Assembly: GCF_900129985.1 (NCBI RefSeq)
Contig: NZ_FQXN01000005.1
Location: forward strand, 1-64,000
DNA: 64,000 bases
DNA from: Thermosipho atlanticus DSM 15807
Lineage (GTDB): Bacteria > Thermotogota > Thermotogae > Thermotogales > Fervidobacteriaceae
Direction: 5' to 3'
Numbering within the stretch: position 1 is the stretch's first letter; each line of letters begins with the position of its first letter. A program made the translations under genes and the position numbers. Below are positions 1-64,000 of the stretch, piece after piece. The notes beneath the pieces are model-generated. The model had not been told where the DNA came from. It made no database searches and saw only the letters and a list, made by a program, of their open reading frames with translations.

Positions 1-81
1 TGTAAAATTACCTACTGCAGACATTATTAATGGAAGTGTCATTAATGCAAATAACATCACTTTTTTCCAGAATTTCTTCAT
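1..81 (-). CDS. Exported protein, N-terminal fragment (runs off window)
   Basis: Only the first 27 codons are inside the window; the gene continues beyond base 1. The ATG at 79-81 is preceded by a strong TAAGGAGG ribosome site. The peptide begins MKKFWKKVMLFALMTLPLIM, a basic start followed by a hydrophobic stretch, as in a signal peptide or first membrane segment. A good promoter lies upstream at 154-182. The rest of the protein is not visible, so no function can be given. Confidence 0.6.
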   Translation of the reverse strand, partial: MKKFWKKVMLFALMTLPLIMSAVGNFT

Positions 82-153
82 ATCTTTCCCCTCCTTATCT
101 AATTTTTTAGAAATGAAACCTATTATTATCACAATATTATAAATTTCATTTTT

Positions 154-182
154 ATTGTAATTTATTTTAACAAAATGGTCAA
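154..182 (-). promoter_or_regulatory. Sigma-A type promoter for the exported protein gene
   Basis: On the minus strand TTGACC (177-182) and TACAAT (154-159) are separated by 17 bases, close to the vegetative consensus. Transcription would start near 147, giving a leader of about 65 bases before the ATG at 81. A perfect 6-bp inverted repeat (190-203) lies just upstream of the -35 box. Confidence 0.6.
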
Positions 183-226
183 CTATTATCTGGAACTTTC
201 CAGTAATGATGAATTTAGAGAAAAAA

Positions 227-250
227 ATAAGGAGGCTTAAGCCTCCTTAT
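227..250 (-). terminator. Intrinsic terminator after glnA
   Basis: The minus strand reads ATAAGGAGGCTT then AAGCCTCCTTAT, a perfect 12-bp inverted repeat, followed by a T-rich run (A-rich on the plus strand at 220-228). It overlaps the glnA stop codon at 247-249. Confidence 0.85.
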
Positions 251-1566
251 AGATTTTCATATTTATTTCGTTCCCAATCAGTTACATATATAGAAAATTC
301 CTCCCATTCTTTCCACTTTAGTTCCATGAACTTATTGAAAATATGTTCTCCCAAAACTTCCTTAATTAAAGGATCTCTCTCTGCCTCTTTCAGGGCTTCT
401 TCTAAATTTTTTGGAAGAGTTTTAATATCATAGTTATCTCTTTCTTTTTCATCCATCTTATAAATATTTTTGTCAACAGGTTTTGGTGGTTCAATCTTGT
501 TTTCTATTCCATCTAAACCCGCGGCAATTAAAACTGCAAAGGCCAAATAAGGATTACAAGATGGATCAGGGGCTCGATATTCCAACCTTGTGCCCATACC
601 ACGAGCCATAGGTACTCTTATTAAAGCTGAACGATTTCCAAGAGACCACGCGATATTTACAGGGGCTTCATAACCGGGAACGAGTCTCTTGTAACTATTC
701 ACAGTTGGATTAGTTATCGCAGTAACTGCCCTTGCATGTTTTATTATTCCGCCAATAAAATATCTCATATCATTTGAAATATCTTCTTTTACTTCATCAT
801 AAAAAACATTTTTTTGCAAATCCCTTGAAAATAAACTCATATGAATATGCATACCACTCCCGTTCACACCAAAAAATGGTTTTGGCATAAAAGTAGCATG
901 AAGATTGTTATTTACAGCCAGTGTTTTTATCACAAGTTTGACTGTTTGGACAGCATCCGCTGAAATAAGAGCATTACTATATCTAAAATCTACTTCGTGT
1001 TGTGAAGGAGCAACTTCATGATGAGTTGCTTCTACATCTATTCTCATCTCTTCAAGCATTACCGCTACTTCACTCCTTAAATTTTCAGCAACATCAACTG
1101 GTAACAAATCAAAATAACCTCCTACATCTAGAAATTCAAATACGGTTTTCCCGTTTTTTCTTGGGATGAGAAAAAACTCCACTTCTGGGCCTGTATGAGG
1201 AACATATCCCATATCTTTAGCCTTTTCCATTACCCTCTTTAATCTATATCGTGGGTCCCCTTCAAAAGGTGTTCCATCGGCTTTTAGTACATCACATATT
1301 AATCTGGCACTCTTCTGACCTTCTAGAGTCCAGGGTAAAATAGCAAAAGTTGAAACATCTGGTTTCAAATACATGTCTGATTCATCAATTCTTACAAACC
1401 CTTCGATCGAAGAACCATCAAACATTATTCCTCTATCAATTGCTCTTTCTAAATCATTAACGGGAATTTCTACATTTTTTAAAGTTCCATTGATGTCTGA
1501 AAATTGAAGCCTTATAAATCTAATACCCTCTTTCCTAACAATTTCGAAAATTTCCGATTTTTCCAT
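247..1566 (-). CDS. glnA: Glutamine synthetase, type I
   Basis: Makes glutamine from glutamate, ammonia and ATP in the cytoplasm; the main ammonia-assimilation enzyme. The 439-residue length fits the short type I (GSI-alpha) class. Visible family motifs are the N-terminal beta-grasp segment (FSDINGTLKNVEIP), the DGSSIEGF loop, the ATP/ammonia-site motif NGSGMHIHMSLF, NRSALIRVP, and the C-terminal RLEYRAPDPSCNPYLA segment. The ATG at 1566 is preceded by AAGGAGGTG. The gene looks monocistronic: a TATAAT-like box lies at 1631-1636 and a strong terminator sits at the stop. No sign of the extra segment and adenylylation site of the longer GSI-beta class, so control by adenylylation is unlikely (inference). 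Confidence 0.97.
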   Translation of the reverse strand: MEKSEIFEIVRKEGIRFIRLQFSDINGTLKNVEIPVNDLERAIDRGIMFDGSSIEGFVRIDESDMYLKPDVSTFAILPWTLEGQKSARLICDVLKADGTPFEGDPRYRLKRVMEKAKDMGYVPHTGPEVEFFLIPRKNGKTVFEFLDVGGYFDLLPVDVAENLRSEVAVMLEEMRIDVEATHHEVAPSQHEVDFRYSNALISADAVQTVKLVIKTLAVNNNLHATFMPKPFFGVNGSGMHIHMSLFSRDLQKNVFYDEVKEDISNDMRYFIGGIIKHARAVTAITNPTVNSYKRLVPGYEAPVNIAWSLGNRSALIRVPMARGMGTRLEYRAPDPSCNPYLAFAVLIAAGLDGIENKIEPPKPVDKNIYKMDEKERDNYDIKTLPKNLEEALKEAERDPLIKEVLGEHIFNKFMELKWKEWEEFSIYVTDWERNKYENL

Positions 1567-1630
1567 AACAACACCTCCTTATTAACAAAGAAAGTCAATT
1601 AAGTGAATTTTTCTCAAAAATATTTCTCTT

Positions 1631-1636
1631 ATTATA
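1631..1636 (-). promoter_or_regulatory. glnA: Possible -10 box for glnA
   Basis: TATAAT on the minus strand about 65 bases before the glnA ATG. No convincing -35 box is seen at 16-18 bases, so this is tentative. Confidence 0.35.
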
Positions 1637-1678
1637 TCATAATCAAATATTAAAATTAAAAAATTCAACTCATTAAAA

Positions 1679-2605
1679 TTATTTATTTTTGATTTCAGAC
1701 AAGATTCGAAGGACATTTTTAAAATCTTCCGGGAGGGGAGCAACGAAGGTCATCTTTTCTTTTGTTGTAGGATGAAAGAAGGAGAGTTTCAATGCATGAA
1801 GCATTTGTCTTTTTGCCCCATATACGGCATCTTTTTGACCTTTTCCATACAACTCATCACCTAGCAAAGGATGACCAATATACTTCATGTGAACTCTTAT
1901 TTGGTGGGTTCTTCCTGTTTTTGGAAAAACTAGAACTAAAGTCCCTATACCAAAACGTTTTAAAACTTTGTAATAAGTTAATGCATTTTTTCCCCATTCA
2001 AGAGGAGCCATTTTTGTTCTAACTACAGGATTCCTTGCAAGCGATACTTCAATGGTCCCATAATCTTTTTTTATAATACCATGTACAATTGCAGCATATA
2101 CTTTTTCGGTAACTCTATCTTTGAATTGTTGGGATAGACTTTGATGTGCTTTATCATTTTTGGCAACTACAATCACACCACTTGTATCTTTATCTAATCT
2201 GTGAACAATACCTGGTCTTAGTTCTCCACTTATTCCTTGTAAATCTTTACAATGATACATTAAAGCATTAACCAGTGTTCCAGAAGATATAGAAGGAGTT
2301 GGATGAACAATTATTCCCGGATCTTTATTTACAACTATAATATCTTTATCTTCATAGAGAATTTTTAATGGTATATTTTCTGGCAAAATTTCAACAGTTT
2401 TTGGTCTTTCAGGTAAATTTAAAGCAACAATATCACCAAGTTTTAGTTTATAACTTGGTTTTTTTACTTCATTATTAACTCTGACTTCGCCTTTCTTTAT
2501 CGCTTTCTGTATAAATGTCCTCGAGATCCAATCCGGAGCTTTCTCCTGAACGTACTTGTCTAATCTCCATCCCACTTCTCTTGCCGTTACTTGAATTTCC
2601 AACAT
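1679..2605 (-). CDS. RluD/RluA-family 23S rRNA pseudouridine synthase
   Basis: Converts uridine to pseudouridine in structured RNA, probably large-subunit rRNA. An N-terminal S4 RNA-binding domain (about residues 10-75, beginning WRLDKYVQEKAP) precedes the catalytic domain, which carries the hallmark HRLDKDTSG with the nucleophilic aspartate, and a later GRTHQIRVHMKYIGHPLLGD segment. Length 308 is normal for RluD. The ATG at 2605 has GGAGGCGAG in front. The first 131 bases lie inside the end of lspA in another reading frame. A second family member lies at 26460. The exact target uridine cannot be told from sequence alone. Confidence 0.92.
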   Translation of the reverse strand: MLEIQVTAREVGWRLDKYVQEKAPDWISRTFIQKAIKKGEVRVNNEVKKPSYKLKLGDIVALNLPERPKTVEILPENIPLKILYEDKDIIVVNKDPGIIVHPTPSISSGTLVNALMYHCKDLQGISGELRPGIVHRLDKDTSGVIVVAKNDKAHQSLSQQFKDRVTEKVYAAIVHGIIKKDYGTIEVSLARNPVVRTKMAPLEWGKNALTYYKVLKRFGIGTLVLVFPKTGRTHQIRVHMKYIGHPLLGDELYGKGQKDAVYGAKRQMLHALKLSFFHPTTKEKMTFVAPLPEDFKNVLRILSEIKNK

Positions 2606-3020
2606 CTCGCCTCCGAAGAATAGTTATTGTAAGACCTATTGCACCTATGAGAATAAAAAAATCGGCAAGGTTATAAATGGTCGGCCAATAAGGCATAGTA
2701 ATAAAGTCAACAACATAACCAAACCTAATTCTATCGACTATATTACCTAATGAACCTCCAACAATAAAACCTAAAAACATATTTGAAAAAAAAGATAATT
2801 TTTTAAACAAAGGAACCATAGCAATTCCAAGGGTTATTATCAAAGTTAAATAAACTACTATTTCTCTTGAATTTGCAAACAAACCAAATGCTATGCCTTT
2901 GTTCGTGGCATAGGTTAGATAGAAAAACCCTAGTAGCTTGGTTGGAGAGTATCTCCAAAATTCATTTGCAAAATACTTGGTAATTTGATCTATAACAAAA
3001 GCTAAACTCAGCCAGAACAA
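2475..3020 (-). CDS. lspA: Lipoprotein signal peptidase (signal peptidase II)
   Basis: Inner-membrane aspartyl protease that cuts the signal peptide from prolipoproteins. Motifs: FVIDQITKYF near the start, the first catalytic Asp region GNIVDRIRFGYVVDF, and the second YNLADFFILIG. About four membrane segments occupy residues 1-135. The start is TTG (3018-3020) behind GAGGTGG. At 181 residues it is longer than the usual 150-165: after the last membrane segment (ILRRR) there is a hydrophilic tail of about 45 residues rich in Ser, Glu and Arg, encoded entirely within the start of the pseudouridine synthase gene in a different frame. Confidence 0.93.
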   Translation of the reverse strand: MFWLSLAFVIDQITKYFANEFWRYSPTKLLGFFYLTYATNKGIAFGLFANSREIVVYLTLIITLGIAMVPLFKKLSFFSNMFLGFIVGGSLGNIVDRIRFGYVVDFITMPYWPTIYNLADFFILIGAIGLTITILRRRDVGNSSNGKRSGMEIRQVRSGESSGLDLEDIYTESDKERRSQS

Positions 3021-3188
3021 ACAACCACCTCAAACTTTCTTGGGGATAAAAATCCTCCCTTGGTTGAAAATTACAAATTCAGATATTATTTATTACCTCT
3101 TACACCTTTGAAAGTGAAAAAAATTATTTAAATGCATACTAAACTAGCTTTTTTTACAACAAATTGCTCTTTAAAACCCGTTCTCTTT

Positions 3189-3914
3189 TTACCAAACAGG
3201 GAATTCTATTCTAAAACTTTTGAAATCTTTCTGGAATTTTCCATAAATGCCTAATTGCCCCCAATTTACAAAAACAGTTACTTCTTTATCTGTTAAAAAC
3301 AAGTAATTATCTTTATTTCTCAATACAAATCCTAATTTTTTGTCGAATGGTAAGAGAAATAAAGCAGAATCTTTATATTTTAAATTTAAACCCATTTTTA
3401 TAGAATCCTTCAAATAAATCACAAATCCATTTATATCGATTCCCAAAGCCGTTTCGCTTGAATTTTTTCCAATAAAGAAATTATATTGGCCAAATTTTAA
3501 ACCCAGATTAACAAAATTCTTTGAAATCATAAAATCAATATTGTTAGAAAAAAAATACTGGTAGTTTCCATAAAAGCCTATAAATCCCCATTTTAAATTC
3601 AAACCTTCACTATACGGATTAACAAAGGTAGAAAAAGGAATATCTTTATGAAAGGAACCATACTCTACAGCGTACCTTTCAGAAAAAAGTTCAAACTGTA
3701 TCTCCGGGGTTTTCGGAATAACAAAAGCAAAGCCCTGCTTCCAGGACGTTTCTAAACTATATCGAAGCAGGGCATTTATTTTCCAAAACGACATACTTTG
3801 ACTAATGCTAAAACCATAACTTTGAAAGAAAGGATCAACCCAAAAATTTACAAAGTTGGCAAACACCGAAATTGAAAACAAAATAAGTGTAAGTAAAAAT
3901 ATTACCTTTTTCAT
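3189..3914 (-). CDS. Uncharacterised exported, beta-rich protein
   Basis: Not recognised as a named family. A clear signal peptide (MKKVIFLLTLILFSISVFA) is followed by about 220 residues of alternating hydrophobic/polar, aromatic- and glycine-rich strands (for example WGFIGFYGNYQYFF), ending in Trp (FRIEFPVW). That pattern resembles a small outer-membrane barrel; this is inference. It starts one base after yebC ends, its ribosome site GGAAGGA lying within the last codons of yebC, so the two are co-translated. The gene at 46197 encodes a protein of the same general type. Confidence 0.6.
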   Translation of the reverse strand: MKKVIFLLTLILFSISVFANFVNFWVDPFFQSYGFSISQSMSFWKINALLRYSLETSWKQGFAFVIPKTPEIQFELFSERYAVEYGSFHKDIPFSTFVNPYSEGLNLKWGFIGFYGNYQYFFSNNIDFMISKNFVNLGLKFGQYNFFIGKNSSETALGIDINGFVIYLKDSIKMGLNLKYKDSALFLLPFDKKLGFVLRNKDNYLFLTDKEVTVFVNWGQLGIYGKFQKDFKSFRIEFPVW

Positions 3915-3915
3915 T

Positions 3916-4674
3916 TTATCCTTCCAACTTTGACATTATTTTTTCCATTTCAGCATCATCAATATCAAAATTTGCATAAACTTCTTGTACATCGTCGTTA
4001 TCTTCAAGAACACTTATTAATTTTAGGACTTTTTCCGCATCTGCACCGGTAATTTTTACCGTATTTTTTGGAATAAATGTCACTTTTGCTTCCCCAACAT
4101 ATCCATTTTCTTCCAACTTTGTTTTAACTTCAGTCAACATATCTGGTGCTGTAATAACTTGAATGGGATCATCTTCTATAATATCTTCAGCACCTGCATC
4201 AATTGCGACCATTGCGAATTCCTCAAAATCAGCTACTTTTTCTTTTGGAATTTCAATGACACCTTTTCTATCAAAAAGCCATGCAACTGAACCGCTTTCT
4301 GCAAGTGATCCGCCATGCTTACTCAAAAGATGTCTCAATTCTTGTGCTGTTCTATTTTTGTTATCAGTCATAGCATAAATATATAAAGCAACACCTGCAG
4401 GGGCATAAGCTTCATAAATTATTTCTTGATAATCTACCCCTTCTAATTCTCCTGTACCTTTTTTAATTGATTTTTCAATTGTATCTTTAGGCATATTTGC
4501 TGCTCTTGCTCTTTCAAGAACTGCTCTTAATCTTGGATTTGTTTCTGGATCTCCTCCACCTTCTTTTGCGGCTACAATAATTTCTCTGATTAATTTCGTA
4601 AAAATTTTCGACTTCTTAGCATCCTGGGCTGCTTTCCTGTGCTTTATATTTGCCCATTTGTTATGACCTGACAT
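3916..4674 (-). CDS. yebC: YebC/PmpR family regulator (TACO1-like)
   Basis: Member of the widespread YebC/PmpR/TACO1 family; known members act as DNA-binding regulators or as translation factors that relieve ribosome stalling. The 252-residue length and the N-terminal signature [20 protein letters not shown] are diagnostic, as are [20 protein letters not shown] and [11 protein letters not shown] in the middle. The ATG at 4674 follows AAAGGAGGT. Which of the two family roles applies here cannot be decided from sequence. Confidence 0.93.
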
Positions 4675-4721
4675 TTTCTTTTACCTCCTTTAAAAATGAC
4701 TCTACCAAAATTATATCATAT

Positions 4722-5330
4722 TTATTTCCTGTCTTCCGGTCTAATAACTTTATCGATAATTCCATATTCAAGAGCTTCTTCCGCTGTCATAAAGAAATCT
4801 CGATCTGTATCCTTTTCGATCTTTTCAATCGGCTGACCGGTATGAAAACTTAAAATTTCATTAATTTTCGATTTAATTCTCAACAATTCTTTTGCAAGAA
4901 TCTCTACATCTTTTGCTGGGCCTTCTGCTCCTCCCAATGGTTGATGAATCATTATCCTACTATTTGGAAGAGAAAATCTTTTTCCTTTAGTTCCGCCAGC
5001 TAAAAGAACTGCACCCATTGAAGCTGCTTGACCAATACAAATGGTTGTAATATCACATTTTACATACTGCATAGTATCGTAAATTGCTAATCCCGCACTT
5101 ACAGAACCACCAGGTGAATTAATATACAACTGAATATCTTTATCGGGATCCTCAGCTTCTAAAAATAATAACTGTGCTACAACCAAATTTGCTACGTTGT
5201 CATCTATCACACTTCCTAAAAATATTATTCTATCCTTTAAAAGTCTTGAATAAATATCGTACGCCCGTTCATATCTTCCAGTACTTTCTATAACTATTGG
5301 CACAACCTGATCAATCTCATTCTTTTTCAT
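4722..5330 (-). CDS. clpP: ATP-dependent Clp protease proteolytic subunit
   Basis: Serine protease that forms the 14-subunit degradation chamber used with Clp ATPases. Triad regions are visible: Ser in [12 protein letters not shown], His in [11 protein letters not shown], Asp in [17 protein letters not shown]. The chosen ATG (5328-5330) follows AAGGTGAGG and gives 202 residues; a GTG three codons upstream is possible but overlaps the ribosome site. It overlaps the end of the trigger factor gene by 14 bases, so a chaperone and a protease are translationally coupled, as tig-clpP are in many bacteria. Confidence 0.95.
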
Positions 5331-6624
5331 TTTCCTCACCTTCTCTGTTTATATAAACAGTTTCTTTCTCAACAAATTCTGAGATTTTATCTAAAACTTT
5401 ATCGACAAAAATCATATTCTCCACTTCCGCTCGAACTTCCGGTTTTTCCTTAACTATTACTTTTGCCCTTTCTATACTAATCCCCCAATACGGCGCGAGT
5501 AATTCTGCATATTTTTCTAATTCCTGATCACTGGCTTTTTTCTCAATGTTATTTTCTTTTGCGATTTTTTCAATTGCTGTTTCCTTTTTCAACTCTGTTA
5601 CATAGTACTCTTTAAGATTTTCGATAGCTTTTTCTTCAGTCTCATATTTCTTTACAAAATCATTATATTTGTTTTCTTCTTTCATATTAGCAACAACAAG
5701 CCTTACTGCATAGTCTATAGTTTTGTCTGAAATAAACAAATCAGTTGCTTTGGGAAGTGCAGCAAGAATTTGTTCCCTTACTGAACTTTTCACTTCTCTA
5801 TTGTAAATCTTTTCCCCTTCCTCTCTAAACTTTTCTTTTAACTGTTCAACTGTCTCCAAATGCATTTCAGTAAGGGTAGTTTTTACAAAATCATCAGTAA
5901 TTTCTGGTAAATTTCTTTTATAAACCTCCAAGATCTCTATTTTATAATGATATTTTAAATTATTTTCCTTGTCTTCTTTCTCAAATTCTCTATCAAATTC
6001 CACTATTTCTCCCTTTTTGTGGCCCACTAAATTTCTAATAATAGGCCTTTCATCTTCTTTATACAAAACAAACTCATCTTCGTTACCATCAATTAATACT
6101 TTTCCTGTCTCAACATTGGTAACAGTTATTTTCACTCTAACAAGATCATCATATTCCGCTGGATCTTCTTTAGGTTCTATAACAGCATGTTCATCCTGCA
6201 AAGACTTCATTCTTATTTCCACATAATTCTCTAGAATTTCTTCTTTGTCTGCTATTTTGACTTTAATTTTCCCGAAATCCACATTTGCAACCGGCTTTTT
6301 ATGTAAGTTAACTATTATTTTTGCTTCTTCTTTTGAAACTTCTTTACTAACAATTTCTGGAATGAGCAGCAAATTCGGTTCATTCTTTACGGAATCATAA
6401 ATTAAATCAACTAACTTTTCGAAAACGAAAACATCATAAAAATCTTTTCCAAATCTAATTTTAAATACAGAAAGAGGAACCTTACCCTTTCTGAATCCTT
6501 CAACAGTATATTTTCTATTTAATTCAGTCAAAACTTTTTTCTCAGCTGATTCGATTTCGCTTTTATTAAATAAATATTCTTTTGTTACGATATTCTTTTC
6601 CACGCTAACTTCCTTGATTTCCAT
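5317..6624 (-). CDS. tig: Trigger factor (ribosome-associated chaperone)
   Basis: Peptidyl-prolyl isomerase and chaperone that binds nascent chains at ribosomal protein L23. The ribosome-docking signature [16 protein letters not shown] is near residue 50; a FKBP-like middle domain (about 150-235) and the long helical C-terminal domain follow. The ATG at 6622-6624 is chosen because GAGGAGGTG lies 5 bases before it; an in-frame ATG at 6639 overlaps that ribosome site. Length 435 is typical. Only 21 bases separate the start from the rplQ terminator, so its message must come from read-through or a promoter inside rplQ. Confidence 0.95.
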
Positions 6625-6645
6625 GCTACACCTCCTCATAAGAGT

Positions 6646-6665
6646 AAAAAAGGGGGAACACCCCC
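6646..6665 (-). terminator. Intrinsic terminator at the end of the ribosomal superoperon
   Basis: On the minus strand GGGGG-TGTT-CCCCC is followed directly by six T. It lies 6 bases after the rplQ stop and just before the ribosome site of tig. The 5-bp pure GC stem with a T run is a standard terminator, though probably leaky. Confidence 0.75.
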
Positions 6666-6671
6666 ATCTAT

Positions 6672-7052
6672 TTAATCTTCAACAAGTTTAATTAAGGACA
6701 TCTCTGCTCCATCGCCTCTTCTAGGACCAACTTTATATATAGCAGTATATCCTCCAGGCCTTTCTAGATATTTTGGAGCAATCTCATCTACAAGTTTATT
6801 AACCATTCTTCTATCTCCAATTTGTTTGAAAATCTCTCTTCTAAGTGCAACACTTTTTACCTTATCATCTGCTTTTTTCGCTTTTATAGCTTTTGTCATT
6901 AATTTTTCAAAAAATATTTGTACTGCTTTTGCTTTGGGAGTTGTTGTAATTATACTTCCGTGTTCGATAATTTCTTTTGCTAAATTTCTTAGTGTAGCTT
7001 TTCTATGGCTTCCATATCTTCCTATTCTATGTCTTTTAACTCGGTGCCTCAT
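6672..7052 (-). CDS. rplQ: 50S ribosomal protein L17
   Basis: Large-subunit protein near the exit tunnel. Diagnostic start [25 protein letters not shown] and C-terminal [19 protein letters not shown]. The 126-residue length is normal. The ATG directly abuts the rpoA stop, so it is coupled to rpoA as in most bacteria. It is the last gene before the terminator at 6646-6665. Confidence 0.98.
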
Positions 7053-8036
7053 TTATTTGTCCCCCTTTCCAAATGTGAGTCCAAACTTTTCTACTAACTT
7101 TTGTTTTACTTCATCAAGGGACTTTTGCCCAAAATTTTTAATTTTCAAAAGTTCTTCTTCTCCTCTACTAATCAAATCACCTATAGTCTCAATCTTGTCA
7201 CGTTTTAAACAATTTAATGCTCTCATAGATAAATCGAGTTCATCAATTTTTCTACTTAAAATTTCGTCTTCATCTTTGATCTCTTCAGAGTAATCTGTTG
7301 TTGCTTCAACTGAAACTGGACCCTCTTCTATATCCACAAAACTTTCTTCAATTATCTTGAAATGATCATTGATTATTTTAACAGCTTGTCTCATTGCATC
7401 AATAGGTTCAATGTTTTTCTTTGTCCATACTTCAAGTATCAACTTATCAAAATCTGTTTTCTTTCCAACACGAACATTCTCAGAACGCCAATTAACCTTT
7501 AATACAGGGTTATATACTCCATCCAATACAATCCAACCTATTTCAGGTCTTTCAACTCTTTCAGCTGCAGGCACAAAACCTTTTCCAATAGTTGCGTACA
7601 TTTCAATTTCAATATCTGCGTCTTCGTTTAATGTTGCAATGTGAAGGTCAGGATTTGTAACTGTTATACCTGCTGGAGTTTCAATATCTTTAGCTTTTAT
7701 CTCGCCTTCACCTTTATGTTGTATCCTGAGCTTGACAGGTTCCTCAACATAATCTTCCATCTTTAGTTGGACTTTCTTGAGATTCAATAAAATTTCTATT
7801 ATGTCTTCCTTTACCCCATCTACAGTATCAAATTCATGATACTTTTCTGGTCTAACAAATCTTACATCAGTTATTGCTAAAGATGGAATCGATGAAAGAA
7901 GAACCCTTCTCAAAGTATTACCTATCGTAATTGCATAACCCTTTTCAAGTGGAGCTAATACAAACCGAGCATAATAATAATCGTTTGCCTCACTGTGTTC
8001 CTCCATTTTAAGTTTCTTTGGCATAACAAATTCCAT
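7053..8036 (-). CDS. rpoA: RNA polymerase alpha subunit
   Basis: Scaffold subunit of RNA polymerase. The N-terminal dimerisation domain shows [25 protein letters not shown]; the C-terminal domain (about residues 250-320) has the DNA-binding helix-hairpin-helix ([18 protein letters not shown] and [16 protein letters not shown]). The ATG at 8036 follows GAGGTGATG. At 327 residues it is complete. Standard alpha-operon place between rpsD and rplQ. Confidence 0.98.
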
Positions 8037-8042
8037 AATTCA

Positions 8043-8672
8043 TCACCTCGAATACAATTCGATAATTGCTTGTACATCAACTGGAAGATCGATAACTTCT
8101 TCTAATTTTGGATGTCTTTCATATACTCCTTTGAAATTTTCGTAATCTACTGAAACCCATGGCATTCTATTCTTATCCCTATTAATTTCAATCGCGTTTT
8201 TAATGGGTTCGATACTTCTACTTTTTTCTCTCACTTCGATAACATCACCAGGTCTTACTTGGTAAGATGGGATCGTCACTTTTCTGCCATTTACAAGGAA
8301 ATGTCCATGATTTACAAGTTGTCTTGCTGTTGTTCTATTAACAGCAAAACCTAATCTATAAACTACGTTATCGAGTCTTCTTTCAACCTGAAGGACTAAG
8401 TTTTCACGAGTATCCCCTGACTGTTTAGAAGCTTTTTCATAATATCTTCTAAATTGTGTTTCAAGCACACCATAAATTCTCTTCATAGTTTGTTTAGCTC
8501 TTAATTGGATTCCATATTGTGTCAATTTTTTTCTATCCCTTCCATGATCTCCAGGTGCAAATGGTCTCTTATCAAATGAACATTTATCTGTGAAACATCT
8601 TTCCCCTTTCAGGTACAACTTCATTCCTTCGCGTCTGCAAAGTTTACATTGTGGACCTGTATATCTAGCCAT
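8043..8672 (-). CDS. rpsD: 30S ribosomal protein S4
   Basis: Primary 16S rRNA-binding assembly protein. This is the zinc-binding (C+) form: the N-terminus has CKLCRREG and then two more cysteines in CFTDKC. The S4 domain (about residues 95-160) shows [21 protein letters not shown] and [13 protein letters not shown]. In many bacteria S4 represses the alpha operon; no such leader was recognised here. Confidence 0.98.
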
Positions 8673-8685
8673 TTATTTCCCTCCC

Positions 8686-9078
8686 TTAAACTCTTTTCTT
8701 CTTAGGCCTACAGCCATTAAATGGTATCGGTGTTACATCTTTTATAGTTCCAATTTCTAGCCCTGCTGCTTGGAACGTTCTGATTGCTGCTTCTCTCCCA
8801 GAACCTGGACCTTTTACAAGAATATCAACTTTTTTTATACCAAGTCTTACGGCTTCTTTAGCAACTTGATCAGCAGCAAGTTGGGCAGCATACGGTGTGC
8901 CTTTCCTTGTGCCTTCAAAACCTGCTGTACCTCCACTTCCCCAAATAATTACTTTTCCATCCGGATCTGTTAAAGTTACGATTGTATTATTGTAAGTGGA
9001 TTTTATGTGAACTACTCCATGATCAATGGCAATTTTTCTTTTTTTCTTCGTTGATGACCTACGAGTTTTTTTAGCCAT
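8686..9078 (-). CDS. rpsK: 30S ribosomal protein S11
   Basis: Platform protein of the small subunit. Motifs: [40 protein letters not shown] and the C-terminal [16 protein letters not shown]. The 130-residue length and the position between rpsM and rpsD are standard. The lysine/arginine-rich first 16 residues are usual for the family. Confidence 0.98.
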
Positions 9079-9090
9079 TTATTTCCCTCC

Positions 9091-9459
9091 TTATTTTTTC
9101 TTCTTTATTCTACTTGGTCTTGGACCTTTTCTTGTTCTTGCATTCGATTTAGTTTTTTGGCCTCTCACTGGTAAACCAAGCTTGTGTCTCAATCCTCTGT
9201 AACATCCTATATCTATTAATCTCTTAATATTAGACATTACTTCTGATCTTAATTCTCCTTCTACTTTAAAGTTTTGCTGGATGTAATTTGCTATTTTACT
9301 TATTTCTTCATCTCCTAATTCTCTAACTTTCTTGTTTGGATCTATATTCGTAGCTTCACAAATTTGCTTTGCTCTAGTTCTTCCAATGCCATATATATAT
9401 GTAAGAGCTATTTCTACCTTTTTATTATTAGGTATTTCGACACCAACAATACGAGCCAT
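9091..9459 (-). CDS. rpsM: 30S ribosomal protein S13
   Basis: Head protein of the small subunit that contacts the P-site tRNA and L5. Starts [19 protein letters not shown], has the helix-hairpin-helix [13 protein letters not shown], and ends in a basic tail [18 protein letters not shown]. The 122-residue length is normal. Ribosome site GGAGGGAGATAG. Confidence 0.98.
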
Positions 9460-9471
9460 CTATCTCCCTCC

Positions 9472-9588
9472 TCAACCTTGCTTCTGATTATGCTTTGGAT
9501 TAACTTTACAAATTACATATACTCTTCCTTTTCTTCTGATAATTTTACAATGCTCGCATCTTTTTTTGACAGAAGATTGTACTTTCAT
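9472..9588 (-). CDS. rpmJ: 50S ribosomal protein L36
   Basis: A 38-residue gene read directly from the bases between infA and rpsM. The protein begins [20 protein letters not shown] and carries the zinc ligands Cys11, Cys14, Cys27 and His33, so it is the C+ zinc-binding form. The ATG at 9586-9588 is preceded by an AAGGAGAGTG ribosome site, and the position infA-rpmJ-rpsM is the usual one. Confidence 0.96.
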
Positions 9589-9608
9589 TTGTTACACTCT
9601 CCTTTCTT

Positions 9609-9833
9609 CTATACCTTTTTTCTGTATACTATTCTTCCTTTTGTTAAATCATAAATAGTAAGTTCAACAATTACTTTATCTCCAGGCACAAGCCTTATGA
9701 AATTTTTCCTCATTTTCCCACTAATATGTGCTAAAATTTTGTGGCCATTCTCAAGTTCAACTCGGAACATTGCGTTAGGCAAAGCTTCCACAATAGTGCC
9801 TTCCATTTTAATAATATCATCCTTATTCGACAA
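9609..9833 (-). CDS. infA: Translation initiation factor IF-1
   Basis: OB-fold factor that binds the ribosomal A site during initiation. Motifs: [21 protein letters not shown] and [20 protein letters not shown]. The chosen start is TTG at 9831-9833, 5-9 bases after GAGGGG, giving 74 residues beginning (M)SNKDDIIK, which matches IF-1 homologues. The ATG two codons upstream (9837-9839) sits almost on the ribosome site and is less likely. It overlaps the end of map by 11 bases. Confidence 0.95.
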
Positions 9834-10590
9834 ATGCATCACCCCTCAGGGTCAAAACTTCCGCTCCATTTTTCTTTACTAATACTGTGTGTTCAAAATG
9901 CGCCGCTCTTTTCCCATCTCTCGTTACCACAGTCCAACCATCTTCCAAAATTTCTACGTGCCAGCCGCCTTCAGTCACCATTGGTTCTATAGCAAGCGTC
10001 ATACCCGCTTTAAGTATTATACCTGTTCCTTGTCTTCCATAATTAGGTATCTGTGGATCCTCATGTAGGGACCTTCCAACACCATGTCCCACAAAATCTC
10101 TAACTACATTAAATCCATTATCTTCAACATATTTTTGTATTGCCCAGGATATATCTCCCAATCTTACACCTTCTCTTACTTTATTTACTGCTATATCTAA
10201 AGCTTTTTTTGTAACTTTTACTAATTTTTCACCATTTTCATCCGTTTGACCTATTATATATGTATAAGCTCCATCGCCATAATAACCGTCAAAAACTGCT
10301 CCTACATCCAAAGAAACTACATCACCGTTTTTAAAAACTTTTTTCTTTAAAGGGAATCCGTGTATTACCTCATTATTCACTGAAACTGTGGTTATATATG
10401 GATAACCGTTGTAACCTTTAAAAGCAGGTTTACATCTAAACTCTTTCAAAATTCTATCTGCCAAAAATTCAAAATCCCAAGCCGTTGCTCCATCTACTGC
10501 CAATTTCTTTGCCTCATATAAAATCGTTCCTACTGCTCTCGAAGCTATTTTAATTTTTTCAATTTCTTCGGGAGTTTTTATATAAATCAT
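9823..10590 (-). CDS. map: Methionine aminopeptidase, type I
   Basis: Removes the initiator methionine from new proteins; cytoplasmic dinuclear metalloenzyme. Metal-binding motifs are visible: Asp in [15 protein letters not shown] (two Asp ligands), His in [14 protein letters not shown], Glu in LAIEPMV, and Glu in [10 protein letters not shown]. The 255-residue length lacks the zinc-finger N-extension of the longer subtype. Located between adk and infA as in the standard spc operon. Confidence 0.97.
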
Positions 10591-10597
10591 CTCGTCG

Positions 10598-11248
10598 TCA
10601 CCTTCTGATTATATTTAATACTTCTTTTATTACCGAATCAACACCAGAAGCTCCATCTATTGTAAAAAGTTTGTTTTGTTTTTGATAATATTCTATTACG
10701 GGATATGTATTATTCATATAAACTTTGTATCTGTTTCTTACTACTTCCTCTCTGTCATCTTCTCTTTGGTAAAGCTCTCCTCCGCAAATATCACATTTTC
10801 CATCTATTTTCGGAGGTAAAGTTATTAAATTATAAATTTTTCCGCATTTTTTACATATCCTTCTATTTGTAATTCTTTTAACAACTATGTCTTCGCTTAC
10901 TTCAAAATATACTGCATATCCAAGTTCTCTACCCAAAGATGTGAGAATTTCGTCTAAAGCTTTTGCTTGATCTACAGTTCTTGGAAATCCATCAAGGATA
11001 AAGCCTTTCTTACAATCTTCATGTGAAAGTCTTTCTTTGACAATCGAAATTGTTAAATCATCAGGAACCAGATCCCCTTTTTTCAATATTTCTTCTACTT
11101 TTTTTCCAAGCTCAGAACCGGAAGCAACCGCCTCCCTGAACATATCTCCTGTTGATATGTGAGGAATTTCAAGTATTCTAACTAGTTCTTTTGCATATGT
11201 TCCTTTACCAGCCCCCGGAGGCCCTAAAAATACCATGTTCATATTCAT
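10598..11248 (-). CDS. adk: Adenylate kinase
   Basis: Interconverts ATP + AMP and 2 ADP. P-loop [11 protein letters not shown] near the N-terminus, AMP-binding [19 protein letters not shown], and a zinc-binding lid with two CxxC pairs (CKKCGKIYN and CDICGGELY). The ATG at 11246-11248 is chosen because AAGGAGATGATC precedes it; an in-frame start 16 codons upstream would lie inside secY. That gives 216 residues. It starts 4 bases after secY ends. Confidence 0.97.
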
Positions 11249-11252
11249 GTGA

Positions 11253-12539
11253 TCATCTCCTTCCAGGGAGCTTACCTTTTTTAACAAATCCCTCATAATT
11301 TCTCATAATAAGGTGTGCTTCCATTTGTTGAGCAACATCTAAGGCAACTCCAACTGCAATTAATGCACTTGTACCACCAAGCCAAATATTAACTCCGGTA
11401 ATTCCTTGAATCAAATATGGCAATAACGCAATTATAACCAAGAATAACGCTCCAACAAAAGTAATCCTATTTAATACTCTTGTGATATATTGTTCTGTCG
11501 GTTTACCAGGTCTTATACCAGGTATGTATCCTCCATAACTTTTTATATTTTCCGCTATATCTTTGGGATCAAACACCACAATACTGTAGAAGTATGTAAA
11601 GAAGAATATAAGTACAGCATAAATAGTGATTATAACGGGACTTGTCATTGAAAATAGCGATTTAACTGTGTCAGATCTTGTAAGTTGAGCAATACCAACA
11701 GGAATAGAAACAATTGCCCAAGCGAATATTATAGGGATAACTCCACTGTGATTTACTTTAATAGGAATATGCGTTGATGTTCCTCCATATATTCTTCTTC
11801 CAACCATCCTTGAAGCATATTGTACCATTATTCTTCTTTCAGCTTGTTGAACATATATAATTCCAACTACCATAAGAATCATTACACCCAAAAGGAAAAT
11901 CCATTCAAAAATATTCAATCCACCAAGAACTGCTCGTCTAAAATATGAAGGATATCTTGCTACAATTCCAGCAAATATCAACACACTTATACCATTACCT
12001 ATTCCTTTTTCCGTAATTCTATCTCCAATCCAAAGTAAGAACATTGTACCTGCTATCAAAGAAACTGTTGCAACAAATGTAAACGTCCATAAAGGAACAA
12101 CCAATATATTTTGGAAGCCTCTTCCTAGACCGAATGAAATTACAAATGCTTGAAGAGTTCCTAGTACTACTGTAAGATTCCTTGTAATTCTTTGAAATTT
12201 CTTCCTTCCCTCTTCGCCTTCCTTAAGCATTTCTTTCAAAGATGGAATAACTGAAGAAAGTAATTGTAAAATGATTGAAGCATTAATATACGGTGTAACA
12301 CTCATTGAGAATATGGAAAAACTTCTAAAAGCTCCTCCAGTAAATACATCATAAAAACTTAATAAACCTCCTGCTGTACCAGTACCTAATTGAGCAAACG
12401 CAGCCCCCCATGCCTTTAAGTCCACCCCAGGAACAGGTATATAAATACCCAATCTAAAAACTATTAACATAAGTAGTGTGAATATTATCCTGTCTCTTAG
12501 TTCAGGGATTTTAAAAGCATTTTTTAAAGCTTTCCACAT
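11253..12539 (-). CDS. secY: Preprotein translocase channel SecY
   Basis: Central pore of the Sec export channel in the inner membrane, with about ten membrane segments over 428 residues. Signatures: [18 protein letters not shown], the plug region [27 protein letters not shown], and the cytoplasmic loop [21 protein letters not shown] at 12539 with GAGGTGATA in front, within the end of rplO. Confidence 0.98.
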
Positions 12540-12541
12540 TT

Positions 12542-12985
12542 TTATATCACCTCAGCTTTTCCGCCAACGGCTTCAATCTTCCTCCTGGCACTCGAACTAA
12601 AGGCATGGGCAATTACTGTCAATGGTTTCGTTATTTCTCCATTTCCAAGGATTTTTACTCCATCATTAATTTTCTTTATCACACCAAGTTCCAAAAGCTT
12701 TTCTGGTGTTACTTCATCTCCAGAATTAAATAACTTTTCAAGCTGTTCAACATTTACAACTGTATATACCTTTTTATTAAAATTCTTAAAACCAAATTTA
12801 GGTAATCTTCTATGAAGTGGTGTTTGTCCACCTTCAAACCAAAGACTTACTTTACCTGCTCCTCTTGATTTTTGACCTTTATGACCTTTTCCAGAAGTTT
12901 TTCCTTTCCCAGATGCTATTCCTCTACCTACCCTTGTTCTTTTTTTCATGGAACCTGGTGTGGGTTTAAGCTCATCTAATCTCAT
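12542..12985 (-). CDS. rplO: 50S ribosomal protein L15
   Basis: Late-assembling large-subunit protein. Signature [24 protein letters not shown] in the basic glycine-rich N-terminal half, then [17 protein letters not shown]. The 147-residue length is standard. AGGAGGTAA ribosome site; next gene secY starts 2 bases after the stop. Confidence 0.98.
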
Positions 12986-12999
12986 GGTATATTACCTCC

Positions 13000-13185
13000 T
13001 TATTCCTCAATTTCCTCTACTTTTACGAGGTGCTTCACTTTCCTAACCATTCCTCTAATTTGAGGAACATCATCTTTTATAACTGAAGAATTAAGTTTTT
13101 TTAATCCTAACCTCTTTACTGTGTCTTTCTGATCATATCTATAACCAATTGGGCTTTTAACAAGTGTTATTTTTAACTTTTTCAT
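13000..13185 (-). CDS. rpmD: 50S ribosomal protein L30
   Basis: Short (61-residue) large-subunit protein of the L30/L7 family: [31 protein letters not shown] and [19 protein letters not shown] match the bacterial L30 pattern. Placed between rpsE and rplO as usual. Confidence 0.97.
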
Positions 13186-13189
13186 TTAC

Positions 13190-13720
13190 TTAACCCTCCT
13201 TTTTAACGCCATTGATAACTTCTTGTGGAGAAATATCTCTAAGCTGTGCAACTTTTTCCAATGATAGGAGGCTCTTTAGACCATTTACTGTTGCTTGAGC
13301 TAATACAACAGGATTTGTTGATCCACTACTTTTCGTCAATATATTATGAATTCCTGCTAATTCTACTACTGCACGAACTGTACCATTGGAAATGATTCCT
13401 GTACCTGGTGCAGCAGGTTTAAGAAGAACCTTTGCGGCATCTTGTCTACCTACTGTTTCGTGAGGAATTGTTCCATTATAAATAGGAACAACAAATACAT
13501 TTCTTCTTGCAGCAGAAAGTGCCTTCCTTATCGCATCGGGAACTTCTCTTGCTTTTCCTACGCCTACACCTACCTTACCATTTCTATTTCCAACTACAGC
13601 AAGAACCCTAAAAGAAAGATTTTTCCCACCTTTAGTAACCTTTGTTGTTCTTCTTATTTCAACTATTCTTTCTTCGAATTCTTCTCCTGTGGTCTTTATT
13701 TTCTGTGCAATGTCTGCCAT
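13190..13720 (-). CDS. rpsE: 30S ribosomal protein S5
   Basis: Small-subunit protein at the mRNA entry/decoding side. An N-terminal double-stranded RNA-binding fold with [29 protein letters not shown] and [20 protein letters not shown], then the C-terminal domain with [22 protein letters not shown]. 176 residues, AAGGAGGTG ribosome site. Confidence 0.98.
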
Positions 13721-13734
13721 TCAGTGCACCTCCT

Positions 13735-14103
13735 TTAAAATTCCAAACCGGCTTCTCTAGCACCATCAGCGAGTTCTTTAATTCTGCCGTGGTATCTATA
13801 ACCACCTCTATCAAATACTACCTTTTTTATACCTTTTTCAATTGCTCTTTTACCAATCAATTTTCCTACTTCACGTGCTGCTTCTTTGTTCCAAGTTTTC
13901 TTTAAGACTTCTCTTAACTCCTTATCAAGTGTGGAAGCAGAAGTCAATGTATGACCTTTGTCATCATCAATAATCTGTGCATAAATATGTTTTTCGCTTT
14001 TGTACACACAAAGTCTTGGTCTATCTGCAGTTCCATATATTTTTTTTCTTATACTTAGATGTCTCTTTTTTCTTCTCCAATTCCTATTCTCTTTTTTTAT
14101 CAT
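13735..14103 (-). CDS. rplR: 50S ribosomal protein L18
   Basis: 5S rRNA-binding protein. Visible: [37 protein letters not shown], the [30 protein letters not shown] segment and C-terminal [12 protein letters not shown]. 122 residues. The TTG/ATG choice is clear: ATG after GGGGGTAC. Confidence 0.98.
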
Positions 14104-14119
14104 CTCAGTTGTACCCCCT

Positions 14120-14674
14120 TTATGCTTTCTTTCCTTCCTTCATTCTTACAACTTCACCAACATATCTAATTCCTTTTCCAGAGTAAACATTTGGTTCTCT
14201 CCATCTTCGAATGTCTGCTGCTACTTGTCCAACTCTTTGTTTATCTATGCCACTTACAATTATCTTATTTGGGCTAGGAACTTCTACCTTAACATCTGAA
14301 GGAATTTCCATTTCTACAGGATGAGCATAACCAAGGTTCATTACAAGCTTGTTACCTTGAAGTTGTGCCCTATATCCTATACCAACTATTTCCAATTCTT
14401 TCTTAAATCCTTCTGTAACACCAATTACCATATTGTTAAATAATCTCCAATAAGTTCCAGTAAACATTTTCATTTTTTTGAGATCAGATCTTCTTTTCAT
14501 TGCTTCAAGATTTGGACTTACGTTTATTTTATTTCCATCAATTTCCACTTTTACATATGGTAAAAACTCTTGTTTTAACTCTCCTTTGGGACCTTTAACT
14601 CTTAAAACATTTCCCTCTATTTTTACTTCAACACCATTTGGTATAACAATAGGTTTATTTGCTATACGGGACAT
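14120..14674 (-). CDS. rplF: 50S ribosomal protein L6
   Basis: Large-subunit protein near the sarcin-ricin loop and factor-binding site. Starts [19 protein letters not shown]; the duplicated L6 fold continues to the C-terminal signature [23 protein letters not shown]. The ATG at 14672-14674 (184 residues) is preferred over a GTG three codons earlier because AAGGAGGTG lies at correct distance from it. Confidence 0.98.
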
Positions 14675-14687
14675 TGAGCACACCTCC

Positions 14688-15092
14688 TTACCAGATGTAG
14701 GCGATTACTTCTCCGCCAACTCCAAGTTCTTTCGCTTGCTTGTCAGTTACAACTCCTTTTGAAGTTGTTAGAATCGCAATTCCAAGACCGTTTTTAACTT
14801 TTGGTAATTTGTCTTTGCTTACATATACTCTTCTACCGGGTTTGGATACCCTAACAATACCGTGAATTACCCTCTCTCTGTTTCTCCTTGTTCCTTTGTA
14901 TTTCATTTGAATTCTTATAATTCCCTGTTTTCCATCTTCTATGTATGTGTAACCAGATATAAAGCCTTCTCTCTTTAAAATTTCCGCTATTTCTTTCTTC
15001 AAGTTAGAAGCTGGTATATCTACTTGATCTTTAAATGCGACGTTTGCATTTCTTATTCGAGTGAGCATGTCAGCTATTGGATCGCTCCACAT
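14688..15092 (-). CDS. rpsH: 30S ribosomal protein S8
   Basis: Binds 16S rRNA helix 21 early in assembly; in enterobacteria also the spc operon repressor. Signatures: [21 protein letters not shown] at the start and the C-terminal [21 protein letters not shown]. 134 residues. Confidence 0.98.
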
Positions 15093-15107
15093 TGTATTCC
15101 CCTCCTT

Positions 15108-15293
15108 TTACCATGTTGCCTTCCTAACACCCGGGAGTTTTCCCTCGTTGGCCATTTTTCTAAAACAAACTCTGCAGATTCCAAATTCTCTATAAACAGA
15201 ATGTGCTCTTCCACATATCTTACATCTTGTATATTCTCTTGTTTTAAATTTTTTTGGCTTTTTCCATCTTTCAACAAGACCTTTTCTAGCCAT
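15108..15293 (-). CDS. rpsN: 30S ribosomal protein S14, zinc-binding type
   Basis: The short 61-residue S14 form (type Z). Two CxxC pairs, CKIC and CRVC, form the zinc site; the C-terminus [14 protein letters not shown] is diagnostic. A longer overlapping frame in the same place (15074-15358) is not the gene. Ribosome site AAGGAGGT. Confidence 0.98.
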
Positions 15294-15308
15294 ATCGTAA
15301 CCTCCTTA

Positions 15309-15854
15309 TTATCTTTTAAAAGGAAAACCGAAAAGTTCCAATAATTTTCTCGCTTCATCGTCAGTCTTTGCAGTGGTAACTATAACTATATCCATTCCTT
15401 GTACCCTCTTGACTTGATCTGGAGAAATCTCTGGAAAAACTAATTGTTCAGTTAAACCAAACGAATAATTTCCCCTTCCGTCAAAACCGTTTGGATTTAA
15501 ACCTCTAAAGTCTCTAACTTTTGGTAATACAAGGTTAATAAGTTTGTACAAAAAGTTGTACATATTCAAACCTCTTAAGGTTACTTTTAAACCTATTGGC
15601 ATTCCTTTTCTAATTTTAAAGTTTGAAATACTCTTCTTGGCTCTAGTAACAACTGGTTTCTGCCCAGCAATTAACGCTAACTCTTTAGCATGGATTTCTA
15701 TAACATCTTTATTTCGGGAACCTTCACCAATACCCATGTTGATAACAATTTTCTCAATTCTGGGGACTTGGTGAACATTTTTATATCCAAATTCTTTCAT
15801 CATTGCTGGTATAATTTCATTTCTATACTTTTCTTTTAATGGTATGTACTGCAT
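15309..15854 (-). CDS. rplE: 50S ribosomal protein L5
   Basis: 5S rRNA-binding protein of the central protuberance. Motifs: [56 protein letters not shown] and C-terminal [20 protein letters not shown]. 181 residues. Confidence 0.98.
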
Positions 15855-15867
15855 GCTCTATTCCTCC

Positions 15868-16188
15868 TTACTTGTCTATGACTTCTCCACATTTCTTACA
15901 ATACCTTACTTTACTTCCATCTTCAAGAAATCTGAATCCTACTCTAGTTGCTTTTCCACAGTTTGGACACACGAGTGCCACCTTACTAACATATATAGGT
16001 GATTCCTTTTCAATTATTCCACCTTGCCTCATTTGAGCATTAGGCCTTTGATGTCTTTTAACGACATTAACACCTCTAACTATTACTTTATCTTCTTTTG
16101 GAATTACAGTGATAACCTCTCCTGTTTTTCCTTTGTCTTTTCCTGAAATTACTTGTACTGTATCACCTTTTCTTATTTTTCTTGCCAC
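15868..16188 (-). CDS. rplX: 50S ribosomal protein L24
   Basis: Assembly-initiating large-subunit protein with an N-terminal KOW motif ([20 protein letters not shown]). [11 protein letters not shown]...CKKC pair near the C-terminus suggests a bound zinc, seen in several bacterial L24s. 106 residues. Confidence 0.98.
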
Positions 16189-16201
16189 TGCACATCACCC
16201 C

Positions 16202-16570
16202 TTAAAATACTTCAGGCGCTAAGGAGACTATTTTCATAAAACCTTTTTCTCTTAGTTCTTTTGCAACTGGTCCAAACACACGAGTCCCCTTAGGCTCATT
16301 GAATTTATCAAGTACAACAGCAGCATTATCATCAAAGCGAATATATGTACCATCTGGTCTTCTAACTTCTTTTTTTGTTCTAACTATAACTGCTTTAACT
16401 ACATCTCCTTTTTTCAAATCTCCATTTGGTACCGCATCTCTAACGCTGCACACAACTATATCTCCGATTGTTCCCCATTTTCTTCTTGAACCACCTAAAA
16501 CTCTTATAACTCTCAATTGTTTTGCTCCAGAGTTGTCGGCAACATTGAGGTAGCTTTCATTAATTATCAT
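16202..16570 (-). CDS. rplN: 50S ribosomal protein L14
   Basis: Interface protein of the large subunit. Signature [20 protein letters not shown] and C-terminal [21 protein letters not shown]. 122 residues. Its start overlaps the end of rpsQ by 11 bases. Confidence 0.98.
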
Positions 16571-16865
16571 CTTTACTACCTCCTTCCACGTCTACATCTT
16601 CTACCACATTTTCATCAGCAAATATCGATTTTTCAACTATTCTCAACACTCTCCATCTTTTAAGTTTACTTAAAGGTCTTGATTCTATAATTTCAACGGT
16701 ATCACCTATTTGACATTCATTATTTTCGTCGTGAGCGTAATATTTTTTTGTTCTCTTTATATACTTCCCCACAATCGGGTGTTTTACTAATGTGTTTACA
16801 GCAACCACAACTGTTTTATCCATCTTGTTACTCACGACTTCTCCTATAAGTTTTTTCTTTGGCAT
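16560..16865 (-). CDS. rpsQ: 30S ribosomal protein S17
   Basis: OB-fold 16S rRNA-binding protein: [60 protein letters not shown]. At 101 residues it has an acidic C-terminal tail (about 15 residues, ending [14 protein letters not shown]) beyond the roughly 85-residue bacterial norm; the tail overlaps the rplN start. Confidence 0.97.
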
Positions 16866-16870
16866 GTCGA

Positions 16871-17071
16871 TTACCTCCTTACACCCAGTTCTCTTTCCCT
16901 GAGAATTGTTTTGATTCGTGCTATATCTTTTCTTGTTTTAGATATTTGACTGTGATCATTAAGTTGTCCCAGGGCATTTTGGAATCTAAGATTCATTAAT
17001 GTTCTTTTCTTTTCTTCAAGAAGATTTAATAACTCTTCATTTGTTAATCCTCTAAGTTCAGCAGCCTTCAT
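16871..17071 (-). CDS. rpmC: 50S ribosomal protein L29
   Basis: Small helical hairpin protein near the exit tunnel; part of the trigger-factor/SRP docking area. [30 protein letters not shown] matches the family; 66 residues. Overlaps the rplP stop by 4 bases. Confidence 0.98.
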
Positions 17072-17496
17072 ACTGCTTCACCACCTATCTCATGTCTTTT
17101 TACTACTTTTGTTCTAATTGGAAGTTTTGTAGCGGCATATTCAAGAGCCTCTCTCGCTAATGTTTCATCTACCCCTCCTATTTCAAACAAAATTTTCCCA
17201 GGCTTTACAACCGCTACCCAACCTTCAACATTTCCTTTACCTTTTCCTAGCTTACTCTCTGCCGGGTGTTTTGTATAAGACTTATCCGGAAAAATTCTTA
17301 TCCAAAGTTTTCCTGATTTTTTCAAAGTCCTAGTAATAGCAATTCTACATGCTTCGATTTGTTGTGCAGTTATCCAGTGTGATTCCATAGCTTTTAAACC
17401 ATATTCTCCAAAATTTACCAAAGTTCCTCCTTTAGCTTTCCCTTTCATTCTACCACGATGTTGTTTTCTATATTTAACCCTTCTTGGCATTAACAT
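17068..17496 (-). CDS. rplP: 50S ribosomal protein L16
   Basis: Large-subunit protein near the A and P tRNA sites. Signature [27 protein letters not shown] and [15 protein letters not shown]. The first ATG (17494-17496) is 9 bases from AGGAGG, a better distance than the second ATG two codons later. 142 residues. Confidence 0.98.
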
Positions 17497-17518
17497 GTCG
17501 AACTACCTCCTTTTGACG

Positions 17519-18148
17519 TCAGATATCGGCGTCGCCTTTATAAATCCAAACTTTTATTCCTATTGTTCCATATTTTGTTTCAGCTCTTGCAGTACCATAA
17601 TCAATTATGGATCTAATTGTTTGAAGTGGAAGTCTTCCTTTTAGATACCATTCTGTTCTTGCAATTTCAGCACCTGCAAGTCTTCCGGCAACCATAATTT
17701 TAATTCCTTTAGCACCTTTTCTCATAGCATTTGAGATTGCCCTTTTCATAACAACTTTGTAGGATGCACGTTTCTCAATTCTCGCTGCAACATTCTCAGC
17801 CACCAATTGTGCATCAGTTTCAGGAGCTTTGATTTCTTCGATGTTAATAATAAATCTTCTATTAAATTTCCTTTCAAGTTCCTGTCTTAAATTAGTAATT
17901 TCCGCGCCTTTTTTACCTATAATTATACCTGGTCTTGCACTTTTAATTATTGCAATGACTCTTTCTGAATCTGGTCTTTCAATAACAATCTCACTTATAC
18001 CTGCATGATTGTATTTTTTCTTAATTATTTTCCTTATTTCCTCGTCTTCAAGTAGGTATTCGGCGTAATTTTTTTCGTTAAACCAGGTTGCTTGCCAATC
18101 GGCTGTGAGACCTAGTCTAAATCCGCGTGGATGTACTTTTTGACCCAC
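17519..18148 (-). CDS. rpsC: 30S ribosomal protein S3
   Basis: Small-subunit head protein at the mRNA entry channel. Starts GTG (18146-18148) behind GAGGTGGTAAG, giving [13 protein letters not shown]. The KH domain has [22 protein letters not shown]; the C-terminal half ends [12 protein letters not shown]. 209 residues. Confidence 0.98.
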
Positions 18149-18168
18149 CTTACCACCTCACCTTTCTA

Positions 18169-18615
18169 TTACTTTTCTTCCTTAGCTGCCTTTTCGGCTT
18201 CTTTATCTCTTACAATAACTGTTATATGTGACATTCTCTTTTGTATAATATCCGCACTACCTCTTCCTCTTGGCCATAACCTTTTCATCCTTGGACCATC
18301 ATTAACATAACATGTATACACATATAAATTTTCTTCAGAAAGGTTATGATTATTAACTGCATTTGCCACTGCTGATTTTAACACATTTTTTATAATTCGT
18401 GCAGCCTTTTTAGGAGAAAATTCAAGAATTGTAAACGCTTCTGAAACATTTTTACCTTTAATTGAATTGGCCACACTCCTAGCTTTTCTTGGAGAAATTC
18501 TTACAAATTTTGCTACTGCTCTTGCTTCAAATATTGGCATTGTTGCTAATTTTTCTTTTCTTACAGAATGAAATTTGGATCGTTTCATTCCGTTTCTTTT
18601 AATTAGAACTTGCAT
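18169..18615 (-). CDS. rplV: 50S ribosomal protein L22 with N-terminal extension
   Basis: Exit-tunnel protein. The core has [27 protein letters not shown] and the tunnel-loop region [28 protein letters not shown]. The ATG at 18613-18615, 6 bases after GAGGAGGGT, gives 148 residues; the core family is about 110. An N-terminal extension of about 25 basic residues ([20 protein letters not shown]) precedes an internal ATG at the usual family start. Confidence 0.96.
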
Positions 18616-18629
18616 TGTTTCCACCCTCC

Positions 18630-18917
18630 TCATTTTTTAACCTGACCCTTGCTTGCGGATTTATCTGCGTGTCCTCCAAATCTCCTTGTAAATGAGAATT
18701 CCCCTAATCGGTGACCAACCATATTTTCTGTTATATAAACTGGTATATGTTTTATTCCATTGTACACCGCTATTGTGTGCCCTACCATTTCCGGAATAAT
18801 CATACTAGCTCTACTCCATGTTTTTATTATCTTTTTTTCGCCAGATTCATTCAATTGTCTAATTTTCTTTAAAAGTTTGGGATCTACGTAAGGTCCCTTT
18901 TTGGTGGACCTGCCCAT
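18630..18917 (-). CDS. rpsS: 30S ribosomal protein S19
   Basis: Small-subunit head protein next to S13. Signatures: [41 protein letters not shown] and [17 protein letters not shown]. 95 residues. Position rplB-rpsS-rplV is standard. Confidence 0.98.
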
Positions 18918-18932
18918 CGTTGCACCTCCCTA

Positions 18933-19760
18933 TTAACCATTTCTTCTTCTGACTATTAGTTTGTCAGACGCTTTTTTACCTCTTCTAGTTTTATATCCTT
19001 TAGCCAGTTGTCCCCATGGACTTTGTGGGTGATGACCTTTTCCTCTACCTTCCCCACCACCATGTGGGTGATCCACTGGATTCATTGCAACACCACGTAC
19101 ATGAGGTTTTCTTCCCATCCATCTAACTCTTCCTGCTTTTCCGTCAACTTCATTTTTATGATCTTCGTTACTTACAACGCCTACTGTAGCATAACATTTT
19201 ACCGGAACCTTTCTCAATTCGCCTGATGGCATTTTGAGAAGAGCATAATTTCCTTCTTTTGCCATCAATTGACATGAACTACCAGCTGATCTTGCAATTT
19301 GTCCACCTTTTCCTGGAATAAATTCAACATTGTGAACGATTGTACCTACAGGAATATTTTCAAGTGGTAAAGCGTTCCCAGGCTTAATTTCAGCATCTGG
19401 TCCACTTTGAATCGTATCGCCTACCTTTAAACCTTGAGGAGCAAGTATATATCTTTTTTCTCCATCTGCATAAACTAATAATGCTATTCTTGCGGTTCGA
19501 TTCGGATCGTACTCAATTGAAACAACTTTTGCAGGAATATTTATTTTATCTCTTTTAAAATCAATGATTCTATATCTTCTTTTATGCCCTCCGCCTCTAA
19601 ACCTAACAGTGACTCTTCCATAATTATTTCTTCCACCTGTTTTTTTCAGAGGAACTGTTAAAGATTTTTCTGGTTCTCTTTTGGTAATTTCAGAAAAATC
19701 TGGAATTATCATTTGTCTTCTTCCAGGGCTTGTTGGTTTAAATCTCCTAAGACCCATCAT
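18933..19760 (-). CDS. rplB: 50S ribosomal protein L2
   Basis: Core large-subunit protein needed for peptidyl transferase activity. Signature [20 protein letters not shown] includes the conserved histidine, and [30 protein letters not shown] complete the pattern. 275 residues; two adjacent ATG codons at the start. Confidence 0.98.
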
Positions 19761-19772
19761 TATTCACCCCTT

Positions 19773-20078
19773 TTAGTGTTCTCCTTCAAGTTCTTTAATT
19801 GTATATCCTTCTTTGAGAGTGACTATTGCTTTTTTCCACGATCTTGTGTATCCCTCTCTTGCCAATGCGCCTCGTCTAATATCTCTTTTAGGTTTTGGCT
19901 TTACATTAATAACGTTTACTTTTTCAACTTTCACTTTAAAAAGTTTTTCTATTGCTTCCTTTATTTGAATTTTATTTGCATCTTTCACAACTTCAAAAAC
20001 ATATTTTCTATCTTCTCTTGCATAATATGCTTTTTCACTAACAATTGGTCTAATGACAATATCTGCATAATTTTTCAT
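19773..20078 (-). CDS. rplW: 50S ribosomal protein L23
   Basis: Exit-site protein that binds trigger factor (encoded at 5317) and SRP. VIRPIVSEKAYYAREDRKYVFEV and NVINVKPKPKRDIRRGALAREGYTRSWKKAIVTL are typical. 101 residues; start overlaps the rplD stop by one base (TAATG). Confidence 0.98.
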   Translation of the reverse strand: MKNYADIVIRPIVSEKAYYAREDRKYVFEVVKDANKIQIKEAIEKLFKVKVEKVNVINVKPKPKRDIRRGALAREGYTRSWKKAIVTLKEGYTIKELEGEH

Positions 20079-20743
20079 TATCCGAGCACCTCCTCAATCT
20101 TCTGGACGGTACCCTGGATGAGCACAAGTTTATCATGATTTAATATATCATATACATTTAAACCATCAATTGTTACTTTTTCTGTTCCAGGATTGTCAGC
20201 AATAATTACCTTCACTCCTGGGATATTTCGTCCAGAAATCTTGACGTTTTCATAACCTTCAACTTTCTTAGGAAGAACAAATAGGACTTTATTTTCTTCA
20301 AGTCCAAGATTTTTCAAAATTTCTTTCAATTCTTTAGTCTTTGCTCTTTCAAACTTAAGCTCGTCAAGAACAATCAAATTTCCTTCTTTCAACCTCAAGG
20401 AAAGTGCTGACTTTAAAGCAAGTTTCTTCATTTTTTTATTCAATCTTTTAAAATAAACTTTTGGTTTTGGCCCATGAGCAACTCCTCCGTGTCTCCAATG
20501 AGGAGCTCTTATAGAACCCTGTCTTGCTCTTCCCATATGTTTTTGAGGCCAAGGTTTTCTCCCGCCACCCGACACTTCACCGCGTGTTTTGGTAGAAGCA
20601 GTTCCTGATCTTGAATTTGTAAGTTGCATATCTACATAGCGCCACATTAAATCAAAATTTGGTTCAATTGCGAAAACTTCATCTTTTAACTCAATAGCTC
20701 CAACTTTTTCACCTTGGATATTTAACAAATCTAACGTTGCCAT
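20078..20743 (-). CDS. rplD: 50S ribosomal protein L4
   Basis: Tunnel-lining protein; represses the S10 operon in some gamma-proteobacteria. The tunnel loop shows [19 protein letters not shown] and [19 protein letters not shown]; the C-terminal half [20 protein letters not shown] is typical. 221 residues. Confidence 0.98.
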
Positions 20744-20782
20744 TTCTCTATGCCTCCTTTTCTACATTTTCGAGGCTTGCTC

Positions 20783-21400
20783 TTATCCTCTTTTTGCTGC
20801 TCTTATGAGGACAAGGCCGCCCCTCGCTCCTGGAACTCCACCTTTAACTGCTATTAAGTTATTCTCTACATCAATTTTAACAATTTCTGAATTTAAGATT
20901 GTTACACGTTCGTTACCATATTGTCCTGGCATTTTTTTACCTTTGAAAATTCTTGCAGGTTCACTGTGTTGACCAACAGAACCGAGCTCTCTATGAAACT
21001 TCGCACCGTGAGATTTTGGTCCTCCTCTAAAACCCCATCTTTTCATTGCACCTGCAAATCCTCTACCTTTGGACCAACCTGTAATATCTATCTTGTCTCC
21101 TTCTTCAAATATATCTACTTTGATTTCTTGTCCTATTTCGAATTTTTCGGGTTCTTCTACTCTAAATTCTTTCAATATTTTTAACGGCTTTACTCCTGCT
21201 TTTTTGAAAACACCTTCCATTGGTTTGTTAACTTTTCTTGCTTCTTCAAAACCAAGTTGGATAGCATTGTAGCCATCTGTTTCTAAAGTCTTCTTTTGAA
21301 TTACATAACACGGTCCTGCTTTAATTACTGTTACGGGAATGACTTTGTCATCTTTAAATACTCGAGTCATTCCTATTTTTCTTCCTATTATCATCTTCAT
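20783..21400 (-). CDS. rplC: 50S ribosomal protein L3
   Basis: Early assembly protein near the peptidyl transferase centre. GRKIGMTRVFKDDKVIPVTV and the extended loop GRGFAGAMKRWGFRGGPKSH, GSVGQHSEPARIFKGKKMPG are diagnostic. The ATG at 21398-21400 follows GGAGGTGCTTAAG, giving 205 residues; an in-frame upstream extension lacks a ribosome site. Confidence 0.98.
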   Translation of the reverse strand: MKMIIGRKIGMTRVFKDDKVIPVTVIKAGPCYVIQKKTLETDGYNAIQLGFEEARKVNKPMEGVFKKAGVKPLKILKEFRVEEPEKFEIGQEIKVDIFEEGDKIDITGWSKGRGFAGAMKRWGFRGGPKSHGAKFHRELGSVGQHSEPARIFKGKKMPGQYGNERVTILNSEIVKIDVENNLIAVKGGVPGARGGLVLIRAAKRG

Positions 21401-21422
21401 CTTAAGCACCTCCAAGTTCGCA

Positions 21423-21731
21423 TCACAGGTTGATTTCAACGTCAACTCCAGCTGGAAGGTTTATTTTCATAAGTGCATCAATAGTTTTTGGTGTAGGTTC
21501 TACAATATCAATTAATCTTTTGTGTACTCTTTTTTCGAATTGTTCTCTCGAATCCTTATGTTTCAAAGGTGATCTTAAAACAACATAAAGGGTCCTTTCT
21601 GTAGGTAAAGGAATAGGCCCTGATACTTTAGCATTTGTTTCTTTTACAACGTCAACTATTTTTTTTGCAGATTCATCTAGCAACTTATGATCATATGCTT
21701 TCAGCCTAATTCTTATCTTTTGTCCCGGCAT
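21423..21731 (-). CDS. rpsJ: 30S ribosomal protein S10
   Basis: Small-subunit head protein, also the antitermination factor Nus[26 protein letters not shown] and [31 protein letters not shown] are the family pattern. 102 residues. It follows tuf after a GC hairpin (21763-21778). Confidence 0.98.
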
Positions 21732-21762
21732 TTTGTTCCCTCCCTTTTTATTTCAGGAAGAA

Positions 21763-21778
21763 GGGGGGGTTACCCCCC
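21763..21778 (-). terminator. GC hairpin between tuf and rpsJ (possible weak terminator or processing site)
   Basis: Minus strand GGGGGG-TAAC-CCCCCC, a 6-bp pure GC stem, 12 bases after the tuf stop. The following bases are CTTCTTCC rather than a clean T run, so termination would be partial at best; it could instead protect or separate the str and S10 messages. Confidence 0.5.
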
Positions 21779-21790
21779 TCTCAAAATTTA

Positions 21791-22993
21791 TTACTCAACA
21801 ATTGCTGTAACAACTCCTGCACCAACTGTTCTTCCACCTTCACGAATAGCAAATCTCATTCCTTCTTCAATAGCTACTGGGTAAATAAGTTTAATTGTCA
21901 TTTCAACATTATCACCTGGCATAACCATTTCGACTCCTGCTGGGAAGTCAATAAGTTCACCAGTAACATCTGCTGTTCTGATAAAGAATTGTGGTTTGTA
22001 ACCTTTTTGGAATGGAGTATGTCTTCCACCTTCTTCTTTCTTCAAAACGTAAACTTGTGCTTTGAATGTTGTATGAGGTGTAATTGAACCTGGTTTTGCA
22101 AGAACTTGTCCTCTTTCTACTTCATCTTTATCAATACCTCTTAACAAACAACCAACGTTGTCTCCTGCAATACCTTCATCAAGAATTTTTCTGAACATTT
22201 CAACACTTGTAACAACTGTTTTTTGAATTTCATAACTCATACCAACGATTTCAACTTCATCTCCGGGTTTAATAACACCACGTTCAATTCTTCCAGTAAC
22301 AACTGTTCCTCTACCGGTAATTGAGAATACATCTTCAACAGGCATAAGGAATGGTTTATCAATTTCTCTTTGTGGTTCTGGGAAATATGAATCCATTGCA
22401 TCAAGAAGTTCTTTTATTGAGTTATAAGCTTCATCATTAGGATCATCTGATGCCTCTACTGCTTTAAGAGCAGAACCTCTAATTACTGGTAAATCATCAC
22501 CAGGAAATTCATATTTGCTAAGAAGATCTCTTACTTCCATTTCAACAAGATCGATAAGTTCTTCGTCGTCAACCATATCTGTTTTGTTGATGTAAACAAT
22601 CATTGCAGGAACATTAACTTGTCTTGCAAGAAGAACGTGTTCTCTTGTTTGTGGCATTGGTCCATCCGTTGCTGCAACAACAAGGATAGCACCATCCATT
22701 TGAGCAGCACCAGTAATCATGTTTTTAATGTAGTCAGCATGTCCTGGACAGTCGATATGTGCATAGTGTCTTTTTTCTGTTTCATATTCAATGTGTGCAA
22801 TGTTGATGGTAATTCCTCTCTGTTTTTCTTCTGGAGCTTTATCGATTTGTTCATATGGTGTATAATCTGCTCTTCCAAACAAAGATAAGTACTTTGTAAT
22901 CGCCGCTGTAAGTGTGGTTTTTCCATGGTCAATGTGTCCAATAGTACCTACATTAAGGTGAGGCTTACTTCTCACAAACTTTTCTTTTGCCAT
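21791..22993 (-). CDS. tuf: Elongation factor Tu
   Basis: GTPase that delivers aminoacyl-tRNA to the ribosome. G1 [11 protein letters not shown]3 [13 protein letters not shown]4 NKTDMVD, G5 GSALK; the C-terminal domains end [21 protein letters not shown]. 400 residues as in other Thermotogales, with the [10 protein letters not shown] loop. Lies between fusA and rpsJ; no second copy in the window. Confidence 0.98.
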
Positions 22994-23019
22994 AATTCAC
23001 CCTCCTTTAAATTTCGTGG

Positions 23020-25095
23020 TTATTTTTTCAAAATTTTCTCTGCAATTTTTTCAGGTACTTTATCATAATGTGAAAGTACCATTGTATAAGTTGCTCTTCC
23101 TTGTGATAACGATCTCAAATCCGTTGCATAACCAAACATTTCTGAAAGTGGAACAAGAGCTTTTATAATTCTTAAATGTCCTTTTGTTTCAAGAGAATCA
23201 ATATGTGCTCTTCTTGAATTTAAATCTGCTATTATATTACCCATATACTCTTCGGGAGTCGTTATTTCAACTTTCATGATAGGTTCAAGTAAAACGGGTT
23301 TTGCATGTCTTAGAGCCTCTTTAAACGCCATACTTGCAGCTATTTTAAACGCCATTTCTGAAGAATCGACTTCGTGATATGAACCATCCAATAATATTGC
23401 CTTTATTCCAACCATTGGATAACCCGCAATGTATCCACTTTGAGCAGCTTCTTTTACTCCTTCTTCAATTGCTGGGACATATTCCTTAGGTATCACTCCT
23501 CCAACTGTCCTATCCTCAAATTCGAAAGTTTTTGTTAGCTCTAATGGTTCGAATCTCATCTTTACATGTCCATATTGACCGCGTCCACCGCTTTGTCTAA
23601 TGTATTTTCCCTCAGCTTCAGCAGGAACTTGGATTGTTTCCCTATATGCAACCTGCGGTTTTCCTACCCTTACACTTGTGTTAAATTCTCTTTTGAGTCT
23701 ATCGACAATTATCTCCAAGTGAAGTTCTCCCATTCCAGAAATAATAGTTTCACCAGTTTCATGATCAACATATGCTCTGAACGAAGGATCTTCATCACTT
23801 AACATGGTTAAAGCTCTTGAAAGTTTGTCTTGATCATTTTTAGTAGCTGGCTCAACTGCTATTGAAATTACTGGTTCTGGAAATTCCATTTTCTCCAAAA
23901 TAACTGGCCTTTTTTCGTCGCAGAGTGTATCCCCAGTCTTAGTTTCTTTCAATCCTATAGCTGCAACTATATCTCCTGCCCTGACGTATTCAACATCTTC
24001 TCTTTTATCAGCATGCATGAAAATAAGCCTTGAAACTCTTTCTTTCTTCCCTTTTGAAGAGTTATAAACATAGCTTCCTTTCTCGAGTCGGCCACTGTAG
24101 ACTCTAAAGAAAGTTAACTTTCCAACATAAGGATCAGCTTGTATTTTAAACGCAAGCGCCGTAAATGGTTCATTCTCATCGGGTTTTATCTCTATTTCTT
24201 CACCGTCCTTAGTCCAACCTTTAAGGGGTGGCATATCCAAAGGTGACGGCAAATAATCTAAAACAGCATCAAGTAATGGTTGGACTCCTTTATTCATTTT
24301 CGCTGAACCACAAAGAACTGGTGTAGCTTTATTTTCAATTGTCGCTCTTCTCAAAGCTTTCTTTATTAATTCTTGGGAAATTTCTTCTCCTTCCAAATAA
24401 AGCTCCATAACTTCATCATCTATTTCTGCTATTTTTTCTAACATTTCCTCTCGCATTTCTTCGGCCCTTGCTAAATATTCTTCGGGGATCTCTTCATACA
24501 CCATCTCCGTACCATCTTCGTTTAACCATTTAATAGCTTTCATTTGAATTAAGTCAATAACACCTTCAAATTTATCTTCAGCTCCCATGGGCATCTGTAT
24601 AGGAATAGGATTAGCACCTAATCTTTCTATCATAGATTTCACAGACATATCAAAATCTGCACCAATCTTATCCATCTTGTTCATAAAAGCAATTCTTGGA
24701 ACATTGTATTTATCAGCTTGTCTCCACACTGTTTCTGACTGTGGTTCAACTCCAGCAGCTGCATCAAAAACAGCTATAGCTCCATCCAGTACTCTTAAAG
24801 CTCGCTCAACTTCAATAGTAAAGTCAACGTGCCCAGGGGTATCAATAATATTGATTCTATGATCTTTCCACATACAAGTTGTAGCTGCAGAAACAATGGT
24901 AATACCTCGTTCTTTCTCTTGAATCATCCAATCCATTGTAGCAGTTCCATCATCAACACTACCAAGAATATGTTTTCTACCGGTGTAATACAAAATACGC
25001 TCGGTAGTTGTTGTTTTACCTGCATCTATATGAGCCATTATTCCTATGTTTCTTAACTTTCTCAGGTCAACATAAATTGCTCGAATTTCTTTCAT
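23020..25095 (-). CDS. fusA: Elongation factor G
   Basis: Translocase GTPase. G1 [16 protein letters not shown]3 [13 protein letters not shown]4 [11 protein letters not shown]; domain IV shows [16 protein letters not shown]. The ATG at 25093-25095 follows GGGAGG and gives 691 residues; a start 7 codons upstream would run into rpsG and overlaps that ribosome site. Confidence 0.98.
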
Positions 25096-25109
25096 GCTTT
25101 CCTCCCTAT

Positions 25110-25577
25110 TTACCACTTAAAGTGCGCAAATGCTCTGTTGGCTTCTGCCATTCTATGTACATCTTCTTTCTTTTTAATAGCTGTTCCTGTGTTATTAAAA
25201 GCATTAACTAATTCTTCACCAAGTTTTTCCGCCATTGGTTTTCCTTTTCTGGATCTGGCAGCCTCTACTATCCATCTTAAAGCTAATGAGGTTTTTCTGG
25301 GTTCTTGTACTTCAATTGGGACTTGGTATGTTGCCCCACCAACCCTTCTCGGTCTTACTTCAACCAAAGGTCTCACATTATCAATCGCTTGATGTAATGC
25401 TTCAAGAGGTTCTTTCTTTGTTTTTTCAGCCAAAATTTCCATAGCTTTATATACTATTTTTTGAGCTATTGATTTTTTTCCATCCCACATAACCCTATTT
25501 ATAAGCTTAGAAACTAATACATCATTGTAAATTGGATCGGGTGGGACCTTTCTAATTTCCGCTCTTCTTCTTCTCAT
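25110..25577 (-). CDS. rpsG: 30S ribosomal protein S7
   Basis: Head-assembly protein binding the 3' domain of 16S r[37 protein letters not shown] is split over the N-terminus; [17 protein letters not shown] and the C-terminal [11 protein letters not shown] are diagnostic. 155 residues. Confidence 0.98.
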
Positions 25578-25595
25578 GAACTTTTCCCTCCCAAA

Positions 25596-25970
25596 TTATT
25601 TCTTTGGTCTTTTGGTACCATATTTACTTCTTGATTGTTTTCTATTCTCAACTCCGGCAGCATCTAATGTACCACGTATAATTTTATACCTAATACCTGG
25701 CAAATCTTTAACCCTTCCACCTCTGATCAATACTACAGAGTGTTCCTGTAAATTATGACCAATACCAGGAATGTAAGCAGTAACTTCTATTCCATTGCTT
25801 AATCTTACCCTGGCAATTTTTCTCAAAGCTGAATTCGGTTTTTTAGGTGTCATTGTTGAAACCCTAATACAGACTCCTCTTTTTTGTGGATGTCCTTGTA
25901 AAGCAGGAGATTTTGATTTTTCTTTTATTACTTTTCTACCAAACCTAACCAATTGGTTTATAGTAGGCAT
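25596..25970 (-). CDS. rpsL: 30S ribosomal protein S12
   Basis: Decoding-centre protein. The streptomycin-site loops [15 protein letters not shown] and [21 protein letters not shown] are intact, with the Asp that is often methylthiolated. First gene of the superoperon, about 72 bases downstream of a predicted transcription start. 124 residues. Confidence 0.98.
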
Positions 25971-26048
25971 CTAAACCCTCCCTTCAAAAACTGTTCACTT
26001 TTATAAATCATTTCAGCCACGCCGCAATTAAATTTCATTCCAAAGTTT

Positions 26049-26077
26049 ATTATAAACTCAAATATGTAACTTGTCTT
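26049..26077 (-). promoter_or_regulatory. Main promoter of the ribosomal superoperon
   Basis: On the minus strand AAGACA (26072-26077) and TATAAT (26049-26054) are 17 bases apart. Transcription would begin near 26042, giving a leader of about 72 bases with the GGGAGG ribosome site of rpsL at its end. Confidence 0.6.
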
Positions 26078-26138
26078 GAAAAATACGTGAACATTTTGTT
26101 GCGTCCACGCTCTCGTGCGTTTTAAAAACATTCCTGAC

Positions 26139-26162
26139 AAAAAAAGAGGGCTTAAAGCCCTC
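26139..26162 (-). terminator. Intrinsic terminator of the Gln/Val tRNA unit
   Basis: Minus strand GAGGGC-TTTAA-GCCCTC-type stem (26146-26162) followed by seven T, directly after the tRNA-Gln CCA end. It separates the tRNA pair from the rpsL promoter. Confidence 0.85.
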
Positions 26163-26237
26163 TGGCTGGGGCGGTAGGACTCGAACCTACACTGCTGGAG
26201 CCAAAGTCCAGTGTCCTGCCAGTTAGACGACGCCCCA
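26163..26237 (-). tRNA. tRNA-Gln (anticodon TTG)
   Basis: 75 bases including encoded CCA. Acceptor TGGGGCG pairs with CGCCCCA (U1-A72, as in bacterial tRNA-Gln); anticodon loop CTTTGGC gives TTG; T loop GGTTCGAGTCC. Second gene of a two-tRNA unit. Confidence 0.96.
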
Positions 26238-26254
26238 ACTTACAGAAACTCAAA

Positions 26255-26269
26255 GGGGCAAGTTGCCCC
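26255..26269 (-). other. Hairpin between tRNA-Val and tRNA-Gln
   Basis: GGGGCA-ACT-TGCCCC on the minus strand between the two tRNA genes. Probably a processing or weak termination hairpin; no long T run follows. Confidence 0.45.
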
Positions 26270-26272
26270 CTC

Positions 26273-26347
26273 TGGTGGGTGCGGCAGGGATTGAACCTGC
26301 GGCCTCTTCCGCGTCAAGGAAGCGCTCTCCCACTGAGCTACGCACCC
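26273..26347 (-). tRNA. tRNA-Val (anticodon GAC)
   Basis: 75 bases with encoded CCA. Acceptor GGGTGCG pairs with CGCACCC; anticodon stem CTTCC/GGAAG with loop TTGACGC gives GAC; T loop GGTTCAATCCC. First gene after the promoter at 26359-26386. Confidence 0.96.
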
Positions 26348-26358
26348 AAACCGTGATT

Positions 26359-26386
26359 ATTTTAACACAACTATTCTTATTGTCAA
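26359..26386 (-). promoter_or_regulatory. Promoter of the Val/Gln tRNA unit
   Basis: Minus strand TTGACA (26381-26386), 16 bases, TAAAAT (26359-26364). The -10 box lies 11 bases before the mature tRNA-Val 5' end, so transcription starts only a few bases upstream of the tRNA. Confidence 0.8.
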
Positions 26387-26411
26387 GATTTTTATATTCG
26401 ATATTTTCATG

Positions 26412-26417
26412 TATAAT
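26412..26417 (+). promoter_or_regulatory. Possible -10 box for the 26460 pseudouridine synthase gene
   Basis: TATAAT on the plus strand 43 bases before the ATG; no good -35 box at standard spacing. The divergent tRNA promoter occupies the same intergenic region. Confidence 0.4.
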
Positions 26418-26459
26418 ATTAATGATTAATAATGGTCAATAATATTTTGAGGTGACAAA

Positions 26460-27341
26460 ATGATTGTCAATGAAAAAAATTATTATTCACGGCTTGATAA
26501 ATTCTTACGAAAAAACTTTCCAAATTTACCATTATCTGTTATTTACAAATTTATTCGCACGGGGAAAATACTAGTAAATGGTAAAAAGGTTAAAAATCCT
26601 TCGTTTGAAATTGAAATTGGAGATGAAATAAAAATTAATGAATCTTTAGAGAAATATAGTAGAGAAGTTAAAAATACTATAAAACCTATCAAAATGAAAC
26701 TTGATATAATTTATGAAAATGAAGATCTATTAGTGATAAACAAACCTTCGGGAATACCTCTTCATCCAGGAAAAGGTATTCATGTCGCAACGCTTATTGA
26801 AGGATTACTTTACTACGGCCAACAAAAGGGTTTTAAACCACATTTGGTTCACAGACTTGATAAACACACTTCAGGAATTTTAGTAGTTGCAAAAAACACA
26901 AAAGCTGCAAGAATTCTTGGTGAAATAATTTCGTCCCGAAGTGTTGAAAAAGAATACGTAACTTTAGTAAAAGGAAAATTAAACAAAGCTGGTAAAATTG
27001 ATTTGCCGATTGAAGGAAAAGATTCTCTAACCCTTTTTACTACAAAAGAAATTTTTAAAACTGAAATAGGATTTTTTTCATTATTACATGTAATAATTAA
27101 AACCGGTAGAAAACACCAGATAAGAAGACATTTTTCAAACATTGGACATCCTGTAATCGGAGATGATGTGTATGGTGACAGAAAATTAAATAGAGAGTTT
27201 CGAAGAAACTTCGGATTGAAAAGGTATTTTCTCCATTGCAAAAGAATGAGTTTTTATTATGAAGGTAAAAAGATAGATGTTCAAGCTAAACTAACAGAAG
27301 ATCTTGAATTTGTTATAAAAAAAGTAAAGGAAGGTGTCTAA
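26460..27341 (+). CDS. RluA-family pseudouridine synthase
   Basis: RNA pseudouridine synthase, second of the family in this window. An N-terminal S4 domain (about residues 10-65, YSRLDKFLRKNFPNLP ... GKILVNGKKVKNPSFEIEIGD) precedes the catalytic domain with VHRLDKHTSGILVVAKN containing the catalytic Asp, and GRKHQIRRHFSNIGHPVIGD. 293 residues; ATG after GAGGTGAC. Resembles the RluC branch by the S4 domain and HRLDKxTSG, but the target position is not readable from sequence. Followed without gap by an exported protein gene. Confidence 0.9.
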   Translation: MIVNEKNYYSRLDKFLRKNFPNLPLSVIYKFIRTGKILVNGKKVKNPSFEIEIGDEIKINESLEKYSREVKNTIKPIKMKLDIIYENEDLLVINKPSGIPLHPGKGIHVATLIEGLLYYGQQKGFKPHLVHRLDKHTSGILVVAKNTKAARILGEIISSRSVEKEYVTLVKGKLNKAGKIDLPIEGKDSLTLFTTKEIFKTEIGFFSLLHVIIKTGRKHQIRRHFSNIGHPVIGDDVYGDRKLNREFRRNFGLKRYFLHCKRMSFYYEGKKIDVQAKLTEDLEFVIKKVKEGV

Positions 27342-28562
27342 TTGAAAAAAACAATAGTTTTTTTTCTATTACTAAATCTTTTTTTATCGATATTTTCAAT
27401 TAACATTTATATTAACACTTTTGATAATTCGATCATTATTAATAGAAAAGTTTATCCAATAGAAGGTTCCCCTGAAAAATTCAGGGGAAAAATCAAGGAA
27501 TATTTTAAAGGAATTAATATTCCTAATGCTCATATCCCTTCAAATTTATTGATTCTTGAAGATGGTCAAACAATTGGTAGCAAAGGAACTATACGAGTCC
27601 CACAAGAAGTATTTAAAAATCTATTAGAACTCTATCAGAAAAATCTCATCGAAAATTTCATAATTGACTACTATCCCATTGAAATATATCAGAACAAAAT
27701 ATTAGTTAGAAATCTTACAAAGAGAACTAAGTTAGTAGAATATTTAAATATCTTTCTCGATGAATATGAAATCCCATACCTCGACATCTACTATGGAGAA
27801 TATGATATAACACCAGAAGTACCAAAAATAAAGTTAACAACCTTTACATTTCCCGATTATGGATTCTATCAAGTTGGATTTGAAGACAAAGGAAAAGTAC
27901 TACTCAAAACCTACATCAACGGTTCTCTTTCCGATAACTATGGAACTTTAAATCCAGGCACATACACTTTTTTCATCTCCGCCATCGATGAAATAGGATT
28001 AGAATCTTCTTTAACTGAGCAAATAATCGTTCCAAAATCCGTAAGAATATTAAAAAATGAAATTTACGAACTTGGAAGCAACTCAAGGTTTGGCACTCTA
28101 AACTTTGTTGGAAATAGAAATTTTTATGAAATCACCCCTTATATTGCTACTATCACGAACGTTATAGTAAAAGACACTTCAAAACCAAAAATAAAAATAG
28201 ATTTTGAAAAATTATTTAACGGATACTGTGCTATTAATGTAAATGTTTCTGATTTTTCCGCAGTTAAATCTCAAATCTTACTAAATAATAAGGTAATCAG
28301 TAATGGTATTGTCAAATTAAAACCAGGAAAAAATCTTCTTTTAGTTTATTCAGAAGACGGTTTCGGCAACTTCACATTTTCTTTCAAAAATATCCAACTT
28401 TTTAACTCCCTCAATGAAAGCTTGGAATTTTTCGATAGAAAAAAATGGATAAACATTGGCGGTATCTTAATAAAGTCCCCTTATATAAAAACCTGGGTAA
28501 ATCCAAACAAGAAGAGGTGGATTTATGAATCAAAAACAAATATCATTGAGATATTCCCTTAG
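27342..28562 (+). CDS. Uncharacterised exported protein with Ig-like segments
   Basis: No family recognised. It starts at TTG (27342-27344) directly after the TAA of the upstream gene, behind GGAAGGTG. A signal peptide (MKKTIVFFLLLNLFLSIFS) is followed by about 385 residues. The middle contains two beta-rich stretches that look Ig- or fibronectin-like, one around PGTYTFFISAIDEIGLESS and one around VNVSDFSAVKSQILLNNKV. It overlaps the next membrane-protein gene by 38 bases, so the pair probably act together at the cell envelope (inference). Confidence 0.65.
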   Translation: MKKTIVFFLLLNLFLSIFSINIYINTFDNSIIINRKVYPIEGSPEKFRGKIKEYFKGINIPNAHIPSNLLILEDGQTIGSKGTIRVPQEVFKNLLELYQKNLIENFIIDYYPIEIYQNKILVRNLTKRTKLVEYLNIFLDEYEIPYLDIYYGEYDITPEVPKIKLTTFTFPDYGFYQVGFEDKGKVLLKTYINGSLSDNYGTLNPGTYTFFISAIDEIGLESSLTEQIIVPKSVRILKNEIYELGSNSRFGTLNFVGNRNFYEITPYIATITNVIVKDTSKPKIKIDFEKLFNGYCAINVNVSDFSAVKSQILLNNKVISNGIVKLKPGKNLLLVYSEDGFGNFTFSFKNIQLFNSLNESLEFFDRKKWINIGGILIKSPYIKTWVNPNKKRWIYESKTNIIEIFP

Positions 28563-29814
28563 ATATATTAGCTTGATTATTTTTATTTTACTTGCATTTA
28601 CATTGTCTTTTGTCAGATTTACTAATGACCTTAATAATTTGAAAGTAAAAATACTTTTCCAAGACGATCCTACACTCTTTTTTTATAACTCTCCGACAAA
28701 TATACCCAAGAACACTGAATATGTAATATTAAAAGATATAACTTCTTTAAACACAAGCGAATTTCTTAAAAAACTTGGTAACAAAAAGTTAGGAATTTTA
28801 GAATTCAATGATTCTGAAATTCTTGCAAAGGAAATTGCAAGAATGCTACCTGAAACCCAAATAATCAATGTTCATTACATAAAACCTGAAGAATTACAAA
28901 ATTATAATGAGAATACCCTTTTTAAACGCTTGTGGAGAGCTGTAATTGAAAGGAGTATAGATTTAATAATAGTTCCCCGAACCGAGTTAACAGAAGCTAT
29001 TTATAACAAATTTATCAATTACTTTCAAATTGAAGAACCTTCTCCATATATAGTAAATAATTACTATCAAAAACTTTTTGGAATTTTACTTGGAATTTTT
29101 GTTAGTTTCTATTTTCCATACGCTCTCTTTGGATTTCTACTTTTTTATTTCTCATACCCTATTTTTGTCTCAGTAATCTCCACTTTAGGTACTATTGTGC
29201 TTTTTTTTAAGATAAAAGATAATTTTTTGAAATTTTTCGCATTTTTCACTTTGGGTATTTTCACTAATCTATCGTTATACGACTTTTATCATGTTAATAA
29301 CATAGAAGTTTATAGAGGTGTTAAAGTTTCACTTGGGTTATTACCCCTTATTTTGCTGTTTATATCACTGTTTCGAAAAAAAACTGAGTCAAAGAAAGCT
29401 TTTAAAATTTTTGCACTACTATTTTTAGTTTTCGGAATATATTATATAATTAGGAGTGGTAACAATGGTTTTATACTTTCGTTTGAAAAAGTTTTTAGAG
29501 AAACTGTAGAAAACCTTTTTATAATCCGTCCAAGAACAAAAGAACTCCTTTTTTATCCTTTTCTACTAATCAGTGTTTTGTTTACCACTCAACCTTGGAA
29601 AGATATTTTTGAAATCTTTGGAAGCATTGCTTTGGTTTCTACGTTTAATACTTTTTGTCATATAAGAGCTCCTCTTTTTATTAACATATATAGAGAACTT
29701 ATAACGTTTTTAATAGCTCTAAGTATTTATGGACTTGTTAGAATTTTTTTCAGAAAGGGTGAGAGCTATGATGAGAAAAACGAGGATAGTAGCTACAATT
29801 GGTCCAGCTACTGA
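28525..29814 (+). CDS. Polytopic membrane protein, possibly DUF5693-like
   Basis: One N-terminal membrane segment (about 12-30), an extracytoplasmic domain to about residue 185, then about eight hydrophobic segments to residue 420. The soluble part has LGILEFNDSEILAKEIA, INVHYIKPEEL and RLWRAVIERSIDLIIVPR, a pattern I associate with DUF5693 membrane proteins near polysaccharide pyruvyl-transferase genes; this is from memory and unverified. ATG after AGAGGTGG. The last 47 bases overlap pyk in another frame. Confidence 0.6.
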   Translation: MNQKQISLRYSLRYISLIIFILLAFTLSFVRFTNDLNNLKVKILFQDDPTLFFYNSPTNIPKNTEYVILKDITSLNTSEFLKKLGNKKLGILEFNDSEILAKEIARMLPETQIINVHYIKPEELQNYNENTLFKRLWRAVIERSIDLIIVPRTELTEAIYNKFINYFQIEEPSPYIVNNYYQKLFGILLGIFVSFYFPYALFGFLLFYFSYPIFVSVISTLGTIVLFFKIKDNFLKFFAFFTLGIFTNLSLYDFYHVNNIEVYRGVKVSLGLLPLILLFISLFRKKTESKKAFKIFALLFLVFGIYYIIRSGNNGFILSFEKVFRETVENLFIIRPRTKELLFYPFLLISVLFTTQPWKDIFEIFGSIALVSTFNTFCHIRAPLFINIYRELITFLIALSIYGLVRIFFRKGESYDEKNEDSSYNWSSY

Positions 29815-31180
29815 GTCTGAAGAAATGTTATTAAAACTTGTAAATAAAGGGGTAAATGTATTTAGATTAAATTCTTCGCATGATGATCTTGAGACTCATA
29901 GAAATAGAATAAGAAGGTTAAAAAAGATAAGAAGTGAAACAAAAATCCCTTTTTCAATCTTAATTGACTTATCTGGCCCAAAAGTAAGAACAGGAAAATT
30001 AAAAGAAGAAAAAATTTATCTTAAAGAAGGAAAAACATTAATATTAACTACAAAGGACATTCTGGGTACTGAAGAAATAATTCATGTAAATTACCCTCGT
30101 TTTCCTTTAGAAGTTAAAACTCATGACAAGATTCTCATAAACGACGGTGCAATTGAATTAGAGGTTTTAAAAACTACTGATAAAGATGTGATAACAAAAA
30201 TAATTCGGGGAGGAATTATAACTCATCACAGGGGAGTCAATTTACCTGGAATTGATCTATCAATATCTCCTATTACAGAAAAAGATAAAAAATTTATTCA
30301 ACTTGCTATCGAGGAAAATATAGATTATATTGCCTTATCTTTTGTAAGAAAAGCTTCGGATGTTAGGTTAGCCAAATCTTTAAGTAATACTATACCAATA
30401 ATAGCAAAGATTGAAACTGCCCAAGCATTGAAAAATTTAGAAGAGATTGTAAAGGAAGCCGATGGAATCATGGTGGCTCGTGGAGATCTTGGGGTTGAAA
30501 TTCCTCTTTCTCAAGTTCCTATTGTTCAAAAAGAAATAATTGAAACAGCCAATAAATATGCAAAACCTGTAATAACTGCAACACAAATGTTAGAATCAAT
30601 GATAAATAATGAAACCCCAACTAGAGCTGAAGTTTCAGACATTGCCAACGCTATTTTTGATGGGACTGACGCAATTATGCTTTCTGCTGAAACTTCCATT
30701 GGAAACTATCCAATTGATGCTGTAGTTGTAATGAATGAAGTTGCAACAAACACTGAAAAATACTTGCAAAAAGAATCAAATGGAATTCCATGGACACAAA
30801 AACCCTATATTATCAAGAACATTGAAGATGCAATTTCTAAAGCAGCATTTGATTTAGCTATAAGTGTGAATGCTAAATTGATCATTACACCAACAAGTAC
30901 AGGAAAAACTGCCATAAATGTTGCAAGATTTCGCCCAAAAGTTCCAATACTGGCTCCCACACCAAATGAAAGTACTTATTACAGATTATCATTAGTTTGG
31001 GGAATTATCCCTGTGAAAATTAATCAAACTTTATCAACTGATGAAATGATTTCTGAAGTAATGAAAAAATCAAGAGAACTTGGTCTAACACGTCCTGGAG
31101 ATAAGGTTATAATCACTGCAGGAATACCTTGGGGAAGGCCAGGGACAACAAATACTGTTCAAGTTCACGAAATTTTATGA
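29768..31180 (+). CDS. pyk: Pyruvate kinase
   Basis: Last glycolytic step: phosphoenolpyruvate + ADP to pyruvate + ATP. MRKTRIVATIGPATES at the start, FRLNSSHDD, IDLSGPKVRTG, the Lys/Mg site IIAKIETAQALKNL, MVARGDLGVEIPLSQVP and TATQMLESMINNETPTRAEVSD. The C-terminal domain (about 355-470) is complete. The ATG at 29768 follows AAGGGTGAG; 470 residues. An in-frame upstream ATG (29729) lies deep in the preceding gene and has no ribosome site. Confidence 0.97.
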   Translation: MMRKTRIVATIGPATESEEMLLKLVNKGVNVFRLNSSHDDLETHRNRIRRLKKIRSETKIPFSILIDLSGPKVRTGKLKEEKIYLKEGKTLILTTKDILGTEEIIHVNYPRFPLEVKTHDKILINDGAIELEVLKTTDKDVITKIIRGGIITHHRGVNLPGIDLSISPITEKDKKFIQLAIEENIDYIALSFVRKASDVRLAKSLSNTIPIIAKIETAQALKNLEEIVKEADGIMVARGDLGVEIPLSQVPIVQKEIIETANKYAKPVITATQMLESMINNETPTRAEVSDIANAIFDGTDAIMLSAETSIGNYPIDAVVVMNEVATNTEKYLQKESNGIPWTQKPYIIKNIEDAISKAAFDLAISVNAKLIITPTSTGKTAINVARFRPKVPILAPTPNESTYYRLSLVWGIIPVKINQTLSTDEMISEVMKKSRELGLTRPGDKVIITAGIPWGRPGTTNTVQVHEIL

Positions 31181-31235
31181 ACAAAAGTTAAACTAAAAAT
31201 AATAAAAATTTTATATTCCTAAAATGTCATTAGTG

Positions 31236-31263
31236 TTGACAACAATACTTTTTATGTTATTAT
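31236..31263 (+). promoter_or_regulatory. Promoter of the Glu-Arg-Lys tRNA cluster
   Basis: TTGACA (31236-31241), 16-base spacer, TATTAT (31258-31263). The -10 box ends 15 bases before the tRNA-Glu gene, the same 16-base spacing as the promoter of the other tRNA unit. Confidence 0.8.
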
Positions 31264-31278
31264 TTAATATGGTATTAT

Positions 31279-31353
31279 GGCCCCATAGGATAACGGCTAG
31301 TCCATCGGATTCTCAGTCCGAAGGTCGGGGTTCGATTCCCCGTGGGGCTGCCA
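31279..31353 (+). tRNA. tRNA-Glu (anticodon CTC)
   Basis: 75 bases with encoded CCA. Acceptor GGCCCCA pairs with TGGGGCT (first pair G-U); anticodon loop TTCTCAG gives CTC, reading GAG; T loop GGTTCGATTCC. Confidence 0.95.
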
Positions 31354-31357
31354 AAAA

Positions 31358-31432
31358 GCCCCAGTAGTTCAACGGATAGAACGGCGGATTCCTAATCCGC
31401 AAATGGAGGTTCGACTCCTCCCTGGGGCACCA
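31358..31432 (+). tRNA. tRNA-Arg (anticodon CCT)
   Basis: 75 bases with encoded CCA. Acceptor GCCCCAG pairs with CTGGGGC; anticodon stem GCGGA/TCCGC with loop TTCCTAA gives CCT, reading AGG; T loop GGTTCGACTCC. Confidence 0.95.
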
Positions 31433-31437
31433 TGATC

Positions 31438-31513
31438 GGGCCGTTAGCTCAACAGGTAGAGCACCTGACTCTTAATCAGGGGGCTGTGGGTTCGAGTCCC
31501 ACACGGCCCACCA
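31438..31513 (+). tRNA. tRNA-Lys (anticodon CTT)
   Basis: 76 bases with encoded CCA. Acceptor GGGCCGT pairs with ACGGCCC; anticodon stem CCTGA/TCAGG with loop CTCTTAA gives CTT, reading AAG; T loop GGTTCGAGTCC. Confidence 0.95.
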
Positions 31514-31524
31514 AAAGAAAGAAA

Positions 31525-31625
31525 GTGGAAGCGCCCGCTTCCCACCCTGAGCCTCTTAGGCGAAAGGGTTAATAGAGAGTATTTAGCTATAATATTGGCG
31601 GGCGCTTGCTCGCCAAATTTTTATT
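31525..31625 (+). promoter_or_regulatory. Structured infC leader with probable transcription attenuator
   Basis: Three stems are readable: 31525-31545 (GTGG-AAGC with GCTT-CCCAC), 31545-31568 (CCCT..GCCT with AGGC..AGGG) and 31595-31616 (TTGGCG..GC with GC..CGCCAA), the last followed by ATTTTTATTTT like an intrinsic terminator. AAGCGCCCGC (31529-31538) is perfectly complementary over 10 bases to GCGGGCGCTT (31598-31607), inside the terminator stem, so the first and third stems compete with the long-range pairing. L20 and IF3 leaders upstream of infC-rpmI-rplT are known in Bacillus; this one is assigned by position and structure only. Confidence 0.6.
31588..31593 (+). promoter_or_regulatory. 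Possible -10 box inside the infC leader
   Basis: TATAAT between the second and third leader stems. No convincing -35 box is present 16-18 bases upstream, so an internal promoter is only a possibility. Confidence 0.25.
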
Positions 31626-31638
31626 TTGGGAGGGGAGA

Positions 31639-32148
31639 ATTATCGATAAAATAATTAAAAATGAAGAAATAAGAGCCCCGGAGGTTCGGGTAGTTGATCA
31701 AAATGGGAAACAATTAGGAATAATGCCTACCGATGAGGCATTAGAATTAGCATATTCAAAAAAACTTGACCTGATATTAGTAGCTCCAAATGCAAATCCT
31801 CCGGTTGCAAAAATGATGGATTACGGCAAATATAAATATGAACTTGCCAAACGTGAAAAAAAAGCAAAAAAGAATCAAAAAACTATCGAAGTAAAACAAA
31901 TGAAATTCAGAATCAAGATTGATGAACACGATTATCAAACTAAAGTAAGGCATATAAAGAGGTTCCTAGAAGATGGAAACAAGGTTAGGGTAGTAATAAT
32001 GTTTAGGGGAAGAGAGCTTGCATTTGCAGATAAAGGGAAAGAAATTCTAGAAAGGGTAATTACCGATTTACAAGATATTGCAATTGTAGAAAAACCCCCC
32101 AAACTTGAAGGAAGAGACATGTGGATGATGCTAAAACCTAAGAATTAA
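31639..32148 (+). CDS. infC: Translation initiation factor IF-3
   Basis: Keeps ribosomal subunits apart and proofreads the start codon. N-terminal domain: [22 protein letters not shown]; basic linker [23 protein letters not shown]-terminal domain with [19 protein letters not shown]. The strong ribosome site GGGAGGGG (31628-31635) is followed by ATT-ATC (31639-31644), not by ATG, GTG or TTG; the first TTG in frame (31606) lies upstream of the ribosome site, inside the terminator stem. AUU start of infC, which IF-3 itself discriminates against, is the well-known rule in E. coli. With ATT the protein has 169 residues. Confidence 0.93.
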
Positions 32149-32159
32149 GGAGGGAAAAC

Positions 32160-32363
32160 ATGGCCAAGAATAAAATGAAAACTCATAAGTCAGCCGCTAA
32201 AAGATTTAGTGTAACAAAAAACGGCAAGATAATGAGAAGAAGAGCTTACGCCTGGCACAAAACAGGAAAAAAGAGAAGATCTACACTTAGAAAACTAAGA
32301 TTAGAAGTAGAAGTTAAACCAGCTGATAAAAAAAGAATTCTAAGAATGCTCGGGAAAAGATAA
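32160..32363 (+). CDS. rpmI: 50S ribosomal protein L35
   Basis: 67-residue basic protein: KNKMKTHKSAAKRFSVTKNGKIMRRRAYAWH and a C-terminal RILRMLGKR. AAGGAGGG ribosome site 12 bases after infC; standard infC-rpmI-rplT order. Confidence 0.98.
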   Translation: MAKNKMKTHKSAAKRFSVTKNGKIMRRRAYAWHKTGKKRRSTLRKLRLEVEVKPADKKRILRMLGKR

Positions 32364-32380
32364 AGAAGGGAGGAATTTAG

Positions 32381-32737
32381 ATGCGTGTAAAAAATGCAAT
32401 TAATGCAAGAAAAAAAAGAAAAAAATTCTTGAAATCAGTTAAAGGTTATAGAGGTGCTTTAAGCAGAAGATATAGACTTGCAAAACAGGCATACATTAAA
32501 GCTAAAAAACATGCATATGTTGGAAGAAAATTGAAAAAAAGGAATTTCAGAAAACTCTGGATAACAAGAATAAATATAGCTGCTAGAAATGAAGGTTTAA
32601 AATACAATGAATTAATTTATGGCTTGAAACTAGCGGGTATAGCTATTAACAGAAAAATGCTTGCAGAACTTGCAGTAAATGATCCAGAGTCCTTTAGAGA
32701 GTATGTTAATATTGCAAAGGAAGCAATAAACAAATAA
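32381..32737 (+). CDS. rplT: 50S ribosomal protein L20
   Basis: Assembly protein of the large subunit and, in other bacteria, repressor of its own operon. KKFLKSVKGYRGALSRRYRLAKQAYIKA and RKLKKRNFRKLWITRINIAARNEGLKYN are the family pattern. 118 residues. Candidate ligand of the leader at 31525-31625 (inference). Confidence 0.98.
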   Translation: MRVKNAINARKKRKKFLKSVKGYRGALSRRYRLAKQAYIKAKKHAYVGRKLKKRNFRKLWITRINIAARNEGLKYNELIYGLKLAGIAINRKMLAELAVNDPESFREYVNIAKEAINK

Positions 32738-32745
32738 AAAACTCA

Positions 32746-32799
32746 CACTCCTGGATTCCAACCTCGGTGCCGGAAAGGTCGGTTGGTTAGAAGGGAGTG
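32746..32799 (+). promoter_or_regulatory. Structured leader upstream of rpsB
   Basis: Nested stems: CACTCC (32746-32751) with GGAGTG (32794-32799), then CCAACC (32758-32763) with GGTTGG (32781-32786), then a possible short CC/GG pair around GGAAA (32770-32778). It occupies most of the 92 bases between rplT and rpsB and has no T run, which suggests a protein-binding or translation-control element rather than a terminator. A link to S2 is inference. Confidence 0.5.
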
Positions 32800-32829
32800 G
32801 AGGGTGAACCAAATAGGAGGTGTGTATTT

Positions 32830-33615
32830 GTGCCAATTGTATCAATGAAACAACTTTTAGAAGCGGGTGTACACTTTGGACATAGAACTCAAAGATGGAA
32901 CCCTAAAATGAAAGAATATATTTTCGGAGCAAGAAAAGGTATTTATATCATCGATCTGCAAAAAACATCAAAACTTTTAGATGAAGCATACAATTTTGTT
33001 AGAGAGAAAGCAGCAGATGGTGGAACTATTCTTTTTGTTGGTACCAAGAAACAAGCTCAACAAGTTATTAAACAAGAAGCAGAAAGATGTGGCGCTTTTT
33101 ATGTCAATCATAGGTGGCTTGGTGGCCTTCTAACCAATTTCAAAACTATTAGACAAAGAATTGATAAATTAATCGAACTTGAAGAAATGGAAGCAAATGG
33201 AGAATTCGAAAAGCTCACTAAAAAAGAACAAAGTAGATTAAAAAGAATATTAGAAAAACTTAGAAAAAACCTTGGCGGTTTAAAAAACATGGACAGAATC
33301 CCTGATATAATTTACATTGTTGATCCTAAAAAAGAAAGAAATGCGATATATGAGGCAAATCTCCTCAAAATCCCCACAGTTGGAATTGTTGATACAAATT
33401 GTGATCCTGACGAAATTGATTACATAATTCCAGGAAATGACGATGCTATTAGAGCTATTCAACTTATTACTTCCAAAATTGCAGATGCTTATCTGGAAGG
33501 TAAAGAAGGGGTTGCATTTGAAGAAAGTAAAGAAGCAACTACAGAAAGTACTAAAAAAGAAAAGGAAGAAGAATTATTTGAAATTGAAGATACAGAAGAA
33601 CAAGAAGAAATTTAA
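32830..33615 (+). CDS. rpsB: 30S ribosomal protein S2
   Basis: Small-subunit protein binding S1/16S rRNA. The GTG at 32830-32832 follows AGGAGGTG, giving (M)[60 protein letters not shown] and [23 protein letters not shown] follow. 261 residues, ending in a strongly acidic tail (about 25 residues, [20 protein letters not shown]). A terminator follows, so tsf is not in this operon. Confidence 0.97.
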
Positions 33616-33622
33616 TAATTCA

Positions 33623-33646
33623 AGCCCCCGAATTGGGGGCTTTTTT
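33623..33646 (+). terminator. Intrinsic terminator after rpsB
   Basis: AGCCCCC-GAATT-GGGGGCT followed by T, a 7-bp GC stem with six T, in the 48 bases between rpsB and tmk. The ribosome site of tmk (TTGGAGGT) starts just after the T run. Confidence 0.9.
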
Positions 33647-33663
33647 GGAGGTAATAATTAAAT

Positions 33664-34272
33664 ATGTTCATTTCATTTGAAGGATTAGACGGATGTGGAA
33701 AAAGCACACAGTTGGAGATGCTTTTTGATTATTTAAGAAATCTTGGAAAAAAAGTTATAAAAGTTAGAGAACCTGGCGGAACAGAAATAGGTGAAAAAAT
33801 CCGCTCAATATTGTTAAATAAAGAACTTGACATAAATGAAAGAGCGGAATTATTACTTTTTTTAGCTTCAAGAGCTCAATTAGTAGAAGAAGTTATAAAG
33901 CCTGCTCTTAGAAACGGATATTTCGTATTAGCGGATAGATTTGCAGACTCCAGCATAGCCTATCAGGGTGGAGCGAGAAACTTAGGAGTTGAAACAGTAG
34001 AATTTCTTAACAGATTTGCTACTAATAATATTTTTCCAAACATTGTTTTCTTCATCGATATTTCTGTTGAAGTCGCTCTAAAAAGAATAAACAAGAAGAA
34101 GAAAGACAGAATGGAAATTGAAGGAAGAAGTTTTTTGGAAAAAGTAAGAGATACTTATCTCAAAATTTCCAATACTAAATCAAACTTTGTTATCATCAAC
34201 GGAGAAAGGTCTGTTGATGAAATATTCTATGATGTAAGAAAAGTTATCGACAATTACATTATATCTAAATAA
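33664..34272 (+). CDS. tmk: Thymidylate kinase
   Basis: Phosphorylates dTMP to dTDP. P-loop FEGLDGCGKSTQ, REPGGTEIGEKIRSILL, DRFADSSIAYQGGARNLG, and the lid region NKKKKDRMEIEGRSF. 202 residues is normal. It is convergent with, and overlaps by 19 bases, the gene at 34254. It probably reads through the leaky side of the preceding terminator or has an unrecognised promoter. Confidence 0.95.
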   Translation: MFISFEGLDGCGKSTQLEMLFDYLRNLGKKVIKVREPGGTEIGEKIRSILLNKELDINERAELLLFLASRAQLVEEVIKPALRNGYFVLADRFADSSIAYQGGARNLGVETVEFLNRFATNNIFPNIVFFIDISVEVALKRINKKKKDRMEIEGRSFLEKVRDTYLKISNTKSNFVIINGERSVDEIFYDVRKVIDNYIISK

Positions 34273-35657
34273 TATTTTATAAAATGGCCGTCTTTTTCTT
34301 CCCAGAAGATTAATTTCGAGCTGATATTAATCCCTAAAAATTTTTGAATAAAATCTCCTAAATCTAAGAAGATTTTTATATTGTAATTTCTTTCTCTATC
34401 AAGATAATTATATGCGGCTAAATCTGTTAATCTTTGAATTTTAGCCTTTTTGGAATAAGTTTCCTTATCAATGTTACTCACTACAAAAAATTGCTCAAAT
34501 TCATAAAAGTAAACCTTGTATTCATCGGTTATATCTATAATCCATTGATCTTCTGTATCGTCATACCTCCCAGAATATTTTTTTATAGTGCGCTCAATGT
34601 CCTGTAAACCATCTGAAAGTTTGAATAAAAATGCTACAGATAAATTTGGAGATTCGTCTATATCACCTACAATATAAAAAGTTGATGTTGCATTTTTTAA
34701 TATTGAAGATGTTAAATCATACAACTTTTCTAAACTTGTGCTATCTAAAGTAACCGTCCATTGCTCAAGAACCCTCATTACATTTAAACTATCGCCAATA
34801 CTTATTCCTGCAAAATAATTTCCCAACACTGGTATTTCTTCCATCAAGTCTTCTGTAAATGTCACTTTAGGCTCTTCTTTGTTGGTTTTCTGGATTATAC
34901 TAATTTTTAAAACTGAATCCTCCACGTATCCAAAAATTTTTACATATTCTGTTTCAAGTCCTTCATCAGTTGATTCAATAGGAAAATTCAATTGAATCGC
35001 ATTTCCCTTTGAAAATCCAGTTATCCAATACTTACTTCCTGAATCAAAATCTTTAAAATATTCCTTTGAATTTGATTTAAATTGAAGATTAGGAGAATTA
35101 TAAACATTTATCATATATTCCAAAGCATTTTTGCTTCCAGCTAATACTAAGTAATCATCTATACTTTTTGAAAAAATAGAATCACCTAAAATATATATAT
35201 CGCCTTCTTTTTTCATACCATATCCAATCAAATTAGAGAAATACTTTATGACATAATCTGAATTATTAGTTTCAAAAATCAATGCCGAGTCTTTTGATAA
35301 AGTTTTTAAAATTTCAATATAATAATTTGCATCAAAAGAAATTAGATTTTCAACAGATATCTCGATTCCTTTAGCAAGAAACAAAACATCACTTGCAAGA
35401 GCGGACAAAAATATATTTTTGTCCGTTCCATGTTTATAATCAATATCCTCCAAATATCCTAAAAAATACGATTCAAAAGAAAGGCCTTCGTCATTCAAAA
35501 CAAACTTAGCGAAAGGAACATTTTTCAGTTCTTTATACCAACCTGCACTATTTCTAAACCTAATAAATATATCATAATCGTACGGCACAAAGTTTAATAT
35601 ATCAGAAAAAGTTATAATTCCAAACAAAACCACAAAAATAAGAACATACTTTTTCAA
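34254..35657 (-). CDS. Uncharacterised exported protein (DUF3352-like, tentative)
   Basis: Signal peptide (MKKYVLIFVVLFGIITFS) after a TTG start (35655-35657) that overlaps the tlyA stop as TTGA, with GGGAGGAAT as ribosome site. The mature part of about 445 residues starts FVPYDYDIFIRFRNSAGWYKEL and is composed of alternating strands and helices without membrane segments. The opening resembles the gene at 49838 (YLPEKYEFLIYIPDIAKLYDEV), suggesting paralogues. The layout recalls DUF3352 proteins, but that is a guess. Confidence 0.55.
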   Translation of the reverse strand: MKKYVLIFVVLFGIITFSDILNFVPYDYDIFIRFRNSAGWYKELKNVPFAKFVLNDEGLSFESYFLGYLEDIDYKHGTDKNIFLSALASDVLFLAKGIEISVENLISFDANYYIEILKTLSKDSALIFETNNSDYVIKYFSNLIGYGMKKEGDIYILGDSIFSKSIDDYLVLAGSKNALEYMINVYNSPNLQFKSNSKEYFKDFDSGSKYWITGFSKGNAIQLNFPIESTDEGLETEYVKIFGYVEDSVLKISIIQKTNKEEPKVTFTEDLMEEIPVLGNYFAGISIGDSLNVMRVLEQWTVTLDSTSLEKLYDLTSSILKNATSTFYIVGDIDESPNLSVAFLFKLSDGLQDIERTIKKYSGRYDDTEDQWIIDITDEYKVYFYEFEQFFVVSNIDKETYSKKAKIQRLTDLAAYNYLDRERNYNIKIFLDLGDFIQKFLGINISSKLIFWEEKDGHFIKYYLDIM

Positions 35658-36451
35658 GACAATTCCTCCCAAGCTTTATTTACAATTGTACTTATTTTTT
35701 TAAATGAAATCATGCAATCGCAATTTTTATTTGCCAATTCTAAAAAGAATTCTATATTTCCATCTGTACCTTTTATTTTGGAAAAATCCAATTTTTCTGG
35801 ACATAAACCATTATTCAAAGCATTTTTTATTATATCATATAAAACTTCTTTGTGAATTTCTTTTGATCTAACTATTCCACCTTTTCCTACTTTGTTTTTT
35901 CCAGCTTCAAATTGAGGTTTTACTAACACTATTGCTTTACCTTCCGATTTAAGGATCCTTTTTATAGTAGGAAATATCTTTTTTAATGAAATAAACGAAA
36001 CATCACAAACAACAAGATCAACTCTTTCTTCTAAATCTAATTCTCGAGCATTGGTTCTCTCTAAGACAATCACTTTAGGATTGTTTCTGATTTTCCAATG
36101 TAATTGTCCGTAACCTACATCTACACAATAGACTTTTTTTACCCCATTCTGAAGCAAAAAGTCAGTAAATCCACCAGTTGAAGCTCCTATATCGCATGCT
36201 ACTTTATCTTTTATTTCAAACTTAAAACTTTTCCAAGCACCTTCAATTTTATATCCACCTCTACTTACATATTTTTCTTTCTCTTTTACACGTATGTCAA
36301 TATTCTCATCAAACATTTTACCTGGTTTATCCACTCTTTCATTATTTACAATTACATTACCTGCCATTATCAATCTTTTTGCTTTTTCTCGACTTTCGAC
36401 CAGACCCTTTTCAACTAACAAAACATCAAGTCTTTTTTTCTTAATACCCAT
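35654..36451 (-). CDS. tlyA: TlyA family rRNA 2'-O-methyltransferase
   Basis: TlyA proteins methylate ribose in 16S and 23S rRNA; some were named haemolysins. An N-terminal S4 domain (KKKRLDVLLVEKGLVESREKAKRLIMAG) is followed by an SAM-binding fold with KVACDIGASTGGFTDFLLQNG, VDVGYGQLHWKIRNN and LVKPQFEAG. 265 residues; ATG after GGAGGGAAGT. Lies between truA and an exported protein gene, so two RNA modifiers are transcribed together. Confidence 0.93.
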   Translation of the reverse strand: MGIKKKRLDVLLVEKGLVESREKAKRLIMAGNVIVNNERVDKPGKMFDENIDIRVKEKEKYVSRGGYKIEGAWKSFKFEIKDKVACDIGASTGGFTDFLLQNGVKKVYCVDVGYGQLHWKIRNNPKVIVLERTNARELDLEERVDLVVCDVSFISLKKIFPTIKRILKSEGKAIVLVKPQFEAGKNKVGKGGIVRSKEIHKEVLYDIIKNALNNGLCPEKLDFSKIKGTDGNIEFFLELANKNCDCMISFKKISTIVNKAWEELS

Positions 36452-36463
36452 ACTTCCCTCCTT

Positions 36464-37198
36464 TTAAAAAATGACTTTATACAAATACAAACCATGTGGA
36501 GGTGCAGTCCCAGCAGCTTCCTGCCTAGAACGTAGTTCCAAAACTTCTTTAATTTTCTCTGGAGACCACTGTTCAAGTCCAACTTTAACAAGCGAACCAA
36601 CTATATTTCTTACCATACTCCTCAAAAAAGATATTCCTTCTACTCTGATTAGAATAATATGTGGTTTTAGTTTCAAAATTCTAATTCTATAAATTGTCCT
36701 GACAGGATTTTTCCTATCATTACCTTTCTTAAAAGAAGTAAAATCGTGCTCTCCTTCCAAAAACTTTGCAGCTTTTCTCATTTTTTCAATATTCAACTTA
36801 TATTTGAAATGCCAAACATAATTTCTTAAAAAGACATCCCTTTCATTTGTGTATATAAAATAATGATATATTCTTTTTTTAGCAGCAAACCTTGGATTAA
36901 AATTTTTCTCTACTTCCCAAGCTGTTTTTACGTATATATCTCTTGGAAGATTAGCATTCAAAGCGTTTTTTACATCCTTTGAAGTCAATCTATCTATCGG
37001 ACAATTAAACGCTGCAACTTGTCCGTTTGCATGAACTCCTGCATCAGTTCGACCAGCAGCTTGAGTATATATTCTTTGTTTAAAGATTTTCTCTAAAGCA
37101 TTTTCTAATTCACCTTGAACAGTCCTAACGTTTGGCTGCCCTTGATAACCAAAAAAATTTGTACCGTCGTAAGAAAATTCTATAGCAAATCTTTTCAT
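36464..37198 (-). CDS. truA: tRNA pseudouridine(38-40) synthase TruA
   Basis: Modifies positions 38-40 of the tRNA anticodon stem. Catalytic aspartate in [42 protein letters not shown] at the N-terminus; [15 protein letters not shown] near the end. 244 residues. The ATG at 37198 overlaps the stop of the upstream gene by 4 bases (ATGA). Confidence 0.96.
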
Positions 37199-38772
37199 AA
37201 AGAATGAATCCTCCCACCACCAGATTTTTTTGCTATTTTTAATGCTTTTTTGGCTTCGTATATTAATTGAAAAATGTTCTTCTGATTTTTTTTGCTGTAA
37301 ACTAATCCTATACTCAGACTTACATCAGAGTACTTTTCTTTTAAAAAATTATTCATTTCATCTAAATATAATAAAACAAAACGTTTAGAAACATTGAAAA
37401 ATAAAATCATATAATTCTCAGAACTTATTTTATAATAAATTGCCATGTTTCTAAATTTTTCAAATAAGTAATTCTCAATATCCAAATATGCCAAAGTCAC
37501 ATTTTCTGACTCTTTAATTTTATTTTCACAAAACCTTATAAAAGAAACATATGAAGCATTCTTAAAATATACCCCTGTATCATTCAACCAATATTTTATA
37601 TGCAATGTTTTACTTAAAAATTTGTATACTATCCAAGATAGAAAATTCAACAAGTTCATATCGTTTTTAGTGGGCCTCATCCCAGATTGAGGAACATCCA
37701 AACTTATATAACCTATTAAGTTGGACAATTCGTCTTTAATAGGTATTAAAAGTAAATCTTTCGGATCCCAGCTTCTTTCACTATCTATTTTTCTTTCATG
37801 TGAAATTATAAAACCAATATTTGATTCTATTAAAGCCAATCCTTCAGGAATAAAATAAACGCCATTATTTTCAAACTTTTTGTTAAAGTATTTTACAACT
37901 TCACTTATTTTAGGCTTGTTATTCTTAGCTCTTTCGAAATCTTCTTCAGTTAAACCAAAATGAGCTATCCTTTCAACATATCCTGTGTTATTGTTAAACA
38001 AACTTAATACTGCCACATGAAAGCCAGAAATTTTGCAAACAATTTCAAGTAATTTTTGCAAACTTCTTTCAAGATCTCTCTCTTCGTTTTCAAAAACCAA
38101 GTTTTTTAATTTTAACAAACTTTCACTAATATTTTTTAGTCTTTCAAACTCTATTTTTTCAATTAAACTGACATTAAACTGTCTCACATATTCATATAAT
38201 TGGTACGAAATCAATGCATACACAATAAACAAATAGAAAAGATATCCAAGTTTTACTTCTGCAAAAAAATAACCGAAAGACATAATTAAAGAAAGGGAAA
38301 AAAGTATTAAATAACTTTTTGGGATCATACCCATAATTTCTTTAAATGTCTCAATATTAAAATAAATCAGCAATAAAAAGAAATTACTTAACAATATCCC
38401 AAAAACAAATAAAGGTAACTTAAAGTAATCTAAACTTGTAGAATAATACAAAAAAGTTCCAAATGAATACATAAAAAACGAAAAAATTGATCGAACTATT
38501 TTATTTTTTCTAGAAAATACTAGTTTTGAAATAGCAGCTAAAATCGCAACAGTTTCTGGTGTAATAAATAATAAAAATGGAAGAATAATAACAATTTCGA
38601 TCATAAAAGAATATTTACCAACTTTTAGATCTAACAATTCACTCAAAAACAAACCGATACAAAACAAAAACAACATCATTGGTTCTATTGTGAAAACAAA
38701 ACTACCATTAAAAAACAGAAAAAAATAACCTAATCCCAATGTTACAATTAGAAGTATCGCTGTTTTCTTGAT
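37195..38772 (-). CDS. Membrane protein with GAF and degenerate GGDEF domains, probable AUC start
   Basis: About six to seven membrane segments fill residues 1-190, then a coiled linker, a GAF-like domain (about 240-385), and a C-terminal region ending SIGLVYSK ... [17 protein letters not shown], the tail pattern of GGDEF domains. The GGDEF site itself is absent: [10 protein letters not shown] stands where GGDEFAIL would be, so cyclic-di-GMP synthesis is not expected. No ATG, GTG or TTG start has a ribosome site; AAGGGGGG (38779-38786) precedes ATC at 38770-38772, giving a normal start [17 protein letters not shown] and 525 residues. If TTG at 38739 is used, it has 514. Confidence 0.7.
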
Positions 38773-38834
38773 AAATACCCCCCCTTGTGATTTATAACAC
38801 TGTTTATTTTAACATTTTTTTGCGCTTAAATATA

Positions 38835-38861
38835 TTGTTAAACACGCATTCATGGTAAAAT
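38835..38861 (+). promoter_or_regulatory. Possible promoter of pepF
   Basis: TTGTTA (38835-38840) and TAAAAT (38856-38861) with a 15-base spacer, in the 124 bases between the divergent genes. The spacing is short, so tentative. Confidence 0.3.
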
Positions 38862-38896
38862 ATAAGTAACAAAAATTACAAAATGAGGTGATTAAT

Positions 38897-40636
38897 ATGA
38901 AATGGAATTTGAAAACTCTCTATTCGCAACCAGATGAAAAGATTATACGAAAAGACTTGGAAAATTCCTTAAAAAAAGCAAAAAGTTTAGTATTAAAATA
39001 TGAAAATTTAATAAATGAAAATATAAACTCTGAAACTGCTAAACAAATTTTCTTGGAAATTGAGGAATTGTTAAACAAACTTTCAAAACCTTTACAATAC
39101 ACTGAATTATTATTTTCTGAAAACACTCTTAATACTTTTTCACAACAACTGTACAGTTTAACCAATCAATTTTATTCAAAGATAATGGAAATTATTTCAC
39201 CTTTAAATACCTATTTTGCAAAACTTTCCAACAAAAAGCTCGAAGAACTTGCTGAAAATATTCCCGAATATTCAAATTTCATTAAAAAAATATTAGAAGA
39301 AAAAAAACACATACTTTCTAAAGATGCTGAAAAAATACTTGCAGCAACAAGCATTTCTAGAAGAGAAGCAATAGCAGAATTATATGGAAAAATTACTTCT
39401 TCCTATATTTTTAAAATTAAAATTGATGGTCAAGTAAAAAAACTTACGGATAGTGAAGTTAGAGCCTTAAGAAAATCTCCAAATAGCTCTCTAAGGAAAA
39501 AGGCCATGAAAACCTTACTTGACAGATATGATAAAGATAACATTGTAATAAATGGTTTATACAATCTTGTTGTAAAAGATTACGACACCGAAGCTCGACT
39601 GAGAAATTATAACGAGCCAATATCAATGAGAAATATGGAAAATAGAGTCTCTGATATAAGTGTTAAAAAACTCATTGATATTACTTTAGATAATATTGAT
39701 TTAGTTCATAAGTATTACAACTGGAAGTCAGATGTAATGAAAGAAACATTAACCCCTGCCGATATATATGCTCCTATAGGTAAATCTTTGAAAAAATATT
39801 CATTTGAAGAAGCTAAAGAAATTGTACTAGAAGCTTATTATGAATTCGACGAGAAAGTCGGGAACATTATAAAGGAATTTTTTGAGGAAGAAAGAATACA
39901 TTCTGATATAACTCAGGGAAAAATAGGAGGAGCATTTTGTGCATATTATTCTCCAACAATAAAGCCTTACATTCTAATAAATTTCACTGGAAATATAAGT
40001 GATGTAATGGCGCTTGCTCATGAACTTGGGCATGGATTACACGGTGTGCTTTCATCAAAACAAACTTATTTAAACTATCATACACCCCTTACCATGGCAG
40101 AACTTGCTTCTGTTTTTGGGGAATTTTTAGTCTTTGAAAAACTCAAAAATCAACTAATCGGTGAAGAAAGAAACTACTTTATTGCCTCAAAATTAGAAGA
40201 AATTTTCGCCACTATGTTTAGACAAAATATGTTTGTACGTTTTGAAATTCAAGCTCACAATACCATCAACACTCAGGGAATGGCTACCTGGGAAGAATTG
40301 TCCAAAATCTATGAAAAAGAATTACAATTGATGTTTGGAAACAGTGTGAAAATTACCCCTGAATATAGATATGAATGGGCAACGATTCCTCATCTTTTTC
40401 ACACTCCTTTTTATGTTTATGCATATAACTATGCAAACTGTCTGGTTATAGCACTATACGAAAAATACCTAGAAGAAGGTAAAAATTTTGCCCCAAAATA
40501 TATTGAACTGCTGGAAAGCGGTGGAAAAAATAAACCTGAACACCTTTTAAAAAAAGTCGGGATAAATATTGACAATGAAGATTTCTGGCAAAAGGCTTTT
40601 GATTTTCTGAATAAAATGCTCAAGGAAATTATTTGA
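38897..40636 (+). CDS. pepF: Oligoendopeptidase F family protein (M3 peptidase)
   Basis: Cytoplasmic zinc metallopeptidase that trims short peptides. Zinc site HELGH in ALAHELGHGLHG (about residue 375) with the downstream Glu in TMAELASVFGEFLVFE; FCAYYSPTIKPYILINFTGN precedes it. 579 residues; the ATG at 38897 follows TGAGGTG; a GTG three codons earlier overlaps that site. Single gene between two minus-strand blocks. Confidence 0.95.
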   Translation: MKWNLKTLYSQPDEKIIRKDLENSLKKAKSLVLKYENLINENINSETAKQIFLEIEELLNKLSKPLQYTELLFSENTLNTFSQQLYSLTNQFYSKIMEIISPLNTYFAKLSNKKLEELAENIPEYSNFIKKILEEKKHILSKDAEKILAATSISRREAIAELYGKITSSYIFKIKIDGQVKKLTDSEVRALRKSPNSSLRKKAMKTLLDRYDKDNIVINGLYNLVVKDYDTEARLRNYNEPISMRNMENRVSDISVKKLIDITLDNIDLVHKYYNWKSDVMKETLTPADIYAPIGKSLKKYSFEEAKEIVLEAYYEFDEKVGNIIKEFFEEERIHSDITQGKIGGAFCAYYSPTIKPYILINFTGNISDVMALAHELGHGLHGVLSSKQTYLNYHTPLTMAELASVFGEFLVFEKLKNQLIGEERNYFIASKLEEIFATMFRQNMFVRFEIQAHNTINTQGMATWEELSKIYEKELQLMFGNSVKITPEYRYEWATIPHLFHTPFYVYAYNYANCLVIALYEKYLEEGKNFAPKYIELLESGGKNKPEHLLKKVGINIDNEDFWQKAFDFLNKMLKEII

Positions 40637-40653
40637 TATATTTTGACTGGTAA

Positions 40654-41874
40654 TTAAGTATATTTTTCCACAATTTCCTTAAAAAAAGCTTTTACTTTTT
40701 CTTCATCATATTTGATTAACTTTCCGCCATATTCAGATTTTACAAAAAGTTGGGTAATATAGGAAAGCTTGTTATCATTTATAAGATTAGATAATTCATA
40801 AGGGGTTAAATAATAATAACCTGGAAAAATTTTTGCTCTAATATAAAAATAAACTCGTTTTATTAAATCTCCAGAATCTAAATTCAAAATAACTTCATAT
40901 GTATCTGTTGTCTCCCATTCTTTATCTCTTTCACTTGTCTTTTTAAGTACTTTTTCCTTCTTCACATCCCATATTAAATAAACTACAATTGCAAGAATTA
41001 AAGAAGCTAATATAGCAATAAATATTATCGTAAAATTCACTATATTAATAGTTTTTCTTAAATTTTCAACTTTAGAGTTAGACAAAGTTGGAGTAGATAA
41101 AGGCGTCGGAAGAGTTTCAATATTGCCTGTTGCCTGATTACCAATTGTTAAATTTTCTCTCAAAGTAGTATTTCTTCCAAGGTATGGAAACAAAACTAAA
41201 AACAAAAAATAGGCAAAACTTACTACAGCAATTATTCCAAGTACAATCCTTATTGTAGGTTTGTTTGTAAACTTTATAAGAATCAGAACGGAAAATGCTC
41301 CAATTATCATTAATAGAGGGAAAATTACTTTGTCATATTTTTTAATCTCCAAATTGGAAACACTTATCTCCGTTGATGTGTTTTGCTCGATACTTTGGGA
41401 AGTATACGTATTTGCTGGAGTTTCGTAAGAACTTTTAGGTTGTTCCATTTGCATATTAGCTTTTACATTAAAGTTAGAAACTTTCTGATATGGACTAAGT
41501 GTTACAGGTATAAAAAGCAAGGGTATAAGAAGCAGATAATAAAATTTTTTCTCTTTTAAGGCTACTAAAAAAATTAAAAACAAAGAAATCAGTAAAGTTT
41601 TTAGTTCATAGAAAAAAGCCACAATTAAAAAATAAAGCAAAAATGTATATAACTCTTGCTTACTTTTTTTTGTCTTCTCATACGTATACACTAAAATTAC
41701 TGGTATTGGATTTCTCAAAACAAATAACATTCCAAAAAATACGACAAAATAAAGCCATTTCAGCGATTTAAATTGAAAAGCAAAAAAAGTTAAAGCCAGA
41801 AATATTAAAAAATATAAATCTATATTCAAAAATGCCGCGAAAAACTCTGACAATATTAAGATATCAATCAACAA
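40654..41874 (-). CDS. DUF4129 membrane protein of a MoxR/DUF58 module
   Basis: Several membrane segments at residues 1-140, a linker, further segments around 180-300, then a cytoplasmic C-terminal DUF4129-like domain (about 335-405, RAKIFPGYYYLTPYELSNL). Starts TTG (41872-41874) after GGAGGGACTAGAG and overlaps the DUF58 gene by 11 bases. The transglutaminase domain of TgpA-type genes is not seen. It forms an operon with the DUF58 and MoxR genes, a grouping usually linked to assembly or quality control at the membrane; the client is unknown. Confidence 0.75.
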   Translation of the reverse strand: MLIDILILSEFFAAFLNIDLYFLIFLALTFFAFQFKSLKWLYFVVFFGMLFVLRNPIPVILVYTYEKTKKSKQELYTFLLYFLIVAFFYELKTLLISLFLIFLVALKEKKFYYLLLIPLLFIPVTLSPYQKVSNFNVKANMQMEQPKSSYETPANTYTSQSIEQNTSTEISVSNLEIKKYDKVIFPLLMIIGAFSVLILIKFTNKPTIRIVLGIIAVVSFAYFLFLVLFPYLGRNTTLRENLTIGNQATGNIETLPTPLSTPTLSNSKVENLRKTINIVNFTIIFIAILASLILAIVVYLIWDVKKEKVLKKTSERDKEWETTDTYEVILNLDSGDLIKRVYFYIRAKIFPGYYYLTPYELSNLINDNKLSYITQLFVKSEYGGKLIKYDEEKVKAFFKEIVEKYT

Positions 41875-43072
41875 GCTCTAGTCCCTCCTGAAATGCCGTG
41901 TTTTCACTATATACTTCAACAAATATATTATTTTCACGCAATACCAAGGCTTTTCTTTGAAGCTCTACTATATCGGGTGGGATGTTTAAATAAGTTTTGA
42001 ACTTCTTCGTTTGATATGATCTAAAACCATACGGAAGAATCAAAACTATTATCTTAGAAGACTTTTCCCTTAACCTTAAAATATAAGGTATATCTTTTTC
42101 CGTTAAATACATCGAAATTATTAGAAGAGTATCGTTATATTGTATTTCATTTTCAATCTCTTCGTAAATGTCATAATTGTAGGTTTCTACTGAAGCATAT
42201 GCTTGTGCTAAAAGATCGAAATGCACTATCCAATTTTTTGAAAAAACGCTCTTTACACCATCTTTGGTATCTATTAAAAGTTTAGTAGAAATATTTTTTT
42301 CTGAAACGTCTTTTATTATTCCTGCCACACCCGAAATAATATCTTCTGTGTATTTTTTCAGTATGGGAATCCAAGCTTTTCTGGAAAAAATCTCAGGATG
42401 AAGATTCAAAAATAAAGCAATAAACAGTTTACCTTGTGAAGTATATTCATATTTTTTTACCAAAAGATTGTCAAATTTAGCCGACAATTTCCAATGGATC
42501 TTTCTTACAGGATCATTATTGTATTCCTTAACTCCTATTATATAAGTTGGATCTTCAAGTAATTTCAAATGGCTCAATAAGTTTGGAATTAATTCAAGAA
42601 GTTTTTCTTTATTAAATCTTACCATTTCAAAATTCGGCAATACAAAAATTTCTGCATCAACTTCGAATTTTTTAATAATTTTAAAAAAGAGAGAATCCAT
42701 TCGTAAAAAAATCTTATCTACTTTTTTCTTACCCCTTGTATAATAAGAATGATGAAAAGTTAGCATTTTCTCTCTTTTAATAACTGCTTCAACTTGATTT
42801 ATTGCTAATTCTGGAATAGAAATAGTTAGTTTTACATTTTTTCCCGTTTTAATCTCTAATATTAATTCAACAATTTCATCTATCAACGCACGCTGATGTT
42901 CGAATTTTGCTCTTACTTTTATTTTTTTAAAAAGCGTAATTGATTTTCTTAAATTCACCCATTCCACTATAACTATTGCCAACAAAAATAAACTGATTCC
43001 ATTAATGTTTAAAAAATTAAGAAAAATCACCAATGTCGTAAAAAAAATCAACTGAATGTTTTGTACTTCCAC
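41864..43072 (-). CDS. DUF58 domain protein
   Basis: N-terminal membrane segment(s) (about 10-40), then a cytoplasmic part. DUF58 signature DPVRKIHWKLSAKFDNLLVKKYE around residue 190, in a region that resembles a von Willebrand A fold. 402 residues. Starts at GTG (43070-43072) two bases after MoxR ends, with GGTGAAG as ribosome site. MoxR ATPases act on DUF58/VWA partners in other systems. Confidence 0.9.
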   Translation of the reverse strand: MEVQNIQLIFFTTLVIFLNFLNINGISLFLLAIVIVEWVNLRKSITLFKKIKVRAKFEHQRALIDEIVELILEIKTGKNVKLTISIPELAINQVEAVIKREKMLTFHHSYYTRGKKKVDKIFLRMDSLFFKIIKKFEVDAEIFVLPNFEMVRFNKEKLLELIPNLLSHLKLLEDPTYIIGVKEYNNDPVRKIHWKLSAKFDNLLVKKYEYTSQGKLFIALFLNLHPEIFSRKAWIPILKKYTEDIISGVAGIIKDVSEKNISTKLLIDTKDGVKSVFSKNWIVHFDLLAQAYASVETYNYDIYEEIENEIQYNDTLLIISMYLTEKDIPYILRLREKSSKIIVLILPYGFRSYQTKKFKTYLNIPPDIVELQRKALVLRENNIFVEVYSENTAFQEGLELVD

Positions 43073-43073
43073 A

Positions 43074-43997
43074 TTACTTCACCACTTTTACCCTTTCTAA
43101 AACATCACTAATAACTTCATATGGATCGAGCCTTTTGATCTTCGCTTCAATCGTTAATATAATCCTATGATTTAGCACAAAAGGTGCTAAGTATTTTACG
43201 TCATCTGGAAGTACGAAGTCTCTTCCTTCAAGAAGCGCATATGCTCTTGAAAGTTTCATTAATACAATTGATGCACGTGGACTTGCACCAACTTTTATGT
43301 CTTCATGATTTCTTGTAGTGTTAACAATGTCCAAAATGTAATCAAGTACTGATTCGCTTATTTCTACTCTTTTTACTTCATTCATTTTTGCCCTAAATTC
43401 TGCTTTCGTTATGACCGGAGCAATATCTTCTATAGGGTGGTGGTCAAATTGAGATTCGAGTATTTTCTTTTCACTTTCTTTTCCTGGATAACCTATCGTA
43501 GTCCTAATCATAAATCTATCTAACTGGGCTTCTGGTAACGGAAATGTTCCCTCAGATTCCAAAGGATTTTGAGTTGCTATGGTAAAAAATATATCTGAAA
43601 GAGTATGAGTAACACCCTCAATAGTAATTTGTTTTTCTTCCATCGCCTCTAAAAGGGCAGACTGGGTTCTCGGAGTAGCTCTGTTAATTTCATCAGCAAG
43701 TAAAACATCCGTAAACATAGGACCTTTCCTAAAGACAAATTTCCCCGTTTCTTTCTCAAAAATATATAATCCAGTCAAATCTGTAGGTAAAAGATCTGGA
43801 GTAAATTGCACTCTCTTGAAATCTAAATCAAAAGTTTTGGCTAATGCTCTTGCAAGCATAGTCTTTCCAACTCCCGGAACATCTTCCAACAAAACATGAC
43901 CACCGGCCAAAAGACATGAGGTAACCAATTTTATCTTTTCATCTTTTCCTTTTATAACTTTCGATACATTTTCAACTACTAATTCTAAAAATGACAA
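43074..43997 (-). CDS. MoxR family AAA+ ATPase
   Basis: Chaperone-like ATPase. Walker A DVPGVGKTMLARALA, Walker B VLLADEINRATPRTQSAL, sensor region ATQNPLESEGTFPLPEAQLDRF, and the C-terminal ASPRASIVLMKLSRAYALLEGRDFVLPDDV. 307 residues; TTG start (43995-43997) 8 bases after GGGAGG. First of the MoxR-DUF58-DUF4129 operon. Confidence 0.93.
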   Translation of the reverse strand: MSFLELVVENVSKVIKGKDEKIKLVTSCLLAGGHVLLEDVPGVGKTMLARALAKTFDLDFKRVQFTPDLLPTDLTGLYIFEKETGKFVFRKGPMFTDVLLADEINRATPRTQSALLEAMEEKQITIEGVTHTLSDIFFTIATQNPLESEGTFPLPEAQLDRFMIRTTIGYPGKESEKKILESQFDHHPIEDIAPVITKAEFRAKMNEVKRVEISESVLDYILDIVNTTRNHEDIKVGASPRASIVLMKLSRAYALLEGRDFVLPDDVKYLAPFVLNHRIILTIEAKIKRLDPYEVISDVLERVKVVK

Positions 43998-44031
43998 AAA
44001 TGATTCCTCCCTTCAACTTTTTACACAAAGA

Positions 44032-45111
44032 CTAACCTTTCGTTCCTTCAAGTTCGTTAAAAAACACAGAAATAATTATTCCAAGCCCTATGGAAAATGA
44101 TAAAAGAGAGCTTCCTCCATAACTTACAAAAGGAAGAGGAATACCCGTTATAGGAAACATGCCACTTACTACACCTGTATTAAAAATTACATGGAAAAAC
44201 ATTAAAGAAGTATATCCCCATGTAAAATATCTTATAACCTCATTATTGATTTCCTCAGAAACCCTTATCAAAGAAATTGCAATAAGAAAATAACAAGTAA
44301 GTAGGACGAGAATTCCAATAAATCCTAGATTCTCCCCTATAACTGCAATTATAAAATCTGATTCTGCAGCAGGTACAGTTAAGAAAAATTTACCTAGTGC
44401 TGGACCGGTTCCTATAATACCACCATTACTAATGGCTTTCATTGCTATTTCTAATTGCCAAGGTAGTTGATTAGAAAAATACGAACTAAGCCTATGTAAT
44501 TGATATGAATGAACAAATCCAAATTGGATCGCCAAAAATCCAATCAAAACAATTAAAATAACTACAGAAAATAAATGAACTAACCTTGCTCCTCCAAAGT
44601 ATAACAGCGTAAAAATAGTTAAAAAGATAAGTATTGATGTACTTAAATCTGGTTCTAACGCAATCAATAATAATGGAAGCGATAAAAATAAAAATGGTTC
44701 TACTACACCCACTAGAAAGGTTTTCATTTTTTCTTTATTATTTTTTACATAAATTGAAAAAAATAAAATCAAAAATATTTTTGAAATCTCTGAAGGCTGA
44801 AAACTAAAATTTCCAATCATTATCCAACGATGTGAACCATTAATTGAAGGAAAAAAGAAAGGAATTATCAGCACTGAAATCGCCAATATATAAAAAGCAC
44901 TATAATATTTTTCAAGTTCTTGAGGCATAAAGAACATAAATGTAAGAAAGGCAATTACGCCTAATATGATGTTTATTACATATTTCTCAAACAAATTTGA
45001 ATTCTTCGAATAGTAATATTCTTTTGCAAAATCCAAACTATAAATAGCTATTGAACCAATAGTGAACAATACAAGAACAGTTATAAATAATATTGCGACA
45101 CTAGTCCTCAT
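44032..45111 (-). CDS. ftsW: SEDS-family peptidoglycan polymerase (FtsW/RodA type)
   Basis: Integral-membrane glycan-chain polymerase. About ten membrane segments; GSHRWIMIGNFSFQPSEISKI, PAAESDFIIAVIGENLGFIG and FPITGIPLPFVSYGGSSLL are family hallmarks. The SDFIIAVIGE and GMFPITGIPLPFVSYGGSS forms are nearer to FtsW than RodA by eye, but the choice is not proven. 359 residues; ATG after GGAGGAAT. Overlaps hemW by 11 bases. Confidence 0.88.
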   Translation of the reverse strand: MRTSVAILFITVLVLFTIGSIAIYSLDFAKEYYYSKNSNLFEKYVINIILGVIAFLTFMFFMPQELEKYYSAFYILAISVLIIPFFFPSINGSHRWIMIGNFSFQPSEISKIFLILFFSIYVKNNKEKMKTFLVGVVEPFLFLSLPLLLIALEPDLSTSILIFLTIFTLLYFGGARLVHLFSVVILIVLIGFLAIQFGFVHSYQLHRLSSYFSNQLPWQLEIAMKAISNGGIIGTGPALGKFFLTVPAAESDFIIAVIGENLGFIGILVLLTCYFLIAISLIRVSEEINNEVIRYFTWGYTSLMFFHVIFNTGVVSGMFPITGIPLPFVSYGGSSLLSFSIGLGIIISVFFNELEGTKG

Positions 45112-46228
45112 AGAATTCCTCCCATGTTTTCAAAAGTTCTCCAAAAAATAAGTTCGAAAAATCCATCCCTGTATCATTCAACTTTGTACCATCGAAAAAA
45201 CGATACTTTGATGAAAGCTTCTGAAAAAATGTATCTAATTTAGGCAACTTGGCTATTAACTTTCTGTCAATACCCCATTTGGTTCGCAACATCATAAAAA
45301 TGCTTTCTAATGTTTCTCTTTCTAATTTATTAAACACTTTATATTCTATAGGAAACTTTCCCGCTTTTAATTTTGTATAGTATTTTTCAAATGTCGATAC
45401 GTTATTATATCTCATATTTCCAATATGGCCACCTGCCGAAATCCCAAAACCAAGATAATCTAAATTTGCCCAATAAACAAGATTGTGTTTGCTGTATTTT
45501 TTATTTAAAGTAAAATTAGAAATTTCATATCTTTCATATCTTAACAACTTCAAAAACTTCAAAATTGCATCATACCTTTCATAGGCTTCATCCGGAAGTT
45601 TTTTATAAAATTTTTCCAGGAAAGTCCCTTCGTGAATTTCCAGAAGATATACGGATATATGTGGAGGGACATAAAAACGGATAAAATCTACGATATTTTC
45701 TATACTTCTCCAATTTTCGCCGGGTAATCCGATAATAAAATCAACGTTTACATTATCAAAATATTTCTCTGCTATTTTGTAGGCTCTCAAAGCTTGTTTT
45801 GAAGAATGCGTTCTACCAGCTTTTTTTAAAACATTGTCGTCAAATGATTGAATTCCCAAACTTATTCTATTTACTCCCAAATTTCTATAAAATTCTGCTT
45901 TATGTGCATCAAACGAATCTGGATTAACCTCTATTGTAAATTCTTCAAGTTCTAAATAAGGAGATAGCTTATCAATTATTTTTTTAATATAATATTCGTT
46001 AATAAAACTTGGGGTTCCTCCACCAATATATAAAGTCCTTACCCCTCTTTTAATTTCTTGCACATATAAATCTATCTCATTTAAAAGTGCCATTATATAG
46101 TTTTCTACACTTCCCTCTGTAAAACTAACAAAATCACAATAATAGCATTTTTTCTTACAAAAGGGAATATGAATATATAAAGAAATTGCATTAAATTCAC
46201 CAATTAATTCCGAAAGAGACTTTGCCAT
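45101..46228 (-). CDS. hemW: HemW-like radical SAM protein
   Basis: Radical SAM family once called oxygen-independent coproporphyrinogen oxidase; HemW is a haem chaperone. Iron-sulfur motif CKKKCYYCDF near residue 24, GGGTPSF, and the HemW marker HNLVYW. 375 residues with the ATG at 46228; the AAGGAGA site lies 14 bases upstream, longer than usual, so the start may be a little further in (ISLYIHIPFC). The gene overlaps the preceding one by 32 bases. Haem handling in a heterotroph of this kind is unproven. Confidence 0.88.
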   Translation of the reverse strand: MAKSLSELIGEFNAISLYIHIPFCKKKCYYCDFVSFTEGSVENYIMALLNEIDLYVQEIKRGVRTLYIGGGTPSFINEYYIKKIIDKLSPYLELEEFTIEVNPDSFDAHKAEFYRNLGVNRISLGIQSFDDNVLKKAGRTHSSKQALRAYKIAEKYFDNVNVDFIIGLPGENWRSIENIVDFIRFYVPPHISVYLLEIHEGTFLEKFYKKLPDEAYERYDAILKFLKLLRYERYEISNFTLNKKYSKHNLVYWANLDYLGFGISAGGHIGNMRYNNVSTFEKYYTKLKAGKFPIEYKVFNKLERETLESIFMMLRTKWGIDRKLIAKLPKLDTFFQKLSSKYRFFDGTKLNDTGMDFSNLFFGELLKTWEEFYED

Positions 46229-46979
46229 CCCAAACTATTAAATCTCCTTTCAATGGAGCTAAAAATTTTATTCCTGAATAATATCTAATTTTACTTAAAT
46301 CTAGCGTTTCCGCATAAACATAAGCAAAAGTGAAACCTCTAAAGTCAGCTGCGTTAAAATATTGTCTAAATCCTACATTTAAATATAATTGTGAAAAATC
46401 TTTTGTCCCTAATCCTACTAATAATCCTTGTTCTAATGAAGCATCTAGCGGATAAAAATAACCAATCAAATTATCTTCATTTACCCTTACATAATATCCT
46501 GAAAATTCCTGATATTTTGCAAAATACCTGGAAAACGAATATCCTATCCCATTTGCCCTCTTTAAAGACCTACTTTCAAAGTTTAATAATAAAGGTCCAA
46601 TGGCATAAAATGCTTTTGAACTTGTTGACATAAAACTAAATTTGTTTGTAACAAAAAAATCCAATCTTTTTTCAAAAATTGGAAAACTTAACTTCTCATA
46701 TGTAATAGAAATATATGTTCCATACATTGAACCTACCATTACTGAAAAATCTAATGATTCCTTTTCCGAAGGTTTTCTTATTGTAAAGAAACCTATTTTT
46801 GTTTCAGAATAATTAACCGTTGAAGTTGAGTACAAAAAACCTACCCCAAAGGAATTTTCACTTACAGAAAACAAGACTGGTGAATTTTCTAAAACAAATG
46901 TGTTATCAAAAATTACAAAACTACCGGAAAAAGTCAACACAGAGATAATTAATATACAAAGTAAAAGCCATCTTTTCAC
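46197..46979 (-). CDS. Uncharacterised exported, barrel-like protein
   Basis: No family recognised. GTG start (46977-46979) follows GGGGTGGTAAT; it gives MKRWLLLCILIISVLTFS as signal peptide. The 240-residue mature part is rich in Phe, Tyr, Ser and Gly in alternating strands (for example GIGYSFSRYFAKYQEFSGYY) and ends in Trp (VSFGINW), as do outer-membrane barrels. Located 22 bases after gatB and overlapping hemW. Confidence 0.55.
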   Translation of the reverse strand: MKRWLLLCILIISVLTFSGSFVIFDNTFVLENSPVLFSVSENSFGVGFLYSTSTVNYSETKIGFFTIRKPSEKESLDFSVMVGSMYGTYISITYEKLSFPIFEKRLDFFVTNKFSFMSTSSKAFYAIGPLLLNFESRSLKRANGIGYSFSRYFAKYQEFSGYYVRVNEDNLIGYFYPLDASLEQGLLVGLGTKDFSQLYLNVGFRQYFNAADFRGFTFAYVYAETLDLSKIRYYSGIKFLAPLKGDLIVWDGKVSFGINW

Positions 46980-47001
46980 ATTACCACCCCAAAATTTATA
47001 T

Positions 47002-48432
47002 CTAATCGGCAAGTAACCTTCTTGCAATCTCGTTTACTTTTCGTGGATCTGCTTTTCCTTTTGTTTCTCTCATCACACCACCCACAAAAAACCCTAGAAG
47101 TCCTGTTTTTCCGTTTTTATATTCCTGGACTTTATCAGGATATTTTTCCATTAATTTTTTCAATATATCTTCAATTAAGGATTCATCCCCTACGATCTTT
47201 AATCCCTTTTCTTCAACAATTTTTCTAGGACTTTTACCAGAAACAAAAGTTTCTTCAAACACATTCTTTGCAATATTTCTGGAAATTTCTCCTTTTTCAA
47301 TCATTTCAAAAAGTTCTTTAAAATGCTCTGGTTTGATTTTTAATTCATCAAAATCAGCCTCTGGACTCGCAAATCTTAATAATTCCGTTAAAAACCAATT
47401 CGAAGTTTCTTTCGGGTTATTAGTAATTTTCACACATCTTTCGAAAAAATCAGCCAATTGAACCGTTGATGTTAATATTCCTGCTTCATAATCTCCTAAT
47501 TTGTAAGCTTTTTTAAATCTCTCAAATTTTTCGTCAGGTAATTCTGGTAATTTTGCCTTTATTTTTTCAATATAATCTCTTGAAAAAATAACGGGTGGTA
47601 TATCAGGTTCTGGGAAATATCTATAATCATTTGCTTCTTCTTTACTACGCATTGAAATAGTAGTCTTAGAACTTAAATCCCAACCTCTTGTTTCTTTTTT
47701 TACCTCTTCACCTTTTTTCATCAATGAAACAATTCTTCTATATTCATATTCCAAAGCCTTTTCTACAAATTTAAAGGAATTCATATTTTTTACTTCAACT
47801 TTATTACTCTGAATTCCTGTTTCAGTATCAATTACGGAAATGTTTGCATCACATCTTAGAGCACCTTTTTCCATATCTCCCGTACTTACACCAGTATATC
47901 TTAGAATTTGTCTCAATTTTTCCAAAAATTCCCTTGCTTCTTGAGGTGAACTAATATCTGGTTCGGTAACTATTTCTGCAAGAGGGACCCCACAACGATT
48001 CATATCAACAAAAGAATGTGAAGCTTCCGTTATTGTCTCTGAAGAATGTATTAATTTTCCAGCATCTTCTTCCAAATGAATTCTTCTTATCCTTATTCTT
48101 TTTTCCTTCACCTTCAAATATCCATCTGTAGCAAGTGGATAAAAAAATTGTGTGATTTGATAACCTTTCGGAAGATCCGGATAAAAATAGTTTTTACGAT
48201 CAAACCTAGAATACTCGTGAATTTTACAATTAAGAGCTGCTGCAAGTAATATTCCATATTCAAACATTTCTTCGGAGGGTACTGGAAGAGCTCCTGGTTG
48301 TCCTGTACAAATTGGACATATCGCTGAATTTGGTTCCAATTCAAAAACATCTGAAGGGCAGGAACAAAAAGCTTTAGTTTTAGTATTCAACTGGACGTGT
48401 ATTTCAAGACCAATTACTGGTTTAAATTTCAT
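47002..48432 (-). CDS. gatB: Aspartyl/glutamyl-tRNA amidotransferase subunit B
   Basis: tRNA-binding, phosphorylating subunit of GatCAB that turns Glu-tRNA(Gln) or Asp-tRNA(Asn) into the amide form. [39 protein letters not shown] (with C residues of the zinc site), [15 protein letters not shown], and a C-terminal YqeY-like domain ending [21 protein letters not shown]. 476 residues; ATGA overlap with gatA. Confidence 0.97.
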
Positions 48433-49805
48433 TTTTTCTCCTCCTTAAAAGGAAAAACTACTGGATTGTCTTTTTCGATATAATTTGCAAATCCTAAAAC
48501 TTTAGGATCATCAAACTTTCTACCCATGATTTGCATTCCTACAGGTAAATTATTTGAAAAACCAAACGGAATATTAATTGCAGGAATACCGGCAAGATTC
48601 GCTGGTATTGTAAAAATATCCATTAAATAATATACTAAAGGATCTTTTATTTCTCCTATTTTGAAAGCGGTAATAGGAGAAGTTGGAGTAATAATAAAAT
48701 CATATTTATCAAACAAATTCTCAATTTTGTTTGTTATCAATCTTCTAACTTTTTGAGCCTTTTCAAAATAGGCATCATAATACGCTGCACTTAAGGTAAA
48801 TGTCCCAATCATTATTCTTCTAATAACTTCCGGCCCAAGGTTATTTGTTCTTGATTTTAAATATGTCTCCAAAAGTCCTTCTTCTTCGTTTCTTTTTCCA
48901 TATCTCATACCATCAAACCTTGAAAGATTAGAACTCACTTCGGCAGGAGCAATAATATAATATGTAGCTACCGAATATTTGAGTTCAGGAAAATCTACTT
49001 TATCTACTTTTATACCTTTTCCTTCAAGGAACTTAACAAATTCATTAAATCTCTCAGCAACGCCATCTTCAATTCCTTCATCAAAAACTTCCTTTGGAAA
49101 AGCAACCTTAACATTGGAAAAATCTTCATCTAAGTATTTTGTAAATTCTACTTTTCTATCAACAGTAGTAGAATCATTAGAATCAAATCCGGAAATAACA
49201 TTCATTAAAATGGCGGCATCTTTAACTGTTTTAGTTATTGGACCTATTTGATCCAAAGAAGATGCAAAAGCAACCAAACCATACCTTGAAACTAAACCAT
49301 ATGTTGGCTTAAATCCAATAACTCCACAGAAGGCGGCAGGCTGTCTAATGGAACCTCCAGTATCGCTACCCAATGCAGCTACAACCTCCCCACTTGCGAC
49401 AGCCGCCGCTGAACCCCCACTACTCCCCCCAGCCACTCTACTTAAATCCCAGGGGTTTCGAGTAATCTGATATGCAGAATATTCTGTTCCGGTACCCATA
49501 GCAAATTCATCCAAATTTGTTTTGCCAATAATAGTAAAACCAGATTGTTTAAGTTTTTTCACTACTGTGGCATCATAAGGAGGGATATATTCTTTTAATA
49601 TTTTTGATGCACATGTTGTCCTTAAACCTTTGGTAACAATATTGTCTTTTACTGCTATCGGTACACCAGAAAATTTTCCCGGCAATTCCTTTGCTTTATT
49701 ATTTACAGTAATAAAAGCTTTTAATTTTTCATCTAATTTATTTATTGTTTCTAAAGAGTCTTTTACATAAGATTTTCCCCTCTTCAAAATTTCCGTTATT
49801 GTCAT
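48429..49805 (-). CDS. gatA: Aspartyl/glutamyl-tRNA amidotransferase subunit A
   Basis: Amidase subunit of GatCAB that releases ammonia from glutamine. Amidase signature [37 protein letters not shown] with the Ser-cisSer-Lys triad (Lys in VAVKDNI). The ATG at 49805 follows AAAGGATTTA and gives 458 residues; a TTG six codons earlier, behind GAGGTGAG, is also possible. gatC is not in the window. Confidence 0.94.
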
Positions 49806-49837
49806 TTCTTTAAATCCTTTCAATTTTCTCACCTCAA

Positions 49838-51046
49838 TTATTTAAATATTGCTCGCTGAATAATTTTACCATCTTTTATGTAACTATAAACTTTTAAATA
49901 TGCTTCCGTTTCTATGCCCACAAAATTAAATATAGTTGGTTCAAAATTTACAAACAACCCCATTATATATTCGTTATTATAGTTATTCTCAATAAAGCTC
50001 CTATCTCCTGATTTGTACTTATCTGGAGAAACTCCATAAAAAACTATCTTATCATTATCTAACCCGATATAAGTGACAGGAGTACCTTCTTCCGTTGTAA
50101 TCACTCCATATTTTTTACCCCCAATGTTTTCAAATCTATTTACATCTAACTCTAAAAGATCCCAGTTTGGTGAATCATAATATATTACGCCAAAATAGGG
50201 GATAGATGAAGGAGTTTCACCGGATAATGCATTTATAATTAATGAAGAAATGTCTGCAGACAAGTACGCTGTCCCTTTAAAATCTTTTAATTTCAATATG
50301 TTTGTATTAGATGCCTCTGTTGTGATTGAAGAGAACAAATCAAGCACAAATTCTGGAATTTTTCTGTTTACAAATAAAAAGACATCCCCACCTACATTGT
50401 TATCTTCAAGTATATTCATACCTTGTTGATTGGATACTTCCTCAATTAATCTTTTTGTTTCTTCGTTTTCAGGTTCTATTTCTTGATAAAAAGAAATTGT
50501 GTTATTTTTTGATTCAATATAACCATATCCACTTGCTTCATATGTTTTATCATTTATTTTTACATAACTTAAACCCAAATAATTCTTCGTCAAATATTCC
50601 TTCAACCGAGGTGGAACTTCTCCTCCCCCATAATTTTCGCCAACAATAAAGTAGCCGTCTACAATTTTCACTCTATCAGGCAAAGTTTGTCCTGTAAATT
50701 TTTCAAAAATTTCTTTTATTTTCTGTGGATTTTTTGATGGTCCTAATACAACTAGCAAATTGTTCTCACTTCCTGCAATTAATAACTCTTTAAATAAATC
50801 TATATCTTCTAATGTATAATTCTCCACCATGAGTTGTTGTTCCAAAACGCTGGTAATCATCGACTCAAGCCCAACTTGATTAGCAAATATATCTCCTGTG
50901 TTTGTCTTTTTCACTTCGTCATATAATTTTGCTATATCAGGTATGTAAATTAAAAACTCGTATTTCTCGGGTAAATATTTAAGAGCATTTGAAACTGATA
51001 AAACTGAAAATAATGAAACTAAAACAAATATAACCCACTTTTTCAT
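49838..51046 (-). CDS. Uncharacterised exported protein, paralogue-like to 34254
   Basis: Signal peptide MKKWVIFVLVSLFSVLSVSNA, then about 380 residues opening KYLPEKYEFLIYIPDIAKLYDEV. The opening and general strand/helix layout match the gene at 34254. It has a few charged loops and no membrane segments. It lies between the AlaX-like gene (3 bases upstream) and gatA. DUF3352-like by layout only; function unknown. Confidence 0.55.
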   Translation of the reverse strand: MKKWVIFVLVSLFSVLSVSNALKYLPEKYEFLIYIPDIAKLYDEVKKTNTGDIFANQVGLESMITSVLEQQLMVENYTLEDIDLFKELLIAGSENNLLVVLGPSKNPQKIKEIFEKFTGQTLPDRVKIVDGYFIVGENYGGGEVPPRLKEYLTKNYLGLSYVKINDKTYEASGYGYIESKNNTISFYQEIEPENEETKRLIEEVSNQQGMNILEDNNVGGDVFLFVNRKIPEFVLDLFSSITTEASNTNILKLKDFKGTAYLSADISSLIINALSGETPSSIPYFGVIYYDSPNWDLLELDVNRFENIGGKKYGVITTEEGTPVTYIGLDNDKIVFYGVSPDKYKSGDRSFIENNYNNEYIMGLFVNFEPTIFNFVGIETEAYLKVYSYIKDGKIIQRAIFK

Positions 51047-51048
51047 TT

Positions 51049-52152
51049 TTACACCTCCAAAAACTCAATAATTTCATTTATATCTGTTTTCTTCTCAGGA
51101 ATAAATGTTCCTTTTTTCTCTCCTCCGCCACCTTTTCCTGGTATTCTGTCTCTAATTTTACTTATCAATTGGTTCACATTGTACTTTCCAAAAGATACAA
51201 AATTAAATTTTATTCCATCGTACAACACCAACAAAGCATTTTCTTTTTTAAAATATTTTGGAATATACTTTGCTATTGATTCTTCTATCTCAATATAATA
51301 AACACTATCTCTTATCGCTTTTAAATTCTCAGCTTTTTCTTTTGCCAAAATTTCAGAAATATTCTCAATTTTTGAATTAAAGCTCTTCACTTTGTCTAAA
51401 AGATTTTTCGTTCGTTCTTCAAGTTCATCAATTGAAGCGGTTAACAACTTAGAAAGATTCCTTAATATGTTAGTGTACTTGTAAAAATAACTTAGCGCCT
51501 TCAAACCTGCTACAAAATAAACCCTTGTAAGACTTCCCTTTACCTTTTCAGTCTTTATAATCTTCACAAACCCTATTTCTCCTGTGTTTTTAACATGATA
51601 CCCTGCACAGGCAGAATAATCGTATTCTCCTATTTTTATTATTCTTATTTTCCCTTTAATTTTATCACTTACCTTTTTTCTTAAAGGAAATTTATCTAAA
51701 TCTTCTTTTTCCACAACCAGTTCTTCCACGTCTAAGCATTTTTGAATCAATTTATTAGCATTGATTTCAACTTCTTGTAAGACATCTTTAGCTAAAAAAG
51801 GAATATCCAAATCAATTGTAGAATATTCCATCCCCATTTTAAAGCTTACTGTACGAATGTCAGCATATTCACTAAAAACAGCTGATAAAATATGTTGAGC
51901 TGTATGATGTTGTTTAATAAATAATCTATGTTCTTCATCAATCGTTACATCATATTCTCCGGGTTCCAATGGGGTATTAACCCTATGATATATTTTTCCT
52001 TCAATTTCTTCAACTCCAATCACTTTTACATTTCCTATTTTCCCTCTATCACCAAGCTGACCACCTTTAAAATCAGGATAAAAAGGGCTTTCTCCAGACT
52101 CAAGATATATATTCCCGTCCTTTATTACAACTCTATCTATTTTTATTTTCAC
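51049..52152 (-). CDS. AlaX-type alanyl-tRNA editing protein with DHHA1 domain
   Basis: Freestanding homologue of the AlaRS editing domain that hydrolyses misacylated Ser- or Gly-tRNA(Ala). Zinc motif HHTAQHIL (about residue 81) and the C-terminal partner region CAGYHVKNTGEIG; a coiled segment (about 235-290) links to a DHHA1-like end with GKGGGGEKKG. GTG start (52150-52152) follows GAGGAGGGG, giving 367 residues. This is the long AlaX-L form. It lies 11 bases after the Omp85 gene. Confidence 0.87.
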   Translation of the reverse strand: MKIKIDRVVIKDGNIYLESGESPFYPDFKGGQLGDRGKIGNVKVIGVEEIEGKIYHRVNTPLEPGEYDVTIDEEHRLFIKQHHTAQHILSAVFSEYADIRTVSFKMGMEYSTIDLDIPFLAKDVLQEVEINANKLIQKCLDVEELVVEKEDLDKFPLRKKVSDKIKGKIRIIKIGEYDYSACAGYHVKNTGEIGFVKIIKTEKVKGSLTRVYFVAGLKALSYFYKYTNILRNLSKLLTASIDELEERTKNLLDKVKSFNSKIENISEILAKEKAENLKAIRDSVYYIEIEESIAKYIPKYFKKENALLVLYDGIKFNFVSFGKYNVNQLISKIRDRIPGKGGGGEKKGTFIPEKKTDINEIIEFLEV

Positions 52153-52163
52153 ATTTCCCCTCC

Positions 52164-54413
52164 TCAAAACGTCTTTCCCATCAAAAAGAAGAAGTTCCAA
52201 TTGTCATTATAATATGCTTCTCCAATTCTAATTAAACCAAACATTGGTACATTTAACCCCAGCTCAACACCAACTGACCATTTAAATGGTATAGAAAAAT
52301 CATACGAACTTCCAACGTATCCAAAATCCACAAAACTAGCTAGGTAGAAAGGAAATCGTTCATCTCTATTTACATATCTAATTTCATTATTTAAAAGAAG
52401 TGTCATATCTCCAGATAATTCTGCTCCTCTTAAAGAATTTAAACCATTCAAATAGTTTGTTAAATCAGCCCCACTTTTCTGAAATACTTGAGATGCATAT
52501 ATCCTAGATGCCAAGCTGAAACGAGTATTTTGAATTGGAAAATGGAAAGAAAGTTCCTCTTGTGTTTTTAAAGCAACAGGTGCATCTCCAGAAATACCAA
52601 AATATTTTTGTATCAAAACTGAAAAATATAATCCTTCAGTTGGAATAATCAAATCATCTAAATTTTCATAATTAATACCCAACAATAGATTACCACCAAT
52701 ATATTCCACTGTTGAAGTAGAACTACTCACTTCAACAGAATTAACATTTGTGGCAATAGAAGTTTCCAAGAATTTATAATTTAACCCTCCACCAAAACTG
52801 TATTTGATATTATTAAGCTTTAGAGTACTTAAAGAAAAATCAAAATTAAATTCAGTAAGATCAGTAGCGATAATTGTCACTGTCGAATCATTTGTTATTG
52901 ACTCTTCATTAGGACGACTTGAGTAGCTCAAATTAGTTGAAATTGAAAAAGGATACCCAAATGGTTTTCTAATACTATAATCGAAACTTAAATTCTTACC
53001 GCTAAATCCTAAAGAAAGAGTTGACTTAAAGGTTTGACCATATCCAAAAGGATTAATAGCACTCAATTGCATTTGAGCTGCAAATCCTTCGTACCATTCT
53101 TTTCCATCTCCAGGAGGCCCCCAAGTTCCTCCTCCAATAAAATTAAATTTTTTCTCTTTCTCTTTTAAAATTAGATTCACATCTAAAGTATCTTCGCCAG
53201 AAGGTTTTATATCAAAATCAATGCTATCAAAAAATTGTGTCTTATATATCTCCACATAGGTCTCTTTTAAAGCCTTTCTCGAAGCATAATCACCAGAAGA
53301 TATCTTTATTAAATCATCAAAAGTATAAGTTTTTGTTTTAGTATTTCCACTAATATTCAATTTTCTAAACTTATATTCTACAACAGTTATTACATAATCA
53401 TTTTCAATTAATTCTGGCTGTATATTAATGAAATATTCATCCTTATCGTATTTATCTTCGATAGTCTGTAATATACGTAATAAATCTACATTAGTAAATG
53501 TTGCTGGAGTAGTAGCTAAATTATCAAATTTATATAGAGTCGCACCTCTTACTTTTATACTCTTTATATAAACAGGTTTTCTAGTTATAAGGTTCTGAAC
53601 AACAAACACCTTTAGAACCTTTGAAGGCTTCTCAGTATTAACTTTTTCATACTGAATATTTGATAACTGCGAAAAATAAACATAATTAGCTAAGCTTTGA
53701 AAGAGACTTTGAATATCGGAAATTTTTGGATAATAATTTTTCTCACTGTCAAACAACTTGAATAGAGGATTTTTTTTCAGATAATTTTTATATAAATTTA
53801 AATTTACCTCTTTTTTAATCCTTTCAATAACATCTTCTATTCCTTCAATATTACCAACAAACTCTATATCATACAATGCATATTCTATTACGCTAAATTT
53901 CACGCTGGAGCCTTCAATTTTTCCTGTAACATAGACAAATGACTGATCCTTATTTTCCGAAAAAACATTTGACACAACATAATTTTCATCTTTATATAGT
54001 TTTGTTATATTTTCTATAGATTGCTTAAATTGAACAAAACTAAATGCTTTATCCTTTTTCAATGTAATCGATGCTTCTAATGTTTCCTTCGGAATCAACT
54101 CCACACCATTTATTTCCAAACTTACTTGTGACACAGGAGGATTTTCCTCAACTTCAATTATGAGATTAAACTGATTATCATTTATATCTTCAGTCCACGT
54201 AACATTTGAAAAATAACCAGTTGCTTTTATTGAAGAGATAATATCATTAATTGCATATTCGTTCACATCAAAGCCTATATATTTTTCATATAAAGGCTTT
54301 AATTCTTCAAGAGATATAGTTTTTAAATTTTTTATAACTACAGAATTAAGGATTGCCGGAAAATAAACAACTGTCAGGATAATTATCATAATCAATACAA
54401 AAAGTTTTTTCAT
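52164..54413 (-). CDS. bamA: BamA/Omp85-family outer-membrane assembly protein
   Basis: Inserts beta-barrels into the outer membrane (here the toga). A signal peptide (MKKLFVLIMIIILTVVYFPA) precedes POTRA-like repeats (about residues 25-420) and a C-terminal barrel (about 430-749). The barrel has GGGTWGPPGDGKEWYEGF and LNGLNSLRGAELSGD, the expected RG motif, and ends in Phe (FLMGKTF). 749 residues is typical. TAMA/TamB partners are not in the window. Confidence 0.9.
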   Translation of the reverse strand: MKKLFVLIMIIILTVVYFPAILNSVVIKNLKTISLEELKPLYEKYIGFDVNEYAINDIISSIKATGYFSNVTWTEDINDNQFNLIIEVEENPPVSQVSLEINGVELIPKETLEASITLKKDKAFSFVQFKQSIENITKLYKDENYVVSNVFSENKDQSFVYVTGKIEGSSVKFSVIEYALYDIEFVGNIEGIEDVIERIKKEVNLNLYKNYLKKNPLFKLFDSEKNYYPKISDIQSLFQSLANYVYFSQLSNIQYEKVNTEKPSKVLKVFVVQNLITRKPVYIKSIKVRGATLYKFDNLATTPATFTNVDLLRILQTIEDKYDKDEYFINIQPELIENDYVITVVEYKFRKLNISGNTKTKTYTFDDLIKISSGDYASRKALKETYVEIYKTQFFDSIDFDIKPSGEDTLDVNLILKEKEKKFNFIGGGTWGPPGDGKEWYEGFAAQMQLSAINPFGYGQTFKSTLSLGFSGKNLSFDYSIRKPFGYPFSISTNLSYSSRPNEESITNDSTVTIIATDLTEFNFDFSLSTLKLNNIKYSFGGGLNYKFLETSIATNVNSVEVSSSTSTVEYIGGNLLLGINYENLDDLIIPTEGLYFSVLIQKYFGISGDAPVALKTQEELSFHFPIQNTRFSLASRIYASQVFQKSGADLTNYLNGLNSLRGAELSGDMTLLLNNEIRYVNRDERFPFYLASFVDFGYVGSSYDFSIPFKWSVGVELGLNVPMFGLIRIGEAYYNDNWNFFFLMGKTF

Positions 54414-54415
54414 GT

Positions 54416-54952
54416 TTAAGCCTCCTTTAAACTCTTTTCTAGTTCAAAAAGTAAGTCTTTCAAAATTTTTAATTTTGATGGACTATCTAACTTTCCAAAA
54501 TGCTCTTTTATGATCTTAGAATCTATTTCATAACAATTTTCATCCCTACATCTTATGATTTTAAATTCCACTTCCTGGTTCATTAAAAGAGAAAAAAAAA
54601 CAGAAGGTAAATCCCCAATTGGTTGACAATCAATATGCTTTTTGCAAAACTTAGCAAGAACTTTCGTTCCTGCACCTAATTTGGTTTCAAGTTTTACATA
54701 ACCTCCTGTCATTTCAGCTGCTTGTTTTAAAAATGGCAATCCCAAACCTACTTTTCTAATTTTTTTTGACCTAGTTGTATAAAACGGGTCAAAGACTTTA
54801 TCAACATTTTTAATCCCCGGCCCATTATCTTCTACTTTAAATATAAAATATTCTTTCGTTTCTCGAATATCTATAACTACTTTTTTGGCCCCAGCTTTAA
54901 TGGAATTCTCTGCTATATCTTGCACATGATCTGCTAACGTTAGTAATCCCAT
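54416..54952 (-). CDS. Freestanding HATPase (anti-sigma/kinase-like ATP-binding protein)
   Basis: Resembles only the ATP-binding domain of histidine kinases: N-box IAENSIKAGAKKV, G1 VEDNGPGI, F-box FDPFYTTRSKK and G2 VGLGLPFLKQ. There is no phosphorylated His helix and no membrane segment. The last 70 residues are a separate region with several cysteines and a helical end. 178 residues. Overlaps the PHP gene by 13 bases; with the two genes upstream it forms a trio often found near iron-only hydrogenase genes. Confidence 0.8.
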   Translation of the reverse strand: MGLLTLADHVQDIAENSIKAGAKKVVIDIRETKEYFIFKVEDNGPGIKNVDKVFDPFYTTRSKKIRKVGLGLPFLKQAAEMTGGYVKLETKLGAGTKVLAKFCKKHIDCQPIGDLPSVFFSLLMNQEVEFKIIRCRDENCYEIDSKIIKEHFGKLDSPSKLKILKDLLFELEKSLKEA

Positions 54953-55641
54953 ATAGTTTTCACCTTTCCATTTACCAATGCTATTAAAAATTCTTGTATA
55001 CTACTCACTGCATTTTCAATTATACTATATCTCACACCAATTTGATTAAGGGAATGTGCATCTGAAGAAGAAATAGGAATCAATCCATGATTACATGCAA
55101 TTTTGTATTCCTCTAAATTTGTAACCTCAGCAATCTTAATTTTAGAAGTATCGGGAAAGAGTCCAAGTTGATATAAAACACCAAACCTTCGACTTATATG
55201 TGCATAAACAGGGATTCCAGAATTTTCTATTATCAATTCTACAACTTTTTTTAGAGGTAAATCCGTAGGAAATCCAAGAGGGATGGTTTCAAGAGATGTA
55301 AATTCATCACGTTCATTTACCTTTAATTGATAACCTAACTTTTCCGGATCATAACTGATTTTTGGTAAGTGTTCCGCAATTACCTTCGATACCTTCAAAA
55401 GATTCTCAATTTTATTAAAATACCCCAAAATATGCACATCTTCAACCGACTGGATTTCTATTCCTGGAATAAGAAGTTTTGAATGTTTCTCAAAAACTTT
55501 GTAAAATGATAAAACATTTTCTCCAGAATTATGATCGCAAATTGCAGCAATTTTGGGAGAATATTTCACTACTTCATTTGGAACCATCGTTAAATCTGAA
55601 CACGGCGACAAACAACTGTGGATATGTAGATCACACCTCAT
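54940..55641 (-). CDS. PHP domain metal-dependent hydrolase
   Basis: PHP phosphoesterase-type fold. The N-terminal motif CDLHIHSCLSPCSD, CDHNSG, PGIEIQSVED, AHISRRFGV and SSSDAHSLNQIG supply the metal-binding His/Asp/Glu set. 233 residues. Overlaps the DRTGG gene by 4 bases and the HATPase gene by 13 bases. Substrate unknown. Confidence 0.85.
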   Translation of the reverse strand: MRCDLHIHSCLSPCSDLTMVPNEVVKYSPKIAAICDHNSGENVLSFYKVFEKHSKLLIPGIEIQSVEDVHILGYFNKIENLLKVSKVIAEHLPKISYDPEKLGYQLKVNERDEFTSLETIPLGFPTDLPLKKVVELIIENSGIPVYAHISRRFGVLYQLGLFPDTSKIKIAEVTNLEEYKIACNHGLIPISSSDAHSLNQIGVRYSIIENAVSSIQEFLIALVNGKVKTIWDY

Positions 55642-55967
55642 TTTAATCCTAATTCATATAACTTTCCTGAAATTGTATAAGCATTTTCATTACTTTTCAA
55701 AAGTGTTATTCCTTCATCTTTTGCTTTTTCCACTGTCTCCTGTGAGAAGTCCTTTCCTTCACACAATATTATTGCTCTTATTCCCACCATAGAAGCAACT
55801 GCAACAATATTTACATGACTTTGAACTGTAATCCAAATCGAATCACTTTTGGCATTCTTCATAACCATACTCAAAAGATCTCCTGTATATGCATGAGAAA
55901 TTTCATAATCGCTGTTCCATAAAACCTTTTTAACAGGTATCTGTTCAATAATTTTAGAAAGTTTCAT
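55638..55967 (-). CDS. Small DRTGG-domain protein
   Basis: 109 residues with the DRTGG-like fold: WNSDYEISHAYTGDLLSMVM and VAVASMVGIRAIILCEG. DRTGG domains are found in regulators and in phosphotransacetylase. ATG after AGGGGGGAG; the stop overlaps the PHP gene start (ATGA). Likely a small regulatory or ligand-binding part of the trio. Confidence 0.75.
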   Translation of the reverse strand: MKLSKIIEQIPVKKVLWNSDYEISHAYTGDLLSMVMKNAKSDSIWITVQSHVNIVAVASMVGIRAIILCEGKDFSQETVEKAKDEGITLLKSNENAYTISGKLYELGLK

Positions 55968-55988
55968 ATACTCCCCCCTAACACTTTA

Positions 55989-56561
55989 CTATTTGTTGCT
56001 AAGATACTTTAAAGCTTTTCTTATAATATCATCCAATGAATTTTCGTTTTTAGCTGCCTTCTTAACAGCTTTTGTTGCCTGACTTTTCGAAAATCCTAGT
56101 GTAACTAAAGCTTCTATTGCTTCTATTGTTTTCTTATCTATTTCTGACAGAGTTAAATCAAACTCCTTTAATGAATCTTTTAATTCCATAATAATTCGTT
56201 CTGCAGTTTTAGAACCAATACCAGGCATTTTTGACAATCTACTGACATCTTCGTTTACAATAGCAGAAACTATTTCCTCCACACTATTTGATGCAAGAAT
56301 TTTAAGAGCACTTTTTGGACCTAATTTATTCACAGAAATTAATTTTTCAAACAGCTTTAATCTTTCAGGAGTAGAAAACCCATAAAGAGTAAGTCCATCA
56401 TCTGAAACAATCAATTTTGTTAATATATATACTTCTTCATTTATCTTACTTTCAAGATCTCCTGTGTTTCCTACAACAACTTCATAAATTATTCCATTCA
56501 CATTAATATAAATTTTTCCGTTTTCAATTTTCTCTAAAATACCTTTTACTGCATGTATCAT
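55989..56561 (-). CDS. ruvA: Holliday junction DNA helicase subunit RuvA
   Basis: Binds four-way junctions and loads RuvB. MIHAVKGILEKIENGKIYINVNGIIYEV (OB domain), helix-hairpin-helix LGPKSALKIL and MPGIGSKTAERIIMELKD, C-terminal VTLGFSKSQATKAVKKA. 190 residues; overlaps tatD by 4 bases. ruvB and ruvC are elsewhere. Confidence 0.96.
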   Translation of the reverse strand: MIHAVKGILEKIENGKIYINVNGIIYEVVVGNTGDLESKINEEVYILTKLIVSDDGLTLYGFSTPERLKLFEKLISVNKLGPKSALKILASNSVEEIVSAIVNEDVSRLSKMPGIGSKTAERIIMELKDSLKEFDLTLSEIDKKTIEAIEALVTLGFSKSQATKAVKKAAKNENSLDDIIRKALKYLSNK

Positions 56562-57322
56562 AAGTTCACCCCAAATAAGCTTCTTGCGTTTTTTACTAAA
56601 GTTTCAGAAACATCATAACCTATTATATCATTTATCTTTTTAACAACGTAGCCAACATAGGCAGGCTCATTCCTTTTTCCTCTATATGGATGTGGTGTAA
56701 GATAGGGACAGTCAGTTTCAGATAAAATATTTTGTTCTCCAACTAGTTTAACAACTTCTCTTAATTGCTCGTTTCTTTTATAGGTAATTGGTCCACTTAT
56801 ACCTAAATAAAAACCCAGCTTAACAAATTTCAAGGCCCATTCACTATTAGCACTAAATGAATGTATTACTCCTCCTTTCTCAAAAGGGCCAAAACTTTCT
56901 AATATATTGTACGCTTCTTCATATGCATCTCTAATATGAACAACTATAGGTAATTTAAGTTCCTTTGCAAGTAAAAGTTGCTCAACAAATACTTTTTGTT
57001 GAACTTCCTGAGGAGAAAAATTCCTATAATAATCTAAACCAATCTCTCCTATTGCTACAACTTTTTCGTTCTTCGAAAGTTTTTCTAAGATCTCTATGTA
57101 ATTTTTTTCAACATCTTTACTGTCATGTGGGTGAACCCCTATGGCTGCAAAAACCTTTTCATATTTCTTTGAAAGTTCCACAGTTTCTCTACTATCAGTG
57201 ATGTTGGTTCCAACATTAATAATAAACAATATTCCATTTTCATTGAACCTTTCTATTATTTCTTCCCTATCACTTTTGAAATGACTCATTTGTAAATGAG
57301 CATGAGTATCAACAACGACCAT
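56558..57322 (-). CDS. tatD: TatD family DNase
   Basis: Metal-dependent hydrolase with DNase activity in known members. VVVDTHAHLQMSHF, AIGVHPHDS, IGEIGLDYYRNFSPQ, VVHIRDAYEEA, GVIHSFSA and SETDCPYLTPHPYRGKRNEP are the metal-site motifs. 254 residues; ATG after AAGGAGGA. Coupled to ruvA. Confidence 0.95.
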   Translation of the reverse strand: MVVVDTHAHLQMSHFKSDREEIIERFNENGILFIINVGTNITDSRETVELSKKYEKVFAAIGVHPHDSKDVEKNYIEILEKLSKNEKVVAIGEIGLDYYRNFSPQEVQQKVFVEQLLLAKELKLPIVVHIRDAYEEAYNILESFGPFEKGGVIHSFSANSEWALKFVKLGFYLGISGPITYKRNEQLREVVKLVGEQNILSETDCPYLTPHPYRGKRNEPAYVGYVVKKINDIIGYDVSETLVKNARSLFGVNL

Positions 57323-57377
57323 TTGCTTTTTCCTCCTTTGAAATTTATTCTATTAGTTATTTTATCATTAACTTCAG

Positions 57378-57383
57378 TATAAT
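57378..57383 (+). promoter_or_regulatory. Possible -10 box of the ABC importer operon
   Basis: TATAAT at 57378-57383, and a second TATAAT at 57393-57398, in the 102 bases between tatD and the importer gene. No clear -35 partner. The leader is too short for a known riboswitch. Confidence 0.35.
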
Positions 57384-57424
57384 TAATAATGGTATAATTC
57401 ATAATTGAAAAGGAGGTGAAACAC

Positions 57425-58339
57425 ATGAAAAAATATTTCATTTTTTTCTTAATTGTATTTATTTCTTATTTTTCTTTTTCTCTAACGTTTATAAATCCTT
57501 TTGGACCTACTATAGTTCCTATAACTCCTATGTTAGAAGGCATTGTAAAAGGTTATGTAAATCTTAACATAGAACTCTGGAGAACCCCCGATGAAGCTAT
57601 AGCAAAGATTGTATCGAATTATGCTAAATTTGCAGTATTACCAATCACTATTGCTGCAAATTTATACACAAAAGGTATTAATATTAAATTGGTCGGCGTA
57701 CATGAATGGAAAGTCTTTTATCTTGTTGCAAAAAAAGATATCAATTCACTCTCAGATCTTAAAGGAAAAACAGTTTATTCAGCTCATGGAAGAGGACAAA
57801 CTGTCGATGTTTTACTTCGATATTTACTTGTATCAAATGGACTAATACCAGATAAAGATGTTAAATTTGCTTACGCTCCCCCACAGGAAATTGTTGCGTT
57901 ATTTAAAGCAGGGAAAGTCGAATTTGCAGCTTTACCTGAACCATTTGTTTCTATGTGCCTAGTAAACGATGGGAAAATTGTTTTAGATTTCCAAAAAGAA
58001 TGGAACAAAATATCTGGTTCACAAAATGGGATTCCAATTGCTGGTTTGTTCGTAGTGGGTGATATTGCTCAATATAAAAATCTTATTGAAGACGTAGAAA
58101 ATACATTTAAAGAAAGCATAAACTGGTCCAACAAAAATCTAGAAAAAACTTTAGAATTTACCAGCAAATATTTAACTATTCCAACACCTATTCTTAAAAA
58201 TGCTATGCAAAGAATAGAATTTAGATACGTGCCTATTTCTGAATGTAAAAATGATGTAAATAAATTCCTTTCAACAATGAATGAACTTTATCCCGAAGGT
58301 CTTCCCAAAGTACCAAATGAGGAATTCTATCTAAAATGA
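57425..58339 (+). CDS. ABC transporter substrate-binding protein (NMT1/SsuA type)
   Basis: Periplasmic solute-binding protein. Signal peptide MKKYFIFFLIVFISYFSFS. The mature part has the two-lobed NMT1/THI5/SsuA layout: LWRTPDEAIAKIVSNYAKFAVLP, DLKGKTVYSAHGRGQTVDVLLR and the lobe-two LPEPFVSMCLVNDGKIVLD. ATG at 57425 follows AAAGGAGGTG; 304 residues. The ligand (sulfonate, thiamine precursor, nitrate or similar) is not readable. First of three overlapping importer genes. Confidence 0.88.
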   Translation: MKKYFIFFLIVFISYFSFSLTFINPFGPTIVPITPMLEGIVKGYVNLNIELWRTPDEAIAKIVSNYAKFAVLPITIAANLYTKGINIKLVGVHEWKVFYLVAKKDINSLSDLKGKTVYSAHGRGQTVDVLLRYLLVSNGLIPDKDVKFAYAPPQEIVALFKAGKVEFAALPEPFVSMCLVNDGKIVLDFQKEWNKISGSQNGIPIAGLFVVGDIAQYKNLIEDVENTFKESINWSNKNLEKTLEFTSKYLTIPTPILKNAMQRIEFRYVPISECKNDVNKFLSTMNELYPEGLPKVPNEEFYLK

Positions 58340-59079
58340 GATTTTTTTACGGTATTTTAATCTTCATTATCACTTGGGGCGTTCTATCATTTTTAATCAA
58401 TTCTCCATTTGTTCTACCTACACCTATTCAAGTAGGAAAGGTTTTTATTGAAATTATACAAACAAAAATTTTATGGACTTCTCTTTTATCTTCAATATAT
58501 AAAGGAATTATAGCTCTTTTTCTAACGATTATTTTGGGGTTTATTTTTGGATTTTTTATGGGAATTTGTGATATGTGTTTTGAATTGCTAAGACCTATTT
58601 TTGCTGTTTTTCAGACAGTTCCTGTTATTTCTTGGTTAGTACTTGTAATTTTCTTATGGGGAATTAGTTCAAAAGGTCCTATTTTTATTACCGTTTTATC
58701 TTTGCTCCCAAATACAACTTTTGCAGTAGCATATGGAGTTAGAAATACTGATAAATCTTTGCTTGAGATGGCTAAAGTATTTAATGTTAGCAAAAAGAAG
58801 ATTATTAAAAACTTATACTTTGGGTCTGTCATACCTTTTATTTTAACCGCTTTCGAAGTTGTTTCTGGAAATCTTTGGAAAGTAATTTTTGTCTCAGAAT
58901 ATCTCTGTGGAAAAGACGGAATAGGAGTTCAAATAGCTTGGGCAAGACAATATGTCGATGTTCCGAAAGTTTATGCTCTGACCATTTTTGCAGTAATATT
59001 AGGCATTCTATCTGAAAGATTATCCAAATTTTTCATCAATAATTTTTTAAGGGATTGGGAATATGGTAGTCGAACTTAA
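58336..59079 (+). CDS. ABC transporter permease (SsuC/TauC type)
   Basis: Inner-membrane channel subunit; about six membrane segments. The cytoplasmic EAA loop is SLLEMAKVFNVSKKKIIKNLYF, and LPTPIQVGKVFIEI and GLGVQIAWARQ-like GIGVQIAWARQYVDVPKVYALT are usual for the TauC family. 247 residues; ATGA overlap with the binding-protein gene. Confidence 0.9.
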   Translation: MRFFYGILIFIITWGVLSFLINSPFVLPTPIQVGKVFIEIIQTKILWTSLLSSIYKGIIALFLTIILGFIFGFFMGICDMCFELLRPIFAVFQTVPVISWLVLVIFLWGISSKGPIFITVLSLLPNTTFAVAYGVRNTDKSLLEMAKVFNVSKKKIIKNLYFGSVIPFILTAFEVVSGNLWKVIFVSEYLCGKDGIGVQIAWARQYVDVPKVYALTIFAVILGILSERLSKFFINNFLRDWEYGSRT

Positions 59080-59728
59080 AAATATTAAAAAGTCATTTGG
59101 AAGATTAGAAGTCTTAAAAAATATTAGTTTTTCTTTGAAAAAACGCGAAAGATTAGTGCTTCTTGGCCCTTCAGGGTGTGGTAAAACAACTCTTCTAAGA
59201 ATAATAGCAGGGTTAGAAACATTTGAAGGTATCCTTATTAAAAATTTTAAAAAAATCGGATACGTTTTTCAAGAACCACGCGTAATTCCTTGGAAAACAG
59301 TTTACGAAAACTTAAAATTTGTTGAAGACGATGATAAAAAGATTGAAAATGTTCTAAAATCAATGAAAATTCATGAATTTAAAGATTACTTTCCAAACAA
59401 ATTAAGCGGTGGTATGAAACAAAGAATAAATCTTTCTAGAGCTTTGGTAACCGAACCAGATCTTCTTCTTTTAGATGAACCTTTTTCTTCGCTGGACATT
59501 CATATAAAGTGGAACTTACTTAATGATTTAATTAAAGAATGGAATAATAGAGATCTTTCACTCATAATGGTTACACACGACATTAAAGAAGCATTAATGC
59601 TGGGAGAACGGATACTCATTTTATCAAATCGACCTGCTAAAATTATAAAAGAATACTTTAACGTAAAAGCTCTATCCGAAAAAAGTTTAATTAAAGAAAT
59701 TGTTGAACTTTGGAACGAAAGAAGGTGA
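59063..59728 (+). CDS. ABC transporter ATP-binding protein (SsuB/TauB type)
   Basis: Energy-coupling subunit. Walker A GPSGCGKTTLLR, Q-loop QEPRVIPW (with the extended QEPRLLPW-like form of nitrate/taurine importers), signature LSGGMKQRINLSRAL, Walker B LLLLDEPFSSLD, switch His MVTHDIKEAL. 221 residues, slightly short but complete. Starts 17 bases before the permease stop. Confidence 0.95.
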   Translation: MVVELKNIKKSFGRLEVLKNISFSLKKRERLVLLGPSGCGKTTLLRIIAGLETFEGILIKNFKKIGYVFQEPRVIPWKTVYENLKFVEDDDKKIENVLKSMKIHEFKDYFPNKLSGGMKQRINLSRALVTEPDLLLLDEPFSSLDIHIKWNLLNDLIKEWNNRDLSLIMVTHDIKEALMLGERILILSNRPAKIIKEYFNVKALSEKSLIKEIVELWNERR

Positions 59729-59732
59729 TTTT

Positions 59733-61130
59733 ATCAGAAAAATTACCAAATATGTGTTTGAAATTCCAAAAGAAAAAAACATGAAAGTCGATGCATACAT
59801 ATTTACCGACGAAAAAGGATTGAAAGAAATAACCGAAGCAATTGAACAGCTTAAAAATGTTGCTTCACTTCCGGGAATTGTTAAGGCAGCGTATGGAATG
59901 CCTGATATTCACTGGGGATACGGTTTCCCCATTGGTGGAGTAGCTGCCTTTGACGTCGAAGAAGGAATAATAAGTCCTGGAGGAGTTGGTTTCGATATTA
60001 ACTGTGGGGTTAGACTTTTAAAAACTCCACTTTTATATAACGATGTAAAAAAACATTTAGAAAAACTTATACAAAAAATTTATGAAATTGTTCCCGTTGG
60101 AGTAGGTTCAACATCTAAAAAATTCAATAAAAAAGACTTTAAAAACATCATCGAAAAAGGAGTTAAAGGAGCAATAGAGATTGGATATGGTTATCCAGAA
60201 GATTTGGAATGTATTGAAGATAATGGACATATTACACCAGCAAGTATAAAAGACATATCAAACAAAGCATACGAAAGGGGAAGAGAAGAACTTGGTACCC
60301 TAGGCGCTGGAAATCATTTTATAGAAATCCAAATGATTGAACAAATTTATGATAAAAAAGTAGCAAACAAACTAGGAATTGTTGAAAACCAAATAATTAT
60401 TATGATTCATACTGGAAGTCGAGGTTTTGGTCATCAGGTTGCTACTGATTATATTCAACTTATGCGAAATTCTTTTAAAAATCTATCTATTCCTGACAAA
60501 CAATTAATTTACGCACCATTTAAAAGTGAATTAGGACAGAAATATTTTTCTGCAATGAATTGTGCAGCAAATTATGCTTTTGTAAATAGACAAATAATTA
60601 CCCATTATATTAGAATTGTGCTTAGTGAACTTTTTAATAGTTCTGCTCAACTTATTTACGATGTCGCCCACAATATTGCTAAACTTGAAACTCACATTAT
60701 CAACAACGAATTAAAGAAAGTTATTATTCATAGAAAAGGAGCAACAAGAGCATTTGGACCTAATAGAAATGAAATTCCTCAAAAATTTAAACAAATTGGT
60801 CAACCAGTTATAATTCCTGGAGATATGGGAACAGCTTCATATCTTCTTGTTGGTACAGATGAATCAGAAAACATTGCTTTTTCTTCTACCGCACACGGTG
60901 CAGGAAGATTGCTTGGAAGAAGGCAGGCAATTAGACAATTAAAATTGAACAAAATTCTTTCAAAACTTCATAAAAGTGGCATAATTGTAAAAAGCAAGAA
61001 CAAAAAGACTATAATTGAAGAAGCCCCGGAAGCGTACAAAGATATAGACAAAGTTATTGAAATCACAAATTATCTGAGTTTATCTAAAAAGATTGCAAGA
61101 ATGATTCCTTTGGGGGTTATAAAAGGATAA
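59733..61130 (+). CDS. rtcB: RtcB family RNA ligase, possible AUC start
   Basis: Joins 2',3'-cyclic phosphate and 5'-OH RNA ends using GTP and manganese. Motifs: MPDIHWGYGFPIGGVAAFD, DINCGVRLLK (metal Cys), LGAGNHFIEIQ, HTGSRGFGHQ, YDVAHN, HRKGATRAFGP (guanylylated His), and STAHGAGR. The frame is open from 59700 (TTG), but no ribosome site lies in front of it. GAAGGTGAT precedes ATC at 59733-59735, and the protein then begins (M)RKITKYVFEIPK, aligning with the usual RtcB start; 465 residues. If the TTG is used, 476. Confidence 0.93.
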   Translation: MRKITKYVFEIPKEKNMKVDAYIFTDEKGLKEITEAIEQLKNVASLPGIVKAAYGMPDIHWGYGFPIGGVAAFDVEEGIISPGGVGFDINCGVRLLKTPLLYNDVKKHLEKLIQKIYEIVPVGVGSTSKKFNKKDFKNIIEKGVKGAIEIGYGYPEDLECIEDNGHITPASIKDISNKAYERGREELGTLGAGNHFIEIQMIEQIYDKKVANKLGIVENQIIIMIHTGSRGFGHQVATDYIQLMRNSFKNLSIPDKQLIYAPFKSELGQKYFSAMNCAANYAFVNRQIITHYIRIVLSELFNSSAQLIYDVAHNIAKLETHIINNELKKVIIHRKGATRAFGPNRNEIPQKFKQIGQPVIIPGDMGTASYLLVGTDESENIAFSSTAHGAGRLLGRRQAIRQLKLNKILSKLHKSGIIVKSKNKKTIIEEAPEAYKDIDKVIEITNYLSLSKKIARMIPLGVIKG

Positions 61131-62482
61131 TGGGCAAAAATGAAAAATTTTTGATATTAGAAGGAATTTTTACAAATTTCTACTTTATTTTAACTCAAGG
61201 GGTTATCTTTACCTCAATTGCACTTTATTTTGGTTTCAATGAAGTGTTATTAGGAGTTACGGCCTCCTTCCCTATGATATTTCAACTTTTTCAAATTATT
61301 ACACCTGCTATCATTGAAAAATTTAAATATCGTAAAAGGTTATTAATGATATTCAATTCGTTTAAACTTTCGTGGATTATCGTATTGTTCTCATTACTAA
61401 CAGGAAAAATATCTCCTTTGATTCTAATATTAATCCTTGCTATATCCCAGGCTTTTTCATCTTTTGCAGGAAACACTTGGACATCCCTTGTTTCTGATGT
61501 TATTCCTCCTGAAAAAAGAGGAAATTACTTTGGTCTTAGAAGTATGTTAATTTCTTTTTCTACATTAATTATCTTTTACTTTTATTCTTACACAATTGAC
61601 AATGTTTCTGCACCTTCGAATTATATTTTTGTTATTTTAATCACCCTCCTTGGAACTTTTCTTGGCATTCTTTCTCTTATACCTGTTGATGATCCACCAA
61701 TAAAAACTCTAGGAACACTAAGTGAATTAAAAGTAGTTTTCACCGAGAAAAATTTCATAAAACTTTCAATAGCAAATATGTATTGGAATTTTATTTTGTT
61801 ATTAACTGCCCCATTTTTTTCATACCATCAATTAAAAAATTTACACATACCTCTTACTTACATCAGTTATGCAACAATTGCTATGACTCTTATATCTATG
61901 TTATTCTATTTCGTTTGGGGAAAAATAAGTGATAAATTTGGTAATAAAACAATTATGATTTGGGGAATAACTTTTGTTTCAATAACTCCATTTGTTTGGA
62001 TACTAATGAATGAACAACATTGGCCATATGGACTAATTCTTGATGCTGTTATCTCTGGAATAGGGTGGGCAGCAATTAATATTTCCATGCTTATCTTTCC
62101 TATGGAAGCTGCTAAAAGAATCTCACCTATGTACTTCGCTGTTTTCGGATTTTTTGGGGGAGTCGGCGGATTAATAGGCTCTTTCTCCGGAGGATATTTA
62201 GCCTCATATTTTAACCAATTAAATTTTTACATTGGTAATTACCATCTCTTTGGTCTTCAAGTTTATTTTATAATTGAAGGTTTACTTAGATTTCTCTCAA
62301 TTCCCTTATTTGCAAGTGTCAAAACCAAAAAATATGTTTCACCTAGAATATTTATTTTCAATATATTAAATATTATTGCTAGAAGACCTACACAGAGAAT
62401 TTACGAAAACGCCAAACTGGGAAATGTTTATATACTAAAAAAAGTATCATTAAAAAACCAGAGAATCAAAAGATGGTGGTAA
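61130..62482 (+). CDS. Major facilitator superfamily transporter
   Basis: Membrane transporter with about twelve segments over 450 residues. The loop between segments 2 and 3 (about residue 62, IEKFKYRKRLLM) and GKISDKFGNKTIM between 8 and 9 follow the MFS loop pattern. Starts at the ATG overlapping the rtcB stop (TAATG). Substrate unknown. It ends 30 bases before the convergent histidine kinase gene. Confidence 0.85.
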   Translation: MGKNEKFLILEGIFTNFYFILTQGVIFTSIALYFGFNEVLLGVTASFPMIFQLFQIITPAIIEKFKYRKRLLMIFNSFKLSWIIVLFSLLTGKISPLILILILAISQAFSSFAGNTWTSLVSDVIPPEKRGNYFGLRSMLISFSTLIIFYFYSYTIDNVSAPSNYIFVILITLLGTFLGILSLIPVDDPPIKTLGTLSELKVVFTEKNFIKLSIANMYWNFILLLTAPFFSYHQLKNLHIPLTYISYATIAMTLISMLFYFVWGKISDKFGNKTIMIWGITFVSITPFVWILMNEQHWPYGLILDAVISGIGWAAINISMLIFPMEAAKRISPMYFAVFGFFGGVGGLIGSFSGGYLASYFNQLNFYIGNYHLFGLQVYFIIEGLLRFLSIPLFASVKTKKYVSPRIFIFNILNIIARRPTQRIYENAKLGNVYILKKVSLKNQRIKRWW

Positions 62483-62512
62483 CTAGTTTTACAAACATTA
62501 AAATACAATAAA

Positions 62513-63466
62513 TTAGGTATTTAGAACAACAATTACCTTGGTGCCCATCATATAGTTAGATTCTATTTTTAGTTTATAATTACATATTGAACAAATATGT
62601 TTTACAACAGAAAGACCTAAACCTGATCCTGTTGCCATTTTTATTGCATCCTTTGTCCTATAAAATCTCTCTGTTACCTTTTCCAACTCTTCTTTCTTTA
62701 TACCTATTCCTCTGTCTTCGATTATTATCATATTATCTATTGTTTCTATTTTTACAGTTGAGTTTTTATATGAATATTTCACAGCATTCGAAATTAAATT
62801 CTTTAATATGGTATAAATTAAAAAACCATCTGCTCGAAAATATCTTTGAACAATTTTCTTCTCAATAGTTATCGATTTTGCTTTTATTTTCATATTAAGA
62901 TCCTCTATAACTTCTTTTAAAACTTTCTCTATATCAATCTCATTATACTTTGGCATATAAAGACCTAATTCCAACATAGAAAGTATTTTTAATTGTTTTA
63001 TAATCCTTTCCATCCTTTTTACCGATTTTTCAATTTCTCTAAGTGCAGTTTCAACAGTTTCTTTGTTATCTAAAAGAAGATAAACATTTGCCTTTATAAC
63101 CGATAACGGATTGAAAAGTTCGTGTGAAACTGCTGTAGTAAAATTTATTTTTGCCTCCTTTAATCTTTCAATTTCAGTAACATCTTTGATTATTAATAAG
63201 TTGCTGCTGCTATTATACGATAAAACCACATCTCTTGTCTGAGAAATTTGAAAAAAATACATCTTGGTTCGAATTTTAAAATCTTTCTCACTGAAAATAT
63301 GTTCAACCAACTCATCAATTTTATCAAACGTAAAAACCGAAAATATTTCAATAGATTCATTAATACCGTATTTTTCGGCTAATTTATTTCTCCTCTTTAT
63401 TTTTAATTTTTCAAGTAAAATAACTATTTCATCAAAAAAGTCAAAAACTTCGAAATTAAACATCAT
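62513..63466 (-). CDS. Cytoplasmic sensor histidine kinase
   Basis: No membrane segment. A PAS-like region (about residues 30-100) precedes a DHp domain with the phosphorylated His in VSHELFNPLSVIKAN, then N-box LKNLISNAVKYSY, G1 IEDRGIGIKKEELEKV, F-box RFYRTKDAI and G2 GSGLGLSVVKHICS. 317 residues. It overlaps the response regulator gene by 11 bases. The soluble layout suggests an intracellular signal. Confidence 0.93.
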   Translation of the reverse strand: MMFNFEVFDFFDEIVILLEKLKIKRRNKLAEKYGINESIEIFSVFTFDKIDELVEHIFSEKDFKIRTKMYFFQISQTRDVVLSYNSSSNLLIIKDVTEIERLKEAKINFTTAVSHELFNPLSVIKANVYLLLDNKETVETALREIEKSVKRMERIIKQLKILSMLELGLYMPKYNEIDIEKVLKEVIEDLNMKIKAKSITIEKKIVQRYFRADGFLIYTILKNLISNAVKYSYKNSTVKIETIDNMIIIEDRGIGIKKEELEKVTERFYRTKDAIKMATGSGLGLSVVKHICSICNYKLKIESNYMMGTKVIVVLNT

Positions 63467-64000
63467 ATCCCCTTGTATTAAATCTATAACCCATTCCCCT
63501 CACAGTAACAATCCAGTGTTTTCCAATTTTATCTCTCAAATTACTTATGTGAACGTCAACCGCTCTGTCAGATATAAATTCGTCCTCCCACACTCTTTTT
63601 ATTATTTCATCCCTTGAAAACACTTTGTTACTATTCTTTGCAAGCAAACACAATATTTCAAACTCTTTGGACGTAAGCTCAACCTCTTTATCTCCAATTT
63701 TAACTATATAATTATCACAGTAAATTTTTAAATTTCCAAACCTTAAAATTTCACCTGTATTACTTGTTCTTCTAAAATATGCCTTAATCCGAGCAATCAC
63801 TTCTCTTGGATTAAAAGGCTTAGTAATATAATCATCAGCACCTATTTCAAGCCCATATATTTTGTCTATATCACTGTCTCTAGCTGAAATTATTATAATT
63901 CCAATCTCTGGATAATTAATTTTTATTTCAGGTAATTCATCTATCGAAAAACCATCTGGAAGCATTATATCAAGTAAGATCATATCGTATTTCTCATTTT
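63456..64000 (-). CDS. OmpR-family response regulator (5' end beyond window)
   Basis: The start lies past base 64000. The visible receiver has the phospho-acceptor Asp in YDMILLDIMLPDG, the conserved Ser/Thr in IIISARDSD and Lys in YITKPFNPREV. The C-terminal winged-helix domain (RDEIIKRVWEDEFISDRAVDVHI, then TVRGMGYRF) binds DNA. Adjacent to and overlapping its kinase gene, so a cognate pair. Confidence 0.92.
   Translation of the reverse strand, partial: NEKYDMILLDIMLPDGFSIDELPEIKINYPEIGIIIISARDSDIDKIYGLEIGADDYITKPFNPREVIARIKAYFRRTSNTGEILRFGNLKIYCDNYIVKIGDKEVELTSKEFEILCLLAKNSNKVFSRDEIIKRVWEDEFISDRAVDVHISNLRDKIGKHWIVTVRGMGYRFNTRGYDV

Follow-up and report, generated by a model that had tools for sequence, protein, structure and literature searches.

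A DRTGG, PHP and ATPase gene trio of Thermosipho atlanticus is the larger fragment of a five-gene module linked to hydrogenase genes in other lineages

Genes at the trio locus

The window, that is, the whole 64,000-nucleotide stretch analysed here from Thermosipho atlanticus DSM 15807 (contig NZ_FQXN01000005.1, positions 1 to 64,000), carries three overlapping genes on the minus strand. DRTGG1 (55638..55967) was found to encode a stand-alone DRTGG protein of 109 aa, PHP (54940..55641) a predicted metal-dependent phosphoesterase of 233 aa with a fold of the nucleotide/nucleic-acid type, and HATP (54416..54952) a free-standing GHKL ATPase of 178 aa; all three frames are open, with overlaps of 4 bp (DRTGG1/PHP) and 13 bp (PHP/HATP). 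In the Pfam search, HATP matched HATPase_c with 59.2 bits (cut-off 26.4), and PHP matched PHP_C with 28.0 bits (cut-off 21.3) and the PHP family PF02811 with 16.5 bits (cut-off 26.4). DRTGG1 reached 24.1 bits with the DRTGG family, slightly under the cut-off of 25.2, and its paralogue DRTGG2 lay above that cut-off with 26.1 bits. The first-pass annotation had read three overlapping frames for a DRTGG protein, a PHP hydrolase and a freestanding kinase-like ATPase here; the frames exist, and Pfam and the PHP fold support the domain assignments.

It had also placed the trio between bamA and ruvA with no hydrogenase neighbour, and this was borne out: bamA follows the end of HATP after 2 bp, ruvA precedes the start of DRTGG1 by 21 bp, and no hydrogenase gene was found in the neighbourhood of the trio in the window genome. 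All these genes belong to a same-strand run, tatD-ruvA-DRTGG1-PHP-HATP-bamA-alaX-like, in which no gap exceeds 21 bp; the run is therefore probably a single transcription unit, and the trio probably does not form an operon of its own.

Predicted folds and conserved residues

When the PDB was searched with sequence alone, no relative of PHP was obtained, and for DRTGG1 only marginal matches to unrelated proteins appeared. It is the predicted fold that secures the PHP assignment, since the AF2 model (pLDDT 96.6) was nearest to the PHP domain of EndoQ with Z 21.1 (rmsd 2.5, 207 aligned); further matches were TM0559, RNase AM (Z 16.9) and the AMP-bound nucleoside phosphatase 2yb1 (Z 15.9). A role as protein-tyrosine phosphatase is less likely, the match to YwqE (3qy6) having a Z of 7.3 against 21.1 for EndoQ. 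Nine residues, H6, H8, D36, H37, E62, H70, H148, D194 and H196, were invariant in 21/21 PHP sequences, and we take them to be the canonical metal ligands. With the modelled fold and the metal ligands intact, PHP is a phosphoesterase of predicted activity. Cys14, near the HxH motif of the metal site, was likewise invariant in 21/21 homologues from several phyla, and a redox or iron-ligand role is possible for it.

The AF2 model of HATP (pLDDT 91.6) starts directly with the ATPase fold, and the alignment of 33 sequences revealed a conserved C-terminal extension. Its best match was MutL/PMS2 (Z 13.2, rmsd 3.4, 149 aligned, residues 1-167, VIA-align); all 50 VIA-align rows were MutL, PMS2, MLH1, TopoVI-B, GyrB or ParE, and MutL also headed the Foldseek list, closely followed by histidine kinases and BCKDK. 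The resemblance to the MutL/gyrase (GHL) ATPases is one of fold, whereas HATP, with only 178 aa, is without their DNA-binding or endonuclease part. The GHKL motifs are intact, and Asp12, four residues before the invariant Asn16, was conserved in 33/33 sequences; it presumably occupies the position of the catalytic Glu of GHL ATPases, where histidine kinases have Asn. No phosphoacceptor (DHp) domain was found among the Pfam matches of HATP, in which HATPase_c begins at residue 10 of 178, and a two-component histidine kinase was rejected on this ground. As to the kinase-like character given at first pass, the MutL/gyrase fold of the model may mean an ATPase rather than a kinase.

The Cys of a [VI]DC[QP] motif is invariant in 21 Thermotogota HATPs; as a general redox switch it was dropped, being replaced by Met, Arg, Ala or another residue in Clostridia and Synergistota. 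The DRTGG1 and DRTGG2 families have a D-[LM]-[LM]-S motif in common, the Asp and Ser being at least 90% conserved (60 and 38 sequences), and in DRTGG1 of the window genome it reads D-L-L-S, with Asp30 and Ser33.

A five-gene module in Thermotogota

Among 61 Thermotogota genomes (the window genome and 60 relatives), a clear HATP orthologue was present in 51, and PHP was found in exactly these 51, giving an agreement in presence and absence of 61/61 (51 with, 10 without). Such conservation of the ATPase and PHP indicates that the trio is not a chance arrangement. In the ten HATP-negative genomes the top HATP matches had E values no better than 1e-9, and PHP matches were missing or no better than 3e-5. 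These genomes belong to several families (six to f3, two to f7, one to f9 and one, 71% complete, to f2), and the spread suggests, on family membership rather than a tree, that HATP and PHP were lost jointly several times.

The ancestral order in many Thermotogota is thyX-DRTGG2-CBSHAT-DRTGG1-PHP-HATP-bamA. In that cluster, CBSHAT is a protein of 315 aa in which an RsbW-like ATPase domain comes after a CBS pair; that of the window genome (C7:27719-28642) scored 108.5 bits for CBS and 34.6 bits for HATPase_c_2 (cut-off 27.4) and matched SpoIIAB (1tid) over residues 200-300 with 1.1e-4. Of the 51 HATP-positive genomes, 49 have CBSHAT; the two in which it was not detected are 81% and 60% complete. 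A fragment of it was also detected in one of the ten HATP-negative genomes (71% complete). In the window genome the trio lies on contig C5, CBSHAT on C7, and DRTGG2 on C3 beside thyX and folD, so the trio represents three fifths of a scattered module. The unit had been annotated at first pass as self-contained, which did not hold, as DRTGG2 and the CBS-CBS-HATPase gene are parts of the same ancestral cluster. Composition and co-inheritance mark the trio as the larger part of a module with five genes, DRTGG2, CBSHAT, DRTGG1, PHP and HATP.

Gene order was mapped in a scan of GTDB genomes with 369 relatives, from which the best 80 loci were kept and profiles were run on stop-to-stop frames. The DRTGG1 and DRTGG2 profiles merged in this map, and the paralogue labels in it therefore rest on position. 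Loci L035-L074 partly duplicate L075-L154, and counts were therefore taken from named loci only; two loci with no phylum in the title (L078 and L082), both of which hold hydB, were left out of the tally. Among the named loci holding PHP (best 80 of 369 relatives), DRTGG lay directly upstream of PHP in 27/29 from Thermotogota and 31/33 from other phyla, and PHP lay directly upstream of HATP in 28/29 and 20/33, respectively.

The sole exception among the 29 Thermotogota loci is that of G053 (L056/L086), in which PHP is on the opposite strand, outside a DRTGG2-CBSHAT-DRTGG1-HATP run. A second, different manner of splitting the module was seen in the Thermotoga-type genus g7 (L062 and L193 of G029; L044, L066), where HATP is found by itself in different surroundings, and PHP, at a distant place, is near the CBS-ATPase gene. 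Anti-phage defence was set aside as a role for these genes: PADLOC gave no match for the trio or CBSHAT, and PHP scored far below cut-off with the NCBIfam models TrlF and Ppl.

Linkage to hydrogenase genes in other lineages

In loci of the Mesoaciditogaceae type, the five genes run into hydrogenase genes in the order DRTGG2-CBSHAT-DRTGG1-PHP-HATP-hydC-Fd-hydB, where Fd is a [2Fe-2S] protein, and hydA lies divergent nearby in some. The mapped loci include Caldiserica/Cryosericum, Clostridia, Bacteroidota, Synergistota, Sphaerochaeta, Kiritimatiellales and Longilinea, and hydB (or hydC with Fd) was present in 39 of the 47 named loci outside Thermotogota (profile map, best 80 of 369 relatives). 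In Clostridia, HATP is located inside hydC-HATP-Fd-hydB-hydA, with the genes for DRTGG2, an RsbW-like protein, an [FeFe]-like protein, DRTGG1 and PHP alongside or divergent. It is also embedded in the hyd operon in Synergistota and Sphaerochaeta, where loci were found with HATP and without PHP or DRTGG; the five genes are therefore separable. In three Parabacteroides loci that contain the module, hydB was absent over a range of 9 kb. At the genome level, hydB was found in 44 of the 45 HATP-carrying genomes behind the non-Thermotogota loci (E up to 1e-100), and in the one exception, the genome of L146, the profile map detected part of a hydB gene at the locus. Within Thermotogota, hydB was near 6 and bamA near 19 of the 31 named loci (same map, best 80 of 369), which makes proximity to bamA the usual arrangement in the phylum. 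The first-pass annotation had stated that such trios usually adjoin iron-only hydrogenase or related redox genes in Clostridia and Thermotogae; this applies outside Thermotogota, Clostridia included, but not to most Thermotogota.

The association was also counted in 196 Clostridia genomes drawn evenly from the class, with HK-like matches (G138 and the second match of G280) set aside. HATP occurred in 106 of them, in 105 together with hydB and in 1 without it; 58 had hydB without HATP and 32 had neither (Fisher p 9e-12, phylogeny ignored). At least 91 of the 107 Clostridia HATP copies have hydB within 2 kb, with a median gap of 444 bp among the matches listed. The hydB match to the query was closer in HATP-positive Clostridia (median exponent 275 vs 242), and HATP therefore marks a hydB subtype. 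On the other hand, hydB persists without HATP in 58 of the 163 hydB-positive Clostridia and in four Thermotogota (G023, G039, G043 and G044; HydB 916-927 bits), so the module is not required by all HydBC complexes.

This linkage bears on the reading that the module is a nucleotide-stress system (for instance one that senses AMP or Ap4A and hydrolyses pAp-like nucleotides), its association with hydrogenase genes being due only to a common anaerobic physiology. Such a system would accord with the EndoQ, RNase AM and nucleoside phosphatase folds nearest to PHP, with thyX adjoining DRTGG2 in many Thermotogota and with the ruvA-bamA setting of the trio in the window organism, but the median of 444 bp to hydB among the matches listed in Clostridia, the insertion of HATP inside the hyd operon and its tracking of a hydB subtype make it rather improbable. 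CBS-pyrophosphatases are also in its favour: according to an excerpt of PMC10742508, their CBS and DRTGG domains bind AMP, ADP, ATP or Ap4A, a regulatory pair for AMP/Ap4A binding. There, however, the CBS and DRTGG domains are inserts in one enzyme, whereas the module has separate proteins together with GHKL ATPases and PHP.

Exchange of the putative sensor at the RsbW-like component

Among the named loci (best 80 of 369 relatives), 25 RsbW-like proteins bear CBS domains, and an [FeFe]-like gene was adjacent in 0/25. CBS-less RsbW-like proteins numbered 24, with an [FeFe]-like gene directly adjacent in 22; the other two (L087 and L140) lie at contig ends, and with these set aside the count is 22/22. 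The neighbouring protein combines Fe_hyd_lg_C with two 4Fe-4S motifs and an FeS domain, and gave no PAS match. This composition fits the description of group D (M2e) in an excerpt of PMC8163306, and the protein is thus referred to as group-D-like. In Clostridia and Bacteroidota its gene separates the RsbW-like gene from DRTGG1; Kiritimatiellales (L132) and a contig titled Bacteroidetes (L154) also show the CBS form with no [FeFe]-like gene. At the RsbW-like component a group-D-like [FeFe] protein can take the place of the CBS domains, which is a new point. The module in Clostridia and Bacteroidota thereby has a likeness to the sensory [FeFe]-hydrogenases of groups C and D (M2e); the group-D-like protein is absent from the Thermotogota modules, the CBS pair being fused there to the RsbW-like protein.

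The components that resemble sensors, namely CBS, RsbW-like and group-D-like [FeFe], argue against the nearest rival of our preferred reading, as do the 58 of 163 hydB-positive Clostridia that do without HATP. According to this rival, HATP would be an ATP-driven assembly factor or chaperone of HydBC, acting as a MutL/Hsp90-like clamp, and the DRTGG, CBS and PHP proteins would deliver metal centres or cofactors and take no part in signalling. Most of the evidence is common to it and the best explanation. In its favour, HATP sits between hydC and Fd-hydB in the operons of Clostridia, Synergistota and Sphaerochaeta, its fold is that of MutL, TopoVI-B and GyrB (Z 11-13), and an Asp stands four residues before its conserved Asn where histidine kinases have Asn. 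HydD, HydP and HisK, moreover, are taken as maturation or regulation genes in an excerpt of PMC8880783. All in all, we consider the assembly factor somewhat unlikely.

Hydrogenase genes and partner switching in the window genome

The first-pass annotation had proposed a search for hydrogenase genes elsewhere in the genome, and two Fe_hyd_lg_C proteins were detected on another contig, C1. The first is HydA (C1:359743-361491), whose gene lies beside hydG and hydE (gene names read from sequence), and the second is a protein of 486 aa (C1:436139-437131; L036 8116-9833) with a thioredoxin-like [2Fe-2S] neighbour of 80 aa. A hydC-Fd-hydB-hydC2-hydB2 cluster is present at C1:112-117 kb, and its main HydB (C1:114346-116127) is 74% identical to the HATP-linked HydB of another genome (G046). 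The trio on C5 is physically unlinked to this hydC-Fd-hydB on C1; the module parts must therefore act in trans on their proposed target here. The HydA type of 650-700 aa, present in 36/61 genomes and in 36/36 cases in HATP-positive ones, was absent from the window genome, as was a hydS-SpoIIE-hydCBA operon like that of the Thermotoga-type genome G029.

Some details of these loci may be recorded. Around hydA (L035 4657-9492; C1 about 356.6-361.5 kb of the window genome, G000) the order is hydA, an 81-aa ACT-like gene, hydG, an 89-aa gene and hydE, and the 89-aa gene between hydG and hydE recurs in G010 (L206). Small proteins like the 80-aa [2Fe-2S] neighbour precede sensory hydrogenases elsewhere. 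In G029 (L203; C1 about 1.354-1.373 Mb), hydS and a gene for a SpoIIE-type phosphatase stand before hydB and hydA, with a Rex-like gene downstream and the module unlinked.

A search for SpoIIE-like phosphatase genes, which had also been proposed at first pass, returned none (PF07228, 0 matches in the window genome). SpoIIE was also absent from G003, and STAS (PF01740) had 0 matches in the window genome and in the three other genomes of the genus (G001-G003); each family was present in 55/61 genomes. In G058, the module lies beside hydrogenase genes, yet neither STAS nor SpoIIE was found there. These results concern classical SpoIIE-STAS-RsbW partner switching, by which the RsbW-like protein would be an anti-sigma factor and the module would control transcription of redox genes. 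The likeness is real in several respects: CBSHAT has HATPase_c_2 over the cut-off and the SpoIIAB 1tid match, a small partner protein comes before the RsbW-like ATPase, the module in Marinilabilia has a SpoIIE gene next to it on the upstream side of DRTGG2, and G029 has its hydS-SpoIIE-hydCBA operon. The module differs, however, in having DRTGG in the place of STAS and in adding PHP and a second GHKL ATPase. With STAS missing from 4/4 genomes of the genus, SpoIIE missing from the window genome, and G058 keeping the module at its hydrogenase genes without either, we regard this classical form as highly improbable for the module; in the window genome, with neither STAS nor SpoIIE, it cannot be the mechanism and was rejected.

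Discussion

Related ATPases of hydrogenase operons have appeared in print as "HisK", "histidine kinase" or "histidine kinase-like ATPase" without a function, as far as the excerpts of the sources go. Thus, HydD, HydP and HisK of A. mobile were assumed to be maturation or regulation genes (excerpt of PMC8880783), Cthe_0339 was annotated "histidine kinase" (excerpt of PMC3990059), and an ATPase flanks TamHydS (excerpt of PMC8163306). The accessory genes of HydABC/Bfu hydrogenases resemble the present case, judged from the same excerpts, in that the operon contains or adjoins a free-standing histidine-kinase-like ATPase; HATP is of the same kind by family and locus context, the named proteins being likened to it by description. 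From its letter, we guess that HydP of A. mobile is PHP. The excerpts of these three papers name neither DRTGG nor PHP; nor do they mention a set of five genes, the splitting of such a set or its survival at a distance from the operon. No description of a DRTGG-PHP-ATPase set was found in titles, abstracts and excerpts of the open-licence PMC literature. The passage retrieved for DRTGG in the D. vulgaris hydrogenase literature concerns lactate, and that joining the PHP domain with a bifurcating hydrogenase is a table of Rex sites.

We tentatively favour the reading that the five genes are a companion module of the HydBC-type (Bfu) electron-bifurcating NADH module and its [FeFe]-hydrogenase, with a nucleotide- or redox-gated role in regulation or assembly. 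How it could work can be sketched as follows. The CBS pair would sense adenylate charge (elsewhere, the group-D-like protein would sense H2 or redox state) and would thereby gate the RsbW-like kinase, which would phosphorylate a DRTGG protein, most likely at the Ser of D-[LM]-[LM]-S; DRTGG would thus replace STAS. PHP would be the reset enzyme, its substrate for hydrolysis being the phosphoprotein or, in keeping with its fold, a nucleotide bound by CBS/DRTGG. HATP would be an ATP-gated dimer of the MutL/gyrase type that binds HydB/HydC and, depending on the state of DRTGG, tunes their assembly or activity. In its boldest form, which we think unlikely, the module would be a phospho-relay free of STAS and SpoIIE, with DRTGG as the phosphorylated switch. 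A single RsbW-like kinase would accept exchangeable sensors, the CBS pair for adenylates or an H-cluster-type protein of group D for H2, and the output would be a MutL/gyrase-type ATPase acting directly on the flavin-based bifurcating HydBC module.

Signal transmission by group D sensory hydrogenases is described as an open question in an excerpt of PMC8163306, and the relay, if true, would explain how these PAS-less proteins pass on their signal. The module gives them a defined partner set, comprising an RsbW-like kinase, two DRTGG proteins, PHP and a GHL-type ATPase, in which the hydrogenase-like sensor is exchangeable for a nucleotide-binding CBS pair. Electron-bifurcating hydrogenases set electron disposal in fermenters, acetogens and gut bacteria, and their companion genes have so far been called maturation or regulation genes. 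T. atlanticus offers a natural minimal case, in which the module occurs without STAS, SpoIIE or linked hydrogenase genes.
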